Translations under genes and position numbers: made by a program
From: Bacteroidota bacterium
GTDB lineage: Bacteria > Bacteroidota > Bacteroidia > Chitinophagales > Saprospiraceae
Assembly (NCBI GenBank): GCA_020160935.1
Contig: JAIUPL010000008.1
Span: forward strand, 62,001-126,000
Direction: 5' to 3'
DNA: 64,000 nucleotides
The notes under the pieces: model-generated
Told to the model about the DNA's origin: nothing
Database searches by the model: none
The model's input: the letters and a program-made list of their open reading frames with translations, nothing else
Part shown: positions 1 to 64,000 of the stretch, piece after piece
Position numbering within the stretch: the first letter of the stretch is position 1
Layout: every line of letters begins with the position of its first letter

Positions 1-535
1 AAAAGGAATCAAATTGAGCCAGTCCTTCCTCTGTCAGGTGCAAGTGGTCGTCAAAATAATCGATGGCCAGGTCGATTATCTCCGTTTCCGATTCCGTACC
101 AACGCGCAGGCATATAGCGCGCTGATGCTGATAATCGACGTAAACGGAAGAATAGGCCCGCGTTTCCTCCATTTTCAGTTGCCTTTTTAGTCGTTTGTGG
201 GCAATGTACTGAAAGACGGTTTCTATGTGTTTGCAGGTTCCGAGGCCGTTGATTTTAAAGTCGAAACAACTGCAAAAATTTGCGCCGGGCTTAGCCGATC
301 GCAGCGCAACTTTATAGGTGTTTCCGGAAGCCGGATTGGACACTTCGTAATCGGCATACACGCGTTCCGGGCTGATTTTTTCAACAACAAACGGGTTGTC
401 GGCCGCAAATTGTCGCCGAAGTGCGGCCTGCCAGTGCTCCAGGCTCATGCCCTCCGGCTGTTTGTGGTAGGGAACTTCTTTGTGGGCTTTCTTTTTAGAC
501 TTTTTATCGCTGCGCGTTTTGCGTCCTGCTGCCAT
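1..535 (-). CDS. SWIM zinc-finger protein, N-terminal part (probable SNF2-type helicase)
   Basis: This is the first 178 residues of a gene that runs off the left edge of the window. The start ATG at 535 is followed by a lysine-rich stretch. A SWIM zinc-finger signature follows, C88-x-C90 then C101-x-H103, with the CxCx(n)CxH spacing of that family. SWIM fingers bind DNA or protein. In Bacteroidota this layout, a SWIM finger near the N terminus, is usual for large SNF2/DEAD-type ATPases, and I infer the missing part is such a helicase. The helicase motors lie outside the window, so the activity cannot be confirmed. A stand-alone SWIM protein remains possible. Confidence 0.7.
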   Translation of the reverse strand, partial: MAAGRKTRSDKKSKKKAHKEVPYHKQPEGMSLEHWQAALRRQFAADNPFVVEKISPERVYADYEVSNPASGNTYKVALRSAKPGANFCSCFDFKINGLGTCKHIETVFQYIAHKRLKRQLKMEETRAYSSVYVDYQHQRAICLRVGTESETEIIDLAIDYFDDHLHLTEEGLAQFDSF

Positions 536-595
536 TTTGTTTGAAATTTGGCATCAAGGTAAGGGGAGATGATGTGAGATTAATCCGATGCAGTC

Positions 596-769
596 TTATA
601 TATTGTTTAAACCTGTATAATGTATCCTTTCTTGCTCCAGTCGGAGCAAATTGCGGTTTAATCGCTCGAATGTAGTGATCTTTGCAGGATTAGGTTTACA
701 GATACCCCACATCTCATCTGCTCGATAATCTTTGATAATCTCATAGATGTCATTAATTAGTGCTTTCAT
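596..769 (-). CDS. Small hypothetical protein (57 aa)
   Basis: A short reading frame in an otherwise empty, AT-rich intergenic region. It has an ATG start at 769 and a TAA stop, and the product is charged and probably helical with no membrane segment or signal peptide. Codon use is more AT-rich than in the neighbouring genes, which fits a recently acquired or decaying gene. I do not recognise the sequence. It could be a remnant of a longer gene or a chance frame; the only support is its uninterrupted length and a plausible start. Confidence 0.3.
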   Translation of the reverse strand: MKALINDIYEIIKDYRADEMWGICKPNPAKITTFERLNRNLLRLEQERIHYTGLNNI

Positions 770-1092
770 TTTGCTGTCTATCGATTTATGTTATTATGAT
801 AGACTGGTATTGTCAAATATTATGCCTAATCTGAACACTCCCAATTAAACTTGCTTTTGTAGCATTCCTCATCTTCAAGCCCAAAAATAGCAATACCGCC
901 ACACCTACTAAAAATACACAGGACAAGTTCCCGGACTGATACCGATTCTCTCAGGATTGGTACTCTTAGATGATTCTTTACTCGTAATTTTACAGATGTA
1001 AAGAGGTTGGGAGAGGTGAGAAATCCCTACCTTGAGAGGGTATATTTTGCAGACGTATCACTACTGTTTCACAACTAGACAGCCCTGGGGGA
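770..1092. other. Intergenic region without recognised gene
   Basis: About 320 bases between the small frame and the tRNA-Leu terminator. I see no coding frame, tRNA or long inverted repeat. The base composition is AT-rich. Confidence 0.5.
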
Positions 1093-1126
1093 AATAAAAA
1101 AAGGAGTTACATTTCTGTAACTCCTT
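1093..1126 (-). terminator. Rho-independent terminator of tRNA-Leu
   Basis: A perfect 10-bp stem (1101-1110 with 1117-1126) and 6-nt loop. On the minus strand it is followed by a run of Ts. It lies about 10 bases beyond the 3' end of the tRNA-Leu gene and fits its terminator. Confidence 0.85.
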
Positions 1127-1135
1127 GATAATTCG

Positions 1136-1219
1136 TGCGGAAGGCGGGAGTCGAACCCGCACACCATTACTGGCGTACGCCCCTGAAACGTATGCGTCTA
1201 CCAATTCCGCCACTTCCGC
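1136..1219 (-). tRNA. tRNA-Leu (anticodon CAG)
   Basis: The cloverleaf is readable on the minus strand. The 7-bp acceptor stem GCGGAAG/CTTCCGC is perfect, the D loop contains GG, and the anticodon loop TTCAGGG gives CAG for codon CUG. A long type II variable arm is typical of leucine tRNAs, and the T arm carries GTTCGA. The discriminator is A and the CCA end is not encoded. A strong terminator follows directly. Confidence 0.95.
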
Positions 1220-1334
1220 AGTGTACTGTGTGTTTCAAAAGCGGATGCAAAAGTACAACCGTTTTTATTCTGTGCAAGTCCTTTGGAAAAAATTTCTTCG
1301 AAAAAATGTAGCGGGGTTCCAAGACCTTTGCCCC

Positions 1335-2330
1335 ATGAAATTTCTGCTCATACAAACCGCTTTTATCGGCGATGTGATCCTGGCCACGCCCATCATCGAG
1401 CGGCTGCGGCAGGCGTATCCGGAGGCACTGATCGATGTGGCCCTGCGCAAAGGCAACGAATCGCTGCTGGCGGGGCACCCGCACGTGCGCAAGGTGTATG
1501 TGTGGCGCAAGAAAGAAGAAAAGTACCGGGGGCTGTGGCAACTGGCCCGCGAGATGCGCCGCGAGCGGTACGACTGGGCGATCAATTGTCAGCGTTTTGC
1601 CGCTTCGGGCATCATGACCCTGTTATCCGGTGCGCGACACACGGTGGGATTCGACAAAAATCCGCTGTCTTGGTTATTTTCCCGGCGGGTAGCGCATCGC
1701 TTTGGTACGCCGGAGCAGCCCATCCATGAGGTAGAGCGCAACCTCTCGCTCATCGCGCACCTGTGCCCCGACAAGCCCTTGCAGCCGCCGCGCCTGTATC
1801 CGTCGGAGCAGGATTATGCCGATGCGCAGCGTTTACAACCGGCTACGGGGCCTTACGTCACCATTGCGCCCACGTCTGTGTGGTTTACAAAGCAGTATCC
1901 GGCGCACAAATGGGTGGAACTTATTCGCCGTTTTTCGCCGACCACCACGGTGTTTCTGCTCGGCGGGCCGGCGGATGCGGCTGCCTGCGAGGCCATTCGA
2001 ACGGCCGTGCCCGGGCAGGCAGTCGTCAATTTGTGTGGGCAACTCTCATTTCTGCAGTCGGCCGCCCTGATGGCGGGCGCGGCCATGAACTACGTCAACG
2101 ATTCGGCGCCCATGCACATGGCCTCGGCGGTCGACGCGCCGGTCACCGCCGTATTCTGCTCCACCGTTCCTGCTTTCGGGTTCACGCCGCTTTCTCAAAA
2201 TGCCGTCGTCGTGGAAACGAGTGAAAACTTATCGTGCCGCCCCTGTGGATTGCATGGTTACGCCGCCTGCCCGAAAGGACATTTCCGATGTGCGGAAAGC
2301 ATCCAGGTAACGACGTTCAAAATCCCCTAA
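1335..2330 (+). CDS. Glycosyltransferase family 9 (heptosyltransferase-like)
   Basis: A 331-residue cytosolic enzyme of the GT9 family, which adds ADP-heptose-type sugars to lipopolysaccharide core or related surface glycans. The N-terminal motif QTAFIGDVILATP is the characteristic GDxxxxTP entry of this family. The C-terminal half has the nucleotide-sugar binding region, with IAPTS and, further on, a VNDSAPMHMASA segment matching the NDSGxxHxA motif of heptosyltransferases. The ATG at 1335 was chosen because upstream sequence in the same frame belongs to the tRNA-Leu gene on the other strand. The last residues contain several cysteines. The exact sugar and acceptor cannot be told from sequence. 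Confidence 0.88.
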   Translation: MKFLLIQTAFIGDVILATPIIERLRQAYPEALIDVALRKGNESLLAGHPHVRKVYVWRKKEEKYRGLWQLAREMRRERYDWAINCQRFAASGIMTLLSGARHTVGFDKNPLSWLFSRRVAHRFGTPEQPIHEVERNLSLIAHLCPDKPLQPPRLYPSEQDYADAQRLQPATGPYVTIAPTSVWFTKQYPAHKWVELIRRFSPTTTVFLLGGPADAAACEAIRTAVPGQAVVNLCGQLSFLQSAALMAGAAMNYVNDSAPMHMASAVDAPVTAVFCSTVPAFGFTPLSQNAVVVETSENLSCRPCGLHGYAACPKGHFRCAESIQVTTFKIP

Positions 2331-2561
2331 ATGTGCGGTTTTGCCAAGGAGCGGCGGGTATTTGCCGGTAAGCGGCGGTTAAATGAAAAAAAATTACTTA
2401 TTTTAAATTTTTACATTATCGGCAGATATGGTTCTTTTCTGTAATGAAAAACAAAACGATTTGATTTTTTTGTTTTAATTTTATTAATCATTCACTTGTT
2501 TTTTTGATAATTTGAAAACAAAAAAAGGGGTGTTTTGCTACCCTGCGCAAGGGCCTACATA

Positions 2562-2591
2562 TTGCCGAATAAAAAAAATCGTTCATATTTG
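2562..2591 (+). promoter_or_regulatory. Putative Bacteroidota promoter upstream of two hairpins
   Basis: TTG at 2562-2564, a 19-base spacer, then CATATTTG, one mismatch from the TAnnTTTG -7 element. It would start transcription near 2598, ahead of the hairpins at 2614 and 2835. The single mismatch lowers certainty. Confidence 0.4.
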
Positions 2592-2613
2592 CAGTGTCAA
2601 ACAAAGCAAGGCA

Positions 2614-2640
2614 CGTCGGGAACAAACCCCGGCGTTTTTT
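2614..2640 (+). terminator. Rho-independent terminator-like hairpin
   Basis: A 7-bp stem (2614-2620 with 2628-2634, one G-T pair) and 7-nt loop, followed by six Ts. It may end transcripts from the glycosyltransferase gene or act as an attenuator for the short transcript starting near 2598. Confidence 0.65.
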
Positions 2641-2834
2641 AAAAACAAAACTTTGAGTGGCAAAGTGCTTTCGTCCGTTCCTTGCGGAAAACGCACAAAC
2701 AGATGGATTGAAAGAGTAAGGAATTTCAGTTCATACTTTGAGAAACTGTTACCAAATGACTGGGTGTGCGTCTTAAACCACAAACATCCAGAAAAAGAAA
2801 ATAGCCCACCTGGGCAAAGACAACCGAAGGCGGG
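2641..2834. other. Non-coding region between two terminator hairpins
   Basis: Part of the 680-base gap between the glycosyltransferase and the PorV-like gene. A frame of 162 codons crosses it but has no recognisable protein character and spans both terminators, so I treat the region as non-coding. It could carry a small structured RNA ending at 2882. Confidence 0.45.
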
Positions 2835-2882
2835 GGCCCTCCGGTCCTTTCAAATGAGAAAGGGCGGGGGGCCGATTTTTTT
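2835..2882 (+). terminator. Strong Rho-independent terminator upstream of PorV-like gene
   Basis: A stem of about 16 bp (2835-2851 with 2858-2873, one bulged G) with a 6-nt loop, followed two bases later by seven Ts. It lies 128 bases before the next start codon, so it could be the 3' end of a small RNA or a leader attenuator. Confidence 0.75.
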
Positions 2883-3010
2883 ATGGCAGTTTCCTTCTCC
2901 GGGCAACCGCAATTATTTCTGCCGCGTCAATGCCGATAACCGGCGCATCAAGTGTCTGATAGCCCTTATTTTTACCCTTTCTCCAGGTGTAGACACCTGA
3001 CATTCAGACT

Positions 3011-4102
3011 ATGCAAAAACAGTTTTTACTCCCTGTCTTTTTTCTTATTTGCGGCATTTTGCCCGTTTTTTCTCAAAAATACAGCAACGAATTCCTGGCC
3101 ATCGGCGTAGGTGGCCGGGCTCATGGCATGTCGGGCGCCCAAACGGCGCTGGCCAACGACCTGACTTCCGTGTACTGGAACGCAGCAGGGCTGACGGAAA
3201 TCGACGCGCCGCTGCAACTGGCCGGTATGCACGCCGAGTGGTTCGGTGGGGTAGGGCAGTACGACTTTCTGAGTTTCGGCAAATCGCTGAACCGCGAAAA
3301 AAAGGCATTTCTGGCTTTTTCGCTGATTCGCCTGGGCATCGATCAGATTCCTTACACCATTAACCTGGTGGAGCCCGACGGCACCATCAATTACGACAAT
3401 ATTTCCGAGTTCTCGGCAGCCGATTATGCTCTGATGGGCAGTTATGCGCGCAAACTGCGCAATCCGCACCTGTCTATCGGCGGTTCGGTCAAAATTATCC
3501 GCCGAGTCATCGGCAGCATCGGCAGTTCCTGGGGCTTCGGCGCCGATCTGGGTCTTCAATATCGGAAAGGCAACCTGATGCTGGGTGCGCAGGGCCGCGA
3601 CCTGACTACGACTTTTAATGCCTGGTCGTTCAACCTGACGGAAAAGGAAAAGGCCGTTTTTGACAGCACAGGCAACGAAATTCCGGTGAGCAATACCGAA
3701 ATCACCAAACCGCGCTTTGTGCTGGGTGGCGCTTACCGACTAAAACTCGGCGAAAAAACCACGCTGATTCCAGCCATCGACCTGGAATGGACCACCGACG
3801 GCCAGCGCAATGTGCTGATCAGCAGCAGCGCTATCAACATCGACCCACGCATCGGTTTTGAACTCGATTACAACCGTTTTGTGCAAATTCGGGCCGGAAT
3901 GGGCAATTTCCAGCGGGTAAAAGACGACTTCGACCCCAACAAGGAACAACTTTCCCTGCAACCCAACTTTGGCGTCGGGTTGCGCCTGGGCCGCGTACAA
4001 CTGGATTATGCGCTGACGGATATCGGCAATGTATCGCAGGTGCAGTATTCGCATATTTTTTCGGTGCGACTTGATTTTAAGGAGCGACGGGCCATCCAAT
4101 AA
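3011..4102 (+). CDS. PorV/PorQ family outer-membrane protein
   Basis: A 363-residue protein with a cleavable signal peptide (hydrophobic residues about 5-20, ending PVFSQ). A barrel follows with the family's N-terminal hallmark: GGRAHGMSGAQTALAND, then WNAAGL near residue 60. PorV-type barrels (UPF0164/PorV/PorQ) are outer-membrane parts of the type IX secretion system, where PorV shuttles folded cargo to the attachment complex. This window also encodes two T9SS cargo proteins, which fits. The gene stands alone behind a terminator and a long leader. I cannot decide between true PorV, PorQ and an unspecialised paralogue. Confidence 0.8.
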   Translation: MQKQFLLPVFFLICGILPVFSQKYSNEFLAIGVGGRAHGMSGAQTALANDLTSVYWNAAGLTEIDAPLQLAGMHAEWFGGVGQYDFLSFGKSLNREKKAFLAFSLIRLGIDQIPYTINLVEPDGTINYDNISEFSAADYALMGSYARKLRNPHLSIGGSVKIIRRVIGSIGSSWGFGADLGLQYRKGNLMLGAQGRDLTTTFNAWSFNLTEKEKAVFDSTGNEIPVSNTEITKPRFVLGGAYRLKLGEKTTLIPAIDLEWTTDGQRNVLISSSAINIDPRIGFELDYNRFVQIRAGMGNFQRVKDDFDPNKEQLSLQPNFGVGLRLGRVQLDYALTDIGNVSQVQYSHIFSVRLDFKERRAIQ

Positions 4103-4178
4103 CCCTGCCTGCCTTCCTTCTTACCCTTTGCCTTTTGCATCTTGCCTTTTGCCTCTTAAAATAATTTCTCCCCGATCG

Positions 4179-4209
4179 TTGGCACAAACTCCGCCGACGT
4201 GTATCTTTG
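4179..4209 (+). promoter_or_regulatory. Bacteroidota promoter (TTG-N20-TATCTTTG)
   Basis: TTG at 4179-4181, a 20-base spacer and a perfect TAnnTTTG element at 4202-4209. It predicts a start near 4215, about 150 bases before a tandem terminator, and so drives the candidate small RNA. Confidence 0.65.
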
Positions 4210-4362
4210 CTTTGTCCTTTTAATCCGGAAGGGCTTTTCAAAGCCTCCTCCATCCCATTTCCCGATCGCAGGCGTTCTTCGGTGCGCTGAAGGTGTTTGG
4301 CTCTTCGGCGGCGTTTTCGTCGCCAGTGCATATTCCCTTTTTCTTTTATAATCTCATGGTTT

Positions 4363-4397
4363 GCCCCTCCCGTTAGGCTCGCAGTGAGGGGCTTTTT
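4363..4397 (+). terminator. Rho-independent terminator (first of a tandem pair)
   Basis: A 7-bp GC-rich perfect stem (4363-4369 with 4386-4392) followed by TTTTT. Confidence 0.8.
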
Positions 4398-4399
4398 AA

Positions 4400-4424
4400 A
4401 GACTCGTTTTACGGGTCTTTTTTT
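4400..4424 (+). terminator. Rho-independent terminator (second of a tandem pair)
   Basis: A 7-bp stem (4400-4406 with 4412-4418, one G-T pair) with a 5-nt loop and a seven-T run, two bases after the first terminator's T run. The doubling suggests strong expression upstream. Confidence 0.75.
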
Positions 4425-4455
4425 ATTTGTACCAGTATAAAGCACTTGCCTGCCT

Positions 4456-5271
4456 ATGCGCCCATTGCTACTTTTTTGTTGCCTGTTGATGTCTGTCGGG
4501 GTTCATTCCCAGGTTTTTATGCGCCCATTCGACAACGCTGCCATGCTGGCCATGGGTGGGGCAGGCATTGCCCTGCCCGGCATTTCAAATGGCCTCACCA
4601 ATGACGCGCAGGCAGGACTTCCGGGAAAGAAAAACGGCGTTTGGGCAGGTTCGGCCAATCCCTACACCATTTCCGGCTGGCACGCCAGTCAGTTGCAGGC
4701 GCTGCTGGGACTGGGAAAAAACAGCGGCGTAGGGCTCGACTGGATGCACTCGGGCACCACGGCATACGGCGAACATCGCATCCGTCTGTTGTACGGTCGC
4801 CGGCTCGGGGAAAAGATTTTTCTGGGTGGCTCGGCGGATTTTTTGCGGGTCACCGCGCAGGAGTACGGCTCGGCCAATGCGGCCACCTTCAGCCTGAGCA
4901 TCCTGGCACAGGCGCTGCCCAAAGTGTGGGTGGGCGCCAAATTGCAAAACCCCTTTCAGCAAAAAATCGGCGACGATATTCCGCTCTCTCTTTTCCGCGT
5001 GGGCGCTGTCTGGAAACCTTCGGAGGTGTTTATGCTTTCCTTTGAAACGGAAAAAGACGTAGAACGCGCCGCTCAGATAAAATCAGGCTTCGAATACCGG
5101 CCACACCGATTGCTGGCTATCCGGGCAGGCATGCGCACAGGTGCGGCCGCCCGCATCGGTTTTGGCGCCGGACTGCGGCTCAAAAACGGCCTCGCGCTGG
5201 ATGTAGGCACCGAGTGGCATTCGAGCCTGGGTATTACGCCTACGGCAATGGTGTCGTGGAGGAAAGAATGA
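4456..5271 (+). CDS. PorV-like/UPF0164-type outer-membrane barrel protein
   Basis: A 271-residue exported protein. The signal peptide (about residues 1-19, ending GVHSQ) is followed by a short motif DNAAMLAMGGAGIAL, which resembles the start of PorV-type barrels. The rest alternates hydrophobic and polar residues with many glycines and aromatics, as in outer-membrane beta-barrels. It is shorter than the PorV-like protein at 3011 and lacks the WNxAGL motif, so it is probably a divergent relative. Function unknown. It follows a tandem terminator, so its transcription is likely separate from, or attenuated with, the upstream region. A 264-base inverted repeat begins just after its stop. Confidence 0.65.
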   Translation: MRPLLLFCCLLMSVGVHSQVFMRPFDNAAMLAMGGAGIALPGISNGLTNDAQAGLPGKKNGVWAGSANPYTISGWHASQLQALLGLGKNSGVGLDWMHSGTTAYGEHRIRLLYGRRLGEKIFLGGSADFLRVTAQEYGSANAATFSLSILAQALPKVWVGAKLQNPFQQKIGDDIPLSLFRVGAVWKPSEVFMLSFETEKDVERAAQIKSGFEYRPHRLLAIRAGMRTGAAARIGFGAGLRLKNGLALDVGTEWHSSLGITPTAMVSWRKE

Positions 5272-5277
5272 GATATG

Positions 5278-5541
5278 CTTCGGCTTCGCCGAAGGGGACT
5301 TGGGATTTTGCGGATCAAGCGGATGAAGTGGATTTTTGTGGCCTGGCGGCCACTTTTTTGATTTTCTGCGTATTTTATTCTTATAACAATAATTGCACTT
5401 CCCGAACACGCCCGTATTCAATCCATCTGCCGCCGAAGGCGGAAAATCAAAAACTGGCCGACAGGCCACAAAATCCGCTTGATCCGCTTGATCCGCAAAA
5501 TCCGCAAAATCCCAAGTCCCCTCTTCGGCGAAGCCGAAGCC
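5278..5541. repeat. Long intergenic inverted repeat 1 (CGGAT-type arms)
   Basis: Arms of roughly 95-110 nt (about 5278-5371 and 5430-5541) around a spacer of about 60 nt. The arms contain tandem units of the kind GCGGATCAA and end in a GCTTCGGC/GCCGAAGC palindrome. It lies between two genes on the same strand and starts six bases after the stop codon at 5271. The same CGGAT words recur at 19608-19662 and 29089-29210. Confidence 0.85.
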
Positions 5542-5613
5542 CAAAAATCCCCCACAAAATCCCGATCTTTGTCTCCGAAACACAAGCCTTACCGAATAAA
5601 AGTACATTTTAAC

Positions 5614-6495
5614 ATGAAAAACATCACTGTCATTGGCAGCGGCACCATGGGCAACGGCATTGCCCACGTATTTGCACAATATGGATACCAGGTCACACTG
5701 GTGGATATTGCGCAGGCCGCGCTCGACAAAGCCATGAGTACCATCGGGGCCAACCTCGACCGGCAGATTAAAAAAGGCGTGCTCACGGAGGAGGAAAAAA
5801 CAGCCATCCTCGGACGCCTGCACCCTGAAACCGACCTGCAAAAAGGGGTAGCCCATGCAGACCTGGTGGTAGAAGCGGCTACGGAAAATACCGACCTGAA
5901 ACTGAAAATTTTCCGCGATATGGATCAGTTTGCACCTGCAACGGCCATCCTCGCCACCAATACGTCGAGCATCAGCATCACCAAAATTGCTGCCGCCACC
6001 CGCCGCCCCGCACAGGTGATCGGCATGCACTTTATGAATCCGGTGCCGGTGATGAAACTGGTAGAGGTGATTCGCGGATACGCTACCTCCGACGAGGTGT
6101 GCACCACGATCATGGACTTGTCGCGCAAACTGGAAAAAGTGCCGGTTGAAGTCAACGACTATCCCGGTTTTGTGGCCAATCGCATTCTGATGCCTATGAT
6201 CAACGAGGCCATTTACACCTTGTACGAAGGCGTCAGTGGCGTGGAAGAAATCGATACGGTCATGAAACTCGGCATGGCACACCCGATGGGGCCACTGCAA
6301 CTGGCGGATTTTATCGGACTGGATGTTTGTCTGTCCATTTTGCGCGTGCTGCAAGATGGTTTTGGGCAGCCGAAATACGCACCTTGCCCCCTCTTGGTCA
6401 ACATGGTTACTGCCGGCAAACTCGGCGCAAAAAGCGGCGAAGGATTTTACATACACACGCCCGGCTCGAAAGAACTGGTGGTGGCCAGAAAATAA
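5614..6495 (+). CDS. 3-hydroxybutyryl-CoA dehydrogenase
   Basis: A 293-residue soluble NAD(P)-dependent enzyme that interconverts 3-hydroxyacyl-CoA and acetoacetyl-CoA in fatty-acid or butyrate/PHB metabolism. The N-terminal Rossmann motif GSGTMGNGIA binds the cofactor. NTSSISITKIA and GMHFMNPVPVMKLVEV carry the conserved Ser and the catalytic His of the family, and NDYPGFVANRILMPMINEA is the characteristic start of the C-terminal helical domain. The length equals the usual monofunctional enzyme. The ATG at 5614 was preferred over in-frame codons farther upstream because those lie inside the inverted repeat. No other beta-oxidation gene is next to it. Confidence 0.93.
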   Translation: MKNITVIGSGTMGNGIAHVFAQYGYQVTLVDIAQAALDKAMSTIGANLDRQIKKGVLTEEEKTAILGRLHPETDLQKGVAHADLVVEAATENTDLKLKIFRDMDQFAPATAILATNTSSISITKIAAATRRPAQVIGMHFMNPVPVMKLVEVIRGYATSDEVCTTIMDLSRKLEKVPVEVNDYPGFVANRILMPMINEAIYTLYEGVSGVEEIDTVMKLGMAHPMGPLQLADFIGLDVCLSILRVLQDGFGQPKYAPCPLLVNMVTAGKLGAKSGEGFYIHTPGSKELVVARK

Positions 6496-6524
6496 CCGCT
6501 AACAAATGCTAAAAACGCAATCCC

Positions 6525-6986
6525 ATGAAAAAAATCCTTCTTGCATTATGGCTTGCCAGTTATCTGGTACCTGCAACCGCTCAAACTGAAGTAAAAATCA
6601 GCCCTTTACCGCTCCTGTTTGGCGGTATAGCCGCGTCCCTTGAATTTGGTACTTCGCGCGATTTCGGCATCGATGCCGACCTGTATTTCATTGATGGATC
6701 GGGCGGAGGGAATGTGAGCGCCAAGTATTACTTAACGCCCAATTATGGTCTCGACCGGTTCCACATCGGAGGGTTTGTGGGGGCGCGTGAAGAGGCTGTC
6801 GGCGTGGGCTTTCTGATTGGTTACAAATGGATCTCCCGGAAAAATATCCTGTTTGAAATTGGTGCGGGACTGGGACGCAGTTTCACCGAGGATGATTACT
6901 TGCTGGGATATGGAAAGTTGCACATGGGCTACCGCTTCGGAAAAAAGGTGTCGGAGCCTTCGAAACCGCCTTCCCAGAATTATTGA
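6525..6986 (+). CDS. Small exported beta-barrel-like protein
   Basis: A 153-residue protein with a clear signal peptide (residues 1-19, ending PATAQ). The mature part has repeated short amphipathic strands, many Gly/Tyr/Phe, and ends in GYRFGKK before a polar tail. This is the pattern of small 8-stranded outer-membrane barrels (DUF3575- or OmpW-like). I cannot name a family with confidence. It starts 29 bases after the dehydrogenase gene and may share its transcript. An inverted repeat begins within ten bases of its stop and separates it from the convergent carbonic anhydrase gene. Confidence 0.6.
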   Translation: MKKILLALWLASYLVPATAQTEVKISPLPLLFGGIAASLEFGTSRDFGIDADLYFIDGSGGGNVSAKYYLTPNYGLDRFHIGGFVGAREEAVGVGFLIGYKWISRKNILFEIGAGLGRSFTEDDYLLGYGKLHMGYRFGKKVSEPSKPPSQNY

Positions 6987-6994
6987 TTTTTTTT

Positions 6995-7144
6995 GAGTGT
7001 TTTGGTGTTTTGGTGTTTTTGAGGGGCTTCGCGCTTGGCACTAAAGGATAATTTCATGTACAAAAACTGCGTACTATGAAATTCCTGCTATGCTGCCTTA
7101 CCCCCTCGAAAACACCAAAACACCAAAACACTAAAACACCCCTA
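6995..7144. repeat. Intergenic inverted repeat 2 between convergent genes
   Basis: The outer arms (about 6995-7026 and 7102-7144) are tandem copies of TGTTTTGG-type 8-mers and their complement. An inner stem pairs the region near 7050-7059 with 7073-7083. The right arm runs into the TAG stop codon of the carbonic anhydrase gene at 7142-7144. It probably acts as a two-way terminator. Confidence 0.8.
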
Positions 7145-7783
7145 AACCGGCAAATTGTCAAACTCATAAATCTTGTGTGGCATCGGCCCGCCGGCAGGTA
7201 CCTCAATCAGCGGGTTGATAATGCCGTCGTGCAGGTCGTACACCCAACCGTGGAGGTGTGGCGCATTGCGTTTTTTCCAGGCTTCCTGCACAATGGAGGT
7301 TTCGGCCACGTGAAATACCTGTTCGATCACGTTCAACTCGATCAATCGCTGGAGGCGTTCTTCTTCGGTCGGCTGCTCGGAAATTTCCGTTTCATGCAGG
7401 CGATACACATCCTTGATGTGGCGGATCCAGTTGTTGATGAGTCCGAAAGAGTGGTTGCTTATAGCCGCTTTTACCCCGCCGCAGTTGTTGTGTCCACACA
7501 CAATAATGTGTTTTACTTCCAGCACTTCCACGGCGTATTGCAGCACGCTCAGCATATTCAGGTCGGTATGTACCACCAGATTGGCCACATTACGGTGGAT
7601 AAAAATTTCGCCAGGGTGCGTACCAGTAATTTCATTGGGCGGTACGCGGCTGTCGGCACAACCGATCCACAGGTATTCCGGACGTTGTACGTTTACCAGG
7701 CGGGTAAAATACTCGGGATCTTCCTTGACCATTTTAGTGGCCCACTCCTTGTTGGATTGCAGCAGCCGTTGGTAGTTTTCCAT
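7142..7783 (-). CDS. Beta-class carbonic anhydrase
   Basis: A 213-residue zinc enzyme that interconverts CO2 and bicarbonate in the cytosol. The beta-class signature is complete: C42-x-D44-S-R46 and H98-x-x-C101 provide zinc ligands and the Asp-Arg dyad. The family motif GEIFIHRNVAN lies near residue 58. The ATG at 7783 was chosen because it puts the conserved start ENYQRLLQSN at the N terminus; upstream codons in the frame look like intergenic sequence. It is transcribed alone, convergent with the barrel gene and divergent from trxB. Confidence 0.93.
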   Translation of the reverse strand: MENYQRLLQSNKEWATKMVKEDPEYFTRLVNVQRPEYLWIGCADSRVPPNEITGTHPGEIFIHRNVANLVVHTDLNMLSVLQYAVEVLEVKHIIVCGHNNCGGVKAAISNHSFGLINNWIRHIKDVYRLHETEISEQPTEEERLQRLIELNVIEQVFHVAETSIVQEAWKKRNAPHLHGWVYDLHDGIINPLIEVPAGGPMPHKIYEFDNLPV

Positions 7784-8144
7784 AAACAATTGAAAAGATG
7801 TGAAAATAAGGTTTGTTTCGTCAGCATTAGCAAGCAAGTCAGAAGAAGGGATGCTGAGAAAGAAGGCAACCTTAAACACGCAGTTACCGATAGCAAAAAG
7901 GAGGTCGCGCAGATAAACACAGTGGCACTTCTATTGTTTCAGTTGCCGCAATTGTCTCTGCGAAGTCGGGTGCAAAAGAACAACTTTTTTTGTATTTCGA
8001 TTCAGGGGAAAAAAATCCAGGGTTGCGACACAGCGCATTTTTCCTGCTCCTTCGTCCTGACCATTACATTTCACATGAAAAGTCTTTGAAAATTGTAGCG
8101 CACGCACGCTTTTCGATGACCGAGTTCCTACTTTTGCACCCGTT
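7784..8144. other. Divergent promoter region, carbonic anhydrase / trxB
   Basis: A 361-base gap between two divergent genes. It holds the trxB -7 element at 8129-8136 and presumably the carbonic anhydrase promoter on the other strand. I see no coding frame or repeat in it. Confidence 0.5.
8129..8136 (+). promoter_or_regulatory. -7 element (TACTTTTG) of trxB
   Basis: A perfect TAnnTTTG element only eight bases before the trxB ATG. If it is used, the mRNA would have almost no leader. No good -33 TTG is visible at the expected distance. Confidence 0.45.
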
Positions 8145-9074
8145 ATGGAAAAAGTAAAATGTCTGATAATCGGCGCCGGCCCGGCAGGGTACACGGCGGC
8201 CATCTATGCTGCACGCGCAGGCCTGCGTCCCGTCATGTACACTGGCCCTCAACCCGGCGGTCAGTTGATGATTACCAATGAGGTAGAAAACTACCCCGGA
8301 TACCCCGACGGCCGAAACGGCCCGGAGATGATGGAAGATTTTAAAAACCAGGCCCTGCGGTTTGAAACCGACATCCGCAATGAAATGATCACCAAAGTGG
8401 ATTTCAGCGGCCCGGTACACAAGGTTTGGGCTGAAAGCGGCCACATGATCGAAGCGCATACCGTGATTATCGCAACGGGCGCCAGTGCCAAATGGCTGGG
8501 TATTCCGGGCGAAGATCGCCTGCAAAACCTCGGTGTATCGGCTTGCGCGGTGTGCGACGGCTTTTTCTTCCGCAAACAGGACGTTGCCATCGTGGGTGGC
8601 GGCGACACGGCTGCCGAAGAAAGCACGTACCTGGCTAAAATCTGCAATAAAGTACACTTGCTGGTTCGCCGCGACGAAATGCGCGCCTCCAAAATCATGC
8701 AGGAACGCGTGCTCAATACCCCGAACCTCATCGTACACTGGAATACTTCTCCTGAAGAAGTGCTGGGCGACGACGGCGTGACGGGCGTGCGCATCAAAAA
8801 CAACAAAACCGGAGAAAGCAGCGAACTCACCGTAACGGGCTTCTTCGTAGCCATCGGTCACCAGCCGAATACGGATATTTTCGAAGGCTGGCTCGACCGC
8901 GACGACAGCGGCTACCTGATTACTGCTCCGGGTCGCACTTTTACCAAAGTACCCGGCGTATTTGCTTGCGGCGATGCACAGGATAAAGTGTATCGCCAGG
9001 CCGTAACGGCCGCGGGTACAGGGTGCATGGCGGCCCTCGATGCCGAGCGTTATCTCGTGGAAAAAGGCGTTTGA
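8145..9074 (+). CDS. trxB: Thioredoxin reductase
   Basis: A 309-residue flavoprotein that passes electrons from NADPH to thioredoxin and so maintains cytosolic thiols. The FAD motif GAGPAG is at residues 10-15 and the NADPH motif GGGDTA at 151-156. The redox-active pair is C134-A-V-C137 followed by DG; most relatives have CATC. The second FAD motif, FACGDAQD, lies near the C terminus. The length matches the low-molecular-weight bacterial enzyme. It is monocistronic or shares a transcript with the EAD11-like gene 95 bases downstream. Confidence 0.96.
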   Translation: MEKVKCLIIGAGPAGYTAAIYAARAGLRPVMYTGPQPGGQLMITNEVENYPGYPDGRNGPEMMEDFKNQALRFETDIRNEMITKVDFSGPVHKVWAESGHMIEAHTVIIATGASAKWLGIPGEDRLQNLGVSACAVCDGFFFRKQDVAIVGGGDTAAEESTYLAKICNKVHLLVRRDEMRASKIMQERVLNTPNLIVHWNTSPEEVLGDDGVTGVRIKNNKTGESSELTVTGFFVAIGHQPNTDIFEGWLDRDDSGYLITAPGRTFTKVPGVFACGDAQDKVYRQAVTAAGTGCMAALDAERYLVEKGV

Positions 9075-9089
9075 TTCCGCCGGGCCGCG

Positions 9090-9153
9090 TTTCGTGTTTT
9101 GTGTTGGGAAAATTACCTTTGTTGCAAAAGGGAACCTTCCCAACACACAACAC
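9090..9153. repeat. Inverted repeat 3 with promoter element in its loop
   Basis: Arms of about 17 nt (9094-9110 and 9137-9153) containing GTGTTGGGAA and its complement, with one mismatch. The loop contains a perfect TAnnTTTG element at 9114-9121. It lies between trxB and the EAD11-like gene. Confidence 0.7.
9114..9121 (+). promoter_or_regulatory. -7 element (TACCTTTG) of the EAD11-like gene
   Basis: A perfect TAnnTTTG element 48 bases before the start codon at 9169, inside the loop of inverted repeat 3. No well-spaced TTG is evident upstream. Confidence 0.4.
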
Positions 9154-9168
9154 TCCTCCCGGAACAAT

Positions 9169-9801
9169 ATGGAACGAAACCGCGAATACTTCAAAAACCT
9201 GCTCGCCGATAATGCACAGGACACCCTGTTCGACGAGTTGTTTACCCTTTTTTCATTCCATAAAATGCGGTTCAAAGACCGCGTCGTGAGCGAAAAAAAC
9301 GATGCGCTGGTGCTGCTTTCCGGCAAACTAAACGCCGCCCAGGAAAGCCACCAACTGGGCATGACCAGCGCCGAAGAGTTCAATATGGAACTCAGCAGGG
9401 TCAATTTTTCTATCCTGGAACTGCTGAATGAATTGCCCGATTCTTTCTTTATACAAGCCATTCAGGTAGAAGATAACCCGCCCGGTGCCACCCGGCAAAT
9501 CAGTATTTCGGCAGGCCTGGGCAACGGAATGTTCTGGATAGCGTCCGTTTTTGTGATGATGGTAAGCCTGGGCTCGCTTATCCAGCATAACATCATTCCT
9601 TTTGTGTTTACGCTCGTGGCAGCGCTTGTTTGTATGCCGCCGGCCTATCAGTTTCTTTCTCAAAAACTGGGTATTTCATTGAGCAATTCCGTACGTATTT
9701 TACTGGTCATTGTGCTGACGGCAATCGGGCTTTCTTTCGCACCAAAGAAGGGACAACAAAATGTGGAAGCGGAAGGCAGGATTCTTAATTATACAAAATG
9801 A
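9169..9801 (+). CDS. Membrane protein with EAD11-like N-terminal domain
   Basis: A 210-residue protein. Residues about 7-91 resemble effector-associated domain 11 (EAD11): a helical bundle with the pattern N-D-A-L-V-L-L-S-G-K-L-N, then G-M-T-S-A-E-E-F-N-M-E and a terminal LLNELPD. EADs are adaptor domains that recruit partners in bacterial conflict and NTPase-based signalling systems. Three membrane segments follow (about 121-138, 142-160, 174-191), then a short polar tail. No effector gene is adjacent. Start ATG at 9169, just after inverted repeat 3. The EAD call is from memory of the family pattern. The function is unknown. Confidence 0.6.
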   Translation: MERNREYFKNLLADNAQDTLFDELFTLFSFHKMRFKDRVVSEKNDALVLLSGKLNAAQESHQLGMTSAEEFNMELSRVNFSILELLNELPDSFFIQAIQVEDNPPGATRQISISAGLGNGMFWIASVFVMMVSLGSLIQHNIIPFVFTLVAALVCMPPAYQFLSQKLGISLSNSVRILLVIVLTAIGLSFAPKKGQQNVEAEGRILNYTK

Positions 9802-9803
9802 CA

Positions 9804-10080
9804 AACATGAGTTCATCCAGATTTTTTTGGACTGATATTTATTTTCCGTAGAGTAGTTTCCCTCAGATGGCACTGGTTTATTTTCCGTAGAGTAGTTTCC
9901 CGCAGAACTCGCAGATTTACCCGCAGAACTCGCAGAACGTAGAGTACACCTTTTTCTTCAAAGCGATAATGAGGTGTACTCTACGTTCTGCGAGTTCTGC
10001 GGGTAAATCTGCGAGTTCTGCGGGAGACTACTCTACGGAAAATAAATGTCAGTCAAAAAAAAACTGGATGAACTCATGTT
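9804..10080. repeat. Long intergenic inverted repeat 4 (277 nt)
   Basis: The largest hairpin in the window. An outer segment of about 60 nt (9804-9862) pairs with 10022-10080. An inner, almost perfect arm of about 75 nt (9877-9952) pairs with 9972-10046. The inner arm has tandem 9-mers of the type CGCAGAACT and the word GTAGAGTACACC. A piece of about 25 nt (TATTTTCCGTAGAGTAGTTT) is present twice on the left side (about 9840 and 9880) but once on the right. The repeat starts three bases after the preceding stop codon. Confidence 0.9.
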
Positions 10081-10372
10081 TAGATGTATAAGGGGTAATT
10101 ATATTTTGTTTAAAACAATGAAAATGAACAATAAATGAATTGTATAAAATATTAATTTTATTAAAAAAAATCAGAAAAAACTTCCCGATCTGTAGTGTTT
10201 TTACCAATACTTTTTCTATCTTGTTGGAAATTAATTTAGATCGCCGATACCGATTTTGGGGCACATTCACCTGTTCATGTATGCTTTAATGAGCATAAGA
10301 TGAGGCCCTGCTTTTTATCCATTTCCTTACCGTATTTCCAAATCAATTTTTCATACTAAACCTTATCATTTC
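10081..10372. other. AT-rich intergenic region
   Basis: About 290 bases between inverted repeat 4 and the next gene. It is markedly AT-rich in the first half. No gene, terminator or clear promoter was recognised. Confidence 0.45.
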
Positions 10373-12055
10373 ATGAAAAACCTGTTCACCCTGATGACCC
10401 TGCTTCTGCTGGGTAGCGCCCTGTATGCTCAAAAAGTAGACCTCGATGGAGAACCCGTACCTGTGCATTACCTGCGTTTGCCCGACCGCCCGTTTCCTGT
10501 TTCCTATCAATCGTACAGTGTCATTATTTCTAGCCGTCCGGGCGACCTGGCCGCATTCGGCATGAGTGAGCAATCCCTGCTTCGCTATACCAATGTACCG
10601 GGCTACAAAAAAGTACCGCAAGGAGGCAATTTCAACCTCGAAGTGAGCCTTGCCGATTTCAAGTATGAAGGAAGCGCCGAGGTAAAAAGTGAAACCAGTA
10701 CTTCGAAAGACAAAAGTGGCAAAGAGGTAAAAACTACTACTTATTTTTCCACCATCCGATACACACAGCCGCTTTCGCTGCGCGTACGAAATGAAGACAA
10801 CAAAACCATACTGGATCGCAGTTGGCTGGAAACGCCGCGCGAGTTTAAATCTTCCCAATACGCTACGTACAAAGAAGCACAAACTTTCCAGAACGATCAG
10901 TTGCGTCAAGCAGTAGCCAAGAAAAACCAGTCGGAAATTCTGGGCGCCATGGCGCAAATCCAGAGCCTGTTGACCGACCAATACGGTTATCCTGCCATTA
11001 AGGGACAGATCAAACTTGAAATTCTGGATTCAGACAAACATCCCGACTATGCCGGTTTTCAGGAGGCATATCAAACGGCCAAAAAAGCCTTCGAAGCCAT
11101 GCGCCCCGACGAATCGCTGGATGCCGTCAAAACGGGTGTTCAACCGGCCATCGCATATTTCGATCAGCAAAAGGACAAGTACGACATCAGTGAAAAAAGT
11201 GGCAAAAAACTCAAATATGCCTGCCTGTACGACCTCGCACTCATGCATTTCTGGCTGGAAGATTTCGACAAGGCGTCTCAATATGCCAGTGCAGTGGTGG
11301 AGAATGACTACGAACCGAAAAGTGGCAAACGACTGCTGGAAGACATTGCCGACCTCAAAACTTCGATGGAAAAATGCGGCCACCATACCCGCCATTTCAA
11401 GGTAGAACTCGATACCGTGGCACTCACGGTCGCCACAGAAAACGTGGTGTACGACAGCGACAAAACACTCCGTGCAGAAGCCTACAAAGACGAAAAAAAG
11501 AGTATTGGCGCCAACACAGTTGAAACGCCTGGTGTGATTTATTACACCGACGGCACAGAATCGTCCGGCACTTTTGTAATGGATGGCCCCCAGCGCGCAT
11601 TTTCTGATAAATCGAATACCCGTTTTTCGGTGGAAACGGCCCAAAATGCCTATGTTTCAGTACCCGATTTCAGGAAAGTCAGTCGCTTCACGATCGGCGA
11701 CCGACTGTTTCGCATGGTCCCTTTCAAGTCGGCCAACACCGCCAACCTGGGCGGGAAAGCCGACCCGGAAATCATGGAAGTGTTGTATGAATCGCCCAAA
11801 ATTGCTGCCTATCTGGCTTACACCGGCGACAACCGTGGCCTGAACAATCCCGCGGAATACGTTATTCACAATATTGGCGACAACACACTGACCTCGTTGA
11901 ACAGCCTGAAATTTGCCATCAACCTGAACAAAGGCATCCGAAAGGAGTTTGGAGATTGCAAGGCGGTGGAAGAGGTGCTCGATAAGGACGGGTTCAAGCG
12001 CAACCCGGAAAGTATCGTGCAACTGGCCAAATTGCTGGAATCCTGTATGAAATAG
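10373..12055 (+). CDS. Exported protein of unknown function
   Basis: A 560-residue protein with a signal peptide (residues 1-19, ending ALYAQ). It has a beta-rich N-terminal part and a helical middle region (about residues 160-330). The helical part has TPR-like spacing of small and aromatic residues, for example AYQTAKKAFEAM and CLYDLALMHFWLEDFDKASQYA. A final part is probably beta-rich. I do not recognise a named family. It is probably periplasmic or outer-membrane associated, since there is no lipobox Cys and no T9SS C-terminal domain. It is monocistronic, with a terminator-like hairpin just after its stop. Confidence 0.7.
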   Translation: MKNLFTLMTLLLLGSALYAQKVDLDGEPVPVHYLRLPDRPFPVSYQSYSVIISSRPGDLAAFGMSEQSLLRYTNVPGYKKVPQGGNFNLEVSLADFKYEGSAEVKSETSTSKDKSGKEVKTTTYFSTIRYTQPLSLRVRNEDNKTILDRSWLETPREFKSSQYATYKEAQTFQNDQLRQAVAKKNQSEILGAMAQIQSLLTDQYGYPAIKGQIKLEILDSDKHPDYAGFQEAYQTAKKAFEAMRPDESLDAVKTGVQPAIAYFDQQKDKYDISEKSGKKLKYACLYDLALMHFWLEDFDKASQYASAVVENDYEPKSGKRLLEDIADLKTSMEKCGHHTRHFKVELDTVALTVATENVVYDSDKTLRAEAYKDEKKSIGANTVETPGVIYYTDGTESSGTFVMDGPQRAFSDKSNTRFSVETAQNAYVSVPDFRKVSRFTIGDRLFRMVPFKSANTANLGGKADPEIMEVLYESPKIAAYLAYTGDNRGLNNPAEYVIHNIGDNTLTSLNSLKFAINLNKGIRKEFGDCKAVEEVLDKDGFKRNPESIVQLAKLLESCMK

Positions 12056-12068
12056 AGGTTTGCCATAC

Positions 12069-12123
12069 GTTCAGAAACCATGAATCATCCCAATTTTTTT
12101 GGGATGGTTCATGGTTTCTGAAC
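12069..12123 (+). terminator. Terminator hairpin / inverted repeat 5
   Basis: A 25-bp stem (12069-12093 with 12099-12123, one G-T pair) with a loop of only five Ts. It lies 13 bases after the stop codon of the exported protein gene and 40 bases before the methyltransferase start. There is no separate T tract after it, so it may act on both strands or stabilise the mRNA end. Confidence 0.7.
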
Positions 12124-12162
12124 GCCGGCTTCCAACCTTGTAACTTTTGTATTCAATTACCA

Positions 12163-12876
12163 ATGAAAACCTTGTACAACCCCGAATTCGTAGAACGGCT
12201 TTTTGACGACATGTCGGCCTCCTACAACCGAATGAATTATATCACTTCTTTTGGATTCAGTAAAATCTGGCGGAGGCAGTGTGTGCAGCATCTCGAACTG
12301 CGCCCGGGGAGTGTTGTGGTGGATTTAATGACCGGAATGGGGGAGTGCTGGCCATATATTTTGCACAAAAAATGCCTGCCTGCTCAACTGATTGCTTTGG
12401 ATTTTTCTACGGAAATGATTCGACGGGCCACGGTTCAAAAAGCAAAATTTCCCTCTGCTTCTATCCTGATTCTGAAAGAAAACGTTTTCGGCAACTCCAT
12501 CGAGGATGGTATGGCAGACTGTGTAATCTCAGGGTTTGGGCTAAAAACCTTTGATGAAGCACAACTTTCGAGCCTCGCAACTGAAATGTATCGTATACTC
12601 CGACCTGGTGGCACATTTTCCATGATCGATGTATCTGTTCCGAAAAACCGGCTATTGCGACTCCTGTATATGTTTTACCTGAAACATGTGATACCTGTTT
12701 TAGGCAGCATTTTTCTCGGGAATCCGGAAACCTATCGCATGTTGGGAATTTACACAGAGGCATTTGGCAATGCACGAAAGGTGGAGGCAATTTTCAGGCA
12801 ACATCATTTTGAAGTGGAATACCTGGAATTTTTTGGGGGCTGTGCCAGTGGTATCAAAGGCAGAAAACCTGCCTAA
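12163..12876 (+). CDS. Class I SAM-dependent methyltransferase (UbiE/MenG-like)
   Basis: A 237-residue soluble methyltransferase. The start NPEFVERLFDDMSASYNRMNYITSFGFSKIWRR closely follows the UbiE/COQ5 N terminus. Motif I is VVDLMTGMGECW, with D and G contacts to the cofactor. A post-I acidic residue lies in ALDFSTEMI, and MYRILRPGGTFSMIDVS carries motifs II/III. UbiE/MenG methylates quinone precursors. Because menaquinone genes (mqnE, mqnA) occur elsewhere in the window, a quinone role is conceivable, but the second half diverges from true UbiE and the substrate cannot be assigned. It is not in an operon with quinone genes. Confidence 0.75.
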   Translation: MKTLYNPEFVERLFDDMSASYNRMNYITSFGFSKIWRRQCVQHLELRPGSVVVDLMTGMGECWPYILHKKCLPAQLIALDFSTEMIRRATVQKAKFPSASILILKENVFGNSIEDGMADCVISGFGLKTFDEAQLSSLATEMYRILRPGGTFSMIDVSVPKNRLLRLLYMFYLKHVIPVLGSIFLGNPETYRMLGIYTEAFGNARKVEAIFRQHHFEVEYLEFFGGCASGIKGRKPA

Positions 12877-12881
12877 TCCAC

Positions 12882-14117
12882 TCATTCCGGCAAATACACC
12901 AGTGTCGCCGAAACTTCCTCCCTGAAAATCTCCTGCGCCACGCGCTGCATATCTGCTGGCGTGACAGCCAGATAAGTGTCGACTTCCTCGTTCATCAGTT
13001 CAGCCCGATCCAGAATTTCATAAAAACCCAGGTTTTGGGCCTTGTTCAGGATACTGGTTTCCGAAAAAACGATGGTGCTTTCAAAGCGGTGCTGGATTTT
13101 TTTCAATTCCCGTTCATCCACCGCTTCGTTTTTCAGCAGGTTCAGTTCTTCCCATACGGCCGCCAGTGCATCGTCGATGGAAACGCCATCGGCCGGCCGG
13201 CCCTCGATGACCAGCAGGCCCGGGTCGATATTGGCCGTGATATAGGCGTCGATCTGCGAGAACAGTTGTTTCTCTTTCAACAAGCGTCGGTACAACCGTG
13301 AAGAGTGGCCCTGCGCCAGCACATCGCTGAGCAAGTCGACGGCATAAAAATCCGATTCGAGTCGGGCCGGTGTTTTGAAAGCCAGGAAAATGGCCGGGAC
13401 GGGCACATTGCTTCTGACTTCTTTACGGATAGCCGTCGACTGCGGGGTCTCCGTCTGCAAGGGTTGGCGCTCGGATGGGCCTGCCGGAATATCCGCAAAC
13501 CATTTTTGAGCCAATTGCAATGCCTCTGCTGTGTCGACATTTCCGGCGATACTCAACACGGCGTTGGAAGGCGTGTACCAGCGCTGGTAAAATGAGCGCA
13601 CATCCTCTACCGTAGCGCGCTCGATATGTTCGGGTGTGAGTCCGATCACAGGCCAGCGATAAGGATGGGCCTGGTACATCATATCTGACAGGTGGTGCCA
13701 GCAATCGCCGTAGGGTTCGTTGAGGCAGGTTTCCTTGAATTCTTCCACCACGACCTTGCGCTGCACATCCAGCGATTTTTTGGAAATATTCAGCGCCAGC
13801 ATGCGATCGCTTTCCAGCCACAAGGCCACTTCCAGATTACCGGCCGGCACAATTTCGTAGAAAGTTGTATAGTCGTTGGTGGTATAGGCGTTGTTTTCGC
13901 CGCCAGCACGCTGCAGTGGATCGTCGAAATCGGGTACGTTTTTGCTGCCTGAAAACATCAGGTGCTCAAAAAGGTGGGCAAACCCTGTTTTGTCGGGATG
14001 TTCATCGCGCGAACCCACATAGTAGGTGATGTTCACCGCAGCCAGGGGCGTCGAACGGTCTTCATGTACCAGCACGCGGAGGCCATTGGGAAGAATGCTA
14101 CGGGTAAAATGAACCAT
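12882..14117 (-). CDS. M16 family zinc metallopeptidase
   Basis: A 411-residue pitrilysin-type peptidase. The inverted zinc motif HXXEH is H48-L-F-E51-H52, and the third ligand is expected among the Glu residues near 125-129 in VVVEEFKET. The C-terminal half is the second M16 domain, with R-L-Y-R-R-L as in the family. There is no signal peptide at the ATG at 14117, so a cytosolic or non-classical location is likely. That start was preferred to an upstream ATG because the latter would overlap the TerC gene. It forms a tight minus-strand pair with terC-like 14128-14949 (10-base gap). It probably degrades peptides; its partner subunit, if any, is not visible here. Confidence 0.88.
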   Translation of the reverse strand: MVHFTRSILPNGLRVLVHEDRSTPLAAVNITYYVGSRDEHPDKTGFAHLFEHLMFSGSKNVPDFDDPLQRAGGENNAYTTNDYTTFYEIVPAGNLEVALWLESDRMLALNISKKSLDVQRKVVVEEFKETCLNEPYGDCWHHLSDMMYQAHPYRWPVIGLTPEHIERATVEDVRSFYQRWYTPSNAVLSIAGNVDTAEALQLAQKWFADIPAGPSERQPLQTETPQSTAIRKEVRSNVPVPAIFLAFKTPARLESDFYAVDLLSDVLAQGHSSRLYRRLLKEKQLFSQIDAYITANIDPGLLVIEGRPADGVSIDDALAAVWEELNLLKNEAVDERELKKIQHRFESTIVFSETSILNKAQNLGFYEILDRAELMNEEVDTYLAVTPADMQRVAQEIFREEVSATLVYLPE

Positions 14118-14127
14118 AAAAGAGGGT

Positions 14128-14949
14128 TTATTTTTCTGAAAACTGTTCCAGATGGTCTTCCAGAGGGTGCTCCTGGGTGGTTGGTTCCACTTTTTTGGGC
14201 CAGCCAAAAAACCTGGAAGTCAGGATGGGAACAAAGAAGAAACCCGCTGTGAGGATAGAAACAAGCAAGTCGGCTGTTTCACCCTCGATCCACCTGGCCC
14301 AGGCATGCTCTTCCAGAAAATGACAGGGGAGTGCAAGGAACAGTTTCAGGCCGAGGATTCCGATCACGATAAAAGCGCTGGTTTCCAGAAAAGGGTAGCG
14401 TTCGAGCAACTTGACAAACCACTGTGCTACAAATCGCATGGCCAGGATACCAATAAAAACGCCGATACAGATCAGCCAGATATTATCGGTAAATGCCACT
14501 GCTGCAAACACGTTGTCAAGTGAAAATGCAAGGTCCATGATTTCTACCGCAATGACGGTAGCCCAGAATTGACCAACCAGCCCGTACGTCATTTTGTAAA
14601 ACCACTTTTCTTCCTTGACGAGTGTATCATCGTCGGGTGAAGGCGTGGCTTTTTTACTAAAATAGTCGTAGGTCAGGTACAGCAGATAAATGCCTCCCAG
14701 GGGCTTGAGCCACCAGATTTTGATAAGCCAGGCTGCAAAAATGAGGCAGAGACCGCGAAATATGTAGGCGCCCAGAATGCCATAGCGCAGCGCCAGTTTG
14801 CGTTTGTCCGGCGGCAGGTCGAGCACCATAGTAGCCAGCACGGCAGCGTTGTCTACAGACAGCAGGCTTTCGATGAGGATTAAGTTGAATATGATAATCA
14901 GCGCATTTTCCCAGTCATTGCCCAGGATTTGCTGTAAAAAGTCCGTCAT
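14128..14949 (-). CDS. TerC/Alx family membrane protein
   Basis: A 273-residue inner-membrane protein with about seven membrane segments. The family signature is visible twice: LIESLLSVDNAAVLA near residue 25 and EIMDLAFSLDNVFAA near residue 137. Each has the conserved acidic residue, Ser and Asp of TerC proteins. TerC/Alx proteins export manganese or other metal ions and in some bacteria belong to tellurite-resistance clusters. No other ter gene is present, so a metal-handling or protein-metalation role is more likely. A cytosolic loop (DDDTLVKEEK) and an acidic C terminus flank the core. The next gene downstream on this strand is the M16 peptidase. Confidence 0.9.
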   Translation of the reverse strand: MTDFLQQILGNDWENALIIIFNLILIESLLSVDNAAVLATMVLDLPPDKRKLALRYGILGAYIFRGLCLIFAAWLIKIWWLKPLGGIYLLYLTYDYFSKKATPSPDDDTLVKEEKWFYKMTYGLVGQFWATVIAVEIMDLAFSLDNVFAAVAFTDNIWLICIGVFIGILAMRFVAQWFVKLLERYPFLETSAFIVIGILGLKLFLALPCHFLEEHAWARWIEGETADLLVSILTAGFFFVPILTSRFFGWPKKVEPTTQEHPLEDHLEQFSEK

Positions 14950-15072
14950 GGATTAATCAATTGAAGAAAAGAAGCAAAGTGTTATGCAAGTAGTTGAAAA
15001 TCAAAATCTTAGTGTGTTTGCCTAAAAGGCGGCATCCACTCTAACAGGTAATTCTACAAATGGTTGAGGGCG

Positions 15073-15582
15073 TTACTGTTTTTCTGCGGCCTCTTTCAGC
15101 AGGGCATCCGAGTCGCGCAAGAGCGCTTTTAGTTCCTGTTGCAAGGCTTCCTTGCGGCGATTCTGGTCGGCCACTTTGGCTGCTTTTTGCTGTTCCGCCT
15201 TCGGGTCCTTTTTGACGCCTTTTTTTACGGGCGTCTCTACCGCCTGGTCATTTTTTTCGATACTGTCGAGTTCTAATTGCAAGTGTGCCTTGCGTTCTTC
15301 CAGTTCATCGAGGCGGCGCAATACCTTTTCATCCACGTATTGGGCGCGGTCGCGAACGGCCCGGTAGGCGCCACCCAGTTGTTCCAGCACACCATCGTAT
15401 TTGCCGGCATCAAAGTTACTCTTTTCCGTTTTTACCAATTGGCCTACGGAAACCACTACGTCGCGCATTTGCCCGAAAATCTTGCGTGAATTTTCCTGTT
15501 CCTGGTTCGTACCAAAAAAATAATTGTACACCAGAATGGCAGCGATCAGGAGTAGGCCCAGTTTGATAAGAGAACGTATCAT
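15073..15582 (-). CDS. Membrane-anchored coiled-coil protein
   Basis: A 169-residue protein of unknown function. A single hydrophobic segment (about residues 5-22) acts as a signal anchor. The remainder is strongly helical and charged, with heptad patterns from about 85 to 165 (ELEERKAHLQLELDSIEK and the Lys/Glu/Ala-rich end). It probably sits in the inner membrane with the coiled coil in the periplasm. It lies between the TerC gene and inverted repeat 6 and is likely its own transcript. I do not recognise a family. Confidence 0.65.
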   Translation of the reverse strand: MIRSLIKLGLLLIAAILVYNYFFGTNQEQENSRKIFGQMRDVVVSVGQLVKTEKSNFDAGKYDGVLEQLGGAYRAVRDRAQYVDEKVLRRLDELEERKAHLQLELDSIEKNDQAVETPVKKGVKKDPKAEQQKAAKVADQNRRKEALQQELKALLRDSDALLKEAAEKQ

Positions 15583-15621
15583 GGTTGTTGTGTATGAGTT
15601 GATTTGCGCAAAAGTAAGAAA

Positions 15622-15756
15622 AGAGTGAGTTATGAGTTATGAGTTATGAGTTATGAGTTAAACACACGTTGCTTATGGCCACTCTAATGAAGATGCCATA
15701 AGCAACGTGTGTTTAACTCATAACTCATAACTTATAACTCATAACTACAAACTCAC
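15622..15756. repeat. Intergenic inverted repeat 6 (GAGTTAT heptads)
   Basis: Arms of about 58 nt (15622-15679 and 15695-15756). Each has four to five tandem heptads GAGTTAT plus a unique 20-nt part (ACACGTTGCTTATGGC and complement) next to a short loop. The right arm overlaps the TGA stop codon (15753-15755) of the RMD1-like gene. It sits between two minus-strand genes. Confidence 0.88.
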
Positions 15757-16538
15757 TCGTTTCCCGTCCATTTGCTAACAAACAAATTTACCACCTCGAT
15801 ACAGATCAGGATAATAATAATCCATTCCAGTTTGCTGCTTTCGCGGTGGAGGTATAGTTCGCGGAACACGGAAAGATTGTCTTCCACGACTTTAAACGTG
15901 TATTCGATTTCGCGAAACCGGGTTTGTGTTTCCAAAGTACGTGCCAAACCCCGGTGTATTCGATCCAGGTATTCGTCTTCCCAGGTCAGATCGGGGCTGT
16001 CGAAAATGAAAAGGTTTTCGACGATCCGGTTTTTGGTGTTCAGGGCGCGGCCGATAAAACGAAGCATGTTTTTCCGACTGATGCTGACACGCCCGTGTAC
16101 TTCCATTTGTCCGGTGAAATGCTGCATTTCGCTCAACAGTTCGTGTGCGCGCTGGGAGTAGAAGTCGAGCGCGACGGAGTGCGCCACATTGAGCATGGCA
16201 ATTTTTACCACATCTTCCGTGACAGATGGCACTTCGAGGGTGTCGAATCCGAAATGCAATTCCTGTCCGGCATTTACCCTGATTTCAAAATCGTCGCGGA
16301 TTTTTTCAGGCAAAGGGTGATCGACAAAACCTTGCAGGAAAGCCAGGTGCTGGCTCATTTCCATATCGCTCATGTGGGCAAAAACCACGGCTCCATAGTC
16401 GAAAGCATAGAAATAAGCCTCCTGATCTACCTGATAGAACAATTCGGACGGCGTTTCCTGTAGCAACGAGCCGGCAAAAGTTTCTTTCAGGCGTTTGAGA
16501 TGAAGTTGCTCGGCGATATAAAAGGCTACAATTTTCAT
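15753..16538 (-). CDS. RMD1/SIF2 (DUF155) family protein
   Basis: A 261-residue protein of the DUF155 family, related to yeast Rmd1 and Sad1-interacting factor 2. The usual pattern is present: an N-terminal alpha/beta part, then SVTEDVVKIAMLNVAHSVALDFYSQRAHELL in which the conserved AhSVaLdyye core can be recognised. An acidic helical stretch leads to one C-terminal membrane anchor (about 238-255). The function in bacteria is unknown; eukaryotic relatives act at mitochondria. The gene's stop codon lies inside the right arm of inverted repeat 6, and it is the only gene of its transcript. Confidence 0.85.
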   Translation of the reverse strand: MKIVAFYIAEQLHLKRLKETFAGSLLQETPSELFYQVDQEAYFYAFDYGAVVFAHMSDMEMSQHLAFLQGFVDHPLPEKIRDDFEIRVNAGQELHFGFDTLEVPSVTEDVVKIAMLNVAHSVALDFYSQRAHELLSEMQHFTGQMEVHGRVSISRKNMLRFIGRALNTKNRIVENLFIFDSPDLTWEDEYLDRIHRGLARTLETQTRFREIEYTFKVVEDNLSVFRELYLHRESSKLEWIIIILICIEVVNLFVSKWTGNE

Positions 16539-16642
16539 AATTACTGTCGGTACGCGTAGTTAAAGTGCAAGCGATCTGGATGTTTCCAATGAACACTTTG
16601 CACTCTGCTAAGTTTGAATACAATCTCGTTACAAATATCTCT

Positions 16643-16650
16643 TACTTTTG
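16643..16650 (+). promoter_or_regulatory. -7 element (TACTTTTG) of the BASS transporter gene
   Basis: A perfect TAnnTTTG element 25 bases before the TTG start codon at 16675. It supports that start by placing the transcript start about 6-7 bases downstream of the element. Confidence 0.5.
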
Positions 16651-16674
16651 CCATTGTAAAAACTATTTACTCCT

Positions 16675-17556
16675 TTGACTGCTACCACTATCGTTGATGT
16701 TGCTGTAGGCGGCGTGCTGGGATTGGTAATGTTCGGCGTGGGCTTGTCGCTTACATTAACCGACTTTATCCACATTATTAGACATCCACGGGCCTTTTTT
16801 TCTGCTTTGGGCGCTCAGATGCTGGGCCTGCCGCTGATTGCTTTTTTTATTTGCCTGCTGGCGCCACTTCCGGCTGAACTAAAAGTCGGGCTGATTATTC
16901 TGTCGGTGAGCCCGGGCGGCGCTACTTCCGGTTTTCTCACATATTTGTGGCGGGGAAATGTAGCGCTGTCGCTTTCTCTGACTTCAGTGAACAGTTTCCT
17001 GACGCTGTTTTCCATTCCAGTGCTGGTAAACATTGGTTTACAGGTATTTATGGGGCGCGAAACGGAACTGCACCTGCCATTTTGGGAAACAGTAAGCCAT
17101 ATTTTTTTCATAACGATCATTCCGGCCACCATTGGGCTGTTGTTGCGCCGCCATTTTCCTGCTTTTGCAGAGCGTATCAGCAAGCCGGCCAAGTACGTGA
17201 TGCTGTTTTTGCTAGGGGTGGTATTTACCATCAAACTGTTCGCCGGCGAAAGCCACGGCGGCGCCGGGCTGAGCGTTCATGATTTTATGGTCATAACACC
17301 GTTTGCATTGTTGCAAAATGCGTCGTGCCTGTTATTCGGTTATTTCTTTATGAAATGGATGAATTTGCCGCACCCTTCCAGGCTGACTGCAGCCATGGAA
17401 AGCGGCGTGCAAAACACTACACTGGCCTTTTTGATAGCGAGCAATATGCTCGGAAACCAGGAAATGGTGAAACCGGCACTGGTGTATTCCTTGTACTCTT
17501 TTTGGACGGCCTGCCTCTTCGCTTACACGGTCAACAGGCTCTACTTCAGGAAATAA
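16675..17556 (+). CDS. BASS-family (bile acid:Na+ symporter-type) transporter
   Basis: A 293-residue inner-membrane protein with about nine to ten membrane segments. The pattern FGVGLSLTLTDF, LSVSPGGATSGFLTYLWRGNVALSLSLTSVNS and ESGVQNTTLAFLIASNM matches bacterial members of the bile acid:sodium symporter family (SBF/BASS), including the sodium-site Asn/Glu residues. These proteins import organic acids or precursors with Na+; the substrate here cannot be predicted. The start is TTG at 16675, because the first ATG in frame is at codon 19 and would cut the first membrane segment. The promoter element at 16643 agrees with this. Confidence 0.85.
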   Translation: MTATTIVDVAVGGVLGLVMFGVGLSLTLTDFIHIIRHPRAFFSALGAQMLGLPLIAFFICLLAPLPAELKVGLIILSVSPGGATSGFLTYLWRGNVALSLSLTSVNSFLTLFSIPVLVNIGLQVFMGRETELHLPFWETVSHIFFITIIPATIGLLLRRHFPAFAERISKPAKYVMLFLLGVVFTIKLFAGESHGGAGLSVHDFMVITPFALLQNASCLLFGYFFMKWMNLPHPSRLTAAMESGVQNTTLAFLIASNMLGNQEMVKPALVYSLYSFWTACLFAYTVNRLYFRK

Positions 17557-17622
17557 CATTCGTTTAACGAAAGAAAGCAGTGTTTGGGCGGTAAAATCGG
17601 GCGCCTTTACCTGATTGTGTCG

Positions 17623-17630
17623 TAGTTTTG
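17623..17630 (+). promoter_or_regulatory. -7 element (TAGTTTTG) of the LtaS-like gene
   Basis: A perfect TAnnTTTG element 30 bases before the ATG at 17660. No TTG at the usual spacing is obvious. Confidence 0.45.
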
Positions 17631-17659
17631 CAGCCGGAATAGCCTGACTCAATAATATC

Positions 17660-19597
17660 ATGAAAGATCTGTATCGTCGCTGGGTGCCTTCACACCTCCG
17701 CTTTTTGTTGGTAGTACATCTGATCCTGCTCGTCATGTACAGCCTCTTTCGCTACGTGACGCTGATTTACAACCGGCCTTCCTATTTCTTTCAAATGGAT
17801 CGTACGCTGACAGTCCGCCAGGCGTTCAAGATCGGATTGTGGTTTGATATTACGGTGGCCAGTTATGCGTTGCTGTTGCCGTATTTACTGCTGACCATCG
17901 CCTACATCTGGCCGCGCGAGCATAGACGGTTGTTTGCTTTTACACGTTTTTACTGCGGGGCAATTATCCTGGTCTCCCTGATCATCTGTGCTGCAGATGT
18001 GCCGTATTTCAATTTTTTCAACTCCCGTTTGACAACTGCTGCCGTGCACTGGAAAAACAATGTACAGGTTGCCAAATACATCCTTTCCGAAGTAAAATAC
18101 TATCCTTTTATCCTCATTTGCGCTTTTTGCATTTGGGGAATCGGCCGCCTGATTCGTAAAATCTGGCATGGCTCCTGGAAGCATGCGACACCGGCTACCC
18201 ACAACCGACTGGTGCCAACTGCTATTGCCTCCGTCCTTATGCTGGGCGGCTTGTGGGGTGGCGCTACACCCAAAACGCCGGATCTGAAAAGGGCTACCTT
18301 TAGCAATGACGGCTTTATTAATCAGTTGACACTCAATCCTGTACACACCTGGTTTGATTCCTACTTCGCATTCGACATACACCTGACCGGCATTGAAAAA
18401 GCCTTTTCGGAAGTGCAGGAAGGTCTGGGAATCACAAAGGTTATTGAAGACCGCTCGCCAATTGCCCGCGAACACGATTTTCAGCAGCCTGCCCGTCGCA
18501 TGAACGTGGTATTGGTGCTGATGGAAAGCATGAGCGCCGACCGGATGGGTATTTTTGGCAATCCTAAAAACCTGACGCCTAACCTGGACAGCCTTGCCAG
18601 AAAAAGTATTTTTTTCGACAACTGTTTTTCCAATGGCATTCATACCAATGCAGGCCTTTACAGTTCCATTTATGGTATGCCCATCATCATGATGCAGCAC
18701 CCTATGAACAATGGCCGCTCGGAATACCTGGATTTTACGGGGCTGCCGATGACCCTCAAGGAAAAAGGATATAGCACGGAATTTTTCTGTACACACCCAA
18801 AAACGTTCGACAACCTCGATGTTTTCCTGCAGAAAAATGGCTACGACCGCATCAGCGACCTGGCAGACTATCCAACCGATAAAATTGCCAATTCATGGGG
18901 CGTAGGCGATGAAACGCTGTTTGAACACGCGTTGGAAACGATGGACAGCCTGGCTACTGTGCCCAACGGGAAACCGTTTTTTTCTACACTCCTGACCATT
19001 ACGACGCACCCGCCATTTATCCTGCCTGCTTTTACGAAGTTCAAACCGCGCAGTACCGATCCGATCGAAATTACATATGAATACACCGACTGGGCAATTC
19101 GCAATTTCATGGACGCCTGTGCGCAGAAATCCTGGTATGACAATACGATATTTGTGTTTGTCGGCGACCATGGTGTGAATATCCCGGGCCCATACGATGT
19201 GCCACTCTCGTACAACCATGTGCCGCTGATCATTCATGCGCCCAGCCTGTTTTCCAAACCGGAAATACGCCATCAACTGGCCAACCAAACCGATATTTTT
19301 CCCACGGTTATGGGCCTCATCGGGGAGGATTATGTGCAAAACACCCTTGGTTTCGACCTGTTCAGAGAGCGCCGTCCTTTTGCATTTTTCTCCCAGGATC
19401 ATAAAATGGGCGTGCTCAACGAACGCTTTCTGTATGTTGCGCGCAAATCAGGAAAGGAAACCCTGATCGATTACCGCGGCGGTTCACTCGAAGACATTAG
19501 TCATCTGTATCCTGCGCTGGTGGACAGCATGCGGCATTTTGGTTGTGCCAATTTGCAGGTGTCGCAGTGGATGATTGAGAATGACAAGGTAAAATAA
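17660..19597 (+). CDS. LTA synthase-like sulfatase-fold membrane enzyme
   Basis: A 645-residue protein with about five N-terminal membrane segments (roughly 13-35, 60-85, 95-112, 148-165, 183-202) and a large periplasmic alkaline-phosphatase/sulfatase domain from about 280. The metal and catalytic residues are recognisable: E289 in LVLMESMS, the likely nucleophile T329 in NGIHTNAG, and D/H in FVGDHGV. The family transfers phosphoglycerol or phosphoethanolamine head groups to glycans or lipids in the envelope. Gram-negative bacteria have no lipoteichoic acid, so the acceptor is more likely a glycan, lipid A or a periplasmic glucan. It is monocistronic; a convergent TolC gene follows. Confidence 0.85.
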   Translation: MKDLYRRWVPSHLRFLLVVHLILLVMYSLFRYVTLIYNRPSYFFQMDRTLTVRQAFKIGLWFDITVASYALLLPYLLLTIAYIWPREHRRLFAFTRFYCGAIILVSLIICAADVPYFNFFNSRLTTAAVHWKNNVQVAKYILSEVKYYPFILICAFCIWGIGRLIRKIWHGSWKHATPATHNRLVPTAIASVLMLGGLWGGATPKTPDLKRATFSNDGFINQLTLNPVHTWFDSYFAFDIHLTGIEKAFSEVQEGLGITKVIEDRSPIAREHDFQQPARRMNVVLVLMESMSADRMGIFGNPKNLTPNLDSLARKSIFFDNCFSNGIHTNAGLYSSIYGMPIIMMQHPMNNGRSEYLDFTGLPMTLKEKGYSTEFFCTHPKTFDNLDVFLQKNGYDRISDLADYPTDKIANSWGVGDETLFEHALETMDSLATVPNGKPFFSTLLTITTHPPFILPAFTKFKPRSTDPIEITYEYTDWAIRNFMDACAQKSWYDNTIFVFVGDHGVNIPGPYDVPLSYNHVPLIIHAPSLFSKPEIRHQLANQTDIFPTVMGLIGEDYVQNTLGFDLFRERRPFAFFSQDHKMGVLNERFLYVARKSGKETLIDYRGGSLEDISHLYPALVDSMRHFGCANLQVSQWMIENDKVK

Positions 19598-19607
19598 GGG
19601 AACGCGG

Positions 19608-19662
19608 ATTTTGCGGATTGGGGACACGGATTTTACGGATTTTTACAGTTGTACGGATTTTT
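19608..19662. repeat. Unpaired CGGATT tandem module
   Basis: Four to five imperfect CGGATT words in 55 bases just after the LtaS-like stop codon. The same words form the arms of inverted repeats 1 and 10, but here I see no complementary partner. It looks like half of such an element. Confidence 0.6.
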
Positions 19663-19703
19663 GGCTTACAAGCAGTACGAATGCAAAAAGTAGGTCGGTT
19701 ATG

Positions 19704-19801
19704 CTATGCATGGTGTCCTTTGTGAAACCTTCGTGTCCGTTGTGGTTAAATTTTTTTACCACGAAGAACACCAAGGTTTCACAAAGGACACAACGCGTAG
19801 C
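19704..19801. repeat. Intergenic inverted repeat 7 (CCTTTGTGAAACC family)
   Basis: Arms of about 47 nt (19704-19750 and 19754-19801) with TGTCCTTTGTGAAACCTT and TGTGGTTAAA next to a loop of a few Ts. The same family appears at 27688-27795 and 59420-59533. It lies between convergent genes, 12 bases from the TolC stop codon. Confidence 0.88.
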
Positions 19802-19812
19802 GTATACAAAAT

Positions 19813-21222
19813 TTAGTATTCTCCGGATGCCCAGCGCAAGCCCGCCTCCGTTTTTTGAAATTCTCCCAGCAATTTCAGGTACTTGATGCGTGCGTCCAGC
19901 CAACGCTGCTCGCGTGTGTTGATGAGGAAAATGGAACTTTCGCCCTGGCTGAATTTTTCCGTTTCGGCTTCCAGCAAACGCCGGTACTGCTCGGTGATGT
20001 CGCGGTACAACACGATCTGGGTGCGCAGAATATCCAGGTCGTTGGCATATTGCTGCACTTTGTTGCGGATAGTCTGCCGTTTTTGATCCAGATCGAGTTC
20101 TGTCTGGGCAATCTTTACCTGTGTAATTTGCCAGTCGCCACGCGCTTTCCTGTTCAGGATAGGATAACTGAAATTGAGTCCCCATTTTATATCCTGCCCC
20201 AAAACGCCTACACCATTGGTAGTTGCGGTGGGAAAAAACTCCCAGCCGGCGCCCAGTATATTGTAATTGACATCCAGCACGGGCTTTCTCTTTTCATTTT
20301 TCAAACGCCGTTCGGCGCCGAGGTTTTGAAGTTTGGCCTGATACAGGCGCAATTCGGGATGGCGCGACAAGGCCGCGTTGAGCAGGCTTTCGCGATCGGC
20401 CAGGGCAGTCGATGTTGCCATGTTTTCCAGGGCAACGGCATTGCCTGTAGGTACTGCACGGGGCGCCGCCTGTCCTTCCTCCCAAAGGAAGTTTTGCAAC
20501 CCTAATGCGGCGTTTTGCAGGTCGACTGCGGCAAAATTGACATCCAACTGGCGATTCTGCACCTGAATATAGGTTTCTATGGTATCTACCGCCGGTTTGT
20601 CGCCTTGCCTGAAACTTTCGCGCAGTGCATCGTGGCGGATGCGCGCCTGCTGCAATGCCGAGTTAAAAATATTGTACTGATTATCGGCAACGACCCAGGT
20701 CCAGTATGCTTTGGCGGCATCGAGCAGCAGGTCGTTGCGCAGGAGGTCGCGTTCGGCGGAGGCTGCCTGCGTACTGATTTGTGCCTGGCGAAGAACCGTG
20801 CGGCGCTCGTCGGTGAGCAGTCCCTGACCCAGCGACCAGGTAAATCCGAGACTTGCCTGGCCGTTTTCTGGAAGGGTAGATTCGCTGTTGAGGTAGTATC
20901 CGGATGCGAGGTTGTAGGCTGCCTTGAATTCAAATCCGGCAAAAGAGGGCAGTTTTACGCCTGACTCTGTGTACTGGAAGTAGGTTTTGTCCTTGAAATT
21001 TTTGGTGTAATAATCAACGTATGCTTTGGGATCGAAGCCGCCTTTTGCTCTGAGTACAGCATAGTCGGCTTGTTGAATAAACAGGTCGGCTTGCCTGGAC
21101 ACCGGGTGATTTTGCAGCACCTGACGGCGCACATTTTCCCATTCCAGCGTTTGGGCAGGCAGGCAGAATGGCCACCAGCCTGCCAGCAGCAACATTGTGC
21201 CTAGTTTCAGGAGGTGGTTCAT
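19813..21222 (-). CDS. TolC-family outer-membrane efflux protein
   Basis: A 469-residue exported protein (signal peptide about 1-24, ending CLPAQ). It has two repeats of long helices with coiled-coil pattern, as in outer-membrane efflux (OEP) proteins. TolC-type trimers form the outer-membrane channel of type I secretion or efflux. Residues such as AALGLQNFLWE and the R-L-L-E-A-E-T-E-K-F-x-x-G-E-S-S pattern near the C terminus fit the family. It is the last gene of a minus-strand operon with HlyD (4-base overlap) and an ABC transporter, so the three likely form one export system. It could also serve the second exporter at 31.7-35.2 kb, which has no TolC of its own nearby. Confidence 0.88.
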   Translation of the reverse strand: MNHLLKLGTMLLLAGWWPFCLPAQTLEWENVRRQVLQNHPVSRQADLFIQQADYAVLRAKGGFDPKAYVDYYTKNFKDKTYFQYTESGVKLPSFAGFEFKAAYNLASGYYLNSESTLPENGQASLGFTWSLGQGLLTDERRTVLRQAQISTQAASAERDLLRNDLLLDAAKAYWTWVVADNQYNIFNSALQQARIRHDALRESFRQGDKPAVDTIETYIQVQNRQLDVNFAAVDLQNAALGLQNFLWEEGQAAPRAVPTGNAVALENMATSTALADRESLLNAALSRHPELRLYQAKLQNLGAERRLKNEKRKPVLDVNYNILGAGWEFFPTATTNGVGVLGQDIKWGLNFSYPILNRKARGDWQITQVKIAQTELDLDQKRQTIRNKVQQYANDLDILRTQIVLYRDITEQYRRLLEAETEKFSQGESSIFLINTREQRWLDARIKYLKLLGEFQKTEAGLRWASGEY

Positions 21223-22583
21223 TTTTTTGCAGGTTGTTTGTCGTTACCGTAGGAAGCATCGATGGACTGGTACAAGTCGGGTGGAAAGCCATTCATCACG
21301 CGCCAGAGTTCGTACCAGACAGGCACGTCGTTCAGCAGTGCAATGCCTTTGGCGCCTCCTCCCGGCTGCAATGCAACGGGCCAGGCCTGTTCTGCTTCAT
21401 CCGGGGCAACGAGGATGCGGAATTTGCCATTGGCGCTGATATTGCGATCCATGGCCACGATCTTTCCTCCAAAAGTGCCCAGTGATGCCCCCGGCCAGCC
21501 GCTGAAAAAGAAAGCCGGCCAGCCGTCGAAAATAAAACGCACCTTTTGCCCGACCTGCAACAACGACAGATCAAGCGGTTTTACATACATTTCTACAGCC
21601 AGTTGATAATCAGCAGGTTGTATGCTGACAATCGGGTCTCCTTCCTTGATGATTTCGCCGATGCCGGGTTTGATGGCTCGGACGATATAGCCATCCTGCG
21701 GGGCAGTGATGTAATAGAATGTCTGACGGCGCGCGTAGTTTTCCCGCTCGATGCTGAGTTTGCTGGCGGTAGCGCTGGCATCGTATTGCTCGCTGAGGGT
21801 GCTGAATCGGTCGCTGCGTGCTTTGGCTATTTTGTTGCTGGTTTCATTGGCCACGAGGCGAAGTTCATTTTCATAAATAGCCAGGTCGTTGCGGCTGGAA
21901 GCCAACTGATTGTCGGCTGCAACGAGTTTGGTTTGTACTTCCTGCCTTTTCAGGCGTTTTTCTTCCAGGTCTGTGAGCGATTTCAATCCTTTTTGGTAAA
22001 GGGCATTCGTGCCATTGTATTGACGTTCGGCCACTTGCACATCGATATTGGCCTGAATGGTTTTCAGGCTGTCGCTCTCGATTTTCAGGCGCGCCTGTTC
22101 AATTTTGCTGCGGATCTGGCGCGTTTTGCTATCCAGTTCGCGTTGCATAGCCATTATCTGCTCGTCGAGTGCGCCTGCTTTTCCCTGATAAGCAGAAATG
22201 GCATTTTCCTTGGCTTTCAACTGGTTGCCCATGCGTTCGACGAGTGCAGGATCCATGTATTCGGTTTTTACCTCCGACAAATACACGATGGTATCGCCTT
22301 TTTTCACACTTTCTCCTTCGGTAACGTACCAATGCTCGATGCGCCCTGCAATGGTTGCATGGATGGTTTGTGGTCGTTGTTCTGGTCGCAAGGTGGTTAC
22401 TTTCCCATCAGCCCTGACATTTTGGGTCCAGGGGAGCAGCATAAAAAAAATGAAAAGAGCCAGTGCTATCAACAGCAGTTTTTTGAAAGAGAGGTGCCAT
22501 TTGGGCAAGGCCAGTTTTTGCAATGAACCCAGTTGCTCGAGTTCTTCCGTTTGGGGTAGTTTGTTTTCCGATATATTGAGCAT
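21219..22583 (-). CDS. HlyD-type periplasmic adaptor of an ABC exporter
   Basis: A 454-residue membrane-fusion protein. There is one N-terminal membrane segment (about 34-52), then a lipoyl/barrel-sandwich half (ATIAGRIEHWYVTEGESVKKGDTI). A long coiled-coil hairpin (about 110-290) is followed by the second half barrel with APQDGYIVRAIKPG. It links the inner-membrane transporter with the TolC channel. It overlaps the TolC gene by four bases and follows the ABC gene by 63 bases. The low-complexity patch FFFSGWPGASLGTFGG near residue 360 is unusual but in frame. Confidence 0.9.
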   Translation of the reverse strand: MLNISENKLPQTEELEQLGSLQKLALPKWHLSFKKLLLIALALFIFFMLLPWTQNVRADGKVTTLRPEQRPQTIHATIAGRIEHWYVTEGESVKKGDTIVYLSEVKTEYMDPALVERMGNQLKAKENAISAYQGKAGALDEQIMAMQRELDSKTRQIRSKIEQARLKIESDSLKTIQANIDVQVAERQYNGTNALYQKGLKSLTDLEEKRLKRQEVQTKLVAADNQLASSRNDLAIYENELRLVANETSNKIAKARSDRFSTLSEQYDASATASKLSIERENYARRQTFYYITAPQDGYIVRAIKPGIGEIIKEGDPIVSIQPADYQLAVEMYVKPLDLSLLQVGQKVRFIFDGWPAFFFSGWPGASLGTFGGKIVAMDRNISANGKFRILVAPDEAEQAWPVALQPGGGAKGIALLNDVPVWYELWRVMNGFPPDLYQSIDASYGNDKQPAKK

Positions 22584-22646
22584 TGGATAGTAAATTATGG
22601 GTTTGAATCACACGCAGTCAGTACACTCGATGAAGTGCATAAAACA

Positions 22647-24413
22647 TTAATCCTGATCATTTTGCATGCCAGGGTCTGTTCTAAATACACGCAGGTAGTG
22701 TTCCGTTTTTTCCACTTCCTCAAAGGTGCCGTCAAACACAATTTCACCTTTTTTCAGAATGATTACCCGATCGCACAAGGCCGCGAGTATGGGGTCTGAA
22801 CTGGAAGCAACTAAGGTCCAGGGGTGTTTGGGGTCGGTAAGAAACTGCGCGATGCGAAGTCGGTCACGGAAATTGAGGTGCCCGAGCGGCTGTTCCATAA
22901 CCAGGAAATTAGGCTGGCCTGCTACGGCACGCGCTACCTGGATTTTAGAGACAGTGCTGCGCGAAATATTTTGCCCACTTGGCAGCATTTCCGTTTCAAT
23001 ACCTTGTTGTGCCTCCCGAATAAAGTCGCTCAGTCCCAGAATGTCTATCAATTCCAGCACTCTTTTCAGTGGAATATTAGGATTGCCAAGCGTGATATTT
23101 TCAAGAATACTGCCTTTAAAAATATCCTCCTGTGAGGACAAATCGCCGATGTGTTCGCGCAGGCTGCGCAGGTCCAGGTTTTTTTTGGGCAGTCCATTGA
23201 ACAACAAATGGCCGGTAAAATTTCTTTTCAACACGGTTAGAATTTGCAACAAAGTGCTTTTGCCGGAACCCGTATAACCTGCAATGAGCACACGTTCGCC
23301 AGGCTTTATTCGCAAGGAAATATTTTGTAAAACAGGAACTTCTGCATCGCTGTATTGATAACTCAGGTTGCGCAATTCCACTTCCATCGGCTGATTGGCT
23401 GGGCAGAATTCCTCCACAGCAACACCGCCTTCGCGCTCGAGCGGCAAATCGGTTACCTGTCCTATTTTTTCTACTGCCGTCAGCACATCGTAGCCGGTTT
23501 CGTGCAGCAACACGAGTTTTTCCATCGATTCTATGACAAACAGAATCAGGATTTCCGAAGCGACGAACTGGCCAATATTCAATTCGTTCGACATCACCAG
23601 AGCGCTACCAAGGATGAGAAATCCGGCCAGCACCAATACCCGAAACGCCACACTGCTGGACATTTGTATCAACAGAATGCGCCAGTGTTTGGCCCGTGCA
23701 TCGAGGTAGTGTACGGTCAGGTCGTCGGTACGGCGAAGCGGAAAATTATTTTCACCGGCCAGTTTGAAGGTGTTGGCCACGCGACCGACTTCTTCAAGCC
23801 AGTATGCAATTTTGTACTTGAATTTTGATTCCTTTAAACTGGTTTGCACACCCAGGGGCGCCGTCCAGTAAAACAGTACCGACAAAACACCGATCAACAG
23901 GAGCGAAAACAATACGAAAGAAGGGTGGTAGAAAGAAAGCAGCAGCAAACTGAATCCGATTTGCAGCAATGCCGTACTGCCGTCAATCAGGATTTTAGGC
24001 AAACCTTTTTGTATGGTCAGGGTGTCAAAAAAACGATTGACCAGTTCCGGAATGTAATCTCCCCGCAACACTTCCAGGTTTAATCGGGGGATGCGAAGCG
24101 CAAAATCGATGGACGAATAGGCAAAAATGCGGCGTTGCATATACTCCACAACGGACAGTTGCATGATGCGTATGATGCCTACTGCCAATGCGCCGATCAG
24201 TACGAACAACACCATCACCACCCAGGATGCATTCATGGCGCCGCCTGCAATTTGGTTGATAATGGCCTGAATACCAAGCGGTAGGGATAGGTTGATCATT
24301 CCCGTTACCACTGCATACAGCAGGATGTAACGTATTTCACTTCTGTGCTGCGATAACAACCGAAACAGTCGTCGCAGGGGAGTAAGGGTTGTATGTGTGG
24401 TGCTAGAAGCCAT
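22647..24413 (-). CDS. ABC exporter subunit with degenerate ATPase motifs
   Basis: A 588-residue half-transporter with six membrane segments (about 25-310) and a nucleotide-binding domain, without N-terminal peptidase. Walker A (G379-YTGSGKST) is intact. The LSGGQ signature is replaced by ISRST (483-487), Walker B ends M-E507-Q508 where D-E is usual, and the H-loop reads ASSSD with no His near 537-540. Such changes normally impair ATP hydrolysis. I recall similar patterns in related Bacteroidota exporters with HlyD/TolC neighbours, so it may be a family trait, not decay. It probably exports a peptide, lipid or protein with the two downstream genes; the substrate is unknown. Confidence 0.85.
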   Translation of the reverse strand: MASSTTHTTLTPLRRLFRLLSQHRSEIRYILLYAVVTGMINLSLPLGIQAIINQIAGGAMNASWVVMVLFVLIGALAVGIIRIMQLSVVEYMQRRIFAYSSIDFALRIPRLNLEVLRGDYIPELVNRFFDTLTIQKGLPKILIDGSTALLQIGFSLLLLSFYHPSFVLFSLLLIGVLSVLFYWTAPLGVQTSLKESKFKYKIAYWLEEVGRVANTFKLAGENNFPLRRTDDLTVHYLDARAKHWRILLIQMSSSVAFRVLVLAGFLILGSALVMSNELNIGQFVASEILILFVIESMEKLVLLHETGYDVLTAVEKIGQVTDLPLEREGGVAVEEFCPANQPMEVELRNLSYQYSDAEVPVLQNISLRIKPGERVLIAGYTGSGKSTLLQILTVLKRNFTGHLLFNGLPKKNLDLRSLREHIGDLSSQEDIFKGSILENITLGNPNIPLKRVLELIDILGLSDFIREAQQGIETEMLPSGQNISRSTVSKIQVARAVAGQPNFLVMEQPLGHLNFRDRLRIAQFLTDPKHPWTLVASSSDPILAALCDRVIILKKGEIVFDGTFEEVEKTEHYLRVFRTDPGMQNDQD

Positions 24414-24543
24414 GGGTTTTATGAAAGCCTGTTGTTAGGTAATGGGTTGTATGCACTCATTGTCAGGTTACCTCCAAACGATATTTGGCCTTTGTTGTTT
24501 AAGAGAAGCTGCCAGAATTTGAGTCCTGAATGCTCCGGCACAC

Positions 24544-24551
24544 TATCTTTG
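24544..24551 (+). promoter_or_regulatory. -7 element (TATCTTTG) of the LuxC-like gene
   Basis: A perfect TAnnTTTG element. Transcription would start near 24557, after the upstream ATG at 24530, so that ATG cannot be the start used from this promoter. A TTG lies 22 bases upstream of the element, longer than the usual 19-20. Confidence 0.6.
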
Positions 24552-24568
24552 CAACAAAAAATTATCCT

Positions 24569-25624
24569 TTGAAACGTTCCGAACGACTTGATTTATTAGC
24601 CGAACTGGGTCATTACCTGCGCAGCGGTGGCGATGCTGAACTGGATACCGCCATTCGACAATCTTCCATTGAAAATCAATGGTTTACAGAAGAGAATATC
24701 CGAAATTCACTTCAAGCCATCGCCGCTGAATTTCTCGATCGGGACAAACTCGAAACATGGCTGGAAAAATACCCGATGGCAGATCCGGGTTATCCTGAAA
24801 AAATTGTTGCCATTATTATGGCAGGAAACATCCCTTTGGTAGGTTTTCAGGACTGGCTTTGTGTGTTTGCTGCCGGCCAACAGGCAAAAGTCAAACTGTC
24901 GGACAAAGACAAACGCCTGCTGCCGCTGTTGGTCAAAAAAATGGGAGAATGGCGCAAGGACTCCTGGGTGTACACCGAATTTTTGGGAGAAAATGACCTG
25001 CTGAAAGGTTTTGATGCCGTGATCGCCACCGGGAGCAACAATACTGCGCGCTATTTCGAACAATATTTCGGGAAATACCCGCACATCATTCGCAAGAATC
25101 GCAACAGTGTGGCTTTTCTGGACGGGTCAGAGTCGGTGTCTGAACTGTATGCACTTGGCCGTGATATTTTTTCGTATTTCGGTCTGGGCTGCCGCAACGT
25201 CAGCAAACTGTATGTGCCGCATGGTTACAACTTCGACATCCTGCTGGAGGCCCTGCATGAATACAGGGATATGGTGCTGCACAATAAGTACAAAAACAAT
25301 TTTGACTACAATTTCACCCTCTTCATTTTAAACAACACACCCTTCAAAAACAACGGCTGTTTGTTGTTGACTGAAAACGCTTCCCTGCAGGCTCGCATTG
25401 CCTCCGTGCATTACGAATATTACGATCACCGGGACGAACTGGATGAAAAACTGCTCGCCCAACAAAATGATATTCAATGCGTTGTAGGAAAATCTGCACT
25501 CCCGCACTTTTCCGTCATTCCTTTTGGCCAAACCCAGTCGCCCGCTCTCGACGACTATGCAGACGGGGTGGATGTGATGGCGTTTCTTTCGGTGTTGAAT
25601 ATGTTTAGGGAGAAAGCCGTGTGA
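24569..25624 (+). CDS. LuxC-like acyl-CoA reductase
   Basis: A 351-residue soluble enzyme of the acyl-CoA reductase (LuxC) family, which reduces acyl-CoA or acyl-enzyme to aldehyde with NADPH. The catalytic Cys sits in FGLGCRNVSKLYVP, and the cofactor region has GSNNTARYFEQYF and KNRNSVAFLDG as in LuxC. TTG at 24569 was chosen as start because the in-frame ATG at 24530 lies before the promoter element; this gives a leader of about 12 bases. There are no luxA/B or other lux genes, so this is not bioluminescence; in Bacteroidota such reductases occur alone or in lipid clusters. Inverted repeat 8 starts right at the stop codon. Confidence 0.78.
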   Translation: MKRSERLDLLAELGHYLRSGGDAELDTAIRQSSIENQWFTEENIRNSLQAIAAEFLDRDKLETWLEKYPMADPGYPEKIVAIIMAGNIPLVGFQDWLCVFAAGQQAKVKLSDKDKRLLPLLVKKMGEWRKDSWVYTEFLGENDLLKGFDAVIATGSNNTARYFEQYFGKYPHIIRKNRNSVAFLDGSESVSELYALGRDIFSYFGLGCRNVSKLYVPHGYNFDILLEALHEYRDMVLHNKYKNNFDYNFTLFILNNTPFKNNGCLLLTENASLQARIASVHYEYYDHRDELDEKLLAQQNDIQCVVGKSALPHFSVIPFGQTQSPALDDYADGVDVMAFLSVLNMFREKAV

Positions 25625-25795
25625 AAGTCGTGAGTCCTGAGTCCTGAGTCCTAAGTCCTAAGTCCGTAGAGTACACCTGGTTACACTTGGCGTTCATTTA
25701 CAGGAATACTAAGCGCAACCATGTGTACTCTACGGACTTAGGACTTAGGACTCAGGACTCAGGACTCAGGACTTAGGACTCAGGACTCACGACTT
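25625..25795. repeat. Intergenic inverted repeat 8 (GAGTCCT heptads)
   Basis: Both arms start with AAGTCGTGAGTCC and consist of GAGTCCT/AAGTCCT heptads, five on the left and eight on the right, followed by CCGTAGAGTACAC around a unique 45-nt centre. The left arm starts at the base after the stop codon of the LuxC-like gene. The right arm supplies the TGA stop of the amidase gene (25787-25789). The unequal heptad counts suggest slippage after the arms formed. Confidence 0.92.
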
Positions 25796-26884
25796 CACAA
25801 ACCGCTCAAACACCCATTCGCTGTGTGCAATTCTCAGCCAGCCGTCCTGTTCTTCAAATATTTGCACAGTATCTCCTTTGGAGAGTTTGCGCAGGATTTT
25901 GTATTCAGTACCCGGGCCCTGGCGGGTATTGAGTTCGTTGGTGCCATCTACAACGCCGTTTTTCGGATTCAGTGGAACAACAAGTGATTGGGCAATAAAC
26001 TGCTGGTCGTTGATTTGCAGCCAGTTACCTGATTGGCCAATGACGCGAACAACCGTCTTGTTAGGTCGTGCATCCACAACCGCGAAGTTGGAGCCGGCGC
26101 CCGAGCGAACATTGGCGCCCGTGGGTGAATTGATTTCACCCAGCCAGGTATTGAACACCAGGTCGACATAGTTTTTGGACACCCAGCGGCCAGAGCCGAT
26201 GCGAAACCAACCATTTTTTTCTTCAAAAATAGATACGACGGTGTTTTGGGCCAGTTTGGTAACAATGTTGAACGTAGTGGCAGGTCCGCTTCTCACATTC
26301 AGTTCTTTGGTATTCACCTTGCCGCTTGAAACAGGCGGTTTGGGGTCGTCGGCCATTGCTTTTTCGATATCGGTCTTAAATGCCTGCCATGCTTTTTCAT
26401 CGAGCATCATTTTGGGGCAATCTTTACCGGTAATATCGTGGTGGCGATACAGGTCATTTACGGTAAATTCGTATTTCCGCAACAGAAATGCCGCGAGATC
26501 GACGGAGTTTTTGTACGTTTTATTCCAGTCGCCATCTTTGTTCACGCACATTTCAAACCCGATGACAAAGTAATTGGGAGTGAGGCTGCCTTCCTTGATC
26601 CGGTTGCCATCAGCCTTGTACAGATTCGCCCCAACATGATAGCCTACTTCATTGTCGTACAGGCATTGCACGATGGTTTTATCGTCCACGATGTAGTGGG
26701 CCGATGCATAGCGATCGGTGTTGTTGAAATAATTTCTATTGGCTTTTGCATTGGCGCCCTTTCCGGTATTGGCAGTCCAATGGGCAATCACGCCCTTTAG
26801 TTTTCGGATAGAGTATTCCTTTTCATCGCGCAGAAAAGGGCGGTTGCGTTTGTTGGTCAATAAATCCTTGGTAATAGGAAGCAT
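25787..26884 (-). CDS. N-acetylmuramoyl-L-alanine amidase with SH3 domains
   Basis: A 365-residue protein. Residues about 25-175 form an amidase_2 (T7 lysozyme-like) domain with zinc ligands H35, H149 and C156 and catalytic K154. It would cleave the lactyl-Ala bond of peptidoglycan. Three bacterial SH3-type repeats follow (about 188-243, 252-312, 315-365), each with the LNVRSGP or NTRQGPG signature, and probably bind cell wall. No signal peptide is visible, so export would need another route, or the enzyme may act in recycling or as a phage-like lysin. Its stop codon lies within the right arm of inverted repeat 8. Confidence 0.88.
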   Translation of the reverse strand: MLPITKDLLTNKRNRPFLRDEKEYSIRKLKGVIAHWTANTGKGANAKANRNYFNNTDRYASAHYIVDDKTIVQCLYDNEVGYHVGANLYKADGNRIKEGSLTPNYFVIGFEMCVNKDGDWNKTYKNSVDLAAFLLRKYEFTVNDLYRHHDITGKDCPKMMLDEKAWQAFKTDIEKAMADDPKPPVSSGKVNTKELNVRSGPATTFNIVTKLAQNTVVSIFEEKNGWFRIGSGRWVSKNYVDLVFNTWLGEINSPTGANVRSGAGSNFAVVDARPNKTVVRVIGQSGNWLQINDQQFIAQSLVVPLNPKNGVVDGTNELNTRQGPGTEYKILRKLSKGDTVQIFEEQDGWLRIAHSEWVFERFVKS

Positions 26885-26918
26885 ATGATCTGGAGATGAC
26901 AGGTTTGAAGAACTCTGC

Positions 26919-26926
26919 TAATTTTG
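26919..26926 (+). promoter_or_regulatory. -7 element (TAATTTTG) of trmD
   Basis: A perfect TAnnTTTG element 20 bases before the ATG at 26946; no good -33 element at the expected spacing. Confidence 0.4.
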
Positions 26927-26945
26927 CGGTGAAAATAACTGAAAA

Positions 26946-27644
26946 ATGCGGTTCGATATTATATCCGTTTTGCCGGAATTGCTGGAAAGTCCTCTGAATC
27001 ATTCAATTATGAAAAGGGCAAAGGAAAAAGGACTGCTGGAGGTTCACCTGCACCATTTGCGCGACTATGCTACGGGCAAGCACAAGCAGGTGGACGATTA
27101 CCAGTTTGGAGGCGGTGCCGGTATGGTCATGAAACCAGAACCGCTCGCTGCGTGCATCGAAAAACTGATGTCTGAACGCTCCTACGACGAAGTCATTTAC
27201 ACCACACCCGATGGAGAACGCCTCGAACAGCAGCGCTGCAACCGGCTGAGCATGCAGGAAAATGTGCTCATCATTTGCGGGCACTACAAAGGTATCGATG
27301 ATCGTATTCGGCAGAAATATGTGAGCCTCGAAATCAGTATCGGCGACTACGTACTATCGGGTGGCGAACTGGCTGCGGCCATTATTGTCGATGCTGTGGG
27401 CCGACTGATTCCCGGTGTGCTGAACGATGAGACCTCGGCACTGTTCGACAGTTTTCAGGACGACCTGCTCGCCCCGCCCGTGTACACCCGCCCGGCCGAG
27501 TGGGAAGGCATGAAAGTGCCCGATGTACTACTATCCGGACATGAAAAAATGATCGATGAATGGCGGCACGATCAAAGCCTGGAACGAACAAAAACCCGGC
27601 GCCCCGACTTGTGGGAGAAATTTGCGAAGGGTGGGGGAGCCTAA
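26946..27644 (+). CDS. trmD: tRNA (guanine37-N1)-methyltransferase
   Basis: A 232-residue enzyme that methylates G37 of tRNAs with SAM and prevents frameshifting. The start [28 protein letters not shown] and the core [17 protein letters not shown] are diagnostic. The trefoil-knot SAM site has [12 protein letters not shown] and [13 protein letters not shown], and the catalytic Asp region lies near FDSFQDDLL. The C-terminal helices end LWEKFAKGG. In many bacteria trmD sits with rpsP, rimM and rplS; here none of them is adjacent, so the gene is separated from the ribosomal operon. It ends 43 bases before inverted repeat 9. Confidence 0.96.
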
Positions 27645-27687
27645 CAGCAGACGCGCTCGCCTATTCAGACATTCCAAAAAAATACGA

Positions 27688-27795
27688 ACACTCTACGTGT
27701 TGTGTCCTTTGTGAAACCTTTGTGCACGTTGTGGTTAAAAAATTTTTACCACAAAGAACACCACGGTTTCACAAAGGACACAACGCGTAGAGTGT
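27688..27795. repeat. Intergenic inverted repeat 9 (CCTTTGTGAAACC family)
   Basis: Arms of about 53 nt (27688-27740 and 27742-27795) with almost no loop. They contain ACACTCTACG at the outer end and TGTCCTTTGTGAAACCTTTG inside. It belongs to the family of repeats 7 and 15 and shares the GTAGAGT word with repeats 4 and 8. It lies between two plus-strand genes. Confidence 0.9.
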
Positions 27796-27911
27796 ACTAC
27801 AATTCAAACAAAAATCTATTCAGTTAAAATTTTCTGTATTGAGTTTGTGTTTTTAAAAACAAATAGTTTTACATTTGTGCGCTGAACATCTACAGCAAAA
27901 ACACACACGTC

Positions 27912-28883
27912 ATGAAACTTTGTCCCAATTGTGCGGCCGAAATTATTCCCGGCTCCAAATTTTGCCATCGATGTGGCGACAAGGTCGCCGAGCGCATGAA
28001 AGACTGCCCGTCTTGTCATGAGCAAAGCCCGCTGGCGTCTGTCTTTTGTCACCACTGCGGTTTTCATTTTGAAGGGCGCCACCGCAGCGATCACGGGTAC
28101 CAACCTGTGTATGCGCTCGACTTTAATCCGGATACCTTGACGGATCAGGTAAAAGCATTGTTTTTCAAAAGCCTGAAACGACGTATTGAGGAAGAGCACG
28201 ACGTCAATAAATACAGCGACTACGTACACCGTTTTTACGACTCCCGGTTTCGGGAGATTTACAGCCTGCGCGCCGAACAAATTGCTGAAGATGTGATGAT
28301 GCAATGGGAAAGATTCGGCACTCAGGGCCTGGAAGAAGTAGACCGTCGCATTGAGACGGCTTTTGAGGGTTTGATGGACTATTTTATCATTCAGTTTTGC
28401 CCCGACCTGAATGGTGTGCTGCTTCCTCCGGCCATTTTGAAATATGAAAAAATTCAGTTGGGGCAGGTAGACTTGTGGGCTGTACTGTCTGATTTTCTCG
28501 ATTTTGAGCGGGAAGAAGAAGTCTTTTATATCGATTTTATCAGCATGCCATCAGAATTGCTGGCCAATGCCTGCAAGAATTACCTGTGTGCCGAGCGCAA
28601 GGAAAAAGTCTACTTCATTTGTGATCTGTCCTTGAAAGGAAATTGTAAGGAAGGTTTTGCCATGACCGACAAAGCCATTTACTGGAAAGCCCCCTTCGAC
28701 AAAGCGCGTAAGGTGACGTATGAAGAACTGCGCGAAATTCGACGCGAAAAGGAATGGATTACCATCAATGGACACTTTTTTACAGCCAATCCAAGCCTGA
28801 ATTTGAAATTGTGTAAGTTGCTGAAAAAGATGCGTGTATGGAAACCGGAAGGCGCTCCGAAAGTACGCGTTCACAGCCGATGA
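27912..28883 (+). CDS. Double zinc-ribbon protein of unknown function
   Basis: A 323-residue protein. Residues 1-55 hold two zinc ribbons, CPNCAAEI-x-CHRCG and CPSC-x-CHHCG, giving eight Cys-type ligands. The rest is mainly helical (about 60-210). A C-terminal part, about 240-310, contains AMTDKAIYWKAP and EELREI-x-WITINGHFF, which recalls bacterial PH-like domains found after zinc ribbons. No membrane segment or signal peptide is present, so it is probably cytosolic. It could be a scaffold or regulatory protein. A separate promoter region after inverted repeat 9 is likely. Confidence 0.7.
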   Translation: MKLCPNCAAEIIPGSKFCHRCGDKVAERMKDCPSCHEQSPLASVFCHHCGFHFEGRHRSDHGYQPVYALDFNPDTLTDQVKALFFKSLKRRIEEEHDVNKYSDYVHRFYDSRFREIYSLRAEQIAEDVMMQWERFGTQGLEEVDRRIETAFEGLMDYFIIQFCPDLNGVLLPPAILKYEKIQLGQVDLWAVLSDFLDFEREEEVFYIDFISMPSELLANACKNYLCAERKEKVYFICDLSLKGNCKEGFAMTDKAIYWKAPFDKARKVTYEELREIRREKEWITINGHFFTANPSLNLKLCKLLKKMRVWKPEGAPKVRVHSR

Positions 28884-28937
28884 AACTTTTTTCAAATTTT
28901 GACGCTTATGTCTTTGTCAGTTTGCAGGAACACGTCT

Positions 28938-28945
28938 TATCTTTG
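28938..28945 (+). promoter_or_regulatory. -7 element (TATCTTTG) of tRNA-His
   Basis: A perfect TAnnTTTG element 20 bases before the tRNA gene, with a TTG 21 bases upstream of it (28914-28916). Confidence 0.65.
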
Positions 28946-28964
28946 CAGCCGCTTAAACAAGCAT

Positions 28965-29039
<75 letters not shown>

Positions 29040-29043
29040 CTAC

Positions 29044-29087
29044 AAAGTGCAAATAGTTGTTAATCAACTGTTTGCACTTTCTTTTTT
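29044..29087 (+). terminator. Rho-independent terminator of tRNA-His
   Basis: A 16-bp stem with one mismatch (29044-29059 with 29065-29080) and 5-nt loop, followed by CTTTTTT. It lies five bases after the tRNA. Confidence 0.9.
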
Positions 29088-29088
29088 G

Positions 29089-29210
29089 CGACACGGATTA
29101 CGCGGAGAGGGCGGATATTCACGGATTGGATTCAGGTAAAAGAAAAATACTTCATTACTCTTAATCTAATCCGTGAATATCCGCCCTCTCCGCGTAATCC
29201 GTGTTTCGTC
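29089..29210. repeat. Intergenic inverted repeat 10 (CGGATTACGCGGA type)
   Basis: Arms of about 40 nt (29089-29128 and 29166-29210), nearly perfect, built from CGGATT and GCGGA words with a unique centre of about 37 nt. The right arm ends at the stop codon of the DUF1573 gene (29212-29214). The left arm starts just after the tRNA terminator. Confidence 0.9.
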
Positions 29211-29211
29211 G

Positions 29212-29685
29212 TTACTTTTTAGTTTTCACCACCCCGCGCAGCGACACCTGCGATTCATTGGGATAAGTGTTGGCGGTGACGGTAATTACTTTATGTTGTT
29301 CGTTCTTTTTCATGTCGGTATTAAACCGGGCGTTGATTTCACCCGTTCCACCGGGAGGAATTGGATCTTTCGGCCATTCCGGGATAGTGCATCCGCAGGT
29401 AGAACGTGCATTCATAATAGTGAGCGGCACTTTACCGGTATTGGTAAATTTGAAACTATGCGTCACGATGTCGCCTTCTGTGGCTTCGCCAAAGTTGAAT
29501 TCTCGTTCTTCGAATTTGATACGTGCCAGTTGGTTGGTATCGGTTGGCAAATCGGCTGTAGCGGGATTGCGAATGAGATCTGAATTCGGGCCGCCAGACA
29601 ATTCTTTCACACCATCTGTTTTGTCATTTTTGCATGCTGCAAAAGCAATCATGCCGGCAAGAAAGAAAAGAAGGGTATTTTTCAT
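29212..29685 (-). CDS. DUF1573 lipoprotein
   Basis: A 157-residue protein with a lipoprotein signal peptide (lipobox AFAAC, Cys near residue 17). It then has a DUF1573 Ig-like domain with the hallmark F-x-F-T-N-T-G-K-V-P-L-T-I-x-x-A-R-S-T-C-G-C-T-I-P and the ending VSLRGVV. These small domains are common in Bacteroidota and are thought to be beta-sandwich modules of the periplasm or surface. The function is unknown. The ATG at 29685 was chosen over an upstream one because it gives the signal peptide directly. The aroK gene starts divergently 88 bases upstream. Confidence 0.88.
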   Translation of the reverse strand: MKNTLLFFLAGMIAFAACKNDKTDGVKELSGGPNSDLIRNPATADLPTDTNQLARIKFEEREFNFGEATEGDIVTHSFKFTNTGKVPLTIMNARSTCGCTIPEWPKDPIPPGGTGEINARFNTDMKKNEQHKVITVTANTYPNESQVSLRGVVKTKK

Positions 29686-29773
29686 AAAAATGTAGTTTTG
29701 TTGTGTACAATTTGCGGCAAAATTACACGCACACCAGCATGCCTGTATCGCCTGATATTTAAAAGAAAAGTGA

Positions 29774-30298
29774 ATGACTCGATCCATATTTTTGATAGGT
29801 TTCATGGGAAGCGGCAAATCGCATTGGGGGCGCAAATTGGCTGATATTCTAAACGTTCCATTTGTTGACCTGGATGCAGATATAGTTTCCTACGCCGGAA
29901 TGAGTATTTCAGACATTTTTGCAGAGCAGGGAGAAACGGGATTCCGTGAACTGGAACGCGAGCGATTGCACGCGTTGATGTCCGGACAGTCCTGCGTAGT
30001 GGCAACCGGCGGCGGAACACCCTGTTTTTTTGACAATATGGATCAAATGAATGCCAGCGCATGCACTATTTTCCTGGATGTGCCCGTCGAGGTTTTGGTA
30101 AAACGCCTTTCCGGAGAAATGCAAAAAAGGCCTTTGCTGGCGAATCTTACACCCGAGCAATTGCCGGAATTTATTGGGCGGATGCTTGAAAAACGTATCC
30201 CATATTACAGGCAAGCACAGCATACCCTGGCATGGAGTGGGGTAGAGGCCGAATACCTGACACATCTCCTGCAGGCAGCAAACAGGAATATTTCCTGA
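29774..30298 (+). CDS. aroK: Shikimate kinase
   Basis: A 174-residue P-loop kinase that phosphorylates shikimate at the 3-hydroxyl in aromatic amino-acid synthesis, making the precursor of chorismate. The Walker A GFMGSGKS is at residues 9-16. The shikimate site is DLDADI (residues 32-37) and F-R-E-L-E, and the GGGTPCF loop near residue 80 matches the family. The LID region carries R-P-L-L. It supplies chorismate, which the MqnA enzyme encoded at 61.7 kb uses. rmuC starts 48 bases later with its own promoter element. Confidence 0.94.
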   Translation: MTRSIFLIGFMGSGKSHWGRKLADILNVPFVDLDADIVSYAGMSISDIFAEQGETGFRELERERLHALMSGQSCVVATGGGTPCFFDNMDQMNASACTIFLDVPVEVLVKRLSGEMQKRPLLANLTPEQLPEFIGRMLEKRIPYYRQAQHTLAWSGVEAEYLTHLLQAANRNIS

Positions 30299-30326
30299 AA
30301 AACAAACAAAATGTCCCAAACAGGGC

Positions 30327-30334
30327 TACATTTG
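30327..30334 (+). promoter_or_regulatory. -7 element (TACATTTG) of rmuC
   Basis: A perfect TAnnTTTG element 12 bases before the ATG at 30346 and 21 before the ATG at 30355. The predicted start near 30341 fits the second ATG better. Confidence 0.5.
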
Positions 30335-30345
30335 TTCAACAAAAA

Positions 30346-31674
30346 ATGTTGAGAATGGATGTTTACTTCTACCTGTTGGCGGCATTGGGTATGTTGGTAC
30401 TGATTTTTCTGCTTGTCAGACAACAAAGTGCAGGCCGTATACAATCGCTTGATCATCAACAATTTGTACCCAGAGAATTGTATATTTCCGTCAAAGGACA
30501 GGTAGAAAAACTGCAAAGTGATGTGAATGCCAAAGAGCAGGAACTGCGCGATGCACATGCACAATTAGCCGCACGAGAACAACAGATTTTCCACCTCGAA
30601 CAGGCGCTTCAATCTCAAAAATCCGAACTGGCCCAGATGCAGGCGACCTTCAAAACGGAATTTGAAAACATCGCCAACCGCCTGCTGGAAGAAAAATCCC
30701 AACGCTTTACAGCCCAAAATGCTCAGCAATTGCAAAGCGTTCTGCAGCCCTTGCGGGAAAAAATCCGCGACTTTGAGGAACAGGTCGATCGGAAATTTCT
30801 GGAAGAAACCCGTGAAAAGGCCAGCCTGAAACAAGAATTGCAACAATTATTTTCGCTGAACCAGCAACTCAGCCACGACGCACACCAACTGACTTCGGCG
30901 CTGAAAGGCCAGAGCAAATTGCAGGGCGACTGGGGGGAAATGCAACTGGAAATGCTGCTCGAACATGCCGGACTACAAAAAGGGGTGCATTTTCTCACAC
31001 AGGCTACTTACCGCGATGAGGATGGCGCTGCAAAACGCCCGGATTTTATCATTCAACTGCCTGATAACAAGCAACTTATTGTGGATGCAAAAGTGTCGCT
31101 TACCGCATTTGAACGCTACTTTAATACGCAAGACCCGAGCCAACGCGACCAGCACCTGCGCGCGCATGTGAGCAGCCTTCGCAGCCATGTAGATAACCTG
31201 AGCCGTACCAATTATCAGACCTTGTACCAGATAAATTCTCCCGATTACCTGTTGCTTTTTGTACCGCTCGAAGGCGCGCTGCAGGCGGCCGCCCAGATCG
31301 ACCCCAAACTATACGCCGATGCCATGGAACGCAATGTTATCATTGTGACGACAAGCAGTCTGCTGGCAACCATGCGCACGGTGGCGCATTTGTGGAAACA
31401 GGAAAAACAAACGCGTTCTGTACTGGAAATTGCGCGCCAGAGCGGCCTTTTGTACGATAAATTTGTATCATTTGTGGAAGACCTGCGTACCATTGGCGCC
31501 CGCCTCGACAATGCTCGTACGGCTTATGACGATGCCATGAACAAACTCACGAATGCCGTTCGGCCGGGGGATACGCTCATCGGGAAAGCCGAAAAAATAC
31601 GCGAACTGGGCGCCCGGGCTACCAAGTCGCTGCCACAGGAAATGGTAGACGAAGCAAAAGGAGATGACCAGTGA
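30346..31674 (+). CDS. rmuC: DNA recombination protein RmuC
   Basis: A 442-residue protein with one N-terminal membrane segment (about 6-24) and a long coiled coil (about 45-200). The RmuC domain (about 210-400) follows, with LQGDWGEMQLEMLLEHAGLQKG, RPDFIIQLPDNKQLIVDAKVSLTAFERYF and PLEGALQAA. RmuC proteins resemble nuclease folds and limit inversions at short inverted repeats in E. coli. That link is interesting here, because this genome is rich in intergenic inverted repeats. An alternative start is ATG at 30355, three codons later. The gene is not linked to other repair genes. Confidence 0.92.
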   Translation: MLRMDVYFYLLAALGMLVLIFLLVRQQSAGRIQSLDHQQFVPRELYISVKGQVEKLQSDVNAKEQELRDAHAQLAAREQQIFHLEQALQSQKSELAQMQATFKTEFENIANRLLEEKSQRFTAQNAQQLQSVLQPLREKIRDFEEQVDRKFLEETREKASLKQELQQLFSLNQQLSHDAHQLTSALKGQSKLQGDWGEMQLEMLLEHAGLQKGVHFLTQATYRDEDGAAKRPDFIIQLPDNKQLIVDAKVSLTAFERYFNTQDPSQRDQHLRAHVSSLRSHVDNLSRTNYQTLYQINSPDYLLLFVPLEGALQAAAQIDPKLYADAMERNVIIVTTSSLLATMRTVAHLWKQEKQTRSVLEIARQSGLLYDKFVSFVEDLRTIGARLDNARTAYDDAMNKLTNAVRPGDTLIGKAEKIRELGARATKSLPQEMVDEAKGDDQ

Positions 31675-31693
31675 ATTTTCCTGTTTGAAAAAG

Positions 31694-32995
31694 TCAGTGC
31701 CGCACACCGGCAAAAATCTGTTCGCTGATGCGTTGTAAAAAGCCTTTATCGTCGGTGATGATCTCCGCTTTCCCTTGAAGTTGTTGTTCAAACCGGATTT
31801 CCTTGCCATAACTGGTGCGCAGGCTGTTGTTTTTGTTGACAGGCAAAGCCACCAGAATAGAGTACTGATTGTCTTTTGGCACAAGCGATTTGGTAATAAT
31901 GAGGCCGCTGATGGTGCCGAATTCGTAATAGGGGTAGTTGTCGAGTTTGAGTATAACCCGTTGTTTTTCATGCACTTTGCCGCTGCCTGCAATGGGCAGT
32001 GACACGCGCCCGATGATTTTGTCGTTTTGGAGCGGGACAACGGTCATAACCTGTTCGCCTTGTCTTACAAACTGTTGCAGCGTGAGGCCATTCAGCGATA
32101 CTTTTCCTTCAATAGGCGCTTGCAGCAGATAGGTTTGTTTCCACTTGCTCACGTTGCTGCGCAAGGTATTGAGGCTCGCGGATAGCCGGCTGGAAGCAGA
32201 AGAGGTTGTTTCCTGCTGACCGAAAGAGGCGCTGTTGATGTTGTTTTGCAGGCTGATGATTTCCCGGCGTTTTTGCAGAATATTGTCTTCATACTGATCG
32301 CGCTGGCGTTCCAGTTCGGCCAGTTTGGTGCGTTCTTTTTCAAAATCTACGCGGGAGGTAATGCCTTGTTCGTACAGTTCTTTTTGTTTTTGGTACAGGT
32401 CTTCCGCAATTTTCAATTGGTCGTTGGTGCGTTTCTGCGCTTTTTCCTCAAAAGTAATACTCTGTTTCAACTGACTGATTTGCTGTTGAATAGAGTAAAT
32501 ATTGGACTGCACCGAGGCGCTTCTGCTATCGCGACCAAATTTGAAATCGCTCAGAATACGCACAAAATCGGCATAATCGCCTTGCAATTCTCCCAGTGTC
32601 AGGCTATCGGGTTGTTGAATGTTTCGAAATGATTCGATGCTCGTTTGCTGCCAGGCGCCGAGGCAGGAGTCGAGGTACAATACATCACGGTATTTGGCTG
32701 TACTCTGCAATACTGCCAGTAACTGATTGGCGCCAACCTGTGCAGTATCGGTTACCAGCAATTGGGCGATACGGCCGTCCGTGCGTGCTATCACATCTAC
32801 GGGTGGTGTGGCAGTCGTGACCACCACTTTTGCCTCTACAACATCAGGGTAACGGACAAACCAGGCTGCTGCCAGCAGCATGATGAAGCCGACCAGTACA
32901 ATGGAAGTACCCCAGCGCACCAGCCAGCCAGGTGGTGTGCCGAGAATTTCCTGTACATCTTCAGATCGGAGTTCTACGTATTCGCGATCAGCCAT
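31694..32995 (-). CDS. HlyD-type adaptor of a peptidase-containing ABC exporter
   Basis: A 433-residue membrane-fusion protein with one N-terminal membrane segment (about 29-47) and a lipoyl half (VIARTDGRIAQLLVTDTAQVGANQLL). A coiled-coil hairpin (about 150-260) is followed by LLQAPIEGKVSLNG and a beta-barrel end. It is the periplasmic partner of the ABC exporter encoded 25 bases upstream (33021-35213). It differs clearly from the HlyD at 21219, so the two systems are not recent duplicates. The outer-membrane channel is probably the TolC protein at 19813 or one outside the window. Confidence 0.9.
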   Translation of the reverse strand: MADREYVELRSEDVQEILGTPPGWLVRWGTSIVLVGFIMLLAAAWFVRYPDVVEAKVVVTTATPPVDVIARTDGRIAQLLVTDTAQVGANQLLAVLQSTAKYRDVLYLDSCLGAWQQTSIESFRNIQQPDSLTLGELQGDYADFVRILSDFKFGRDSRSASVQSNIYSIQQQISQLKQSITFEEKAQKRTNDQLKIAEDLYQKQKELYEQGITSRVDFEKERTKLAELERQRDQYEDNILQKRREIISLQNNINSASFGQQETTSSASSRLSASLNTLRSNVSKWKQTYLLQAPIEGKVSLNGLTLQQFVRQGEQVMTVVPLQNDKIIGRVSLPIAGSGKVHEKQRVILKLDNYPYYEFGTISGLIITKSLVPKDNQYSILVALPVNKNNSLRTSYGKEIRFEQQLQGKAEIITDDKGFLQRISEQIFAGVRH

Positions 32996-33020
32996 ATAGT
33001 TGTGTGAGTTTTTTCGGAAA

Positions 33021-35213
33021 TCAGGTTCCCAGTTCGAGTTGTTCGCGCACCAGTCGGTAGTAAATACCTTTCTGATTGGTCAGTTCCGTATGTGTACCTT
33101 GTTCCACCACCTCGCCTTTTTCCAGAACGATGATATGGTCGGCGTTGCGCACGGTACTCAGGCGGTGCGCTACGATAACTACCGTTTTGTTGCGGAAAGC
33201 CAGTTCAAGGTTGTGCATGATAACCCGTTCATTATGGGCATCGAGGGCATTGGTGGCTTCATCAAAAAGTATGTACTGCGGGTTTTTGTAAATGGCCCTG
33301 GCAATGAGCAATCGTTGTTTCTGTCCCTGGCTGAGGCCGTTTCCATCCTGGCCTACTTTGGTGTTGTAACCCAGGGGCAGCGATTCGATAAAAGATTGAA
33401 TATTAGCCACTTTTGCAGCATATAGCAATTGCCGGCGGTCGATGTGTTCTTCTCCCAGGGCAATATTCCGGGCTATGGTATCGGAAAAGATGAAGCCATC
33501 CTGCATGACCACACCGCACTGACTGCGCCACAATTTGTGATGCACGTTGGACAGGTTGAGATCACCAATGCGCACAACACCTTCCGTAGGCGGGTAAAAA
33601 TTGAGCAGCATTTTCAGCAGGGTCGTTTTACCACTACCGGAGGTGCCTACAATGGCGGTTGTTTTTCCTTCCCGGAAAGAAAGGTTCAGGTTTTTAAGCA
33701 CCCAGGGGTCGTGCGGGCCGCCGTACCGAAACGAGACATTCTGAAGTGTCAGGTCGCCATTGGCAGGCAGCACGGTTACTTTTGAATCGTCATTCAGGTC
33801 TTCGTCGGGGCGCTGGTGTATTTCCTGCATCCTTTCGAGGCTGATTTTGGCCTCCTGGGCATGCAGGATAAATTGCACCAGCGACTCCAGTGGAGCATTC
33901 ATGTGGCCAATGATATACTGCACAGCGAGCATCATACCAAGGCTCATTTCACCCTGAATCACGGCCTGCGCGGCGAGCACACTGATCAGGATATTTTTTC
34001 CTTCATTGATAAAAGCCGCGCCGGCGCGTTGCATCTGGTCGGTAGCGAGGTATTGCACATTTACCCGAAACAGGCGCGCCTGGATACGTTCCCAGGCCCA
34101 GCGCTTCTGCCGCTCGGCATTGTGGAGTTTGATTTCCTGCATGCCGTTGACCAACTGAATCAGGGAGTTCTGGTTTTCGGCCATTTGCTCGAAACGGCGG
34201 TAGTCGAGCGAACGGCGGCGCTGCAAAAACAGCACTACCCAGCCGAAATAAGTGGCCGCGCCAATAAAAAAAACCAAAAACAGCAAAGGATTGTAATAAG
34301 CCAGTACAAACCCAAACAGCAACAGGTTGACAACGGAAAACAGCGTTATGAGCGAGGAAGAGGTGAGGAAACGTTCCACACGCTCATTGTCGTAAATCCG
34401 TTGCAACAAATCGCCCGTCATTTTCGAATCGAAAAACGACATGGGCAAGCGCATCAATTTGATCAGAAAATCGGACACCAGGTTGATGTTGACCCTTGTA
34501 CCGATATGCAGCAAAATCCAGCCGCGAATAAACTCTACGGCTACCTGGCTTACAAACAACATGCCCTGGGCCAGCAGTATCAGGTATACAAAACTCAGGT
34601 CGTTGAGTTGAACACCTTTGTCTACCAACGCCTGCATCAAAAAAGGGAACGCCAACTGGATCAGGCTGCCAAGGAACAATCCGATGCCCAATTGCCAGAT
34701 GAGGCGATGGTGTTGCCAGAGGTATGGCCACAAAAACCGAAGCCCGGAGCGGTCGTTTTTTTCACCTTCCCGCTCGTAAAAGTCCGGCGTAGGCTCCATC
34801 AGCAGCAAGATACCTTGCGCTTCCGTATTCACGACGTCGCTGATCCAACCGTTCAGGAATTCCTGTTCCTGAAGTTCTATTTTGCCAATTTTCGGGTCGG
34901 CCACAAACACTTTCCCAGCAGAGATTTTATACACTACCACGAAATGATCCTGCTGCCAGTGCGCCACACAGGGCAATGGAATGTCTTCGGAAAGCCTCTT
35001 GAATCCTGTTTTTACACCCAGCGTACGGAAACCGATCTTTTCCGCAGCATCGGAAATACCCATCAGCGACACCCCTTCCCGGTCGAGATACGACAACTGG
35101 CGCAGGTACTCCAGCGAATAGTGGCGCCCATAGTGGCGTGCCACCATGCGCAGGCAGGTAGCGCCGCAGTCTGCGGAGTCCAGTTGTTTGTAGAATTGAA
35201 AACTGTCTGCCAT
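33021..35213 (-). CDS. Peptidase C39-containing ABC exporter (PCAT)
   Basis: A 730-residue transporter that cleaves a double-glycine leader and exports the peptide. The N-terminal C39 peptidase has C16 (DCGATC), H90 and D106 (VADP) as catalytic residues. Six membrane segments lie at about 165-430. The ATPase has Walker A (GTSGSGKTT), signature LSQGQKQR and Walker B (ILFDEATNALD) intact, unlike the exporter at 22647. Its HlyD follows after 25 bases. Substrate precursors with a GG leader are not visible nearby. The gene starts just inside the region where inverted repeat 11 begins. Confidence 0.93.
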   Translation of the reverse strand: MADSFQFYKQLDSADCGATCLRMVARHYGRHYSLEYLRQLSYLDREGVSLMGISDAAEKIGFRTLGVKTGFKRLSEDIPLPCVAHWQQDHFVVVYKISAGKVFVADPKIGKIELQEQEFLNGWISDVVNTEAQGILLLMEPTPDFYEREGEKNDRSGLRFLWPYLWQHHRLIWQLGIGLFLGSLIQLAFPFLMQALVDKGVQLNDLSFVYLILLAQGMLFVSQVAVEFIRGWILLHIGTRVNINLVSDFLIKLMRLPMSFFDSKMTGDLLQRIYDNERVERFLTSSSLITLFSVVNLLLFGFVLAYYNPLLFLVFFIGAATYFGWVVLFLQRRRSLDYRRFEQMAENQNSLIQLVNGMQEIKLHNAERQKRWAWERIQARLFRVNVQYLATDQMQRAGAAFINEGKNILISVLAAQAVIQGEMSLGMMLAVQYIIGHMNAPLESLVQFILHAQEAKISLERMQEIHQRPDEDLNDDSKVTVLPANGDLTLQNVSFRYGGPHDPWVLKNLNLSFREGKTTAIVGTSGSGKTTLLKMLLNFYPPTEGVVRIGDLNLSNVHHKLWRSQCGVVMQDGFIFSDTIARNIALGEEHIDRRQLLYAAKVANIQSFIESLPLGYNTKVGQDGNGLSQGQKQRLLIARAIYKNPQYILFDEATNALDAHNERVIMHNLELAFRNKTVVIVAHRLSTVRNADHIIVLEKGEVVEQGTHTELTNQKGIYYRLVREQLELGT

Positions 35214-35220
35214 GGAAAAA

Positions 35221-35434
35221 GTCCTGAGTCGTGAGTCCTAAGTCCTGAGTCGTGTTGAAATGGAGCGGGTAATGTGGTTAGTGCAAAGTTAATACAAGTA
35301 TATTAACGATGCATGATAGAGTATCCATGTGGGATAGTGCTTTGATTTTTTAAAGTGCATATTCAACTCTGCTTGAAATAGTTATTTTGACTTCAGTTCA
35401 AGGCTCATGACTTAGGACTCAGGACTTAGGACTC
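35221..35434. repeat. Inverted repeat 11 (GAGTCCT heptads, widely spaced arms)
   Basis: Short arms of about 31 nt (35221-35254 and 35404-35434) of GAGTCCT/AAGTCCT heptads, the same unit as repeat 8, with 150 bases between them. The spacer probably holds the promoter of the ABC exporter gene. The right arm lies five bases from the DUF1080 stop codon. Confidence 0.8.
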
Positions 35435-35438
35435 CAAC

Positions 35439-36176
35439 TCAAAGTTCCCTGATCCAGATATTCCGATAACTCACCAGGTCGCCATGGTCCTGCAGTTTGA
35501 TACCGCTTTTGCCATGGGCGATGTTTTTAGGCAGGCCGATGTATTCCGTAGTGCCTTTGATTTCGGTGTTCAATTGCACGACGATGCCGTTGTGCAGTAC
35601 CGTGATGTGCCCGGGAGCCACCAGAATATCGTCATTGTTGAAGCGAGGCGCCGTGAATAAAATATCATATGCCTGCCATTCGCCGGGTTTGCGGCAGGCA
35701 TTCACCAGCGGAATGCTTTGCTTGTAGATGGAACCGGTTTGTCCATTGGAGTAGGTGCGATTCTGGTAGCAATCGAGCACCTGAACTTCATAGCGACCTT
35801 GAAGGAAAATACCGCTATTACCACGGCCCTGGCTTTCACCTTTCACTACACTGGGTTCGCGGAATTCGACGTGTAACTGGCAATCTCCGAATGCTTTTTT
35901 GGTAACAATGTCACCGCCGCCTGGCAGTACCGTTGCGCTGCCATCGCCATTCAGCGTCCAGGTTACCTTGCTGCTGTCTTTGGCAGATTGCCACTCGGAA
36001 AAATTGTTGCCATCAAACAGCACGATGGCATCAGAGGGCGGTTTAGTGCCTTCGCCGGGCGTAACTACACGCACTTGCGGCTCCCATATTTCGGTTGCTT
36101 TGGGGTCGGTAATTTGAGCAGAAACAATAGAAGAAAAGGCTGAAAATGCAGCGATAATGACACTGATACGCTTCAT
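35439..36176 (-). CDS. DUF1080 (3-keto-disaccharide hydrolase-like) exported protein
   Basis: A 245-residue protein with a signal peptide (about 1-20, ending IVSAQ). A concanavalin-like beta-sandwich of the DUF1080 family follows: LFDGNNFSEWQSAKDS, LHVEFREPS, GNSGIFLQGRYEVQVLDCYQN and a final RNIWIREL. DUF1080 proteins act on sugars or 3-keto-glycosides and are common in Bacteroidota and Planctomycetes. It acts in the periplasm or outside the cell. An alternative start three codons upstream (36185) is possible. It is upstream of, and separated by 36 bases from, purB on the same strand. Confidence 0.85.
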   Translation of the reverse strand: MKRISVIIAAFSAFSSIVSAQITDPKATEIWEPQVRVVTPGEGTKPPSDAIVLFDGNNFSEWQSAKDSSKVTWTLNGDGSATVLPGGGDIVTKKAFGDCQLHVEFREPSVVKGESQGRGNSGIFLQGRYEVQVLDCYQNRTYSNGQTGSIYKQSIPLVNACRKPGEWQAYDILFTAPRFNNDDILVAPGHITVLHNGIVVQLNTEIKGTTEYIGLPKNIAHGKSGIKLQDHGDLVSYRNIWIREL

Positions 36177-36212
36177 GTGAAACATTATTTAAAAGTGTTT
36201 GAAAAGTTGATA

Positions 36213-37544
36213 TTACCGGCCCACATAGTTATGCGGAGTAAGTTGTTTGAGTTCCGTTTTGATTTCATCCGACACATCCAGGTCGTCGATAAAATCGTGC
36301 AACACTTCGCGGGTCACCACTGACCGGCCCCGGGTCAACGCCTTCAAGGCTTCATACGGTTGAGGATAACCTTCACGGCGCAGTATAACCTGAATGCCTT
36401 CGGCGATGACCATCCAGTTGTCTTCCAGGTCATCGTACAACTGGCCTTCGTTGAGCAAAAGTTTGCTCAGGCCTTTCATGATCGATTTGATGGCAATAAT
36501 AGTATGGCCAAACGGCACGCCCATATTGCGCAAAACAGTGGAATCTGTCAAATCCCGTTGAAGTCGGCTGATGGGGAGTTTTTCTGCAAAATGCTGGAAC
36601 AGGGCATTGGCCACACCCAGGTTGCCTTCAGCATTTTCAAAGTCGATCGGGTTGACTTTGTGCGGCATGGCAGAGGAGCCCACTTCGTCTTTCACTGTTT
36701 TTTGCCGGAAATACTCGATGGAAATGTACGTCCACACATCCCTGCAAAAGTCAATCAAAATAGTGTTGATGCGCCCCATGGCCTGGCAGTGTGCTGCGAA
36801 TGAGTCGTAATGCTCGACCTGGGTCGTGTGTTGCGAACGTTCCAGCCCCAGAAATTCCAGCACAAAATCATTGCCGAACTGGTGCCACTCATAATCAGGA
36901 TAGGCAGCGTAATGAGCGTTGAAATTGCCGGTGGCGCCGCCGAATTTGGCGCGGTGTGGAATGGCATGCAAGGCTTCCAGTTGCACATCGATGCGTTCTA
37001 CAAAAACAGCAAATTCCTTACCCAGCAGGGTAGGAGAGGCGGGTTGCCCATGTGTGCGGGCCAACATCGGTACGAAAGCCCAATCCTGTGCCAGTTGTTC
37101 AAGGTGATTCCGCAAATCCATCAACAGCGGATAGTACACCTGTTCCAGCGCATTTTTGAACAGCAGGGGAATGGCCGTGTTATTGATATCTTGCGAGGTG
37201 AGCCCGAAATGCACAAATTCGCGAAGCGTACCCAGCCCCAGGCTGTCGAACCGCTCTTTGAGGAAATATTCCACTGCTTTCACATCGTGGTTGGTGGTGC
37301 GTTCGAATGCCTTGATTTGTTCGGCATCGGCGGTGTTGAAGTTTTCAAAAATCGCGTTGAGGTCGTCGATTTTATCCTCTTCAAAAGCGGACAATTGAGG
37401 CAGGTTGTACTGACAGAGCGCTATAAAGTATTGAATTTCAACAAATACGCGATAGCGAATTAAGGCGTATTCGCTGAAATAGGCGCTTAGTTCGCGGGTT
37501 TTGTCGGCATACCGACCGTCGATCGGTGAGATGGCAGTGAGCAT
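36213..37544 (-). CDS. purB: Adenylosuccinate lyase
   Basis: A 443-residue fumarase-superfamily enzyme. It splits SAICAR and adenylosuccinate, releasing fumarate, in purine synthesis. The start LTAISPIDGRYADKTRELSAYFSE is typical. The superfamily signature SSAMPHKVNPIDFENAEGNL lies in the C-terminal third with the catalytic Ser loop, and TSQDINNTA carries the TS-x-D motif with catalytic residues. The length fits the E. coli-type (455 aa) class. It forms a minus-strand pair with the DUF1080 gene, without obvious functional relation. Confidence 0.96.
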   Translation of the reverse strand: MLTAISPIDGRYADKTRELSAYFSEYALIRYRVFVEIQYFIALCQYNLPQLSAFEEDKIDDLNAIFENFNTADAEQIKAFERTTNHDVKAVEYFLKERFDSLGLGTLREFVHFGLTSQDINNTAIPLLFKNALEQVYYPLLMDLRNHLEQLAQDWAFVPMLARTHGQPASPTLLGKEFAVFVERIDVQLEALHAIPHRAKFGGATGNFNAHYAAYPDYEWHQFGNDFVLEFLGLERSQHTTQVEHYDSFAAHCQAMGRINTILIDFCRDVWTYISIEYFRQKTVKDEVGSSAMPHKVNPIDFENAEGNLGVANALFQHFAEKLPISRLQRDLTDSTVLRNMGVPFGHTIIAIKSIMKGLSKLLLNEGQLYDDLEDNWMVIAEGIQVILRREGYPQPYEALKALTRGRSVVTREVLHDFIDDLDVSDEIKTELKQLTPHNYVGR

Positions 37545-37645
37545 TTTTTGATCTGATTTTCCTGTTCCGATATTTGGAGCAATTCCAAACGGGGCGAAAT
37601 TCGGCTTTTTTCTGAAGTATCGTATGCCGAAGCGTGCAGGACGGT

Positions 37646-37653
37646 TACTTTTG
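37646..37653 (+). promoter_or_regulatory. -7 element (TACTTTTG) of the SCO/cytochrome operon
   Basis: A perfect TAnnTTTG element 37 bases before the first ATG of the three-gene operon. Confidence 0.5.
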
Positions 37654-37689
37654 CCCTCGATTTTTTCTTAATTTAAACAAATACATGCC

Positions 37690-38094
37690 ATGCGAATCTA
37701 TTTATTGCTGCTTTTGTGTGTTGGATTAATGCTCCCTGCATGCGATGGTTCGAAGAAAGAAATCGCTGCTTTGCAAAAACAAACGGAAGACATTCATGAT
37801 GAAGCCATGAAAGACCTGGCCGAAATGAACAGGGTGGCTCGTTCTCTGAAAGAGTTGCAAATGGTAGCCACGATGACGCCAGAACAGTCGGAAGTTTTTG
37901 AAAAAACATTGAAAGACATGAACAAGGCAGAGGAAGACATGATGGCATGGATGGCTGGCTATAAAGCCCCGGAAGGAAAACCCGCGGCCGAAGCACTGGC
38001 ATACCTGGAAGACCAGAAATCAAAAATCACACAAAACAAAGTTGACATTCTTGCCGCCATTGCTGCGGGTAAAAAACTGCTTCCATCACAATGA
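37690..38094 (+). CDS. Small coiled-coil lipoprotein
   Basis: A 134-residue protein with a lipobox (MLPAC, Cys at about 18). The mature part is helical and charged, with heptad spacing and a Met-rich stretch MNKAEEDMMAWMAG. Met-rich motifs in lipoproteins next to SCO and cytochrome c genes may bind copper, which is an inference. The stop overlaps the next start (ATGA at 38091-38094), so translation is probably coupled to the SCO gene. I do not know a characterised relative. Confidence 0.75.
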   Translation: MRIYLLLLLCVGLMLPACDGSKKEIAALQKQTEDIHDEAMKDLAEMNRVARSLKELQMVATMTPEQSEVFEKTLKDMNKAEEDMMAWMAGYKAPEGKPAAEALAYLEDQKSKITQNKVDILAAIAAGKKLLPSQ

Positions 38095-38717
38095 AAGGGC
38101 TTCTCCCTGTACTCATTTTTACAAGCATAGCCACCTGGATGGCATGCACCGGAACTTCCGACGACAAACCATTGCCGATTTTGGGCGAACGCGATATTTC
38201 TCCGGCAGGTGACACCATTTACAGGCAAGTCCCTGATTTTCAATTTGTTGACCAGGATAGTCAAGTAGTAACGAATGCTACATTCGCCAACAAAATATAT
38301 GTGGTGGACTTCTTTTTTATCCATTGTCCCACCATTTGTCCGAAGGTAAAAGCCAATGGACTGCGCATTTATCAACGATTCAAGGATGACGAGCGCCTGG
38401 GCATGTTGTCGCACTCTATCGACGTGAAAAACGATACTGTTGCCGCGCTCAAACGCCATGCGGAAAAATTGGGTATCGACAGCAAAAAATGGCACCTGGT
38501 GACAGGCGACCACGATGCGATTTACGGTATTGCAGACGACTATTTCAGTGTTGCCAAAGAAGATCCGAATACGCCAGGCGGATTCGACCACTCCGGCCGC
38601 CTTATTCTGGTGGACAAAAATCGCCACGTGCGCTCTTTTTGCGATGGCACCGATGCGGAAGATGTAGATCGCTTCATGAAAGACATATCCAAATTGTTGG
38701 CAGAAGAATTCAAATGA
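38091..38717 (+). CDS. SCO1/SenC family lipoprotein
   Basis: A 208-residue thioredoxin-fold protein anchored by a lipobox (WMAC, C19). The copper-binding motif is C79-PTI-C83, and the distal His is in the FDHSGR loop, as in SCO proteins that deliver copper to cytochrome c oxidase CuA or act as thiol reductants. The operon has a lipoprotein before and a cytochrome c after it, both joined by ATGA overlaps. There is no oxidase gene in the window, so the partner is not known. Confidence 0.92.
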   Translation: MKGLLPVLIFTSIATWMACTGTSDDKPLPILGERDISPAGDTIYRQVPDFQFVDQDSQVVTNATFANKIYVVDFFFIHCPTICPKVKANGLRIYQRFKDDERLGMLSHSIDVKNDTVAALKRHAEKLGIDSKKWHLVTGDHDAIYGIADDYFSVAKEDPNTPGGFDHSGRLILVDKNRHVRSFCDGTDAEDVDRFMKDISKLLAEEFK

Positions 38718-39103
38718 TACGTTACCTTTTTGCATGGGCGCTGGGGATGATGACCCTGGGGTGTCAGAACAATACTTATCAAATTGGGGAGCGATTATAC
38801 AAGGGTAATTGCTCCAGTTGTCATATGGACAAAGGGGAAGGGTTGGCCGGGCTGATTCCGCCGCTGGCGGGGTCGGATTACCTTGGTCAGCATCTCGACA
38901 AACTTCCCTGTCTGATACGGAAAGGCCTCCAGGATACGATTGTTGTCAATGGCAAAACGTATGTGGAAATGATGCCGGCCAATCCGGCACTATCCGACAT
39001 ACAAATTACCAATCTGCTCAATTATATTGGAAGCAGTTGGGGTAATCAGCATCCGCCATATCAACTCGAACAGGTGCGCGAGTTGTTAAAATCCTGCGAA
39101 TAG
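38714..39103 (+). CDS. Lipoprotein c-type cytochrome
   Basis: A 129-residue monoheme cytochrome with a lipobox (MTLGC, C17) and a heme motif C33-S-S-C36-H37. The likely axial Met is in EMMPANPAL. Small membrane-bound cytochromes carry electrons to terminal oxidases in the periplasm. It overlaps the SCO gene by four bases (ATGA) and ends the operon, so expression of the three genes should be coupled. The length is usual for the class. Confidence 0.9.
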   Translation: MIRYLFAWALGMMTLGCQNNTYQIGERLYKGNCSSCHMDKGEGLAGLIPPLAGSDYLGQHLDKLPCLIRKGLQDTIVVNGKTYVEMMPANPALSDIQITNLLNYIGSSWGNQHPPYQLEQVRELLKSCE

Positions 39104-39288
39104 ACCCTGTTTTTTATTCAAAGTAACCTGATAATGCTACCAGACGACACAAAACGGTTGCAGCGGTTTGTCGTTCCGGTACGTCTTTCTATTTTTGGCA
39201 CTTACTACAAGAACTCAACCTATAAAGGTTCTTTTGCCGTCTCCTACTTCTGACACATAACTGCACTTGATTCCTTACACTCAAACAG

Positions 39289-42200
39289 ATGAGAAAATTC
39301 TACTCTATCGTCGTACTGCTGTTAAGTTGTAACGCCCTTTTTGCACAAACCCCCGCCAATGATGATTGTACCGGGTTGATCGATCTCGGACCTGCACCAT
39401 TCTGCAATACGACCGTGTTTTCCAACGAAAATGCAACAGCGACCAATATCGGCAACGACAATAACCCCACCTGCTTCAACAGTGGTGTTGCGCAGCGCGA
39501 TGTCTGGTTTGCATTTACCTGTCCCGATACGCTGTTCGATTTCAGGATTACGCTTACAGGCGTAGGTTCCAACTCGATTGTAAACCCTGAATTTGCCATT
39601 TACCGGGGAGAATGCACCTTTGACGGGCTCGCTGAATTGTTGTGCGCCAAGGCAGACATCGGAGAAAATGCCCTGTTTCTGGACGTGACCGGGCTTACCC
39701 CTGGCCTGCAATACTACATCCGGGTATCAGACTATTCCGTAACGGCTACGCCGAATTCCGGTGATTTTACCCTTTGTGTAACGGCCATTCCTCCTTCTTC
39801 CAATGTGGATGATGGCGGTTCTACACTGTGTGAAGGTACTTTGTACGATACAGGCGGCCCCGATGGAGATTATGGCCCGAATGAGGACCACACTTTTGTG
39901 ATTTGCCCCAACCAGCCCTCAGGCTGTGTAACGTTTACGCTCGATTATTTCAATATTGAAGAAGGCGGATTTCTGGCAGGCGACCTGCTGACGTTTTACG
40001 ATGGCGATGATGTCAATTCGCCCATCATCGGTCAGTTGGGGGGCGATGGTTTCAATAATGCCGGTGGTGGTGGCGGTGTGTGCTATATGGTACAGGCCTC
40101 CAGCGGCTGCCTGACAGTGCAATTTCAGTCGGATGACTTCAATGAGTTTGAAGGCTGGCAGGGCCACTGGCAATGCAGTTCAGCGCCTTGTCCTGCACCG
40201 GTTACCATGACGGTTAATACCGATATTACCCCCGAAAATATTGTGAATGCGGTAGCAACGCCAGCCACTACGGTTACCGTTACCAATATTGATTGCCCTA
40301 CCGGCTCATACGGAACGTTTAATTTTGCTTCCGACAACACCAGTCTTGGACTGTCAAAAGGCCTTTTGCTTACTTCAGGCGACGCCAACCTGGCGATCGG
40401 GCCAAATGATACGGGAAATGCTACTTTTGCCTTCAACGGAACAGGCGACCCCGACCTCGATTACCTTTCCGAACAACTGGGCAATGGAACACCGTCGACC
40501 GACGCTTGTATTGTCGAACTCGATGTGTTTGTAGCCACTGATGAACTCAGTTTTGAATATGTATTCGGCTCGGAAGAATACCCGGAGTTCGTAGATTCTG
40601 ATTTCAACGATATTTTTGCGTTTCTGATTTCCGGCCCTGGTATTGTGGGCGATCCGGGATTGAGCAACACTGCGAAGAACATTGCAGTACTACCCGGCAC
40701 CAATACGCCCGTACAGATCAACAGTGTCAATCAGTTGTTGAACTGGCAGTACTATCGCAACAATTTTGGCAGTGAAACAATTCAGTACGACGGCCTTACT
40801 TCTGATTCTCTGGGCATCAAAAAAAGCCTGACAGCCCGTTCGGCCGTTACGCCTTGCAATACCTACCACCTGAAACTGGCAGTAGCCGACCGCCAGGACT
40901 TCTCGTATGACTCCGGCGTATTTGTTTCTGAAATCAAAGGCGCTACGCCCAACCTTGCCGTACAATTTGCCAGTGGTATCGACTATTTTATTGAAGACTG
41001 CTCCGGCAATCAAGATCAACTCATCATTTCGCTGTCGGAACCTCTGGAAGAAGAGTCTTCGTTTTTTGTGACGATCGGTGGTACTGCCACACTGGGTGTG
41101 GATTACAACCTGACTATTCCAAATCTGATCGTATTCCCTGCTGGTACAACTCAATTGTCGTTCCCGATCGCGCCCATTTCCGATGCATTGGTAGAAGGAA
41201 CGGAAACGATTACCATTACGCTCTCGAACAATTTCGGTTGCGGTACGGTCATTTACAAAACACTCACCATCGACATCAAAGACAATGTGGAAGTGCAGGT
41301 ATCAGGCGGCGACACGCTGTTTGTATGTGCCGGAAATACGCTTCAGTTGCAGGCGGAAGGCGCTGTAAACTATTTCTGGGCGCCTCCGGGAGCGGTTAGT
41401 AATCCGTTTATTGCTAATCCTACAATCACACCTCCGCAAGATATAGCGCTGGTGGTAACCGGTACCATTGCCTCTTGCGTGGACATGGATACCGTTCTGG
41501 TACGCATTGTCGACCCAATGGTGGATGTAACGCCACAGGGAGCCGTTAATATCTGTTTGGGCAGTAACGTACCTCTCCTGGCTTCGAACAACGTGAACAA
41601 CCAGGGACTTTCCTGGTCGCCGACGACAGGGCTGAACAACCCGACTATACCGAATCCGGTTGCAACACCCACACAGACAACCACTTATGTAGCAAAAATT
41701 ACTATTGCGGGCTGCTTCGTTACCGATACGGTGGTGATTAATGTGGATACGCTGTTCGTTCCGGTTTTGAGCAACGATACGACTGTTTGTCAAAACTATC
41801 CGGTTACACTGGCTTCCAATACAGATGATTCCAGTTCCAGTTACCAATGGACGCCTACAACCGGGTTGAGCGATGCAAGTAGTTCTGCGCCCCTTGCTTT
41901 GCCCGACGTAACCACCACATACACCCTGGTTGCAACAAGTGCCAATAACGTTTGCTCACAGACGGAAACGATTACAGTAACGGTTATCCCGGCCAACGTC
42001 GATATTGTCGGCGACACCTACAGAGAAATATGTCTGGGAGAAACAGTGCCCTTGCTGGCCGAATCGTCGCCGTCGGGAGCACAAGTAGTTTGGTCGCCTT
42101 CTTTCTATGTAAGCAATCCGACAGGGCCCAATACGGTGGCAAATCTGGATGAATCCGTTACCATTTTTGCTACTTACAACATCAACAATTGTATTGTGCG

Positions 42201-43716
42201 CGACTCGGTTCACATCCGGGTCGACTCCCTGCCAGCCTCAGCCATTACGCGGGTGGAAGACAAACAGATTTACTGCCCGGGCGATACGATTTACCTGATT
42301 TCGCCTACCTACGAACCGGCAAGTTTCCCGGATATCGACATCAACTGGCCTGTATTTGGCGGCGAACTGACGCCAGATTCCAACTGGAACCTGGTAATAC
42401 GTGCAACATCTACCCACACATTCGAGCGCATCGTAAACAACCATGCCTGTGTGGATACGCAATATGTGGAAATACCCGTGGCAGAGTTGGTAACAATTAT
42501 GACATCCGCCAATCCAAATGTCATATGCCCCGGAGAAACGGTGCAACTCAATGCAACCGTAACGCCACAGCAAAACCTCGAATGGGAGGAAGCGCCTACA
42601 CTTTCCTGTACGCAATGCCCCAATCCAACTGTGTCGCCGCTGGTGACGAGTTCCTATTCCGTTTCTGCGCCCGATGCGGATTGTCCGGTAAATGCGACGG
42701 TAACGGTAGTGGTGCAACCTGCACCTGTACTGGGCCTGGTACCCAACCCCACCATTTGCCCTGGCGGATCCATTCAGTTGAATGTGGCGCCGCCGCAACC
42801 CGGTGTATCGTATTCCTGGACGTCTAACCCGACCGGATTTGTGTCCAGCCAGGCCGGGCCCACGGTTTCTCCTGCTCAAACAACGACGTATCAGGTAATT
42901 GCCGATGGTCTGATTTGTGATTCACAGGGTCAGGTAACAGTTACGGTAGCCTCTGCTACGGTAGATGCTGGTCCGACACAGGAACTTTGTATTGGCGAGT
43001 CTGCTACGCTGACAGCCACGCAAACGGGTACTCCGGGCCAGATTACCTGGACTCCAGGCAATCTTCCGGGCGCCAGTGTGCAGGTAACCCCAACAGATAC
43101 AACTGTTTATACGGCTACTTTGGCCTACGGTCCGAATTGTATCGCCACGGATCAGGTGCAGGTAAATGTGGTAGATGGAGTGGTGCTGAGCCAGATTGAA
43201 ACAGACCCGAGCGCACAGGACTCCATTTGTGCCGGAACGCCTCTCATTTTGAAAGTGACGGTTAATCCGGCCACGGCAGAATTGTTGTGGAGTGAAAATG
43301 GCACGCCGCTGGCAGGTCTCACGTCTGATTCTATTAACATCATTCCACGTGTCACGGAAGGTGCGGCTACCTACACCGTAATTGCTACCAATGCGCAGGG
43401 ATGCTCGGCCAATCGCACGGTGACATTCAACCTGCGCCGCTGTCTGGTTATTCCAAATGCCTTTACCCCCGGCAATGACGATTCCAACGATTCATTCGGG
43501 GTGGTGCTTGCAGGCGATAACATCGAAATTGTCGACTTCCGTGTGTACAATCGCTGGGGACAAAAAGTGTTTGAGGCTACCAACACAACCAAACGCTGGG
43601 ATGGCAATTTTGATGGCAACGAAGCGCCCAGCGATGTGTATGTATACTATATTAAGGTGCGTTATCCGGATGGAACGGAAGATGCGTTCCATGGAGATGT
43701 AACCCTTCTCAGATAG
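39289..43716 (+). CDS. Large T9SS cargo adhesin with type B sorting domain
   Basis: A 1475-residue surface protein. After a signal peptide (about 1-19) come a jelly-roll-like domain (about 25-165), a CUB-like segment (180-300) and a choice-of-anchor L domain (about 315-550, with FEYVFGSEEYPEFVDSDFNDIFAF). A Calx-beta module (about 560-670) and about seven Ig/PKD-like repeats follow. The last 85 residues form the T9SS type B (CHU/gliding-motility) sorting domain, with IPNAFTPGNDDSNDSF, NRWGQKVFE, WDGNFDG and DVYVYYI. It is exported by the type IX system and attached to the surface, probably for adhesion. It faces a shorter paralogue at 47982. Confidence 0.93.
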   Translation: MRKFYSIVVLLLSCNALFAQTPANDDCTGLIDLGPAPFCNTTVFSNENATATNIGNDNNPTCFNSGVAQRDVWFAFTCPDTLFDFRITLTGVGSNSIVNPEFAIYRGECTFDGLAELLCAKADIGENALFLDVTGLTPGLQYYIRVSDYSVTATPNSGDFTLCVTAIPPSSNVDDGGSTLCEGTLYDTGGPDGDYGPNEDHTFVICPNQPSGCVTFTLDYFNIEEGGFLAGDLLTFYDGDDVNSPIIGQLGGDGFNNAGGGGGVCYMVQASSGCLTVQFQSDDFNEFEGWQGHWQCSSAPCPAPVTMTVNTDITPENIVNAVATPATTVTVTNIDCPTGSYGTFNFASDNTSLGLSKGLLLTSGDANLAIGPNDTGNATFAFNGTGDPDLDYLSEQLGNGTPSTDACIVELDVFVATDELSFEYVFGSEEYPEFVDSDFNDIFAFLISGPGIVGDPGLSNTAKNIAVLPGTNTPVQINSVNQLLNWQYYRNNFGSETIQYDGLTSDSLGIKKSLTARSAVTPCNTYHLKLAVADRQDFSYDSGVFVSEIKGATPNLAVQFASGIDYFIEDCSGNQDQLIISLSEPLEEESSFFVTIGGTATLGVDYNLTIPNLIVFPAGTTQLSFPIAPISDALVEGTETITITLSNNFGCGTVIYKTLTIDIKDNVEVQVSGGDTLFVCAGNTLQLQAEGAVNYFWAPPGAVSNPFIANPTITPPQDIALVVTGTIASCVDMDTVLVRIVDPMVDVTPQGAVNICLGSNVPLLASNNVNNQGLSWSPTTGLNNPTIPNPVATPTQTTTYVAKITIAGCFVTDTVVINVDTLFVPVLSNDTTVCQNYPVTLASNTDDSSSSYQWTPTTGLSDASSSAPLALPDVTTTYTLVATSANNVCSQTETITVTVIPANVDIVGDTYREICLGETVPLLAESSPSGAQVVWSPSFYVSNPTGPNTVANLDESVTIFATYNINNCIVRDSVHIRVDSLPASAITRVEDKQIYCPGDTIYLISPTYEPASFPDIDINWPVFGGELTPDSNWNLVIRATSTHTFERIVNNHACVDTQYVEIPVAELVTIMTSANPNVICPGETVQLNATVTPQQNLEWEEAPTLSCTQCPNPTVSPLVTSSYSVSAPDADCPVNATVTVVVQPAPVLGLVPNPTICPGGSIQLNVAPPQPGVSYSWTSNPTGFVSSQAGPTVSPAQTTTYQVIADGLICDSQGQVTVTVASATVDAGPTQELCIGESATLTATQTGTPGQITWTPGNLPGASVQVTPTDTTVYTATLAYGPNCIATDQVQVNVVDGVVLSQIETDPSAQDSICAGTPLILKVTVNPATAELLWSENGTPLAGLTSDSINIIPRVTEGAATYTVIATNAQGCSANRTVTFNLRRCLVIPNAFTPGNDDSNDSFGVVLAGDNIEIVDFRVYNRWGQKVFEATNTTKRWDGNFDGNEAPSDVYVYYIKVRYPDGTEDAFHGDVTLLR

Positions 43717-43719
43717 CCA

Positions 43720-43982
43720 GAGGTGAGAGGGTGAGAGGGTGAGAGAGTGAGAGAGTGAGAGGGTGAGAGGGTGAGAGGGTGAGAAATTTTACGGCTCGAT
43801 GAGGGACAGATTGAACCTCATCGAGCCGTAAAATTTCTCACCCTCTCACCCTCTCACTCTCTCACCCTCTCACCCTCTCACTCTCTCACTCTCTCACCCT
43901 CTCACTCTCTCACTCTCTCACCCTCTCACCCTCTCACTCTCTCACCCTCTCACCCTCTCACCCTCTCACCCTCTCTCACCTC
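43720..43982. repeat. Inverted repeat 12 (GTGAGAGG 8-mers)
   Basis: Arms of tandem 8-mers (GTGAGAGG/GTGAGAGA) around a 24-bp unique stem and an 11-nt loop at 43805-43815. The left arm has about 85 nt (43720-43804), the right about 167 nt (43816-43982), so the right array is about twice as long. The stop codons of the convergent adhesin (TAG 43714-43716) and GLPGLI genes (43982-43984) flank it directly. Confidence 0.92.
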
Positions 43983-44734
43983 TAATACCTGATTCCCCAA
44001 AAAGGCGGCTCTTCCGCTTCTCTTTTCTCCTTCATGTGTTTTTCCAGCAAAGCGATATAATCAGCGTCGGAAATTTTTTTGCCTTTCAACTTTTTAGGCA
44101 AAGCAAGGTCAGATGTCGTTAGTGTTTTCAGGTCGATTTTGTCGGCGGTGATGAGCATACCCCCGTCATTGACGTCTACCTCCATGATGAGGCCCGGGAG
44201 GCCAAAAAAACGTTCGGGGCCTGCGCTGATAGGAATATCCATGGCAAACCAGGCGATAATTTTCTGTTGTTTTATGGTATCAACCCAGGATGCTTTCATA
44301 CAAATATGTCCGGCTACTTCTTTCAGGTCGTTGAGAATTTTCCAGTCGGGCGCATGCAGAGAATCTTCAATGACGTATGTTTTACCCAGCATCTGGATGA
44401 CATCGTGCATGGTATTGGTTTGGTAGTTCCGTTTGATGTAATACACATCCTGGCGCCAGGAATAACCTTCGTCATCCGGTTCTGCCCGTTCTTCCGAGTC
44501 TTCGTATTTCGTTTCGGTAGGGGTGATATACATGGTCGTGTACATTTTCCATTCCGAACGGCTGCCCCACATATAGGAAATACGTTCGCGTTGTTGTTTG
44601 CTAATGTAATCGACGGCCGCCATTTTCTTGGTCCAGTTGTGTACGACCAGGTATCGAATGACGCCTTCCATTTCCTGTGCGCCGACGCTAGCGAGTGAAA
44701 TGGCGAGTATGAGGGTTGCTATGGTTCGTTTCAT
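43982..44734 (-). CDS. GLPGLI family protein
   Basis: A 250-residue exported protein with a signal peptide (about 1-19) and the family-naming motif [11 protein letters not shown] near residue 180. Conserved segments [10 protein letters not shown] and ISAGPERF precede it. GLPGLI proteins occur in Bacteroidota, usually next to an outer-membrane receptor with a carboxypeptidase-regulatory domain. Here that partner is the barrel gene at 44905-47718 on the same strand. Their joint function is not known. Its stop codon touches inverted repeat 12. Confidence 0.9.
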
Positions 44735-44751
44735 GTTTGAGTCGTTGTTAT

Positions 44752-44910
44752 GTTATTGGTTATTAGGTTATTGGTTATTAAGTTATTAGGGTCGGTAAGG
44801 GTTGATCCGTTCAAATATTTGGCCACTCAAGCAGTGAAGCCGAAATGAGGTGACAATAAACCCTTACCTACCCTAATAAATTAATAACCAATAACTTAAT
44901 AACCTTACCA
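44752..44910. repeat. Inverted repeat 13 (GTTATTGG 8-mers)
   Basis: Arms of about 52 nt (44752-44803 and 44859-44910) of 8-mers GTTATTGG/GTTATTAG plus a GGTAAGGGTT end, around a 55-nt centre. The right arm includes the TAA stop of the outer-membrane barrel gene (44905-44907). It separates the GLPGLI gene from it. Confidence 0.88.
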
Positions 44911-47718
44911 CCATTCATTTTTTTTGATTTTATTCTCATATCCGCGCATGTTGTAACTCACACTCACCATAAAATACCGGGCGAGGGTGCCAGCGATATT
45001 GCGGATGACATAGTTTTGGGTACCACTTTGCGTGATGCTTACGCGCCGGTTGAAAATATCGAACACTGCCAGGCGTGTTTCCAACCGGTTTTGTTTGCCC
45101 AGCAAACGCCGTACAGATGCATTCCAGATGGGAACGTCCTGATTGAAGTCGTAGCGGTCATTTCTGTAAATATTGTAGTCGAAATTGCTTTCAAAGAAAA
45201 ATTTCGGCGCAAACTGCCATTTAGCGCTGGCCTCCACGCTGTAATTTCGAATCTGCTGGTTCTGACTTTCCTGAATGGAATAGGTGATATTGTTGAAATT
45301 GAGGTTGCCGCCCACGCCCATAATCAGTTTGGTAGATGGCGTATAGTTGAAGCCCGTTCTGACCTCAAAACCTGCATTCGAGGTTTCGTTTTCTACACCA
45401 TTGACCAATGAAGGTGCTTTGCCGGCATTGATATTTCCGTTGATATTCATGGTCAGTTTGGTTTTCACAATCGGGAAATTGGACCACAAATACAGGTTAA
45501 AGCGGTTTCCACCGGAAACATTATCCGGCCGGGTGGTGGTACGAATGCCAATCGTATCGACCTGTTCAATGGTCTGATTGTAGACGATCTGGCTGTCAAA
45601 AAGGTAATAATTGGCGCCGATACCCACGCTGCTCATAGATGCCGGATCCCAGCGATTGATATTAAAATTCATACTGTGGGCGCGCTGTGGGCCCAGGTTA
45701 GGGTTGCCTTCTATTCGAAATGCAGGATTATTGACGTTCGGGACGGGCTGCAGGTCGTTCAATTGTGGCTCGTTTACTTCGTAGTCATAACCCAGGTTCA
45801 GCCACATATTGAACGGAAATTCATAACTGAAATCGATATGGGGCACATAATTGAGGAAAGTGCGGCGGATTGGGTCTGTCAGCAAGGGCTCGCCACGATC
45901 GATGGAGTAGGAGCCATCCAGTTGCAAATGTTGGGCGGCCAGACCGGCCATTGCATTCATACCTTTGTAGGAATAACGAAGGCTGGAACCCACGCGGTTG
46001 TACTGCACGGTATTGTCATAAAAAACGCTGAGCGATTCGATGCGCTCGTTGTTCACTTCCGGATCGGTCGCCTGGCGGTTGACTTCATTGTCGGTTTGAG
46101 AGAAATTGTAAAACGTTTCCCAAAACCATTTTTTTGAAAAAGGCTCCGTAAAAAGGAGGCTGGATTTGATCTGGCGCCCTTTGTTGTCGTTGTTGTTCAG
46201 TTGCCTTATCTGTTCTGTAAGGGTCGTGGCAGCAAAAAAGCGGTTGATGGAGAACAAATTCTCCGTGCCATCCGACTTGCTGTTGTTGTAGCCCGCACTG
46301 GCGGCAAAAGAGCGTCCTTTTTTGCGGAAACGGTGGCGATAGATGGCCGAACCGGTGAGGCGCCAGGAATCCAGCAAGGTACCATTGTCGATATTCAGGC
46401 TGTTGTTGGGCTGGTCATTGTTGTCCTTAAAAAACTGCGATTGCTGATAGGAAGCATCGTTGTGGCTGAAACGTGTTTGGGCCTTGACAATCAGCACGTT
46501 ATTGGAGTCGAGTTGTTGTTCAAAACGCGTAGAAATATTGTGGTTTCGCCTCAAATCAATGCGTGAGGAAGTATCGGAATTGGAAAATGTGCTGTCCTGA
46601 AAAAACGTCTGGCGGAAGGCCGTCTGGTTGAGCGTCAGTTCTGTCTGGTTGTAGAAATAACTGGCGTTGAGTTTGGTTTTTTTGTTGTCGAAATTGTAGT
46701 TGACGCCGCTGCCGAAGTTTTCCGTGAATCCGCGCCCGTCGAAATTATTGAAAGGCACATCGCTGCCGTCGCCGCCAATGTAAAAGTAGCGACCGCCGCC
46801 AAAGCCGAAATCGCCGTTGTCGAAATCGCCGAAAGTATTTTGTCCTTTGAATTCGCCATAATCCTCCCAATTCACCCCGGTTTGATTGATATTATTGCCG
46901 TATGCGATGACGGAGAATTGTTCTTTGGTATTGAAACGGTTGTAGTTGCCCCGGGCAGCCCAGCGTTCTTCATTGCCCACAGCGGCGGTTATTTTGCCGA
47001 ATGCACCTTTTTTGTACTCTTCCTTGAGTTCCAGATTCATGGCTTTTTGTTCTTTGCCATCATCTACGCCGGTCAGTTTACTCTGTTCGGAGGCTTCGTT
47101 GTACACCTGTACTTTTGAAATCGTTTCGGCGCCCAGGTTTTTGGTGGCTGCTTTCGGGTCGTCGCCAAAAAAGGTTTTCCCGTCCACATACACCCTTTTT
47201 ACATCTTTCCCCTGGGCTTTGATATTGCCATCGGCATCTACGTCGATGCCTGGCAAACGACGCAGCATATCCTCAACGGTCGAGCCTGGTGGTACCTTAA
47301 ACGAAGATGCGTCGTATTCAATCGTATCGCCGCGAATGCTGAGGGTGGCTTTGGCTGCTTTTACTACTACCTCCAGCAGTTCGTTGGTGATGGGCTTGAT
47401 ACGAACCATACCCAGGTCGTTGACCTCAGAAGGGGAGGGCGAAAGGTGCATTTGTAGCGGCAGGTATCCGACGTAAGAAACCTTGAGCAGGTAGGGTATA
47501 TTTTTTACATTTTTGAAGGAAAATTCGCCTTTGTTGTCGCCTCGTGTAAAATTGATGAGGGTAGAGTCGACGGGATTCAGAAGCATCACTGTAGGAAGCG
47601 GCGTTTCGTCGCCTGAAGTATCGATAACAGTTCCTTTGATAGTGACTCGTGAAGGGTTTTGTGCGGCAAGCAGGGTGCCAAAAAGTAGCAGGCCAAAAAG
47701 CCAGGCGTGTTTAATCAT
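44905..47718 (-). CDS. Outer-membrane receptor-like protein with carboxypeptidase-regulatory domain
   Basis: A 937-residue exported barrel protein. The signal peptide (about 1-19, ending LLAAQ) is followed by a carboxypeptidase-regulatory-like domain (about 24-110), a plug-like domain (GDTIEYDASSFKVPPGSTVEDMLRRLPGIDVDADGN, about 140-220) and a large beta-barrel (OMP_b-brl_3 type). It resembles TonB-dependent receptors, but typical TonB-box and C-terminal aromatic strand features are weak. It pairs with the GLPGLI gene downstream on the strand, separated by inverted repeat 13. The ATG at 47718 was chosen; upstream codons lie in the intergenic region. Confidence 0.88.
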   Translation of the reverse strand: MIKHAWLFGLLLFGTLLAAQNPSRVTIKGTVIDTSGDETPLPTVMLLNPVDSTLINFTRGDNKGEFSFKNVKNIPYLLKVSYVGYLPLQMHLSPSPSEVNDLGMVRIKPITNELLEVVVKAAKATLSIRGDTIEYDASSFKVPPGSTVEDMLRRLPGIDVDADGNIKAQGKDVKRVYVDGKTFFGDDPKAATKNLGAETISKVQVYNEASEQSKLTGVDDGKEQKAMNLELKEEYKKGAFGKITAAVGNEERWAARGNYNRFNTKEQFSVIAYGNNINQTGVNWEDYGEFKGQNTFGDFDNGDFGFGGGRYFYIGGDGSDVPFNNFDGRGFTENFGSGVNYNFDNKKTKLNASYFYNQTELTLNQTAFRQTFFQDSTFSNSDTSSRIDLRRNHNISTRFEQQLDSNNVLIVKAQTRFSHNDASYQQSQFFKDNNDQPNNSLNIDNGTLLDSWRLTGSAIYRHRFRKKGRSFAASAGYNNSKSDGTENLFSINRFFAATTLTEQIRQLNNNDNKGRQIKSSLLFTEPFSKKWFWETFYNFSQTDNEVNRQATDPEVNNERIESLSVFYDNTVQYNRVGSSLRYSYKGMNAMAGLAAQHLQLDGSYSIDRGEPLLTDPIRRTFLNYVPHIDFSYEFPFNMWLNLGYDYEVNEPQLNDLQPVPNVNNPAFRIEGNPNLGPQRAHSMNFNINRWDPASMSSVGIGANYYLFDSQIVYNQTIEQVDTIGIRTTTRPDNVSGGNRFNLYLWSNFPIVKTKLTMNINGNINAGKAPSLVNGVENETSNAGFEVRTGFNYTPSTKLIMGVGGNLNFNNITYSIQESQNQQIRNYSVEASAKWQFAPKFFFESNFDYNIYRNDRYDFNQDVPIWNASVRRLLGKQNRLETRLAVFDIFNRRVSITQSGTQNYVIRNIAGTLARYFMVSVSYNMRGYENKIKKNEWW

Positions 47719-47981
47719 AAAGGTAGAGTTAAGAGGATATGCGGTTAATTGTATGTCTATCAACGACTTGTGCAAGTCGATGCAAGAATATTGCGCTCTT
47801 AGATTAAACCGGTAGATATGCCTGGGATGAAATATCAGACACAAACGACAAGTTTCCCTAAAAGATGTTGCACCGGAAAAAATTAACAGCCCCAACCTGC
47901 TGTATCACAGACATGGTGCGGCAAGGCAGCGATTTGCTGCATGCTCAATTGAAATAAACCGGAAAATTTTCAGAGGGTTTC

Positions 47982-50018
47982 TCAGCGAATCAGGGTTACA
48001 TCACCATGCCGCTTTTTCTCCTCTCCATTCGGAAGCCTGACAACCAACTGATACACATACACATCTGAAGGGGCGGCTTCGCCATCGAAGGTGCCGTCCC
48101 AGCCATTGGAATTGTTGCCTTCATACACCAGTTCGCCCCAGCGCGACCAGACGGATAAATTGATGATCGTGCCGCCATTCAGGACGGGCGTGAACCGGTC
48201 GTTCATCTGATCGCCATTCGGCGTAAAAGCCGTCGGGACTTCAAACAGGTTATCCAGTACTGTAATCGTCAGAGAGTCGGTCAGCGAGCAATCGCCCACA
48301 AATGCCCGGACGAGATAAGTCGTGGTTTCCAGTGGCATAAAAGTTTGAGGGTTTCCCAGCAGAGAAAGCCCAGAGGGTTGGGGAGTCCAACTTACCTGCA
48401 ATTCCGGGTTATCGGTTACCACCTGTAAAGTCACATTATTGCCTGTAAAAATGGACGTATCTGTCGGGAATTCCGATGTGAAATGTATCAGCGCCGGCAC
48501 GAAAAAACTGGCGACTTCCATACATCCGTTGGCATCAGTTACGGTTACAGTTTGTGATCCGGTGCTCAGGCCGGTTGCCAATGAATCCTGCTGACCATTG
48601 CTCCACTGATAAGAGAACGGAGCCTGTGCGTTTTGTACCTGCACCGTAGCCGTGGCAGTGGTGCTTTGGCAAGGCGCCGACACGTTCACGGCCAGGGAAA
48701 TCGGGCAGCAGTCGTCGACGGTGATAAAACGCGTGTCGCTTACTTCACAACCTAAAGAGGATTTGATATTCAGCGTGACTACTTTAAGGCCAGTAGATGA
48801 ATAAACAATATCGTGCGGGCCGGAGGTGGTGGCCACGTTTTGCGATGCGCCTTCGCCAAAGGTCCAGCCCCAGTCTGTGATAATTCCCTGACTTACAGTT
48901 GATACATCTGAATAGCGGATTGTATCACCCAGGCAAATCACATCATCCGGCTGGTTGGTGGCAATTTCTGCCTGTGGGCCAACGAATTGCACCGAGCCGC
49001 CCCATTCCACCTGAAATCCATTGCCGGTGGAAGTGAAATTATTGATTGCGAGCGCATAAGTACTTCCTGCCAGGCAGTCCAGGTACTTCAAAAAGTTGTT
49101 GTCGTCCGGGAAAAGGCAACCAGGGGCGTGTTCAATGGAAGTAGATGCTGCGTTCAAGCCAGTTGGGCCCATACAGGGGCTCGTAGATACCAGATCGCCA
49201 GCGGCCATGCAGCGCTCTACGATTTTATCAGTACAGTCGCCTACACCATTGGGGAGGCGATACACGACAAAATCCAGGTCATCATCCAGGTTGTTGGGAA
49301 CAAGTCGGAATTCCAAAGTACCGTTATTGGCAGCAGTAAAAACATACCAGGTGGAACTGGTTTCTACATTGGCAAAACCGCCAAAACAAGTAGCATCATC
49401 CATTTCAAAAGGGTTGGTCCCGGGACCCGCAACTGCGGGTACATTGAACGGTTTTTTATCGCACAATCGAACGGCTGTAGGGCAATCGCCGGAAACGCCC
49501 CCGTCAAAAAAGAAGTTGCGCAGGCAAAACTGGAACGTGCCGGGGATTTCTCCGTCAACGCGGATAAAGTATTTTTCACCGGGCGTAAGGTCTTCCACGC
49601 GGAGTTCAGTAACACCGATGAAGTTGACATCCGTTTCGCAGCCCAGAAGGGTTAGCGCATCGCAGGCGCCTTCATAAATGGCAATTTCCGGCGACACGAG
49701 TGATCCTCCACCTGAAATACTGCCTCCGTTGACCACTGCCACTGCATTAGGGGCTTCTGCAATAAACCAAAACCAGACATCGTGTTGTGCCGTGTTGAAA
49801 CAAGGCGGCAGGGGCACATTGCTAGCTGTCGCAAACAGGTTGTTGGCTGCGTTGGGAGGAGAGCAGAAGTTTTCAGGATCAGTAATCTGAAGTGCGGAAG
49901 CACATTCATTGTTGGATTGCGCAAAAGCGGAAACCGCGGTCAGCAGGCAACCGCCCGACATGGCAAACATGCACAGATTGAAAAAGATTTTTCGCATGGC
50001 AGGGTAGCAAAGGCTCAT
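47982..50018 (-). CDS. T9SS cargo adhesin with PKD and type B sorting domain
   Basis: A 678-residue surface protein. The signal peptide is within residues 1-34 (ending SAFAQ). The following jelly-roll-like part has NNECASALQI and HDVWFWFIAE, which matches the N-terminal part of the large adhesin at 39289. A PKD-like domain lies near 355-440 (GWTFGEGASQN). The C terminus is a T9SS type B sorting domain with VPTAFTPNGDQMNDRF, WSRWGELVYE, WDGTFDG and DVYVYQL. The start at 50018 overlaps the stop of the PPC-lipoprotein gene (ATGA), so the genes are probably cotranslated; a second ATG seven codons later is also possible. Confidence 0.9.
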   Translation of the reverse strand: MSLCYPAMRKIFFNLCMFAMSGGCLLTAVSAFAQSNNECASALQITDPENFCSPPNAANNLFATASNVPLPPCFNTAQHDVWFWFIAEAPNAVAVVNGGSISGGGSLVSPEIAIYEGACDALTLLGCETDVNFIGVTELRVEDLTPGEKYFIRVDGEIPGTFQFCLRNFFFDGGVSGDCPTAVRLCDKKPFNVPAVAGPGTNPFEMDDATCFGGFANVETSSTWYVFTAANNGTLEFRLVPNNLDDDLDFVVYRLPNGVGDCTDKIVERCMAAGDLVSTSPCMGPTGLNAASTSIEHAPGCLFPDDNNFLKYLDCLAGSTYALAINNFTSTGNGFQVEWGGSVQFVGPQAEIATNQPDDVICLGDTIRYSDVSTVSQGIITDWGWTFGEGASQNVATTSGPHDIVYSSTGLKVVTLNIKSSLGCEVSDTRFITVDDCCPISLAVNVSAPCQSTTATATVQVQNAQAPFSYQWSNGQQDSLATGLSTGSQTVTVTDANGCMEVASFFVPALIHFTSEFPTDTSIFTGNNVTLQVVTDNPELQVSWTPQPSGLSLLGNPQTFMPLETTTYLVRAFVGDCSLTDSLTITVLDNLFEVPTAFTPNGDQMNDRFTPVLNGGTIINLSVWSRWGELVYEGNNSNGWDGTFDGEAAPSDVYVYQLVVRLPNGEEKKRHGDVTLIR

Positions 50019-50491
50019 TGTCTTGGGTTGATTTTCAATTCTTTATAAGTAGTAGTTGTGTCGGTTTCACGGGAAAATCGCAAATGCTCGGCTTCTCCCA
50101 CAACAATTTCCGCGGTGGTGTAAACCAGGCTTCCTGCCAGTAGATGTCCTCCCAAAGTATTGCCCAGGCTGTCGGAAAGGGCTATATGCAGGTGTGGTCC
50201 GTCGGGCGAGAGGGTACCGGTCAGCGATACGATTTCAAATTTTTCCACGCGCGTGAGCGCATCCGGTTGATTGGCGGGTCGGATAACAGCCTGTTGTAAA
50301 CTGCCAACACAGGTAATAATGAATCCTGCCTGCAAATGCTCCCTTCGAGCAAATGCTTCCAGTTCCAGCCTTAAATCCTGACCCGGCCGCAGCCGGAGTG
50401 CATGTACGGTCATGGAGGGGTAAACAGTTTTATGTGAACAACAAGTGTTCGACAACAATACGATAAAAACAGGAATCCACCAAACACGCAT
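50015..50491 (-). CDS. PPC/DUF296-domain lipoprotein
   Basis: A 158-residue protein with a lipoprotein signal peptide (lipobox around SNTCC, residues 14-18). A PPC (DUF296) domain follows, with residues LRLRPGQDLRLELEAFARREHLQAGFIITCVGSL and the conserved GPHLHIALSDSLGNTLGGHLLAG-x-V. In plants PPC domains belong to AT-hook DNA-binding proteins; bacterial ones are usually small cytosolic trimers with metal-like sites. Export of such a domain is unusual. The gene overlaps the start of the adhesin gene by four bases, which suggests a joint role at the cell surface. Confidence 0.82.
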   Translation of the reverse strand: MRVWWIPVFIVLLSNTCCSHKTVYPSMTVHALRLRPGQDLRLELEAFARREHLQAGFIITCVGSLQQAVIRPANQPDALTRVEKFEIVSLTGTLSPDGPHLHIALSDSLGNTLGGHLLAGSLVYTTAEIVVGEAEHLRFSRETDTTTTYKELKINPRQ

Positions 50492-50566
50492 GGGAAGGTA
50501 AATTTGTGAGGTGGCAAAAATCTTTACTTTTACGGCGTTTCCAAATTCACAACCAAAAACATCACC

Positions 50567-52906
50567 ATGAGAATTAACCTGACCTTTCTTTTACTCCTCT
50601 CTTTTTTTACCGCTTTTGCACAGAACGCCACCCTCAAAGGTGTCGTCACCGATATACGTACCGGCGAAAAATTGCCGGGTGTAACCGTGCGTGTGGGCGC
50701 TACCGGCGCCGCCACGGATGTAGATGGAATGTACACACTCTCGCTAGCCCCCGGCGCCTACACCGCTGTTTTTTCATTTGTAGGATATGAATCCCGCACA
50801 CAGGATATTCGACTGGGCGCCGGCGAAATACTGGAACAGAATATTCAAATGGGTGATGCCGACAACCTGCTCCAAACAGCCACCGTTACTTCCGGTAAAT
50901 TTGAAAAGCCGCTGGGCGAAGTCACCGTTTCGCTGGAAGTACTCAAACCCCGTTTGCTGGAAAATACCAATACCACGTCTGTGGACGAGGTGCTGACCAA
51001 AGTGCCCGGCGTAAGTGTCATTGACGGGCAAGCCAACATCCGGGGTGGCGCAGGTTTCTCTTATGGCGCAGGTACGAGGGTGCTACTCCTGGTCGACGAT
51101 ATTCCGGCGCTTCAGGTAGACGCAGGGTTTCCGAACTGGGATGATTTTCCAGTGGAAAACATCGCTCAAATTGAGGTGCTGAAAGGTGCAGCATCGGCTT
51201 TATACGGCTCGTCTGCCATGAATGGTATCATCAATATCCGTACAGGCTTTGCCAAAGACAAACCAGAGACCGAAGCCGCCTATTTTGCCCGCACCTGGGG
51301 TGATCCGAAAGACAAATCGAGAAAGTGGTGGGGCAAGGATACTTCCGGCCTCGCGCAGCCTTATGAAACGGGTATGAGTTTCGTGCACCGCCGCAAGGCT
51401 GGAAAACTCGACGTGGTGCTGGGGGCATACGGACTTATCCGTGACAGTTATAACAAGGATACATACAGCCGTTATGGCCGCGTGACACCCAATTTTCGCT
51501 ATCGCGTGAACGATCGCCTGACCCTGGGGCTGAATACCAACTTCAATTTTGGCCGGAGCGGCAGTTTCTTTATCTGGGGCGACGACAGCACCCGCGCTTA
51601 TCAGGCAGGGCTTAATTCTGCTTCCAAATCACTGGGGCGTTTCCGGTACACCATCGACCCAACCGTGCAGTATTTTGATGCTGCGGGCAATCGCCATAAA
51701 TTCCTGGGACGCTATTATTCCGTAGACAACAACAACTCCGGCAACCAGAGCAACAAAAGCCAGATGTTGTACGGCGAGTACCAGATTCAGCGCCAGGTGA
51801 AAAGCCTCGTGATGACGGCCGGTCTGGTAGGTATTTATACGTCTGTGAATGCAGGATTGTACGGCGGTGGCGAATATTCCAACAGAAACCTGGCCGGTTA
51901 CTTTCAAGCCGATTACAAGGCATTTAACAGGCTAAATCTGTCGGCAGGGGTGCGCTACGAAAACAATCGCCTTAGCAGCCCGGATACCATTCCACTGGAT
52001 GGCGGCACAGTGTATGTTATTCCGGGCGGCGTAACCAAAGAATCCAAACCAGTGTTCCGGCTGGGCGCCAATTACCAGGCAGGGCGTGCTACCTACTTCC
52101 GCGCATCATGGGGGCAGGGCTATCGCTATCCAACCATTGCCGAGAAATTTATCAATACCAGTTTCAGTGGCTCCAATTCCGTAGCGCCCAACCCCGCACT
52201 GGTGAGTGAAACCGGCTGGTCGGCCGAACTGGCGGTCAAACAAGGCTTCCAGATTGGAAAATGGCAGGGCTACGTTGATCTCGCTGCGTTTACCCAGGAA
52301 TATGAACAAATGATGGAATTTGTGTTCGCCAAGGTACAGTTTGTGCCGGGGCAGGGCATCGGCGCCTTGTTTCAATCCCAAAATCAAGGCGGCACCCGTA
52401 TCCGCGGTGGAGAAATTTCCATCCTAGGCCAGGGAAAACTGGGCCCGGGTACACTTTTGCTCATCACAGGCTATACCTACACCAATCCGCAGTACAAAAA
52501 CTGGAACCGCGACGCAGGTTACAACGCTGCCAGCGGCGATATCAGCCGTTACTGGGGAAGTTCGGATACCCTGGAAAATGTGTTGAAATACCGCTTCAAA
52601 AATGTGTTCAAATGGGACTCCGAATACCAGTTCGGTCGCTCGGCTATTGGCCTGTCCGTACAGTATAATAGTAATATGGACGCCATAGACCGTGTTTTTG
52701 AGTTTTTCCTGCCGGGGGTGGAAAACTTCCGGAAAAACCACAACTCCGGGTTTAGCGTGGTCGACCTGCGCGCCTCACAAAAACTTGGTAAAAATTTGAA
52801 AATCAGTGCATTGTGCAATAATTTGCTGAACGAAGAATACAGTTACCGACCAGCCTTGCTGGAAGGGCCGCGCAATTTCACACTTCGTTTAGACTGGAAG
52901 ATATAG
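50567..52906 (+). CDS. TonB-dependent outer-membrane receptor
   Basis: A 779-residue receptor. It has a signal peptide (about 1-19), a carboxypeptidase-regulatory-like domain (about 22-110, [23 protein letters not shown]) and a plug domain (about 120-225, with [25 protein letters not shown]). A 22-strand-type barrel ends FTLRLDWKI. It imports a substrate such as a siderophore, vitamin or sugar with TonB energy. The length and domain order fit FecA/SusC-like receptors without the SusC extension. No binding-protein or SusD partner gene is adjacent; a small lipoprotein gene follows 61 bases later. Confidence 0.92.
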
Positions 52907-52967
52907 CAATCTTGGCGCGGTATTCGTAGCATTGCTCCGCTTTTGGTTAACCTTAAAACTACGACGT

Positions 52968-53402
52968 ATGAAAAGAGCAATGTGGGTACTGGCCGTGCTG
53001 GCCACCTTTCAGATTTGGGCATGTAAAAATCAAAATCAGGCGCAAAACACCGCGCAGCAAACAGAACAGACAAAATCGGAACCAGATAACAACGACTTGC
53101 TGGAAACCTTGCAGGGTAAATGGCAAAACACGGCCGATCCTGCTTATTCACTGGAAATTGTCGATACAAAAATGCGACATTTCAATGGTGGAAAATTGGC
53201 AGGAGAAACAGACATCGAAGTAGACGGCTTCTGCAGCAATGTGTCCTGTCAGGGCGCTGCTGCAGAAGACGGCTGGTGCTTTCTCGAAAAAGGACAGTTT
53301 GATATTCAGTGCCACCTGGTAGCAAAATGCACACCTGACACCTTGCGGTTTTCAGATGTGGGTACTGAAAGTGGCATGCAGTCGTTTAAAAAAATCAGAT
53401 AA
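52968..53402 (+). CDS. Small lipoprotein of unknown function
   Basis: A 144-residue protein with a lipobox (QIWAC, Cys at about 19). A low-complexity Gln/Asn/Glu stretch follows. The C-terminal part, about residues 45-144, has an even number of Cys and strands like LQGKWQNTADPAYSLEIVD, the opening of lipocalin-like small domains in Bacteroidota. The ATG at 52968 gives a normal lipoprotein signal; an upstream in-frame ATG would add residues that spoil it. It may be cotranscribed with the TonB receptor (61-base gap). The role is not known. Confidence 0.7.
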   Translation: MKRAMWVLAVLATFQIWACKNQNQAQNTAQQTEQTKSEPDNNDLLETLQGKWQNTADPAYSLEIVDTKMRHFNGGKLAGETDIEVDGFCSNVSCQGAAAEDGWCFLEKGQFDIQCHLVAKCTPDTLRFSDVGTESGMQSFKKIR

Positions 53403-53426
53403 AGCATTTTTGAGATTGCACTTCCG

Positions 53427-53434
53427 TACTTTTG
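53427..53434 (+). promoter_or_regulatory. -7 element (TACTTTTG) of the transhydrogenase-like operon
   Basis: A perfect TAnnTTTG element 32 bases before the start codon at 53466. No TTG at the expected distance of about 19. Confidence 0.5.
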
Positions 53435-53465
53435 CCCCCATTACACCAATCATCTCTGAATATTC

Positions 53466-54080
53466 ATGTTTACCATCAATATTTATCTTCGTTTTGCCCT
53501 CATTGTGGGCGGTATTCTGGGCGGTATCGGATTGTGGGCGGCCTACGGCTTCTGGTACGGTTTTCCATTTTTGCTGGTCGGTATTGTCCTGCTGATCGGC
53601 TACCTGATGCTCGGTACAATCCTTTCCACCAATATGCTGGTAAGCCAGCAGCGCCTCGATGAAGCAGAGCAGCGACTGAAACTCACCTATTTTCCCAAAC
53701 TGCTTCTGGTTGGCTACAAAGGCGTCTATTTCATGACGCATGGTGGCATTGCCATGCAAAAACGCGATTTCAATACGGCTGAAGTGTGGGTAAAAAAAGC
53801 CCTCGACGCAGGTTTGCCTTCCGACAATGAGCGTGGTGCAGCCCTCATGCAATTAGTCATGATTCAAGCCGGAAAGAACAACGTAAAGGGTGCACAGGCG
53901 CAGTTCGCCGAACTGAAAAAACTCAATATCACCGAGCCCACGCTGAAAGATCAGATCAAGGAAATTGAAAAACAACTCAAGCAAGCCGGACAAACCATGA
54001 ACCCGGCCATGATGGCTATGATGGGTGGGCGCAACGGCTTCCGACCTGGCAGCAAACGCCGCCAGCCACGCATGCGCTAA
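53466..54080 (+). CDS. Membrane protein with TPR-like cytosolic part
   Basis: A 204-residue protein with two N-terminal membrane segments (about 8-28 and 31-52). A helical region with TPR-like repeats follows (QRLDEAEQRLKLT, RDFNTAEVWVKKALDAGLP, NNVKGAQAQFAELKKLNI). The basic, Met-rich end (MMAMMGGRNG and RRQPRMR) is unusual. It is the first gene of an operon; the PntAb-like gene starts one base after its stop. It could be an assembly or partner protein of the transhydrogenase-like membrane protein. No named family was recognised. Confidence 0.7.
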   Translation: MFTINIYLRFALIVGGILGGIGLWAAYGFWYGFPFLLVGIVLLIGYLMLGTILSTNMLVSQQRLDEAEQRLKLTYFPKLLLVGYKGVYFMTHGGIAMQKRDFNTAEVWVKKALDAGLPSDNERGAALMQLVMIQAGKNNVKGAQAQFAELKKLNITEPTLKDQIKEIEKQLKQAGQTMNPAMMAMMGGRNGFRPGSKRRQPRMR

Positions 54081-54081
54081 T

Positions 54082-54387
54082 ATGGAGACTACCACACTGA
54101 CCCTGCTGATTTTCCTGCTCGTGCTGGCCGCTTTTCTCGGGCAGGAAATCTTTTCAAAAACGCCGGTATCGGCACAAATCTCGCTGCTGTCATCTGCGAA
54201 CGCGGTGTCGGGAATTGGCGTATTAGGGGCAGTGTTGACCGCCGGACTTGCCGAAAATGCCGGCAACAATGATCTTGCTGCCCTGCTTGGCGGAGTAGCA
54301 CTGGCACTTGCCCTCGTCAATACGGCTGCCGGATATCTGGGGGCCGGCGGCTGGCTGGATCAGTTCAGGAACAAACAGGATAAATAG
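54082..54387 (+). CDS. PntA membrane-domain (dII) homologue, stand-alone
   Basis: A 101-residue membrane protein with about three segments. It matches the membrane part of the alpha subunit of proton-translocating NAD(P) transhydrogenase: FLGQEIFSKTP and SSANAVSGIGVLGAVL correspond to the conserved region before and in the first helices, and ALVNTAAGYLGAGGWL to the last. Some bacteria split PntA into a soluble NAD-binding PntAa and this PntAb piece. Here no PntAa gene is present in the operon. It starts one base after the upstream stop and the PntB-like gene follows after one base, so the three genes are surely cotranscribed. Confidence 0.75.
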   Translation: METTTLTLLIFLLVLAAFLGQEIFSKTPVSAQISLLSSANAVSGIGVLGAVLTAGLAENAGNNDLAALLGGVALALALVNTAAGYLGAGGWLDQFRNKQDK

Positions 54388-54388
54388 C

Positions 54389-55189
54389 ATGGGCTTCAGT
54401 ACATTGATCCATATCGTATATGTGCTGTCGGCCGTTGCTTTTATCATCGGTTTTAAAATGACCCGGCAAGTCGAAACGGCTCAAAGAGGTCACCTGATTT
54501 CCGGAATTGGAATGGCCGTCGCAATACTGGTTACCTTGCTGGATCGGCATGTCGCCCGCCTCGATTATATTCTTCTGGGCCTCCTGGCTGGAACAACTGT
54601 TGGTGTGGCATTGATCAGAAAAATGCCCCAGGAAGTTTCCTTTGCTTCCATTGCTTTGTTGAACGCATTTGGCGCTGCGGCTTTGTGGCTGGTGACCTAT
54701 GCGCAGTTCCATGCGCGGCCTGCCGGGCAAGGATTCACCGGCGGGTTGGCACTTTGCGTTTCTGCTGTTGGAGGCATGGTTGCTTTTTCAGGCGCTTTGA
54801 CTGCCTGGGCGTTCCTGACAGGGCGGATAAAGACAGGCCAATTTTCCATATTCAAAAAATGGCGCCTGCTGTATCTGGGTTGTTTTGCAGTGATCACTCT
54901 CGCCGGACTGGTGTTTGCCTGGGATGTCGTTGCGCCGGAAGCAGCCCGCTATTTTGCCCTGTTCACACTCGCCGGAACTGTTCTGGGCGTGGCGCTGGTG
55001 TTGCCCGACAACCTTTCCCGACTTCCTGCCACGGTCGTTTTGTTGCACAGTTACAGTGCGGCCGCTGCATGTGCAGCCGGTTTTTTCCTCCAAAATGCAC
55101 TGATGGTTGTAGCCGGTGCACTGGTGTGTTCAGGCTGCGTGGCATTGCGACAAAATATGAACCAATCTGCCGGCAACGAATCTGCATGA
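54389..55189 (+). CDS. PntB membrane domain homologue lacking NADP domain
   Basis: A 266-residue membrane protein of about eight segments. It resembles PntB: the N terminus (IHIVYVLSAVAFIIGF, TAQRGHLISGIGMAVA) and the block VLLHSYSAAAACAAGFFLQNALMVVAGALV agree well with E. coli PntB as I remember it. Full PntB has about 460 residues; this one stops right where the NADP-binding domain III should begin. At the channel positions equivalent to E. coli His91 and Asn222 it has N92 and H220, an apparent swap, and Arg at the position of Asp213. Hence it probably cannot catalyse hydride transfer. It may be a proton channel, a sensor or a new enzyme part. Confidence 0.75.
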   Translation: MGFSTLIHIVYVLSAVAFIIGFKMTRQVETAQRGHLISGIGMAVAILVTLLDRHVARLDYILLGLLAGTTVGVALIRKMPQEVSFASIALLNAFGAAALWLVTYAQFHARPAGQGFTGGLALCVSAVGGMVAFSGALTAWAFLTGRIKTGQFSIFKKWRLLYLGCFAVITLAGLVFAWDVVAPEAARYFALFTLAGTVLGVALVLPDNLSRLPATVVLLHSYSAAAACAAGFFLQNALMVVAGALVCSGCVALRQNMNQSAGNESA

Positions 55190-55941
55190 TTTTGCCCATG
55201 TCGCTTTATCGAAAATTGCTCCTTCGGCTCTATCCGTACAAAAGCCTCCCCGACGATTACATCACCCGTTTACAAGGCTCCATAGGCGGTGCAGGCATGC
55301 TGCATCCGGGTAATGTGTATGCACTGGACTATGCCATACGACATGCTCCTTCCGAAGGCGCTATGCTGGAAATAGGGTCGTTTGCCGGATTGTCGACCAA
55401 CGTCATCACCTGGCTGCTTCGGAAAACTCAAAGGCTCTCCACACCATTTTTTTGCTGCGATCCTTGGGTGTACGACGGATTTAACGACAAGGTAAAACGC
55501 GATGATGCGGTTTATATGACGCATTTTGAAGGATGCGAACACGTAACCCGTGCGGAATACACCCGATTTATCCGCGAAAGTTTTGTCCGAAATATGCAGT
55601 TGTTTAGCCAGGATGCATTGCCGAGTGCATTGCATACCGATTCGGATACGTTTTTTGAGGCCTGGAAAAAGAAGGAAATACACACAGATGTTTTTGGCAG
55701 GCAGGCACAGTTGGGCGGGGCAATGTCATTCGCTTACATCGACGGCGACCATTCCTACGACCAGGCTCGGCGTGATGTCGAAAATACGCTGGAATATCTG
55801 CTACCTGGCGGGTACTTGCTTCTCGACGATTCTGCCGATTACTGGAAATACGGAAGTGTACAACTGGCCAAAGAAATGAGGCGTTGGAAAGGTCTGAACC
55901 TTGTCATGAAAAATCCTAATTACTTGTATATCAAGCATTAG
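55186..55941 (+). CDS. Class I SAM-dependent methyltransferase
   Basis: A 251-residue enzyme of the Methyltransf_24 type. Motif I is MLEIGSFAGLST near residue 60, the acidic post-I residue is in CCDPW, and DGDHSYDQARRDVE gives the catalytic-region Asp/His pattern common to surface-glycan and cephalosporin-hydroxylase-like methyltransferases. The start at 55186 overlaps the stop of the PntB-like gene (ATGA), so it is the fourth gene of the operon; an ATG four codons later is also possible. The target is unknown. The coupling may point to modification of a quinone or lipid, but this is only inference. Confidence 0.8.
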   Translation: MILPMSLYRKLLLRLYPYKSLPDDYITRLQGSIGGAGMLHPGNVYALDYAIRHAPSEGAMLEIGSFAGLSTNVITWLLRKTQRLSTPFFCCDPWVYDGFNDKVKRDDAVYMTHFEGCEHVTRAEYTRFIRESFVRNMQLFSQDALPSALHTDSDTFFEAWKKKEIHTDVFGRQAQLGGAMSFAYIDGDHSYDQARRDVENTLEYLLPGGYLLLDDSADYWKYGSVQLAKEMRRWKGLNLVMKNPNYLYIKH

Positions 55942-57589
55942 TGCCTTTGCCGGCGTGCGATTCGAATAAATCTAGCAGGTTTTTATAGGCATCGATTTGC
56001 ATTTGCATTTCATTTTCCGACCAATCCAGTTCTTCCGCCATAATACGCGCAACTACGGGCAATGCCTGACGCGCCAGTTGCCAGTCCAGTATCTCCAGCC
56101 GGATACGCCTGGCCATAAAATCCCGCAAGGTACAAGCCATTTCAAACCTAACTGCAAATGCCACTTCCGCACGGATAGCAGGAAATCCTGAAACGATCCT
56201 GGCCGTCCACTCCGGGTGTTCCCTTGCCAATTCGGCCACCTGTTGGGCCTTTGCTCCATACGTTAGGCAGAGGTGTGCAGAGGTGTCCGAGTCGAGGCCG
56301 TACTCGGATTGCAAAAAAAGGTGCAAATCAGGCGACCAGCCTTCTGCTCCTGCCAGCAAGTGGGATGCCGTTATACTGGCAGTGGGCAACTGCATGGTTT
56401 TGCAAATGGCATCCACCGCGTCGCGCGCCATCAGCCGGTAAGTCGTCCATTTACCGCCCAGCAGGCTGAACAAGCCGGATACAGGGTCATATTCCACTTC
56501 ATGGTCGCGCAGCAGGCTTTTGGTTTTTACCTTTTTGTGGGTACGATCCATGGCAGCCAGCAAGGGCCGCAGGCCTCCAAATCCGGCATGCACCATATTC
56601 CGGTGAATCGGCTGGTTGACGAATGGCTGCAAGGTCTCCAGCAAAAAATCAATTTCATTTTCATCCAGTACGGGCTCGGATTTAGCATCCATGACCGGAT
56701 CGTCTGTCGTGCCCAGCAACAGAGCGCCTTTGAACGGCACTGCAAAAACTACACGTCCGTCCCGGGTTTTGGGGATCAGCAAAGCCGTGTTTCCGCCCAG
56801 AATTTCCAGGGGCAATACTGCATGAACACCCTTGGAGGCCCGAATTCGAACGGGAAGTTGTGGATTGGCTAGGTGCCGAACAGCATCGGCGCCCGGGCCC
56901 GTGCAATTGAGAAAATGCTGGGAACGGATAAAAAATTCCTCTCCATTCAAATGGTCTTTTACCAATATCGCATGTATGCTTCCACTTGTATCTTTTTGAC
57001 AGTCAATTACTTCCAGGTGATTGGCGACCACGGCGCCTGCTTGTGCAGCACTTTGCGTGAGTGCCAGTGCATAGCGTGCATCGTCCAGTTGACCATCATA
57101 ATACAGCACCGCACCGTATATTCGGGGATGAAGCCCGGGCATGAGAGCCAATGCTTCTTTCCGGGAAAGACGGCGGCTTTTTGGGAGCCTGTCTTTACCA
57201 GAGGCAAACAGTCCATACAGATGTAATCCGATACTGAAGTACATACTTTCCCACCAACTGAAAACAGGTGTAAGCAGGCCCAGCGGGTGTGCCAGGTGCG
57301 GCGCATTTTGAATAACCAGGTGGCGTTCTTGCAAGCCGTGTCGCACCTGGCGAAGTTGGGCGAAATCGAAGTTTTTGATGGCTTGTTCCAGGTACCGAAC
57401 ACCGCCATGCACCAGTTTGGTACTTTTGGAAGAGGTTGACGAAGCGAAATCGTCGCGGTCGATGAGTGCAACACGCAGCCCGCGCAAGGCAGCATCCAGT
57501 GCGCTGCCTGCACCGGAAGCCCCGGCGCCGATGATGCAGAGGTCAAAGGATTCGTCGCGAAGACGGCGGATATTTTGGTTGCGGTTCAT
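55931..57589 (-). CDS. glpD: Glycerol-3-phosphate dehydrogenase (FAD, quinone-linked)
   Basis: A 552-residue peripheral membrane flavoenzyme that oxidises glycerol 3-phosphate to dihydroxyacetone phosphate and feeds electrons to menaquinone. The FAD motif IIGAGASGAGSALDA lies at residues 19-33, the conserved DDFASSTSSKSTKLVHGGVRYLEQ region follows, and KGVHAVLP and GGLRPLL match GlpD. The C-terminal DUF domain is helical. The ATG at 57589 was chosen because an upstream in-frame ATG lies in the terminator hairpin at 57601-57637. It ends in overlap with the convergent methyltransferase gene (stop codons 11 bases apart). No glpK or glpF is nearby. Confidence 0.92.
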   Translation of the reverse strand: MNRNQNIRRLRDESFDLCIIGAGASGAGSALDAALRGLRVALIDRDDFASSTSSKSTKLVHGGVRYLEQAIKNFDFAQLRQVRHGLQERHLVIQNAPHLAHPLGLLTPVFSWWESMYFSIGLHLYGLFASGKDRLPKSRRLSRKEALALMPGLHPRIYGAVLYYDGQLDDARYALALTQSAAQAGAVVANHLEVIDCQKDTSGSIHAILVKDHLNGEEFFIRSQHFLNCTGPGADAVRHLANPQLPVRIRASKGVHAVLPLEILGGNTALLIPKTRDGRVVFAVPFKGALLLGTTDDPVMDAKSEPVLDENEIDFLLETLQPFVNQPIHRNMVHAGFGGLRPLLAAMDRTHKKVKTKSLLRDHEVEYDPVSGLFSLLGGKWTTYRLMARDAVDAICKTMQLPTASITASHLLAGAEGWSPDLHLFLQSEYGLDSDTSAHLCLTYGAKAQQVAELAREHPEWTARIVSGFPAIRAEVAFAVRFEMACTLRDFMARRIRLEILDWQLARQALPVVARIMAEELDWSENEMQMQIDAYKNLLDLFESHAGKGTNA

Positions 57590-57600
57590 GATAAAAATAA

Positions 57601-57637
57601 AACGGGTCATCCAAATGTATGGTGGATGACCCGTTCA
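57601..57637 (-). terminator. Terminator hairpin of the HTH gene, upstream of glpD (inverted repeat 14)
   Basis: A 13-bp stem (57601-57613 with 57625-57637; AACGGGTCATCCA and complement) with an 11-nt loop. On the minus strand it is followed by TTATTTTT. It ends the small HTH gene. The loop and right stem hold the TACATTTG element of glpD (57619-57612). Confidence 0.75.
57612..57619 (-). promoter_or_regulatory. -7 element (TACATTTG) of glpD inside a terminator hairpin
   Basis: A perfect TAnnTTTG element on the minus strand, 22 bases before the glpD ATG, in the loop of hairpin 57601-57637. A TTG lies only 16 bases upstream of it, shorter than usual. Confidence 0.5.
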
Positions 57638-57682
57638 AAAAAATGTTGTTTCAAAATATTGTAGGCTGTGTTTGCCTGCTGC

Positions 57683-57937
57683 TTAGTGTATCGCTGGTTG
57701 CTCTTCCAGAATCTGTTGAGCACGTTCTAGAATCGTAGTGTCTTGCAGATGAACAATACCGCCGTTCGGCCCGGGTTCGAGATGCCATTCTACCAATTGT
57801 CCGTCCTTGTACTGATGCGCTCCAAAATAATTTCGTACGGTTTGCTCATCGAGGTTTAGTTCCTGAGCGATTCTGGCAACGCTTCCAGTTGGCAAGGCGT
57901 GCTTGATCCGGCGCAATTCTTCAAATGTAATGTTCAT
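57683..57937 (-). CDS. Small helix-turn-helix protein
   Basis: An 84-residue protein. Residues 1-40 form a helix-turn-helix, with ITFEELRRIKHAL, SVARIAQELNL and DEQTVRNYFGA, where the recognition helix follows the AQELNLDEQTV turn. The C-terminal half, with HLEPGPNGGIVHLQDTTIL, has no known fold. It looks like a small DNA-binding protein typical of Bacteroidota. Its terminator separates it from glpD on the same strand, so it may be a local regulator; targets are not known. Confidence 0.65.
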   Translation of the reverse strand: MNITFEELRRIKHALPTGSVARIAQELNLDEQTVRNYFGAHQYKDGQLVEWHLEPGPNGGIVHLQDTTILERAQQILEEQPAIH

Positions 57938-58181
57938 AATCCTGAATATTTGGTGAACAATATAATTTCAAAAGCAATAAAATTTGCCTGAAAAAGTTTG
58001 CCTAAGGTATGGTTATTGCCAAAGAAAAAACAAGGAAAATGAATGAAAAATTTTGTTGCGCTCCTTGCTTTTTTTGTTTTGAACCATCATCATTCTAACG
58101 CTTTTTAGCGGCGGAAGTTCACATTTGCAAGATTCCACCATTTACATTTTTTTTGTCTATCTCGCGGCAGCGAAAAGGCGC

Positions 58182-58189
58182 TACCTTTG
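58182..58189 (+). promoter_or_regulatory. -7 element (TACCTTTG) of the glycosyltransferase gene
   Basis: A perfect TAnnTTTG element 44 bases before the ATG at 58233. A TTG lies 26 bases upstream of it, farther than usual. Confidence 0.45.
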
Positions 58190-58232
58190 CGGGCACTAAC
58201 CAATTTCTAAAAGCGGTTCAATTAACCAGCAC

Positions 58233-59366
58233 ATGTTTTTGCATATTGTTTCCTTCGACATTCCATATCCGGCAAATTATGGCGGTGTGATTGTCATTTT
58301 TAATCAGATCAAGGCCCTGCACCAGCAAGGAGTGAAAATTATCCTGCATTGTTTTCAATATGGCGACCGTACGCCGCAGCCCGAATTGCAGCAGTATTGC
58401 CATGAAGTGCATTACTACAAACGGAGTCGCTCCATTTTTTACCAGTTTAGCCTGATTCCCTTTATCATGCGAACGCGTGAAAACGCTAACCTTTTGAAAC
58501 GCTTGCGCAAAGACAAACACCCGATTTTGTTTGAAGGCATGCATACCGCTGCCTATGTGTGGCACAAACGCCTGCGCGGCCGCCAAAAAATCGTGCGCAT
58601 GCACAATGTGGAATGGCAGTATTACGAAAACCTGTCGCGCCTGACACCGCCCACCGAACCGCTCGAAAAAACCTATTACTTCATCGAAAGCATCAAACTC
58701 CAACGCATCGAACCCAAGGTGGTGCTCTATACCGACGAGATCATTACCCTTTCGATGCATGATGCCAAATATTACGGTGAAACGAAGGCGCATACACATT
58801 ATATCCCTGCTTTTCACCCCAATACCAGCGTGGAAAGCCAGACAGGCCGTGGCGAATATGTCCTATTCCATGGCAAACTGAGCGTGCCCGACAACGACCA
58901 GGCGGCTACCTGGCTTATCGAAGAGGTGTTTTCAAAGGTGGATATTCCTTTCGTAATTGCAGGGATGGAACCCTCCGACCACTTGAAAGACCTGGTGAAT
59001 CGATACGAAAACATTACGCTGGTGGAAAATCCGGACGAACGCCGGATGAACGAACTCATTTCCAGTGCTCATATCAACTTGCTGGTGTCGTTTCAGGCTG
59101 CCGGTATTAAATTGAAACTGATCAACGCGTTGTTTCGCGGACGATTCTGTGTGGTCAATCAGTTGATGGTGAGCGGAACCGGGCTCGCAAAACTTTGCTA
59201 CGTGCGCAATTCGGCTGCTGCCATTCGCCAGACCGTGGAAGCACTGATCAATGCTCCTTTCGAAAAAAGCAGAATCGAAGAACGACAGGCTTTGCTGGGT
59301 ACCGAATTCTCCAATGAAATCAATGCCAAAAAATTGATGGAAATTATTAATTTTCAGGAAGGGTAG
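58233..59366 (+). CDS. Glycosyltransferase (GT-B fold, GT4-like)
   Basis: A 377-residue protein with a GT-B arrangement. The N-terminal domain starts HIVSFDIPYPANYGGVIVIFNQIKALHQQG, typical of GT4 acceptors. The C-terminal half has YVLFHGKLSVPDNDQAATWLIEEVF, VIAGMEPSDHL and NLLVSFQAAGIKLKLINALFRGRFCVVNQ, which corresponds to the nucleotide-sugar binding region with a Glu-to-Ala variation of the EX7E motif. It probably builds surface polysaccharide or LPS. It stands alone; no other glycan gene is beside it. Confidence 0.82.
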   Translation: MFLHIVSFDIPYPANYGGVIVIFNQIKALHQQGVKIILHCFQYGDRTPQPELQQYCHEVHYYKRSRSIFYQFSLIPFIMRTRENANLLKRLRKDKHPILFEGMHTAAYVWHKRLRGRQKIVRMHNVEWQYYENLSRLTPPTEPLEKTYYFIESIKLQRIEPKVVLYTDEIITLSMHDAKYYGETKAHTHYIPAFHPNTSVESQTGRGEYVLFHGKLSVPDNDQAATWLIEEVFSKVDIPFVIAGMEPSDHLKDLVNRYENITLVENPDERRMNELISSAHINLLVSFQAAGIKLKLINALFRGRFCVVNQLMVSGTGLAKLCYVRNSAAAIRQTVEALINAPFEKSRIEERQALLGTEFSNEINAKKLMEIINFQEG

Positions 59367-59419
59367 GGTGGAAAGGGCTGGGTTTAAGTACCTTGATTAC
59401 TACTCGCCTTTTAGTACGA

Positions 59420-59533
59420 CTGTACACACTTCACTTTGTGTCCTTTGTGAAACCTTGGTGTCCCTTGTGGTTTATTATTTTTTACCACAAAGAACACCAA
59501 GGTTTCACAAGGAACACTAAGTGTAGCGTGTAC
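59420..59533. repeat. Intergenic inverted repeat 15 (CCTTTGTGAAACC family)
   Basis: Arms of about 53 nt (59420-59473 and 59481-59533) with TGTCCTTTGTGAAACCTTGG and TTGTGGTTTA. It is the third member of the family of repeats 7 and 9. It lies between plus-strand genes, 53 bases after the glycosyltransferase stop. Confidence 0.9.
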
Positions 59534-59697
59534 ATATTTGAAAAAAGTTATGGATAATAAATCTCTGACTTCCTGAAATTTAATTTTCAAAATAAATTGA
59601 AAATTCTGAACAAAGTATTCGTCTTTTCGTTTGGGATTCAGACATCTGTTCGCTGAAGGCACAACCACCTTCTGATGTACTTAAAATCATCTATTCC
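59534..59697. other. Rest of gap before mqnE
   Basis: About 160 AT-rich bases after inverted repeat 15 and before the mqnE start. The mqnE promoter must lie here, but I see no convincing -7 element. Confidence 0.4.
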
Positions 59698-60903
59698 ATG
59701 TTGCGTAGCGAGGAACAATTGAACATCCTCCTGGAGGATAAAAACCTGGGCGCCGATCATCGGCAAATTGCCCAAAAAGTGGCCGATAACCAGCGCATTT
59801 CCTTTGATGAAGGCGTTTTTTTATTTGAAAAAGCAGACCTGGCATTTACAGGTGCGCTGGCCAATCTGGTAAGGGAGCGCAAAAACGGCGATTTTACCTT
59901 TTTCAACCGCAATTTCCACATCGAGCCTACCAACCTTTGCGTGTACGACTGCAAATTCTGCTCGTATTCGCGCCTCATCAAACAGCGCAATGACGAAAGT
60001 GCATGGGCTTACAGCATGGAGGAAATGCTTGATATGGTGTACAAGTACGACGGGCAGCCGGTGACGGAAGTACATATCGTGGGGGGCGTGTTGCCGCAAT
60101 ACGACATGCCGTTTTACACAGAATTTTTTAATAAAATAAAGCAGCATCGCCCCGAACTGCATGTCAAGGCGCTTACGCCGGTGGAATACCACTACATTTT
60201 CAAAAAAGCAAAAGTGAGTTATGAAGACGGTATGCGCCTGATGAAAGAAGCGGGGCTGGACAGCATGCCGGGCGGCGGCGCCGAAATTTTCCACCCCGAA
60301 ATTCGGGAAAAAATCGCAGCCGACAAATGCACGGCCGAACAGTGGTTGCGTATCCACGAAATATGGCACGAACTGGGTATGCGCTCCAACGCGACCATGT
60401 TGTACGGCCATATCGAGGAATTCCACCACCGCGTCGACCACCTCGAACAACTGCGGCAATTGCAGGATAAAACGGGCGGATTCCAGACGTTTATCCCGCT
60501 AAAATTCCGCAATCAGGATAATCAGATGAGCCATGTGCCGGAAAGCACGGCTGTGGAAGACCTGCGGAATTATGCGATCAGCCGCATTTACCTCGATAAT
60601 TTCGACCATATCAAGGCATACTGGCCTATGATTGGCCGCCAAATTGCACAGATGTCGCTGGCATTCGGCGTAGACGACCTCGATGGCACCATAGACGACA
60701 CCACCAAAATATATTCGATGGCCGGTTCGGAAGAGCAGCATCCGACCCTCAGTACCCGCGAACTGGTCGATCTGATCCGGAAAGTGGGCCGCCGCCCCAT
60801 CGAGCGCGATACACTGTACAACATCTTACAAGATTTTACCCACACGGAATTCGAGGAAGACAAGGCCTTCAGGGGGTATTTGGAACTTCCGGTGGTGAAC
60901 TAG
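59698..60903 (+). CDS. mqnE: Aminofutalosine synthase
   Basis: A 401-residue radical-SAM enzyme of the futalosine pathway to menaquinone. It joins the chorismate-derived 3-enolpyruvyl benzoate to a SAM-derived adenosyl unit. The iron-sulphur motif is C81-x3-C85-x2-C88 in NLCVYDCKFCSYSR. SMPGGGAEIF-x-EIREKI, NATMLYGHIE and VKALTPVEYHYI are typical of MqnE, not of MqnC. Its partner MqnA, which makes the substrate, is encoded at 61679, two genes later. Inverted repeat 16 starts at the stop codon. A start is only certain within a few codons. Confidence 0.93.
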   Translation: MLRSEEQLNILLEDKNLGADHRQIAQKVADNQRISFDEGVFLFEKADLAFTGALANLVRERKNGDFTFFNRNFHIEPTNLCVYDCKFCSYSRLIKQRNDESAWAYSMEEMLDMVYKYDGQPVTEVHIVGGVLPQYDMPFYTEFFNKIKQHRPELHVKALTPVEYHYIFKKAKVSYEDGMRLMKEAGLDSMPGGGAEIFHPEIREKIAADKCTAEQWLRIHEIWHELGMRSNATMLYGHIEEFHHRVDHLEQLRQLQDKTGGFQTFIPLKFRNQDNQMSHVPESTAVEDLRNYAISRIYLDNFDHIKAYWPMIGRQIAQMSLAFGVDDLDGTIDDTTKIYSMAGSEEQHPTLSTRELVDLIRKVGRRPIERDTLYNILQDFTHTEFEEDKAFRGYLELPVVN

Positions 60904-61047
60904 TTATCAGGGGTTGATGAGGGTTGATGAAGGTTGATGAGGGTTGATTTTCAGCCGCTCAAGGTAAGGCTTGTAATTTCACATTCATCGAGTTGCTGAA
61001 TATCAACCCTCATCAACCTTTATCAACCCTCATCAACCCTCAATAAC
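60903..61047. repeat. Inverted repeat 16 (GGGTTGATGA 10-mers)
   Basis: Arms of about 50 nt (60903-60952 and 60994-61047) with tandem GGGTTGATGA units, around a 40-nt centre. The left arm begins at the last base of the mqnE stop codon. The next gene starts 18 bases after the right arm. Confidence 0.88.
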
Positions 61048-61065
61048 CAACAAAAAAAGCAAATC

Positions 61066-61689
61066 ATGACCCTCTACATCATTCGACACGGAGAAACAGA
61101 GTTCAACAAATTACAGATCGTTCAGGGCAGCGGCGTCGATTCGGATCTGAATGAGACCGGGCAGGAGCAGGCGCGTGCATTTTTTAATACCTACCAACAT
61201 ATTGATTTTGAACTGGTGGTCACTTCCAGGCTTCGCCGTACCCACCAGACTGTGCGGCATTTCCTGGATCGCAATATTCCATGGATTGAGATGGAAGATA
61301 TCAATGAAATCAGTTGGGGGGCGCATGAAGGGCTCCCCGCTACGCCCGAGCGAACAGCCCAGTACACCGACATGATCGAAAACTGGAAAAACGGCAATCT
61401 TCATGCATCCCTGCCCGATGGAGAAACGGCAGCACAGTTGCTTGAGCGCGTCCAGAGATTTGTCGCCTGGCTGAAAACCCGCCCGGAAAAACGCATCCTT
61501 GTAGCCACACATGGCCGCACCCTGCGCTGCCTGATTACGGTGATGAAAAACCTGGGCCCTGCTGATATGGAAGGGACTCCGCATACAAATACAGGACTGT
61601 ACAAGGTTCATTATCAGGAAGATATGTTTGTTTTCGAACTGGAAAACGATATCAGCCATTTACAAGAAGAGCAACACTATGCAGCATAA
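61066..61689 (+). CDS. Histidine phosphatase family protein
   Basis: A 207-residue phosphoglycerate-mutase-fold enzyme. The nucleophile His is in the start motif YIIRHGETEFN (residues 4-14), a second Arg/His pair is in TSRLRRTHQT, Glu lies in SWGAHEGLP, and the C-terminal His is in VATHGRTLRCL. It is a phosphatase of broad or unknown specificity, like CobC/GpmB-type proteins. The gene overlaps mqnA by 11 bases, and mqnE lies before it, so a link to menaquinone synthesis is suggested. The known futalosine route has no phosphatase step. Confidence 0.88.
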   Translation: MTLYIIRHGETEFNKLQIVQGSGVDSDLNETGQEQARAFFNTYQHIDFELVVTSRLRRTHQTVRHFLDRNIPWIEMEDINEISWGAHEGLPATPERTAQYTDMIENWKNGNLHASLPDGETAAQLLERVQRFVAWLKTRPEKRILVATHGRTLRCLITVMKNLGPADMEGTPHTNTGLYKVHYQEDMFVFELENDISHLQEEQHYAA

Positions 61690-62473
61690 CAAGATCAGGC
61701 TCAGCGCTGTAAGTTACCTGAATACCAAACCGTTTATTTACGGATTGTTTCGCGGCGAACTGGCCGATGAAATTGAACTCAACCTCGACATTCCTTCGGA
61801 ATGCGCCCGCAAACTCAAAGCAGGAGAAGTAGACCTTGCTCTTACCCCCGTTGCTATTATCCCTGAATTGCCCCAGGCCTGGGTGGTTTCCGATTTTTGT
61901 ATTGGCTCTACTGGAACGGTAAAAACGGTCTGCCTGTTTTCAGAAAAACCGATGCAGGAGATCAAAACCATCCTGCTCGATTTCCATTCGCGCACTTCGG
62001 TGGCGCTTACCCGTATTCTTTGCGAACAATATTGGCACATCCAGCCCGAACTGGTACATGCCACCGAAGGTTTTGAAAAAAGCATTTCCGGTGATACCGC
62101 AGCGCTGATTATCGGCGACCGCACCATCGGCTTACACAAACGTTATCCCTTTATTTACGATTTGGGAGAAGCATGGACATCCTGGACGGGCCTTCCGTTT
62201 GTGTACGCAGCCTGGGTGAGCACCCGGCCACTGGATACTGCCGTACTAACCAGATTTAACCAGGCGCTGGCCGGCGGACTGGGTCATTTGCCCGAACTCA
62301 TCAAAATATTACCTACCATTCCCGGATTCAGCCTGGATGAATACTACAGGGAAAATATTAGTTATGACCTGGATGAGTCCAAATGGATTGCCCTCAATCG
62401 TTTTCTGAAAATTTTGTCGCCGGAAAAGAACTATCACCTGGAACGGCAAAATGTTTTGGCGCCGACAATTTAG
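61679..62473 (+). CDS. mqnA: Chorismate dehydratase MqnA
   Basis: A 264-residue periplasmic-binding-protein-fold enzyme that dehydrates chorismate to 3-enolpyruvylbenzoate, the first step of the futalosine menaquinone pathway. The motifs LSAVSYLNTKPFIYGL near the start, DLALTPVAIIPEL, and the C-terminal WTGLPFVYAAWV are typical of MqnA. The start at 61679 was chosen because upstream sequence in the frame belongs to the phosphatase gene, which it overlaps by 11 bases. The other pathway genes (mqnB, mqnC, mqnD) are not in the window. Confidence 0.93.
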   Translation: MQHNKIRLSAVSYLNTKPFIYGLFRGELADEIELNLDIPSECARKLKAGEVDLALTPVAIIPELPQAWVVSDFCIGSTGTVKTVCLFSEKPMQEIKTILLDFHSRTSVALTRILCEQYWHIQPELVHATEGFEKSISGDTAALIIGDRTIGLHKRYPFIYDLGEAWTSWTGLPFVYAAWVSTRPLDTAVLTRFNQALAGGLGHLPELIKILPTIPGFSLDEYYRENISYDLDESKWIALNRFLKILSPEKNYHLERQNVLAPTI

Positions 62474-62541
62474 ATTGACTTTAAGCAAGCCGAAAACCAA
62501 ACAGGGGTGCGAGACGTTTATTGATGACAAAATAAACATCA

Positions 62542-63204
62542 ATGAAATACAACATTTTTCTGCTGGCCATGCTGATAACTTCCTGTCATTCAGCCCAGAA
62601 TGTTTCTCCTGAAAAAAAAGACGCCATGATGACCACTGCCCAATCTGCAACTCCTGCTGTAACCACTCCTTCCGGACAAACTGAAATCGCCACGCTTGGT
62701 GGTGGTTGTTTCTGGTGTGTGGAAGCCGTTTATCAGGATCTGCAAGGGGTACTGAAAGTGGAAAGCGGTTATTCGGGCGGACATATTGACAACCCGAGTT
62801 ATCGGGAGGTTTGCTCCGGACTGACCGGGCACGCGGAAGTAATACAGGTGACTTTCGATCCTGCGGTTATTTCGTTTAAGGAAATTCTCGAGGTGTTTTT
62901 TACCGTACATGACCCTACCACACTGAATCGGCAGGGCAATGACACCGGCACTCAATACCGCTCCGCTATTTTCTACCATTCTCCGCAGCAAAAAACCATT
63001 GCAGAAGAAGTGAAAGCGGCTTCCGCCGAAATCTGGGACGATCCGATTGTCACCGAAATAACCCCCTTCGACAAGTTTTACAAAGCCGAAGACTACCATC
63101 AGAACTACTACAAAGACAACCCCAATCAAGGGTACTGCTCTTTTGTGATTGCTCCCAAAGTGAAGAAATTCCGCCAGAAATGGGCGCATAAACTGAAGCA
63201 GTAA
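62542..63204 (+). CDS. msrA: Peptide methionine sulfoxide reductase MsrA (exported)
   Basis: A 220-residue enzyme that reduces S-methionine sulfoxide in proteins with thioredoxin-type electrons. The catalytic C56 is in the motif GGGCFWCVEAVY. GVLKVESGYSGGHIDNPSYREVCSGLTGHAEV and DPTTLNRQGNDTGTQYRSAIFY follow as in the family. The N terminus has a hydrophobic segment with a Cys (LITSC) that looks like a lipoprotein signal, so it would protect envelope proteins; the usual MsrA is cytosolic. It may draw on the cytosolic thioredoxin only through a membrane relay that is not visible here. Confidence 0.94.
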   Translation: MKYNIFLLAMLITSCHSAQNVSPEKKDAMMTTAQSATPAVTTPSGQTEIATLGGGCFWCVEAVYQDLQGVLKVESGYSGGHIDNPSYREVCSGLTGHAEVIQVTFDPAVISFKEILEVFFTVHDPTTLNRQGNDTGTQYRSAIFYHSPQQKTIAEEVKAASAEIWDDPIVTEITPFDKFYKAEDYHQNYYKDNPNQGYCSFVIAPKVKKFRQKWAHKLKQ

Positions 63205-63268
63205 GCCCCCTTTTTTCTTTATAATCGATGAAAAGTGCCGCTAAAAAGTAGTTGCACACACTTTTTGT

Positions 63269-63276
63269 TATCTTTG
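63269..63276 (+). promoter_or_regulatory. -7 element (TATCTTTG) of the NifU-like gene
   Basis: A perfect TAnnTTTG element 16 bases before the ATG at 63292, predicting a leader of about 10 bases. Confidence 0.5.
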
Positions 63277-63291
63277 CCGAAATTTTCGAAC

Positions 63292-63543
63292 ATGACCGAC
63301 CGACAGCAAATGCTTGACAAGATCGAGGATGCCCTCAGCACCATTCGCCCGCACCTGAATGTGGATGGCGGCGATGTGGAACTGGTGGAACTCACCGATG
63401 ATATGCACGTGAAAATCCGCTGGAAAGGCATGTGCGAATCCTGCTCCATGTCGGCCATGACCCTTCGCGCAGGTATTCAGGAAGCCATCCGTGGTAAAAT
63501 ACCCGAAATCGTCGGCGTCGAAGCCGTCAACGGCCTCTCCTGA
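63292..63543 (+). CDS. NifU C-terminal-type iron-sulphur scaffold protein
   Basis: An 83-residue protein made up of the NifU C-terminal (Nfu) domain. It has IRPHLNVDGGDVELVELTDD, followed by the cluster-binding CxxC motif in GMCESCSMSAMTLRAGIQ and a terminal helix with PEIVGVEAV. Nfu proteins hold and pass 4Fe-4S clusters to target enzymes, such as the radical-SAM enzyme MqnE encoded 3.5 kb upstream, although a specific link is unproven. The ATG at 63292 agrees with the promoter element at 63269; upstream codons in the frame lie in the leader region. Confidence 0.93.
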   Translation: MTDRQQMLDKIEDALSTIRPHLNVDGGDVELVELTDDMHVKIRWKGMCESCSMSAMTLRAGIQEAIRGKIPEIVGVEAVNGLS

Positions 63544-63567
63544 CTGATGACTGTCGACTGTCGACTC
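63541..63567. repeat. Heptad repeat GACTGTC without visible partner arm
   Basis: Three to four imperfect GACTGTC/GACTGAT heptads just after the NifU-like stop codon, between convergent genes. There is no complementary arm, so it resembles a half element of the same class as inverted repeats 6 and 8. Confidence 0.55.
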
Positions 63568-63569
63568 CT

Positions 63570-64000
63570 TTACCACCTCATCCTCACCTGGAATTTCCAG
63601 AATAGTTCCCTTCCGGTGAATCCGGAACTTGTTACGGCTCGAACCTGGTTCGTTTGTTCAACGCGCCCTTCGAGCCGTAACCATTTATTCACCCGCCAAC
63701 TCAGATTGAGGTACGCGCGTGAACCGCGGCCCGACAGGGCAGGAATGGAAACAGCAGAAAAAAGGTCGGTTTCAAAGGCATAAACACGGGTGTCGTAGCC
63801 ATCGGTATCAAAAATAGCATATCGGGCAGTGGCGGTCACAGGGAAACTAAGTGGTTTGACGGCAGCCTCCTGATAGGCAATGAAACCATGCGTAGTGCCC
63901 CCATTTTGAATGGAATACAGCGTCCATTCCACCCGGCTTCTCAGTTCCACACCGGGCCCGACCTTGTAGGCAGCATGCAGTCGAAAGCGGTCGCGTCTGT
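63570..64000 (-). CDS. C-terminal part of an outer-membrane barrel protein
   Basis: The last 143 codons of a gene that continues past the right edge. The sequence alternates beta-strand patterns with many aromatics: LRSRVEWTLY, GFIAYQEAAV, VTATARYAIFDTDGYDTRVYAFE, IPALSGRGSRAYLNLSWRVN, and ends FWKFQVRMRW. This matches the C-terminal region of long Bacteroidota proteins with helix-hairpin-helix and barrel parts (of the ComEA-associated type) as I remember them. The family is uncertain because the N-terminal part is missing. It is convergent with the NifU-like gene, with a short heptad repeat between them. Confidence 0.65.
   Translation of the reverse strand, partial: RRDRFRLHAAYKVGPGVELRSRVEWTLYSIQNGGTTHGFIAYQEAAVKPLSFPVTATARYAIFDTDGYDTRVYAFETDLFSAVSIPALSGRGSRAYLNLSWRVNKWLRLEGRVEQTNQVRAVTSSGFTGRELFWKFQVRMRW

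Follow-up and report, generated by a model that had tools for sequence, protein, structure and literature searches.

A transhydrogenase membrane domain that outlives its enzyme in a Bacteroidota genome

Transhydrogenase is a classic example of proton pumping tied to a domain that alternates between two sites. In a review, its three-domain architecture (dI, dII and dIII) is described as conserved across species (PMC5742237). The locus reported in this work, a pair of adjacent genes that encode only dII (hereafter called the orphan), can be compared with three enzymes. It shares with the three-subunit transhydrogenase of Thermus thermophilus the gene order and the helices, covering PntAb and the first 254 positions of the PntB profile. 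However, it is devoid of the dI gene, of dIII, of the channel histidine on TM3 and of the Asp213-Arg265 pair, and its cytoplasmic loops are not conserved. With respect to E. coli PntAB (9l76), residues 5-255 of PntB align with residues 6-253 of the orphan protein, but the positions of His91 and Asn222 are occupied by Asn and His, and the membrane parts exist without the fused dI and dIII. The third enzyme is a second transhydrogenase of the genus, to which we have given the name type B. For instance, the type-B genes of genome G006 (L040) lie at the same locus, behind the same kind of upstream gene, but this parent enzyme possesses pntAa, a full dIII and intact GGADMP and MNRS motifs. Among the matches listed in the open-licence full-text literature, no report of a dII-only transhydrogenase product was found.

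The locus and its neighbour genes

The window, that is, the whole stretch of DNA analysed (64,000 bases), corresponds to bases 62001-126000 of contig 25 of genome G000; the other G-numbers designate the genomes compared. Its positions 54082-54387 and 54389-55189, both on the + strand, encode only the dII of a proton-translocating transhydrogenase. The first gene product (P0001, PntAb-like, 101 aa) comprises the dII helices TM2-TM4 and matches the Pfam family PNTB_4TM (PF12769) with 46.4 bits (cut-off 26.2). The second (P0002, PntB-like, 266 aa) comprises helices TM6-TM14 and matches PNTB (PF02233) with 115.8 bits (cut-off 31.7), only over positions 2-254 of the 456 of the profile. Compared with solved chains, P0001 matches the Thermus alpha2 subunit (4o9p, E 1.1e-9) and P0002 matches E. 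coli PntB (9l76, E 1.2e-16). P0002 ends inside the dII-dIII linker, and dIII is absent from the protein. The Pfam and structure-chain matches thus show that both parts of dII are encoded and that dI and dIII are missing. The sequence-only reading of this DNA had proposed a dII-only pair accompanied by no gene for dI; the first proposal is borne out by these matches, and the second by tblastn, which found neither dI nor dIII at the locus of the window or at the equivalent loci of G028, G016, G031 and G037.

The orphan genes are flanked by a gene for a 204-aa protein (P0003, 53466-54080, + strand), which lies outside the dII unit, and by a methyltransferase gene of the Methyltransf_24 family (P0004, 55186-55941, + strand), which overlaps the end of the PntB-like gene through an ATGA. 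The 1-base gaps and the ATGA overlap are present as previously described, and these tight junctions may indicate a single transcript. A scan of promoters and terminators gave 1 and 4 sites, respectively, versus 2.9 and 3.5 in shuffled sequences.

The label TPR-like given to P0003 belongs to the sequence-only reading alone; the best Pfam TPR match has an E value of 0.11 and falls under the cut-off. The four genes had also been regarded as a deliberate set. However, genes similar to P0003 are present in 40 of the 42 genomes of the genus, with or without pnt genes beside them, and P0004 looks like a neighbour: it finds matches in 8 of the 42 genomes, those of at least 65% being restricted to G000, G028, G016, G031 and G006. 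P0004 adjoins the dII genes directly in G000, G028 and G016, and in G031 it is separated from them by a gene on the opposite strand that is also found in G006, a type-B genome. A functional set of four genes was rejected, given that no pnt match was found in the short flanks of 21 of the 30 P0003-like loci and given the narrow occurrence of P0004. On present evidence, P0003 and P0004 would be neighbours, mostly inherited, and not partners.

Elsewhere in the window there are five sites with long hairpins (15626-15755, 25626-25794, 35220-35434, 43722-43975 and 60911-61042), each constituted by a short tandem array with a unit of 7, 8 or 10 bp followed by the reverse-complement array. The sites at 25.6 kb and 35.2 kb share their unit, and the units of the others differ. 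At least two of the hairpins, those at 15.6 kb and 43.7 kb, enclose a non-repeated inner stem.

The canonical enzyme, the type-B parent and the loss of dI and dIII

PNTB matches G000 twice, at the orphan locus and on contig 1 (positions 2-454, 585 bits), and PNTB_4TM also does so twice. A 379-aa PntAa frame adjoins the pntAb/pntB pair of contig 1. G000 thus holds a complete canonical pnt operon on a contig other than that of the orphan, which answers the earlier suggestion to look for a complete pntA/pntB in the same genome. The orphan PntB-dII is only 31% identical to the canonical dII. The canonical operon supplies no free parts to the orphan, since a dII of its own is present there and the dIII is joined to the PntB of that operon. 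No free dI or dIII that could complete the enzyme was found elsewhere in G000 among the PNTB matches and three of the four AlaDh_PNT_N matches, and this possibility was discarded. The three AlaDh_PNT_N matches comprise the canonical PntAa and two proteins (C44 and C17) with an identity of 25-31% to PntAa; the fourth match is C5. No separate dIII was found in G000, where the second of the only two PNTB matches is the canonical PntB. Absence claims for G000 carry a caveat, because the assembly is 97.9% complete and a match to RNA_pol_Rpb2_6 (rpoB) was not found, likely due to an assembly gap.

Of 100 relatives searched, 77 gave matches. Within the genus sample (42 genomes including G000), a short, dII-only PntB is present in five: G000, G028, G016, G031 and G037. 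Identities to the PntB-dII of the window are 82% for G028, which shares the same truncated architecture, 56% for G016 (on a contig of 3,536 bases), 45% for G031 and 41% for G037. The G037 copy carries one in-frame TAG; its assembly has a contamination of 7%, and the copy spans two contigs that share an overlap of 201 identical bases. The other four copies are open, and G037 may be losing its own. Contig C645 of G037 also bears a 48-bp unit repeated 3.8 times with a palindrome (L051 3883-4065), with matching copies on C577.

A full-length type-B PntB is present in nine of the 42 genomes (that of G040 is interrupted by a contig end) and is 37-46% identical to the orphan, compared with about 30% for the canonical protein. 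The gene order P0003-like gene, pntAa, pntAb, pntB is found in eight of the nine; in the ninth, G030, the contig opens 35 residues before the end of the P0003-like gene. G006 has both the type-B and the canonical enzymes, and the other eight genomes have a single PntB-like match. Canonical pnt genes are present in all five dII-only genomes, in the case of G037 only as pntAa at a contig end. A parent of the G006 type shares 45% of PntB-dII and 56% of PntAb residues with the orphan, as well as the Tyr and Cys of TM13. These comparisons identify the orphan as what is left of a second transhydrogenase, with the type-B enzyme as its direct parent. The 30 P0003-like loci, inspected with flanks of about 1.5 kb that are in some cases shortened by contig ends, can be divided into five with dII-only genes behind, four with pntAa and 21 without any pnt match.

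The searches for dII-only genes covered the Bacteroidota. A scan of the genome collection gave one locus, that of the G028 relative. No dII-only gene was found in 58 relatives outside the genus, in which the shortest open frame has a length of 437, nor, other than in G000 and G028, among the 26 of 398 family genomes that match at E 1e-22. In 395 Bacteroidota genomes, among the matches listed, with at most four candidates scored per genome, two PNTB matches occur only in G000 and G627; in the latter, the second match covers 40 positions of dIII. For G015, G018 and G034, the short or divided hits were discarded as canonical genes that are split or interrupted by a contig end. G911, a closer hit from another family, was also discarded, as it carries a full type-B set. 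The type-B operon of G911 (L148) is 77-79% identical to that of G006 in spite of belonging to another family of the order, and horizontal transfer is a possible origin for it.

The truncation probably occurred at least twice. In trees of the P0003-like protein and of rpoB, the dII-only G037 is placed beside the type-B G032 with high support. The dII alignment rejects a single clade of the five dII-only sequences (p-AU 0.0144), also when the cytoplasmic loops are removed (p-AU 0.0335), and the position of G037 in the dII tree has little support. PntB linker ends differ between G000/G028, G016, G031 and G037. Because of the trees and the rejected clade, at least two losses of dI and dIII are assumed; one single loss was discarded on the basis of the dII tree and of the different junctions. 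Whether G031 represents, perhaps, a third loss event is contested. This genome joins the type-B G006 in the P0003, canonical pnt, P0004 and rpoB DNA trees, and both have the opposite-strand gene between pntB and P0004, which we take to code for an M20-type amidohydrolase and which is missing in G000, G028 and G016. In the rpoB protein tree, G006 is placed instead with G016, still within the dII-only sequences (G000 has no rpoB sequence in this tree). On the other side, the dII tree groups G031 with the other dII-only sequences (98/96), and the p-AU values against a grouping of G006 and G031 are 0.0146 and 0.0269.

Channel residues and conserved surfaces

Three channel positions were read in the alignments. 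Ser43 of P0001 (TM3; 54208-54210, + strand) occupies the position of the Thermus channel His42 and is Ser in all five dII-only and all nine type-B proteins of the genus. Asn92 of P0002 (TM9; 54662-54664, + strand) corresponds to E. coli PntB His91, and His220 of P0002 (TM13; 55046-55048, + strand) to Asn222. The window proteins are therefore devoid of a channel histidine on TM3 or TM9, and a histidine is located at the TM13 position. In the cytoplasmic loop between TM12 and TM13 (55007-55027, + strand), the sequence is DNLSRLP where the type-B enzymes have IGGADMP, and Arg211 aligns with E. coli Asp213. The Asp213-Arg265 salt bridge (E. coli numbers) is lacking, the two positions being Arg211 and Asn263.

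The printed alignment agrees with the correspondences proposed earlier (N92 with H91, H220 with N222 and R211 with D213), but the idea that His91 and Asn222 had been swapped does not stand, since in the intact type-B relatives the two positions are already Asn and only the change of Asn222 to His is new. At the TM3, TM9 and TM13 positions, 25 canonical rows (one genome is represented twice) show His/Asn/Asn and all 16 type-B sequences show Ser/Asn/Asn. G076, which was kept out of both sets, also shows Ser/Asn/Asn, as does G911, read by eye; G017 and G297 lack a PntAb in which these positions could be read. The TM3 histidine of the Thermus type is present in the canonical operon of G000. The swap as a re-wired channel of the E. 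coli type was therefore rejected, since the parent enzymes are already Ser/Asn/Asn. Among the sequences aligned, His220 is limited to G000 and G028, and for this reason it is considered a late gain and not half of a swap. Asn92, Tyr222 and Cys228 are conserved in the five dII-only proteins; the position of Ser139 is Ala in two of them, and the channel-facing residues are not strictly conserved.

According to the same review, the central histidine is conserved although its position may shift (PMC5742237). A type-B group without His at the three places does not fit this view, unless another position is used. The type-B genomes are G006, G032, G014, G040, G030, G011, G002, G035 and G019, as well as G090, G364, G427, G387, G163, G252, G307 and G911; the corresponding loci (L040-L048, L049, L131-L136 and L148) all have the Cys of TM13.

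The borders of helices and loops were taken from hydropathy, and their sides from the known transhydrogenase topology, in which dIII is cytoplasmic. In type-B proteins (n=9) the mean pairwise identity is 0.84 for cytoplasmic loops, 0.54 for periplasmic loops and 0.77 for helices, while in dII-only proteins (n=5) it is 0.30, 0.70 and 0.58, respectively. The change in identity from type-B to dII-only proteins is not the same for cytoplasmic and periplasmic loops (permutation p 5e-5). Given the unequal phylogenetic depth of the two sets, a contrast drawn inside either set is safer than one between them. Some periplasmic-loop residues, for instance A109, Q114, A182 and A185, do not vary among the five dII-only and the nine type-B proteins. 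The eroded sites include the GGADMP motif (Asp213), the linker Arg265 (retained in G031) and the His of the TM2-3 loop (retained in G037), which two publications describe as belonging to the dII-dIII salt bridge or as required for proton activity (PMC5742237, PMC5026163). Thus, the cytoplasmic loops, which face dI and dIII in the enzyme, have been eroded, and the helices and periplasmic loops much less so. This erosion argues against any nucleotide-dependent role.

Selection on the orphan and its possible role

Both G000 and G028 carry the truncated architecture, so their differences are taken as posterior to the truncation. The comparison comprises 266 codons of PntB-dII and 101 codons of PntAb, with no indels. 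It gives a dN/dS of 0.121 for PntB-dII (95% bootstrap 0.081-0.176) and of 0.087 for the orphan PntAb (95% bootstrap 0.036-0.168); for the neighbours, the values are 0.110 (methyltransferase) and 0.016 (P0003). Canonical PntB has a dN/dS of 0.016, 7.6 times lower than that of PntB-dII, and canonical PntAb shows zero nonsynonymous changes. Only this close pair was used for dN/dS, because ML and YN00 estimates are unreliable for many diverged pairs. In simulations of neutral mutation at distances 0.66 and 0.92, none of 2000 dII genes remained free of stops, versus 58 and 30 of 2000 PntAb genes. The usual signs of a pseudogene were not found: frames are open in G000, G028, G016 and G031, the copy of G037 with its stop being the exception, and dN/dS is 0.09-0.12 for the G000-G028 pair. 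The orphan PntAb and PntB-dII are under purifying selection, weaker than that acting on the canonical enzyme. The description of the locus as not decayed holds for the lineage of the window, with a dN/dS of about 0.1, and the reading of an orphan dII is borne out, in a genome that carries a complete pnt operon on another contig.

The following sequence of events is proposed. A second transhydrogenase would once have been present at the locus, with the order P0003-like gene, pntAa, pntAb, pntB. Lineages in which the canonical transhydrogenase was also present would have lost pntAa together with the part of pntB that encodes dIII, retaining PntAb and PntB-dII as a two-subunit membrane assembly, whose folding and pairing we infer. 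Without dI and dIII, the cytoplasmic face has drifted, and the alignments show the helices and the periplasmic face to be more constrained. The dII dimer could then serve a nucleotide-independent role, either as a standing slow pathway for protons or ions or as a scaffold with a periplasmic contact. In the lineage of the window, the new His220 of TM13 may act as a protonatable channel residue.

We hold with good confidence that the orphan is a kept, working dII-only membrane protein, and a retained dII of a second transhydrogenase with a nucleotide-independent membrane role is probably the best explanation for it. Hydride transfer by the locus alone is excluded because there are neither nucleotide sites nor a conserved docking surface, and there is no longer a dIII of its own to gate it. 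We favour two readings of the remaining assembly, the slow proton or ion pathway and the scaffold that contacts a partner in the periplasm. A more specific version can be offered only tentatively: dII would be a module able to exist without nucleotides, would have been freed at least twice in one genus from a transhydrogenase without the channel histidine, would now be a stand-alone assembly facing the periplasm and, in the lineage of the window, would have rebuilt a proton path with the TM13 histidine. That the orphan dII conducts protons at all is possible, though we rather doubt it.

An alternative that we consider unlikely is that of a slowly dying remnant with no present role, in which the canonical enzyme took over and dII is the next part to go. 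The states found in the genus are consistent with it (type B alone in eight genomes, type B plus canonical in G006, dII-only plus canonical in five), as are the P0003-like loci without pnt match (21 of 30), the in-frame TAG of G037 and the faster evolution of the orphan PntB compared with canonical PntB. However, a dN/dS of 0.09-0.12 without indels after the truncation, four of five copies free of stops when no simulated neutral dII gene remained so, and periplasmic-loop residues identical in all five dII-only and nine type-B proteins argue against it.

It is rather more improbable that the dII-only subunits form mixed dimers with the canonical enzyme and tune it, for instance by contributing a protomer without turnover. 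All five dII-only genomes hold canonical pnt genes, and eight of the nine type-B genomes have a single PntB-like match. Helix 2, the dII dimer contact according to the review (PMC5742237), has eight residues identical across the nine type-B and five dII-only proteins, although this helix is less alike among dII-only proteins (identity 0.65) than among type-B proteins (about 0.89). Against such dimers, identity to the canonical dII is low (31%) and the loops for a neighbouring dIII are eroded; moreover, a canonical copy would be expected anyway, since a cell without the old dI and dIII needs another enzyme.

An annotation or assembly artefact, with dI and dIII concealed by a frameshift or a misjoin, is very improbable: the assemblies are drafts, G000 has gaps such as the missing rpoB, and the G016 and G037 copies lie on short or overlapping contigs, but tblastn found no dI or dIII at five loci, G028 shares the architecture, and the G000 locus, at about 116 kb of a contig of 233,799 bases, is far from the contig ends.

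The orphan is a transhydrogenase part that has outlived its enzyme. Since the 16 type-B sequences are all devoid of His at the three positions, the type-B enzymes put to the test the view of proton transfer through a single membrane histidine. A natural dII that has been kept by selection without dI and dIII provides a ready object for the study of dII alone, be it a proton leak, a shut channel or a protein with another role.
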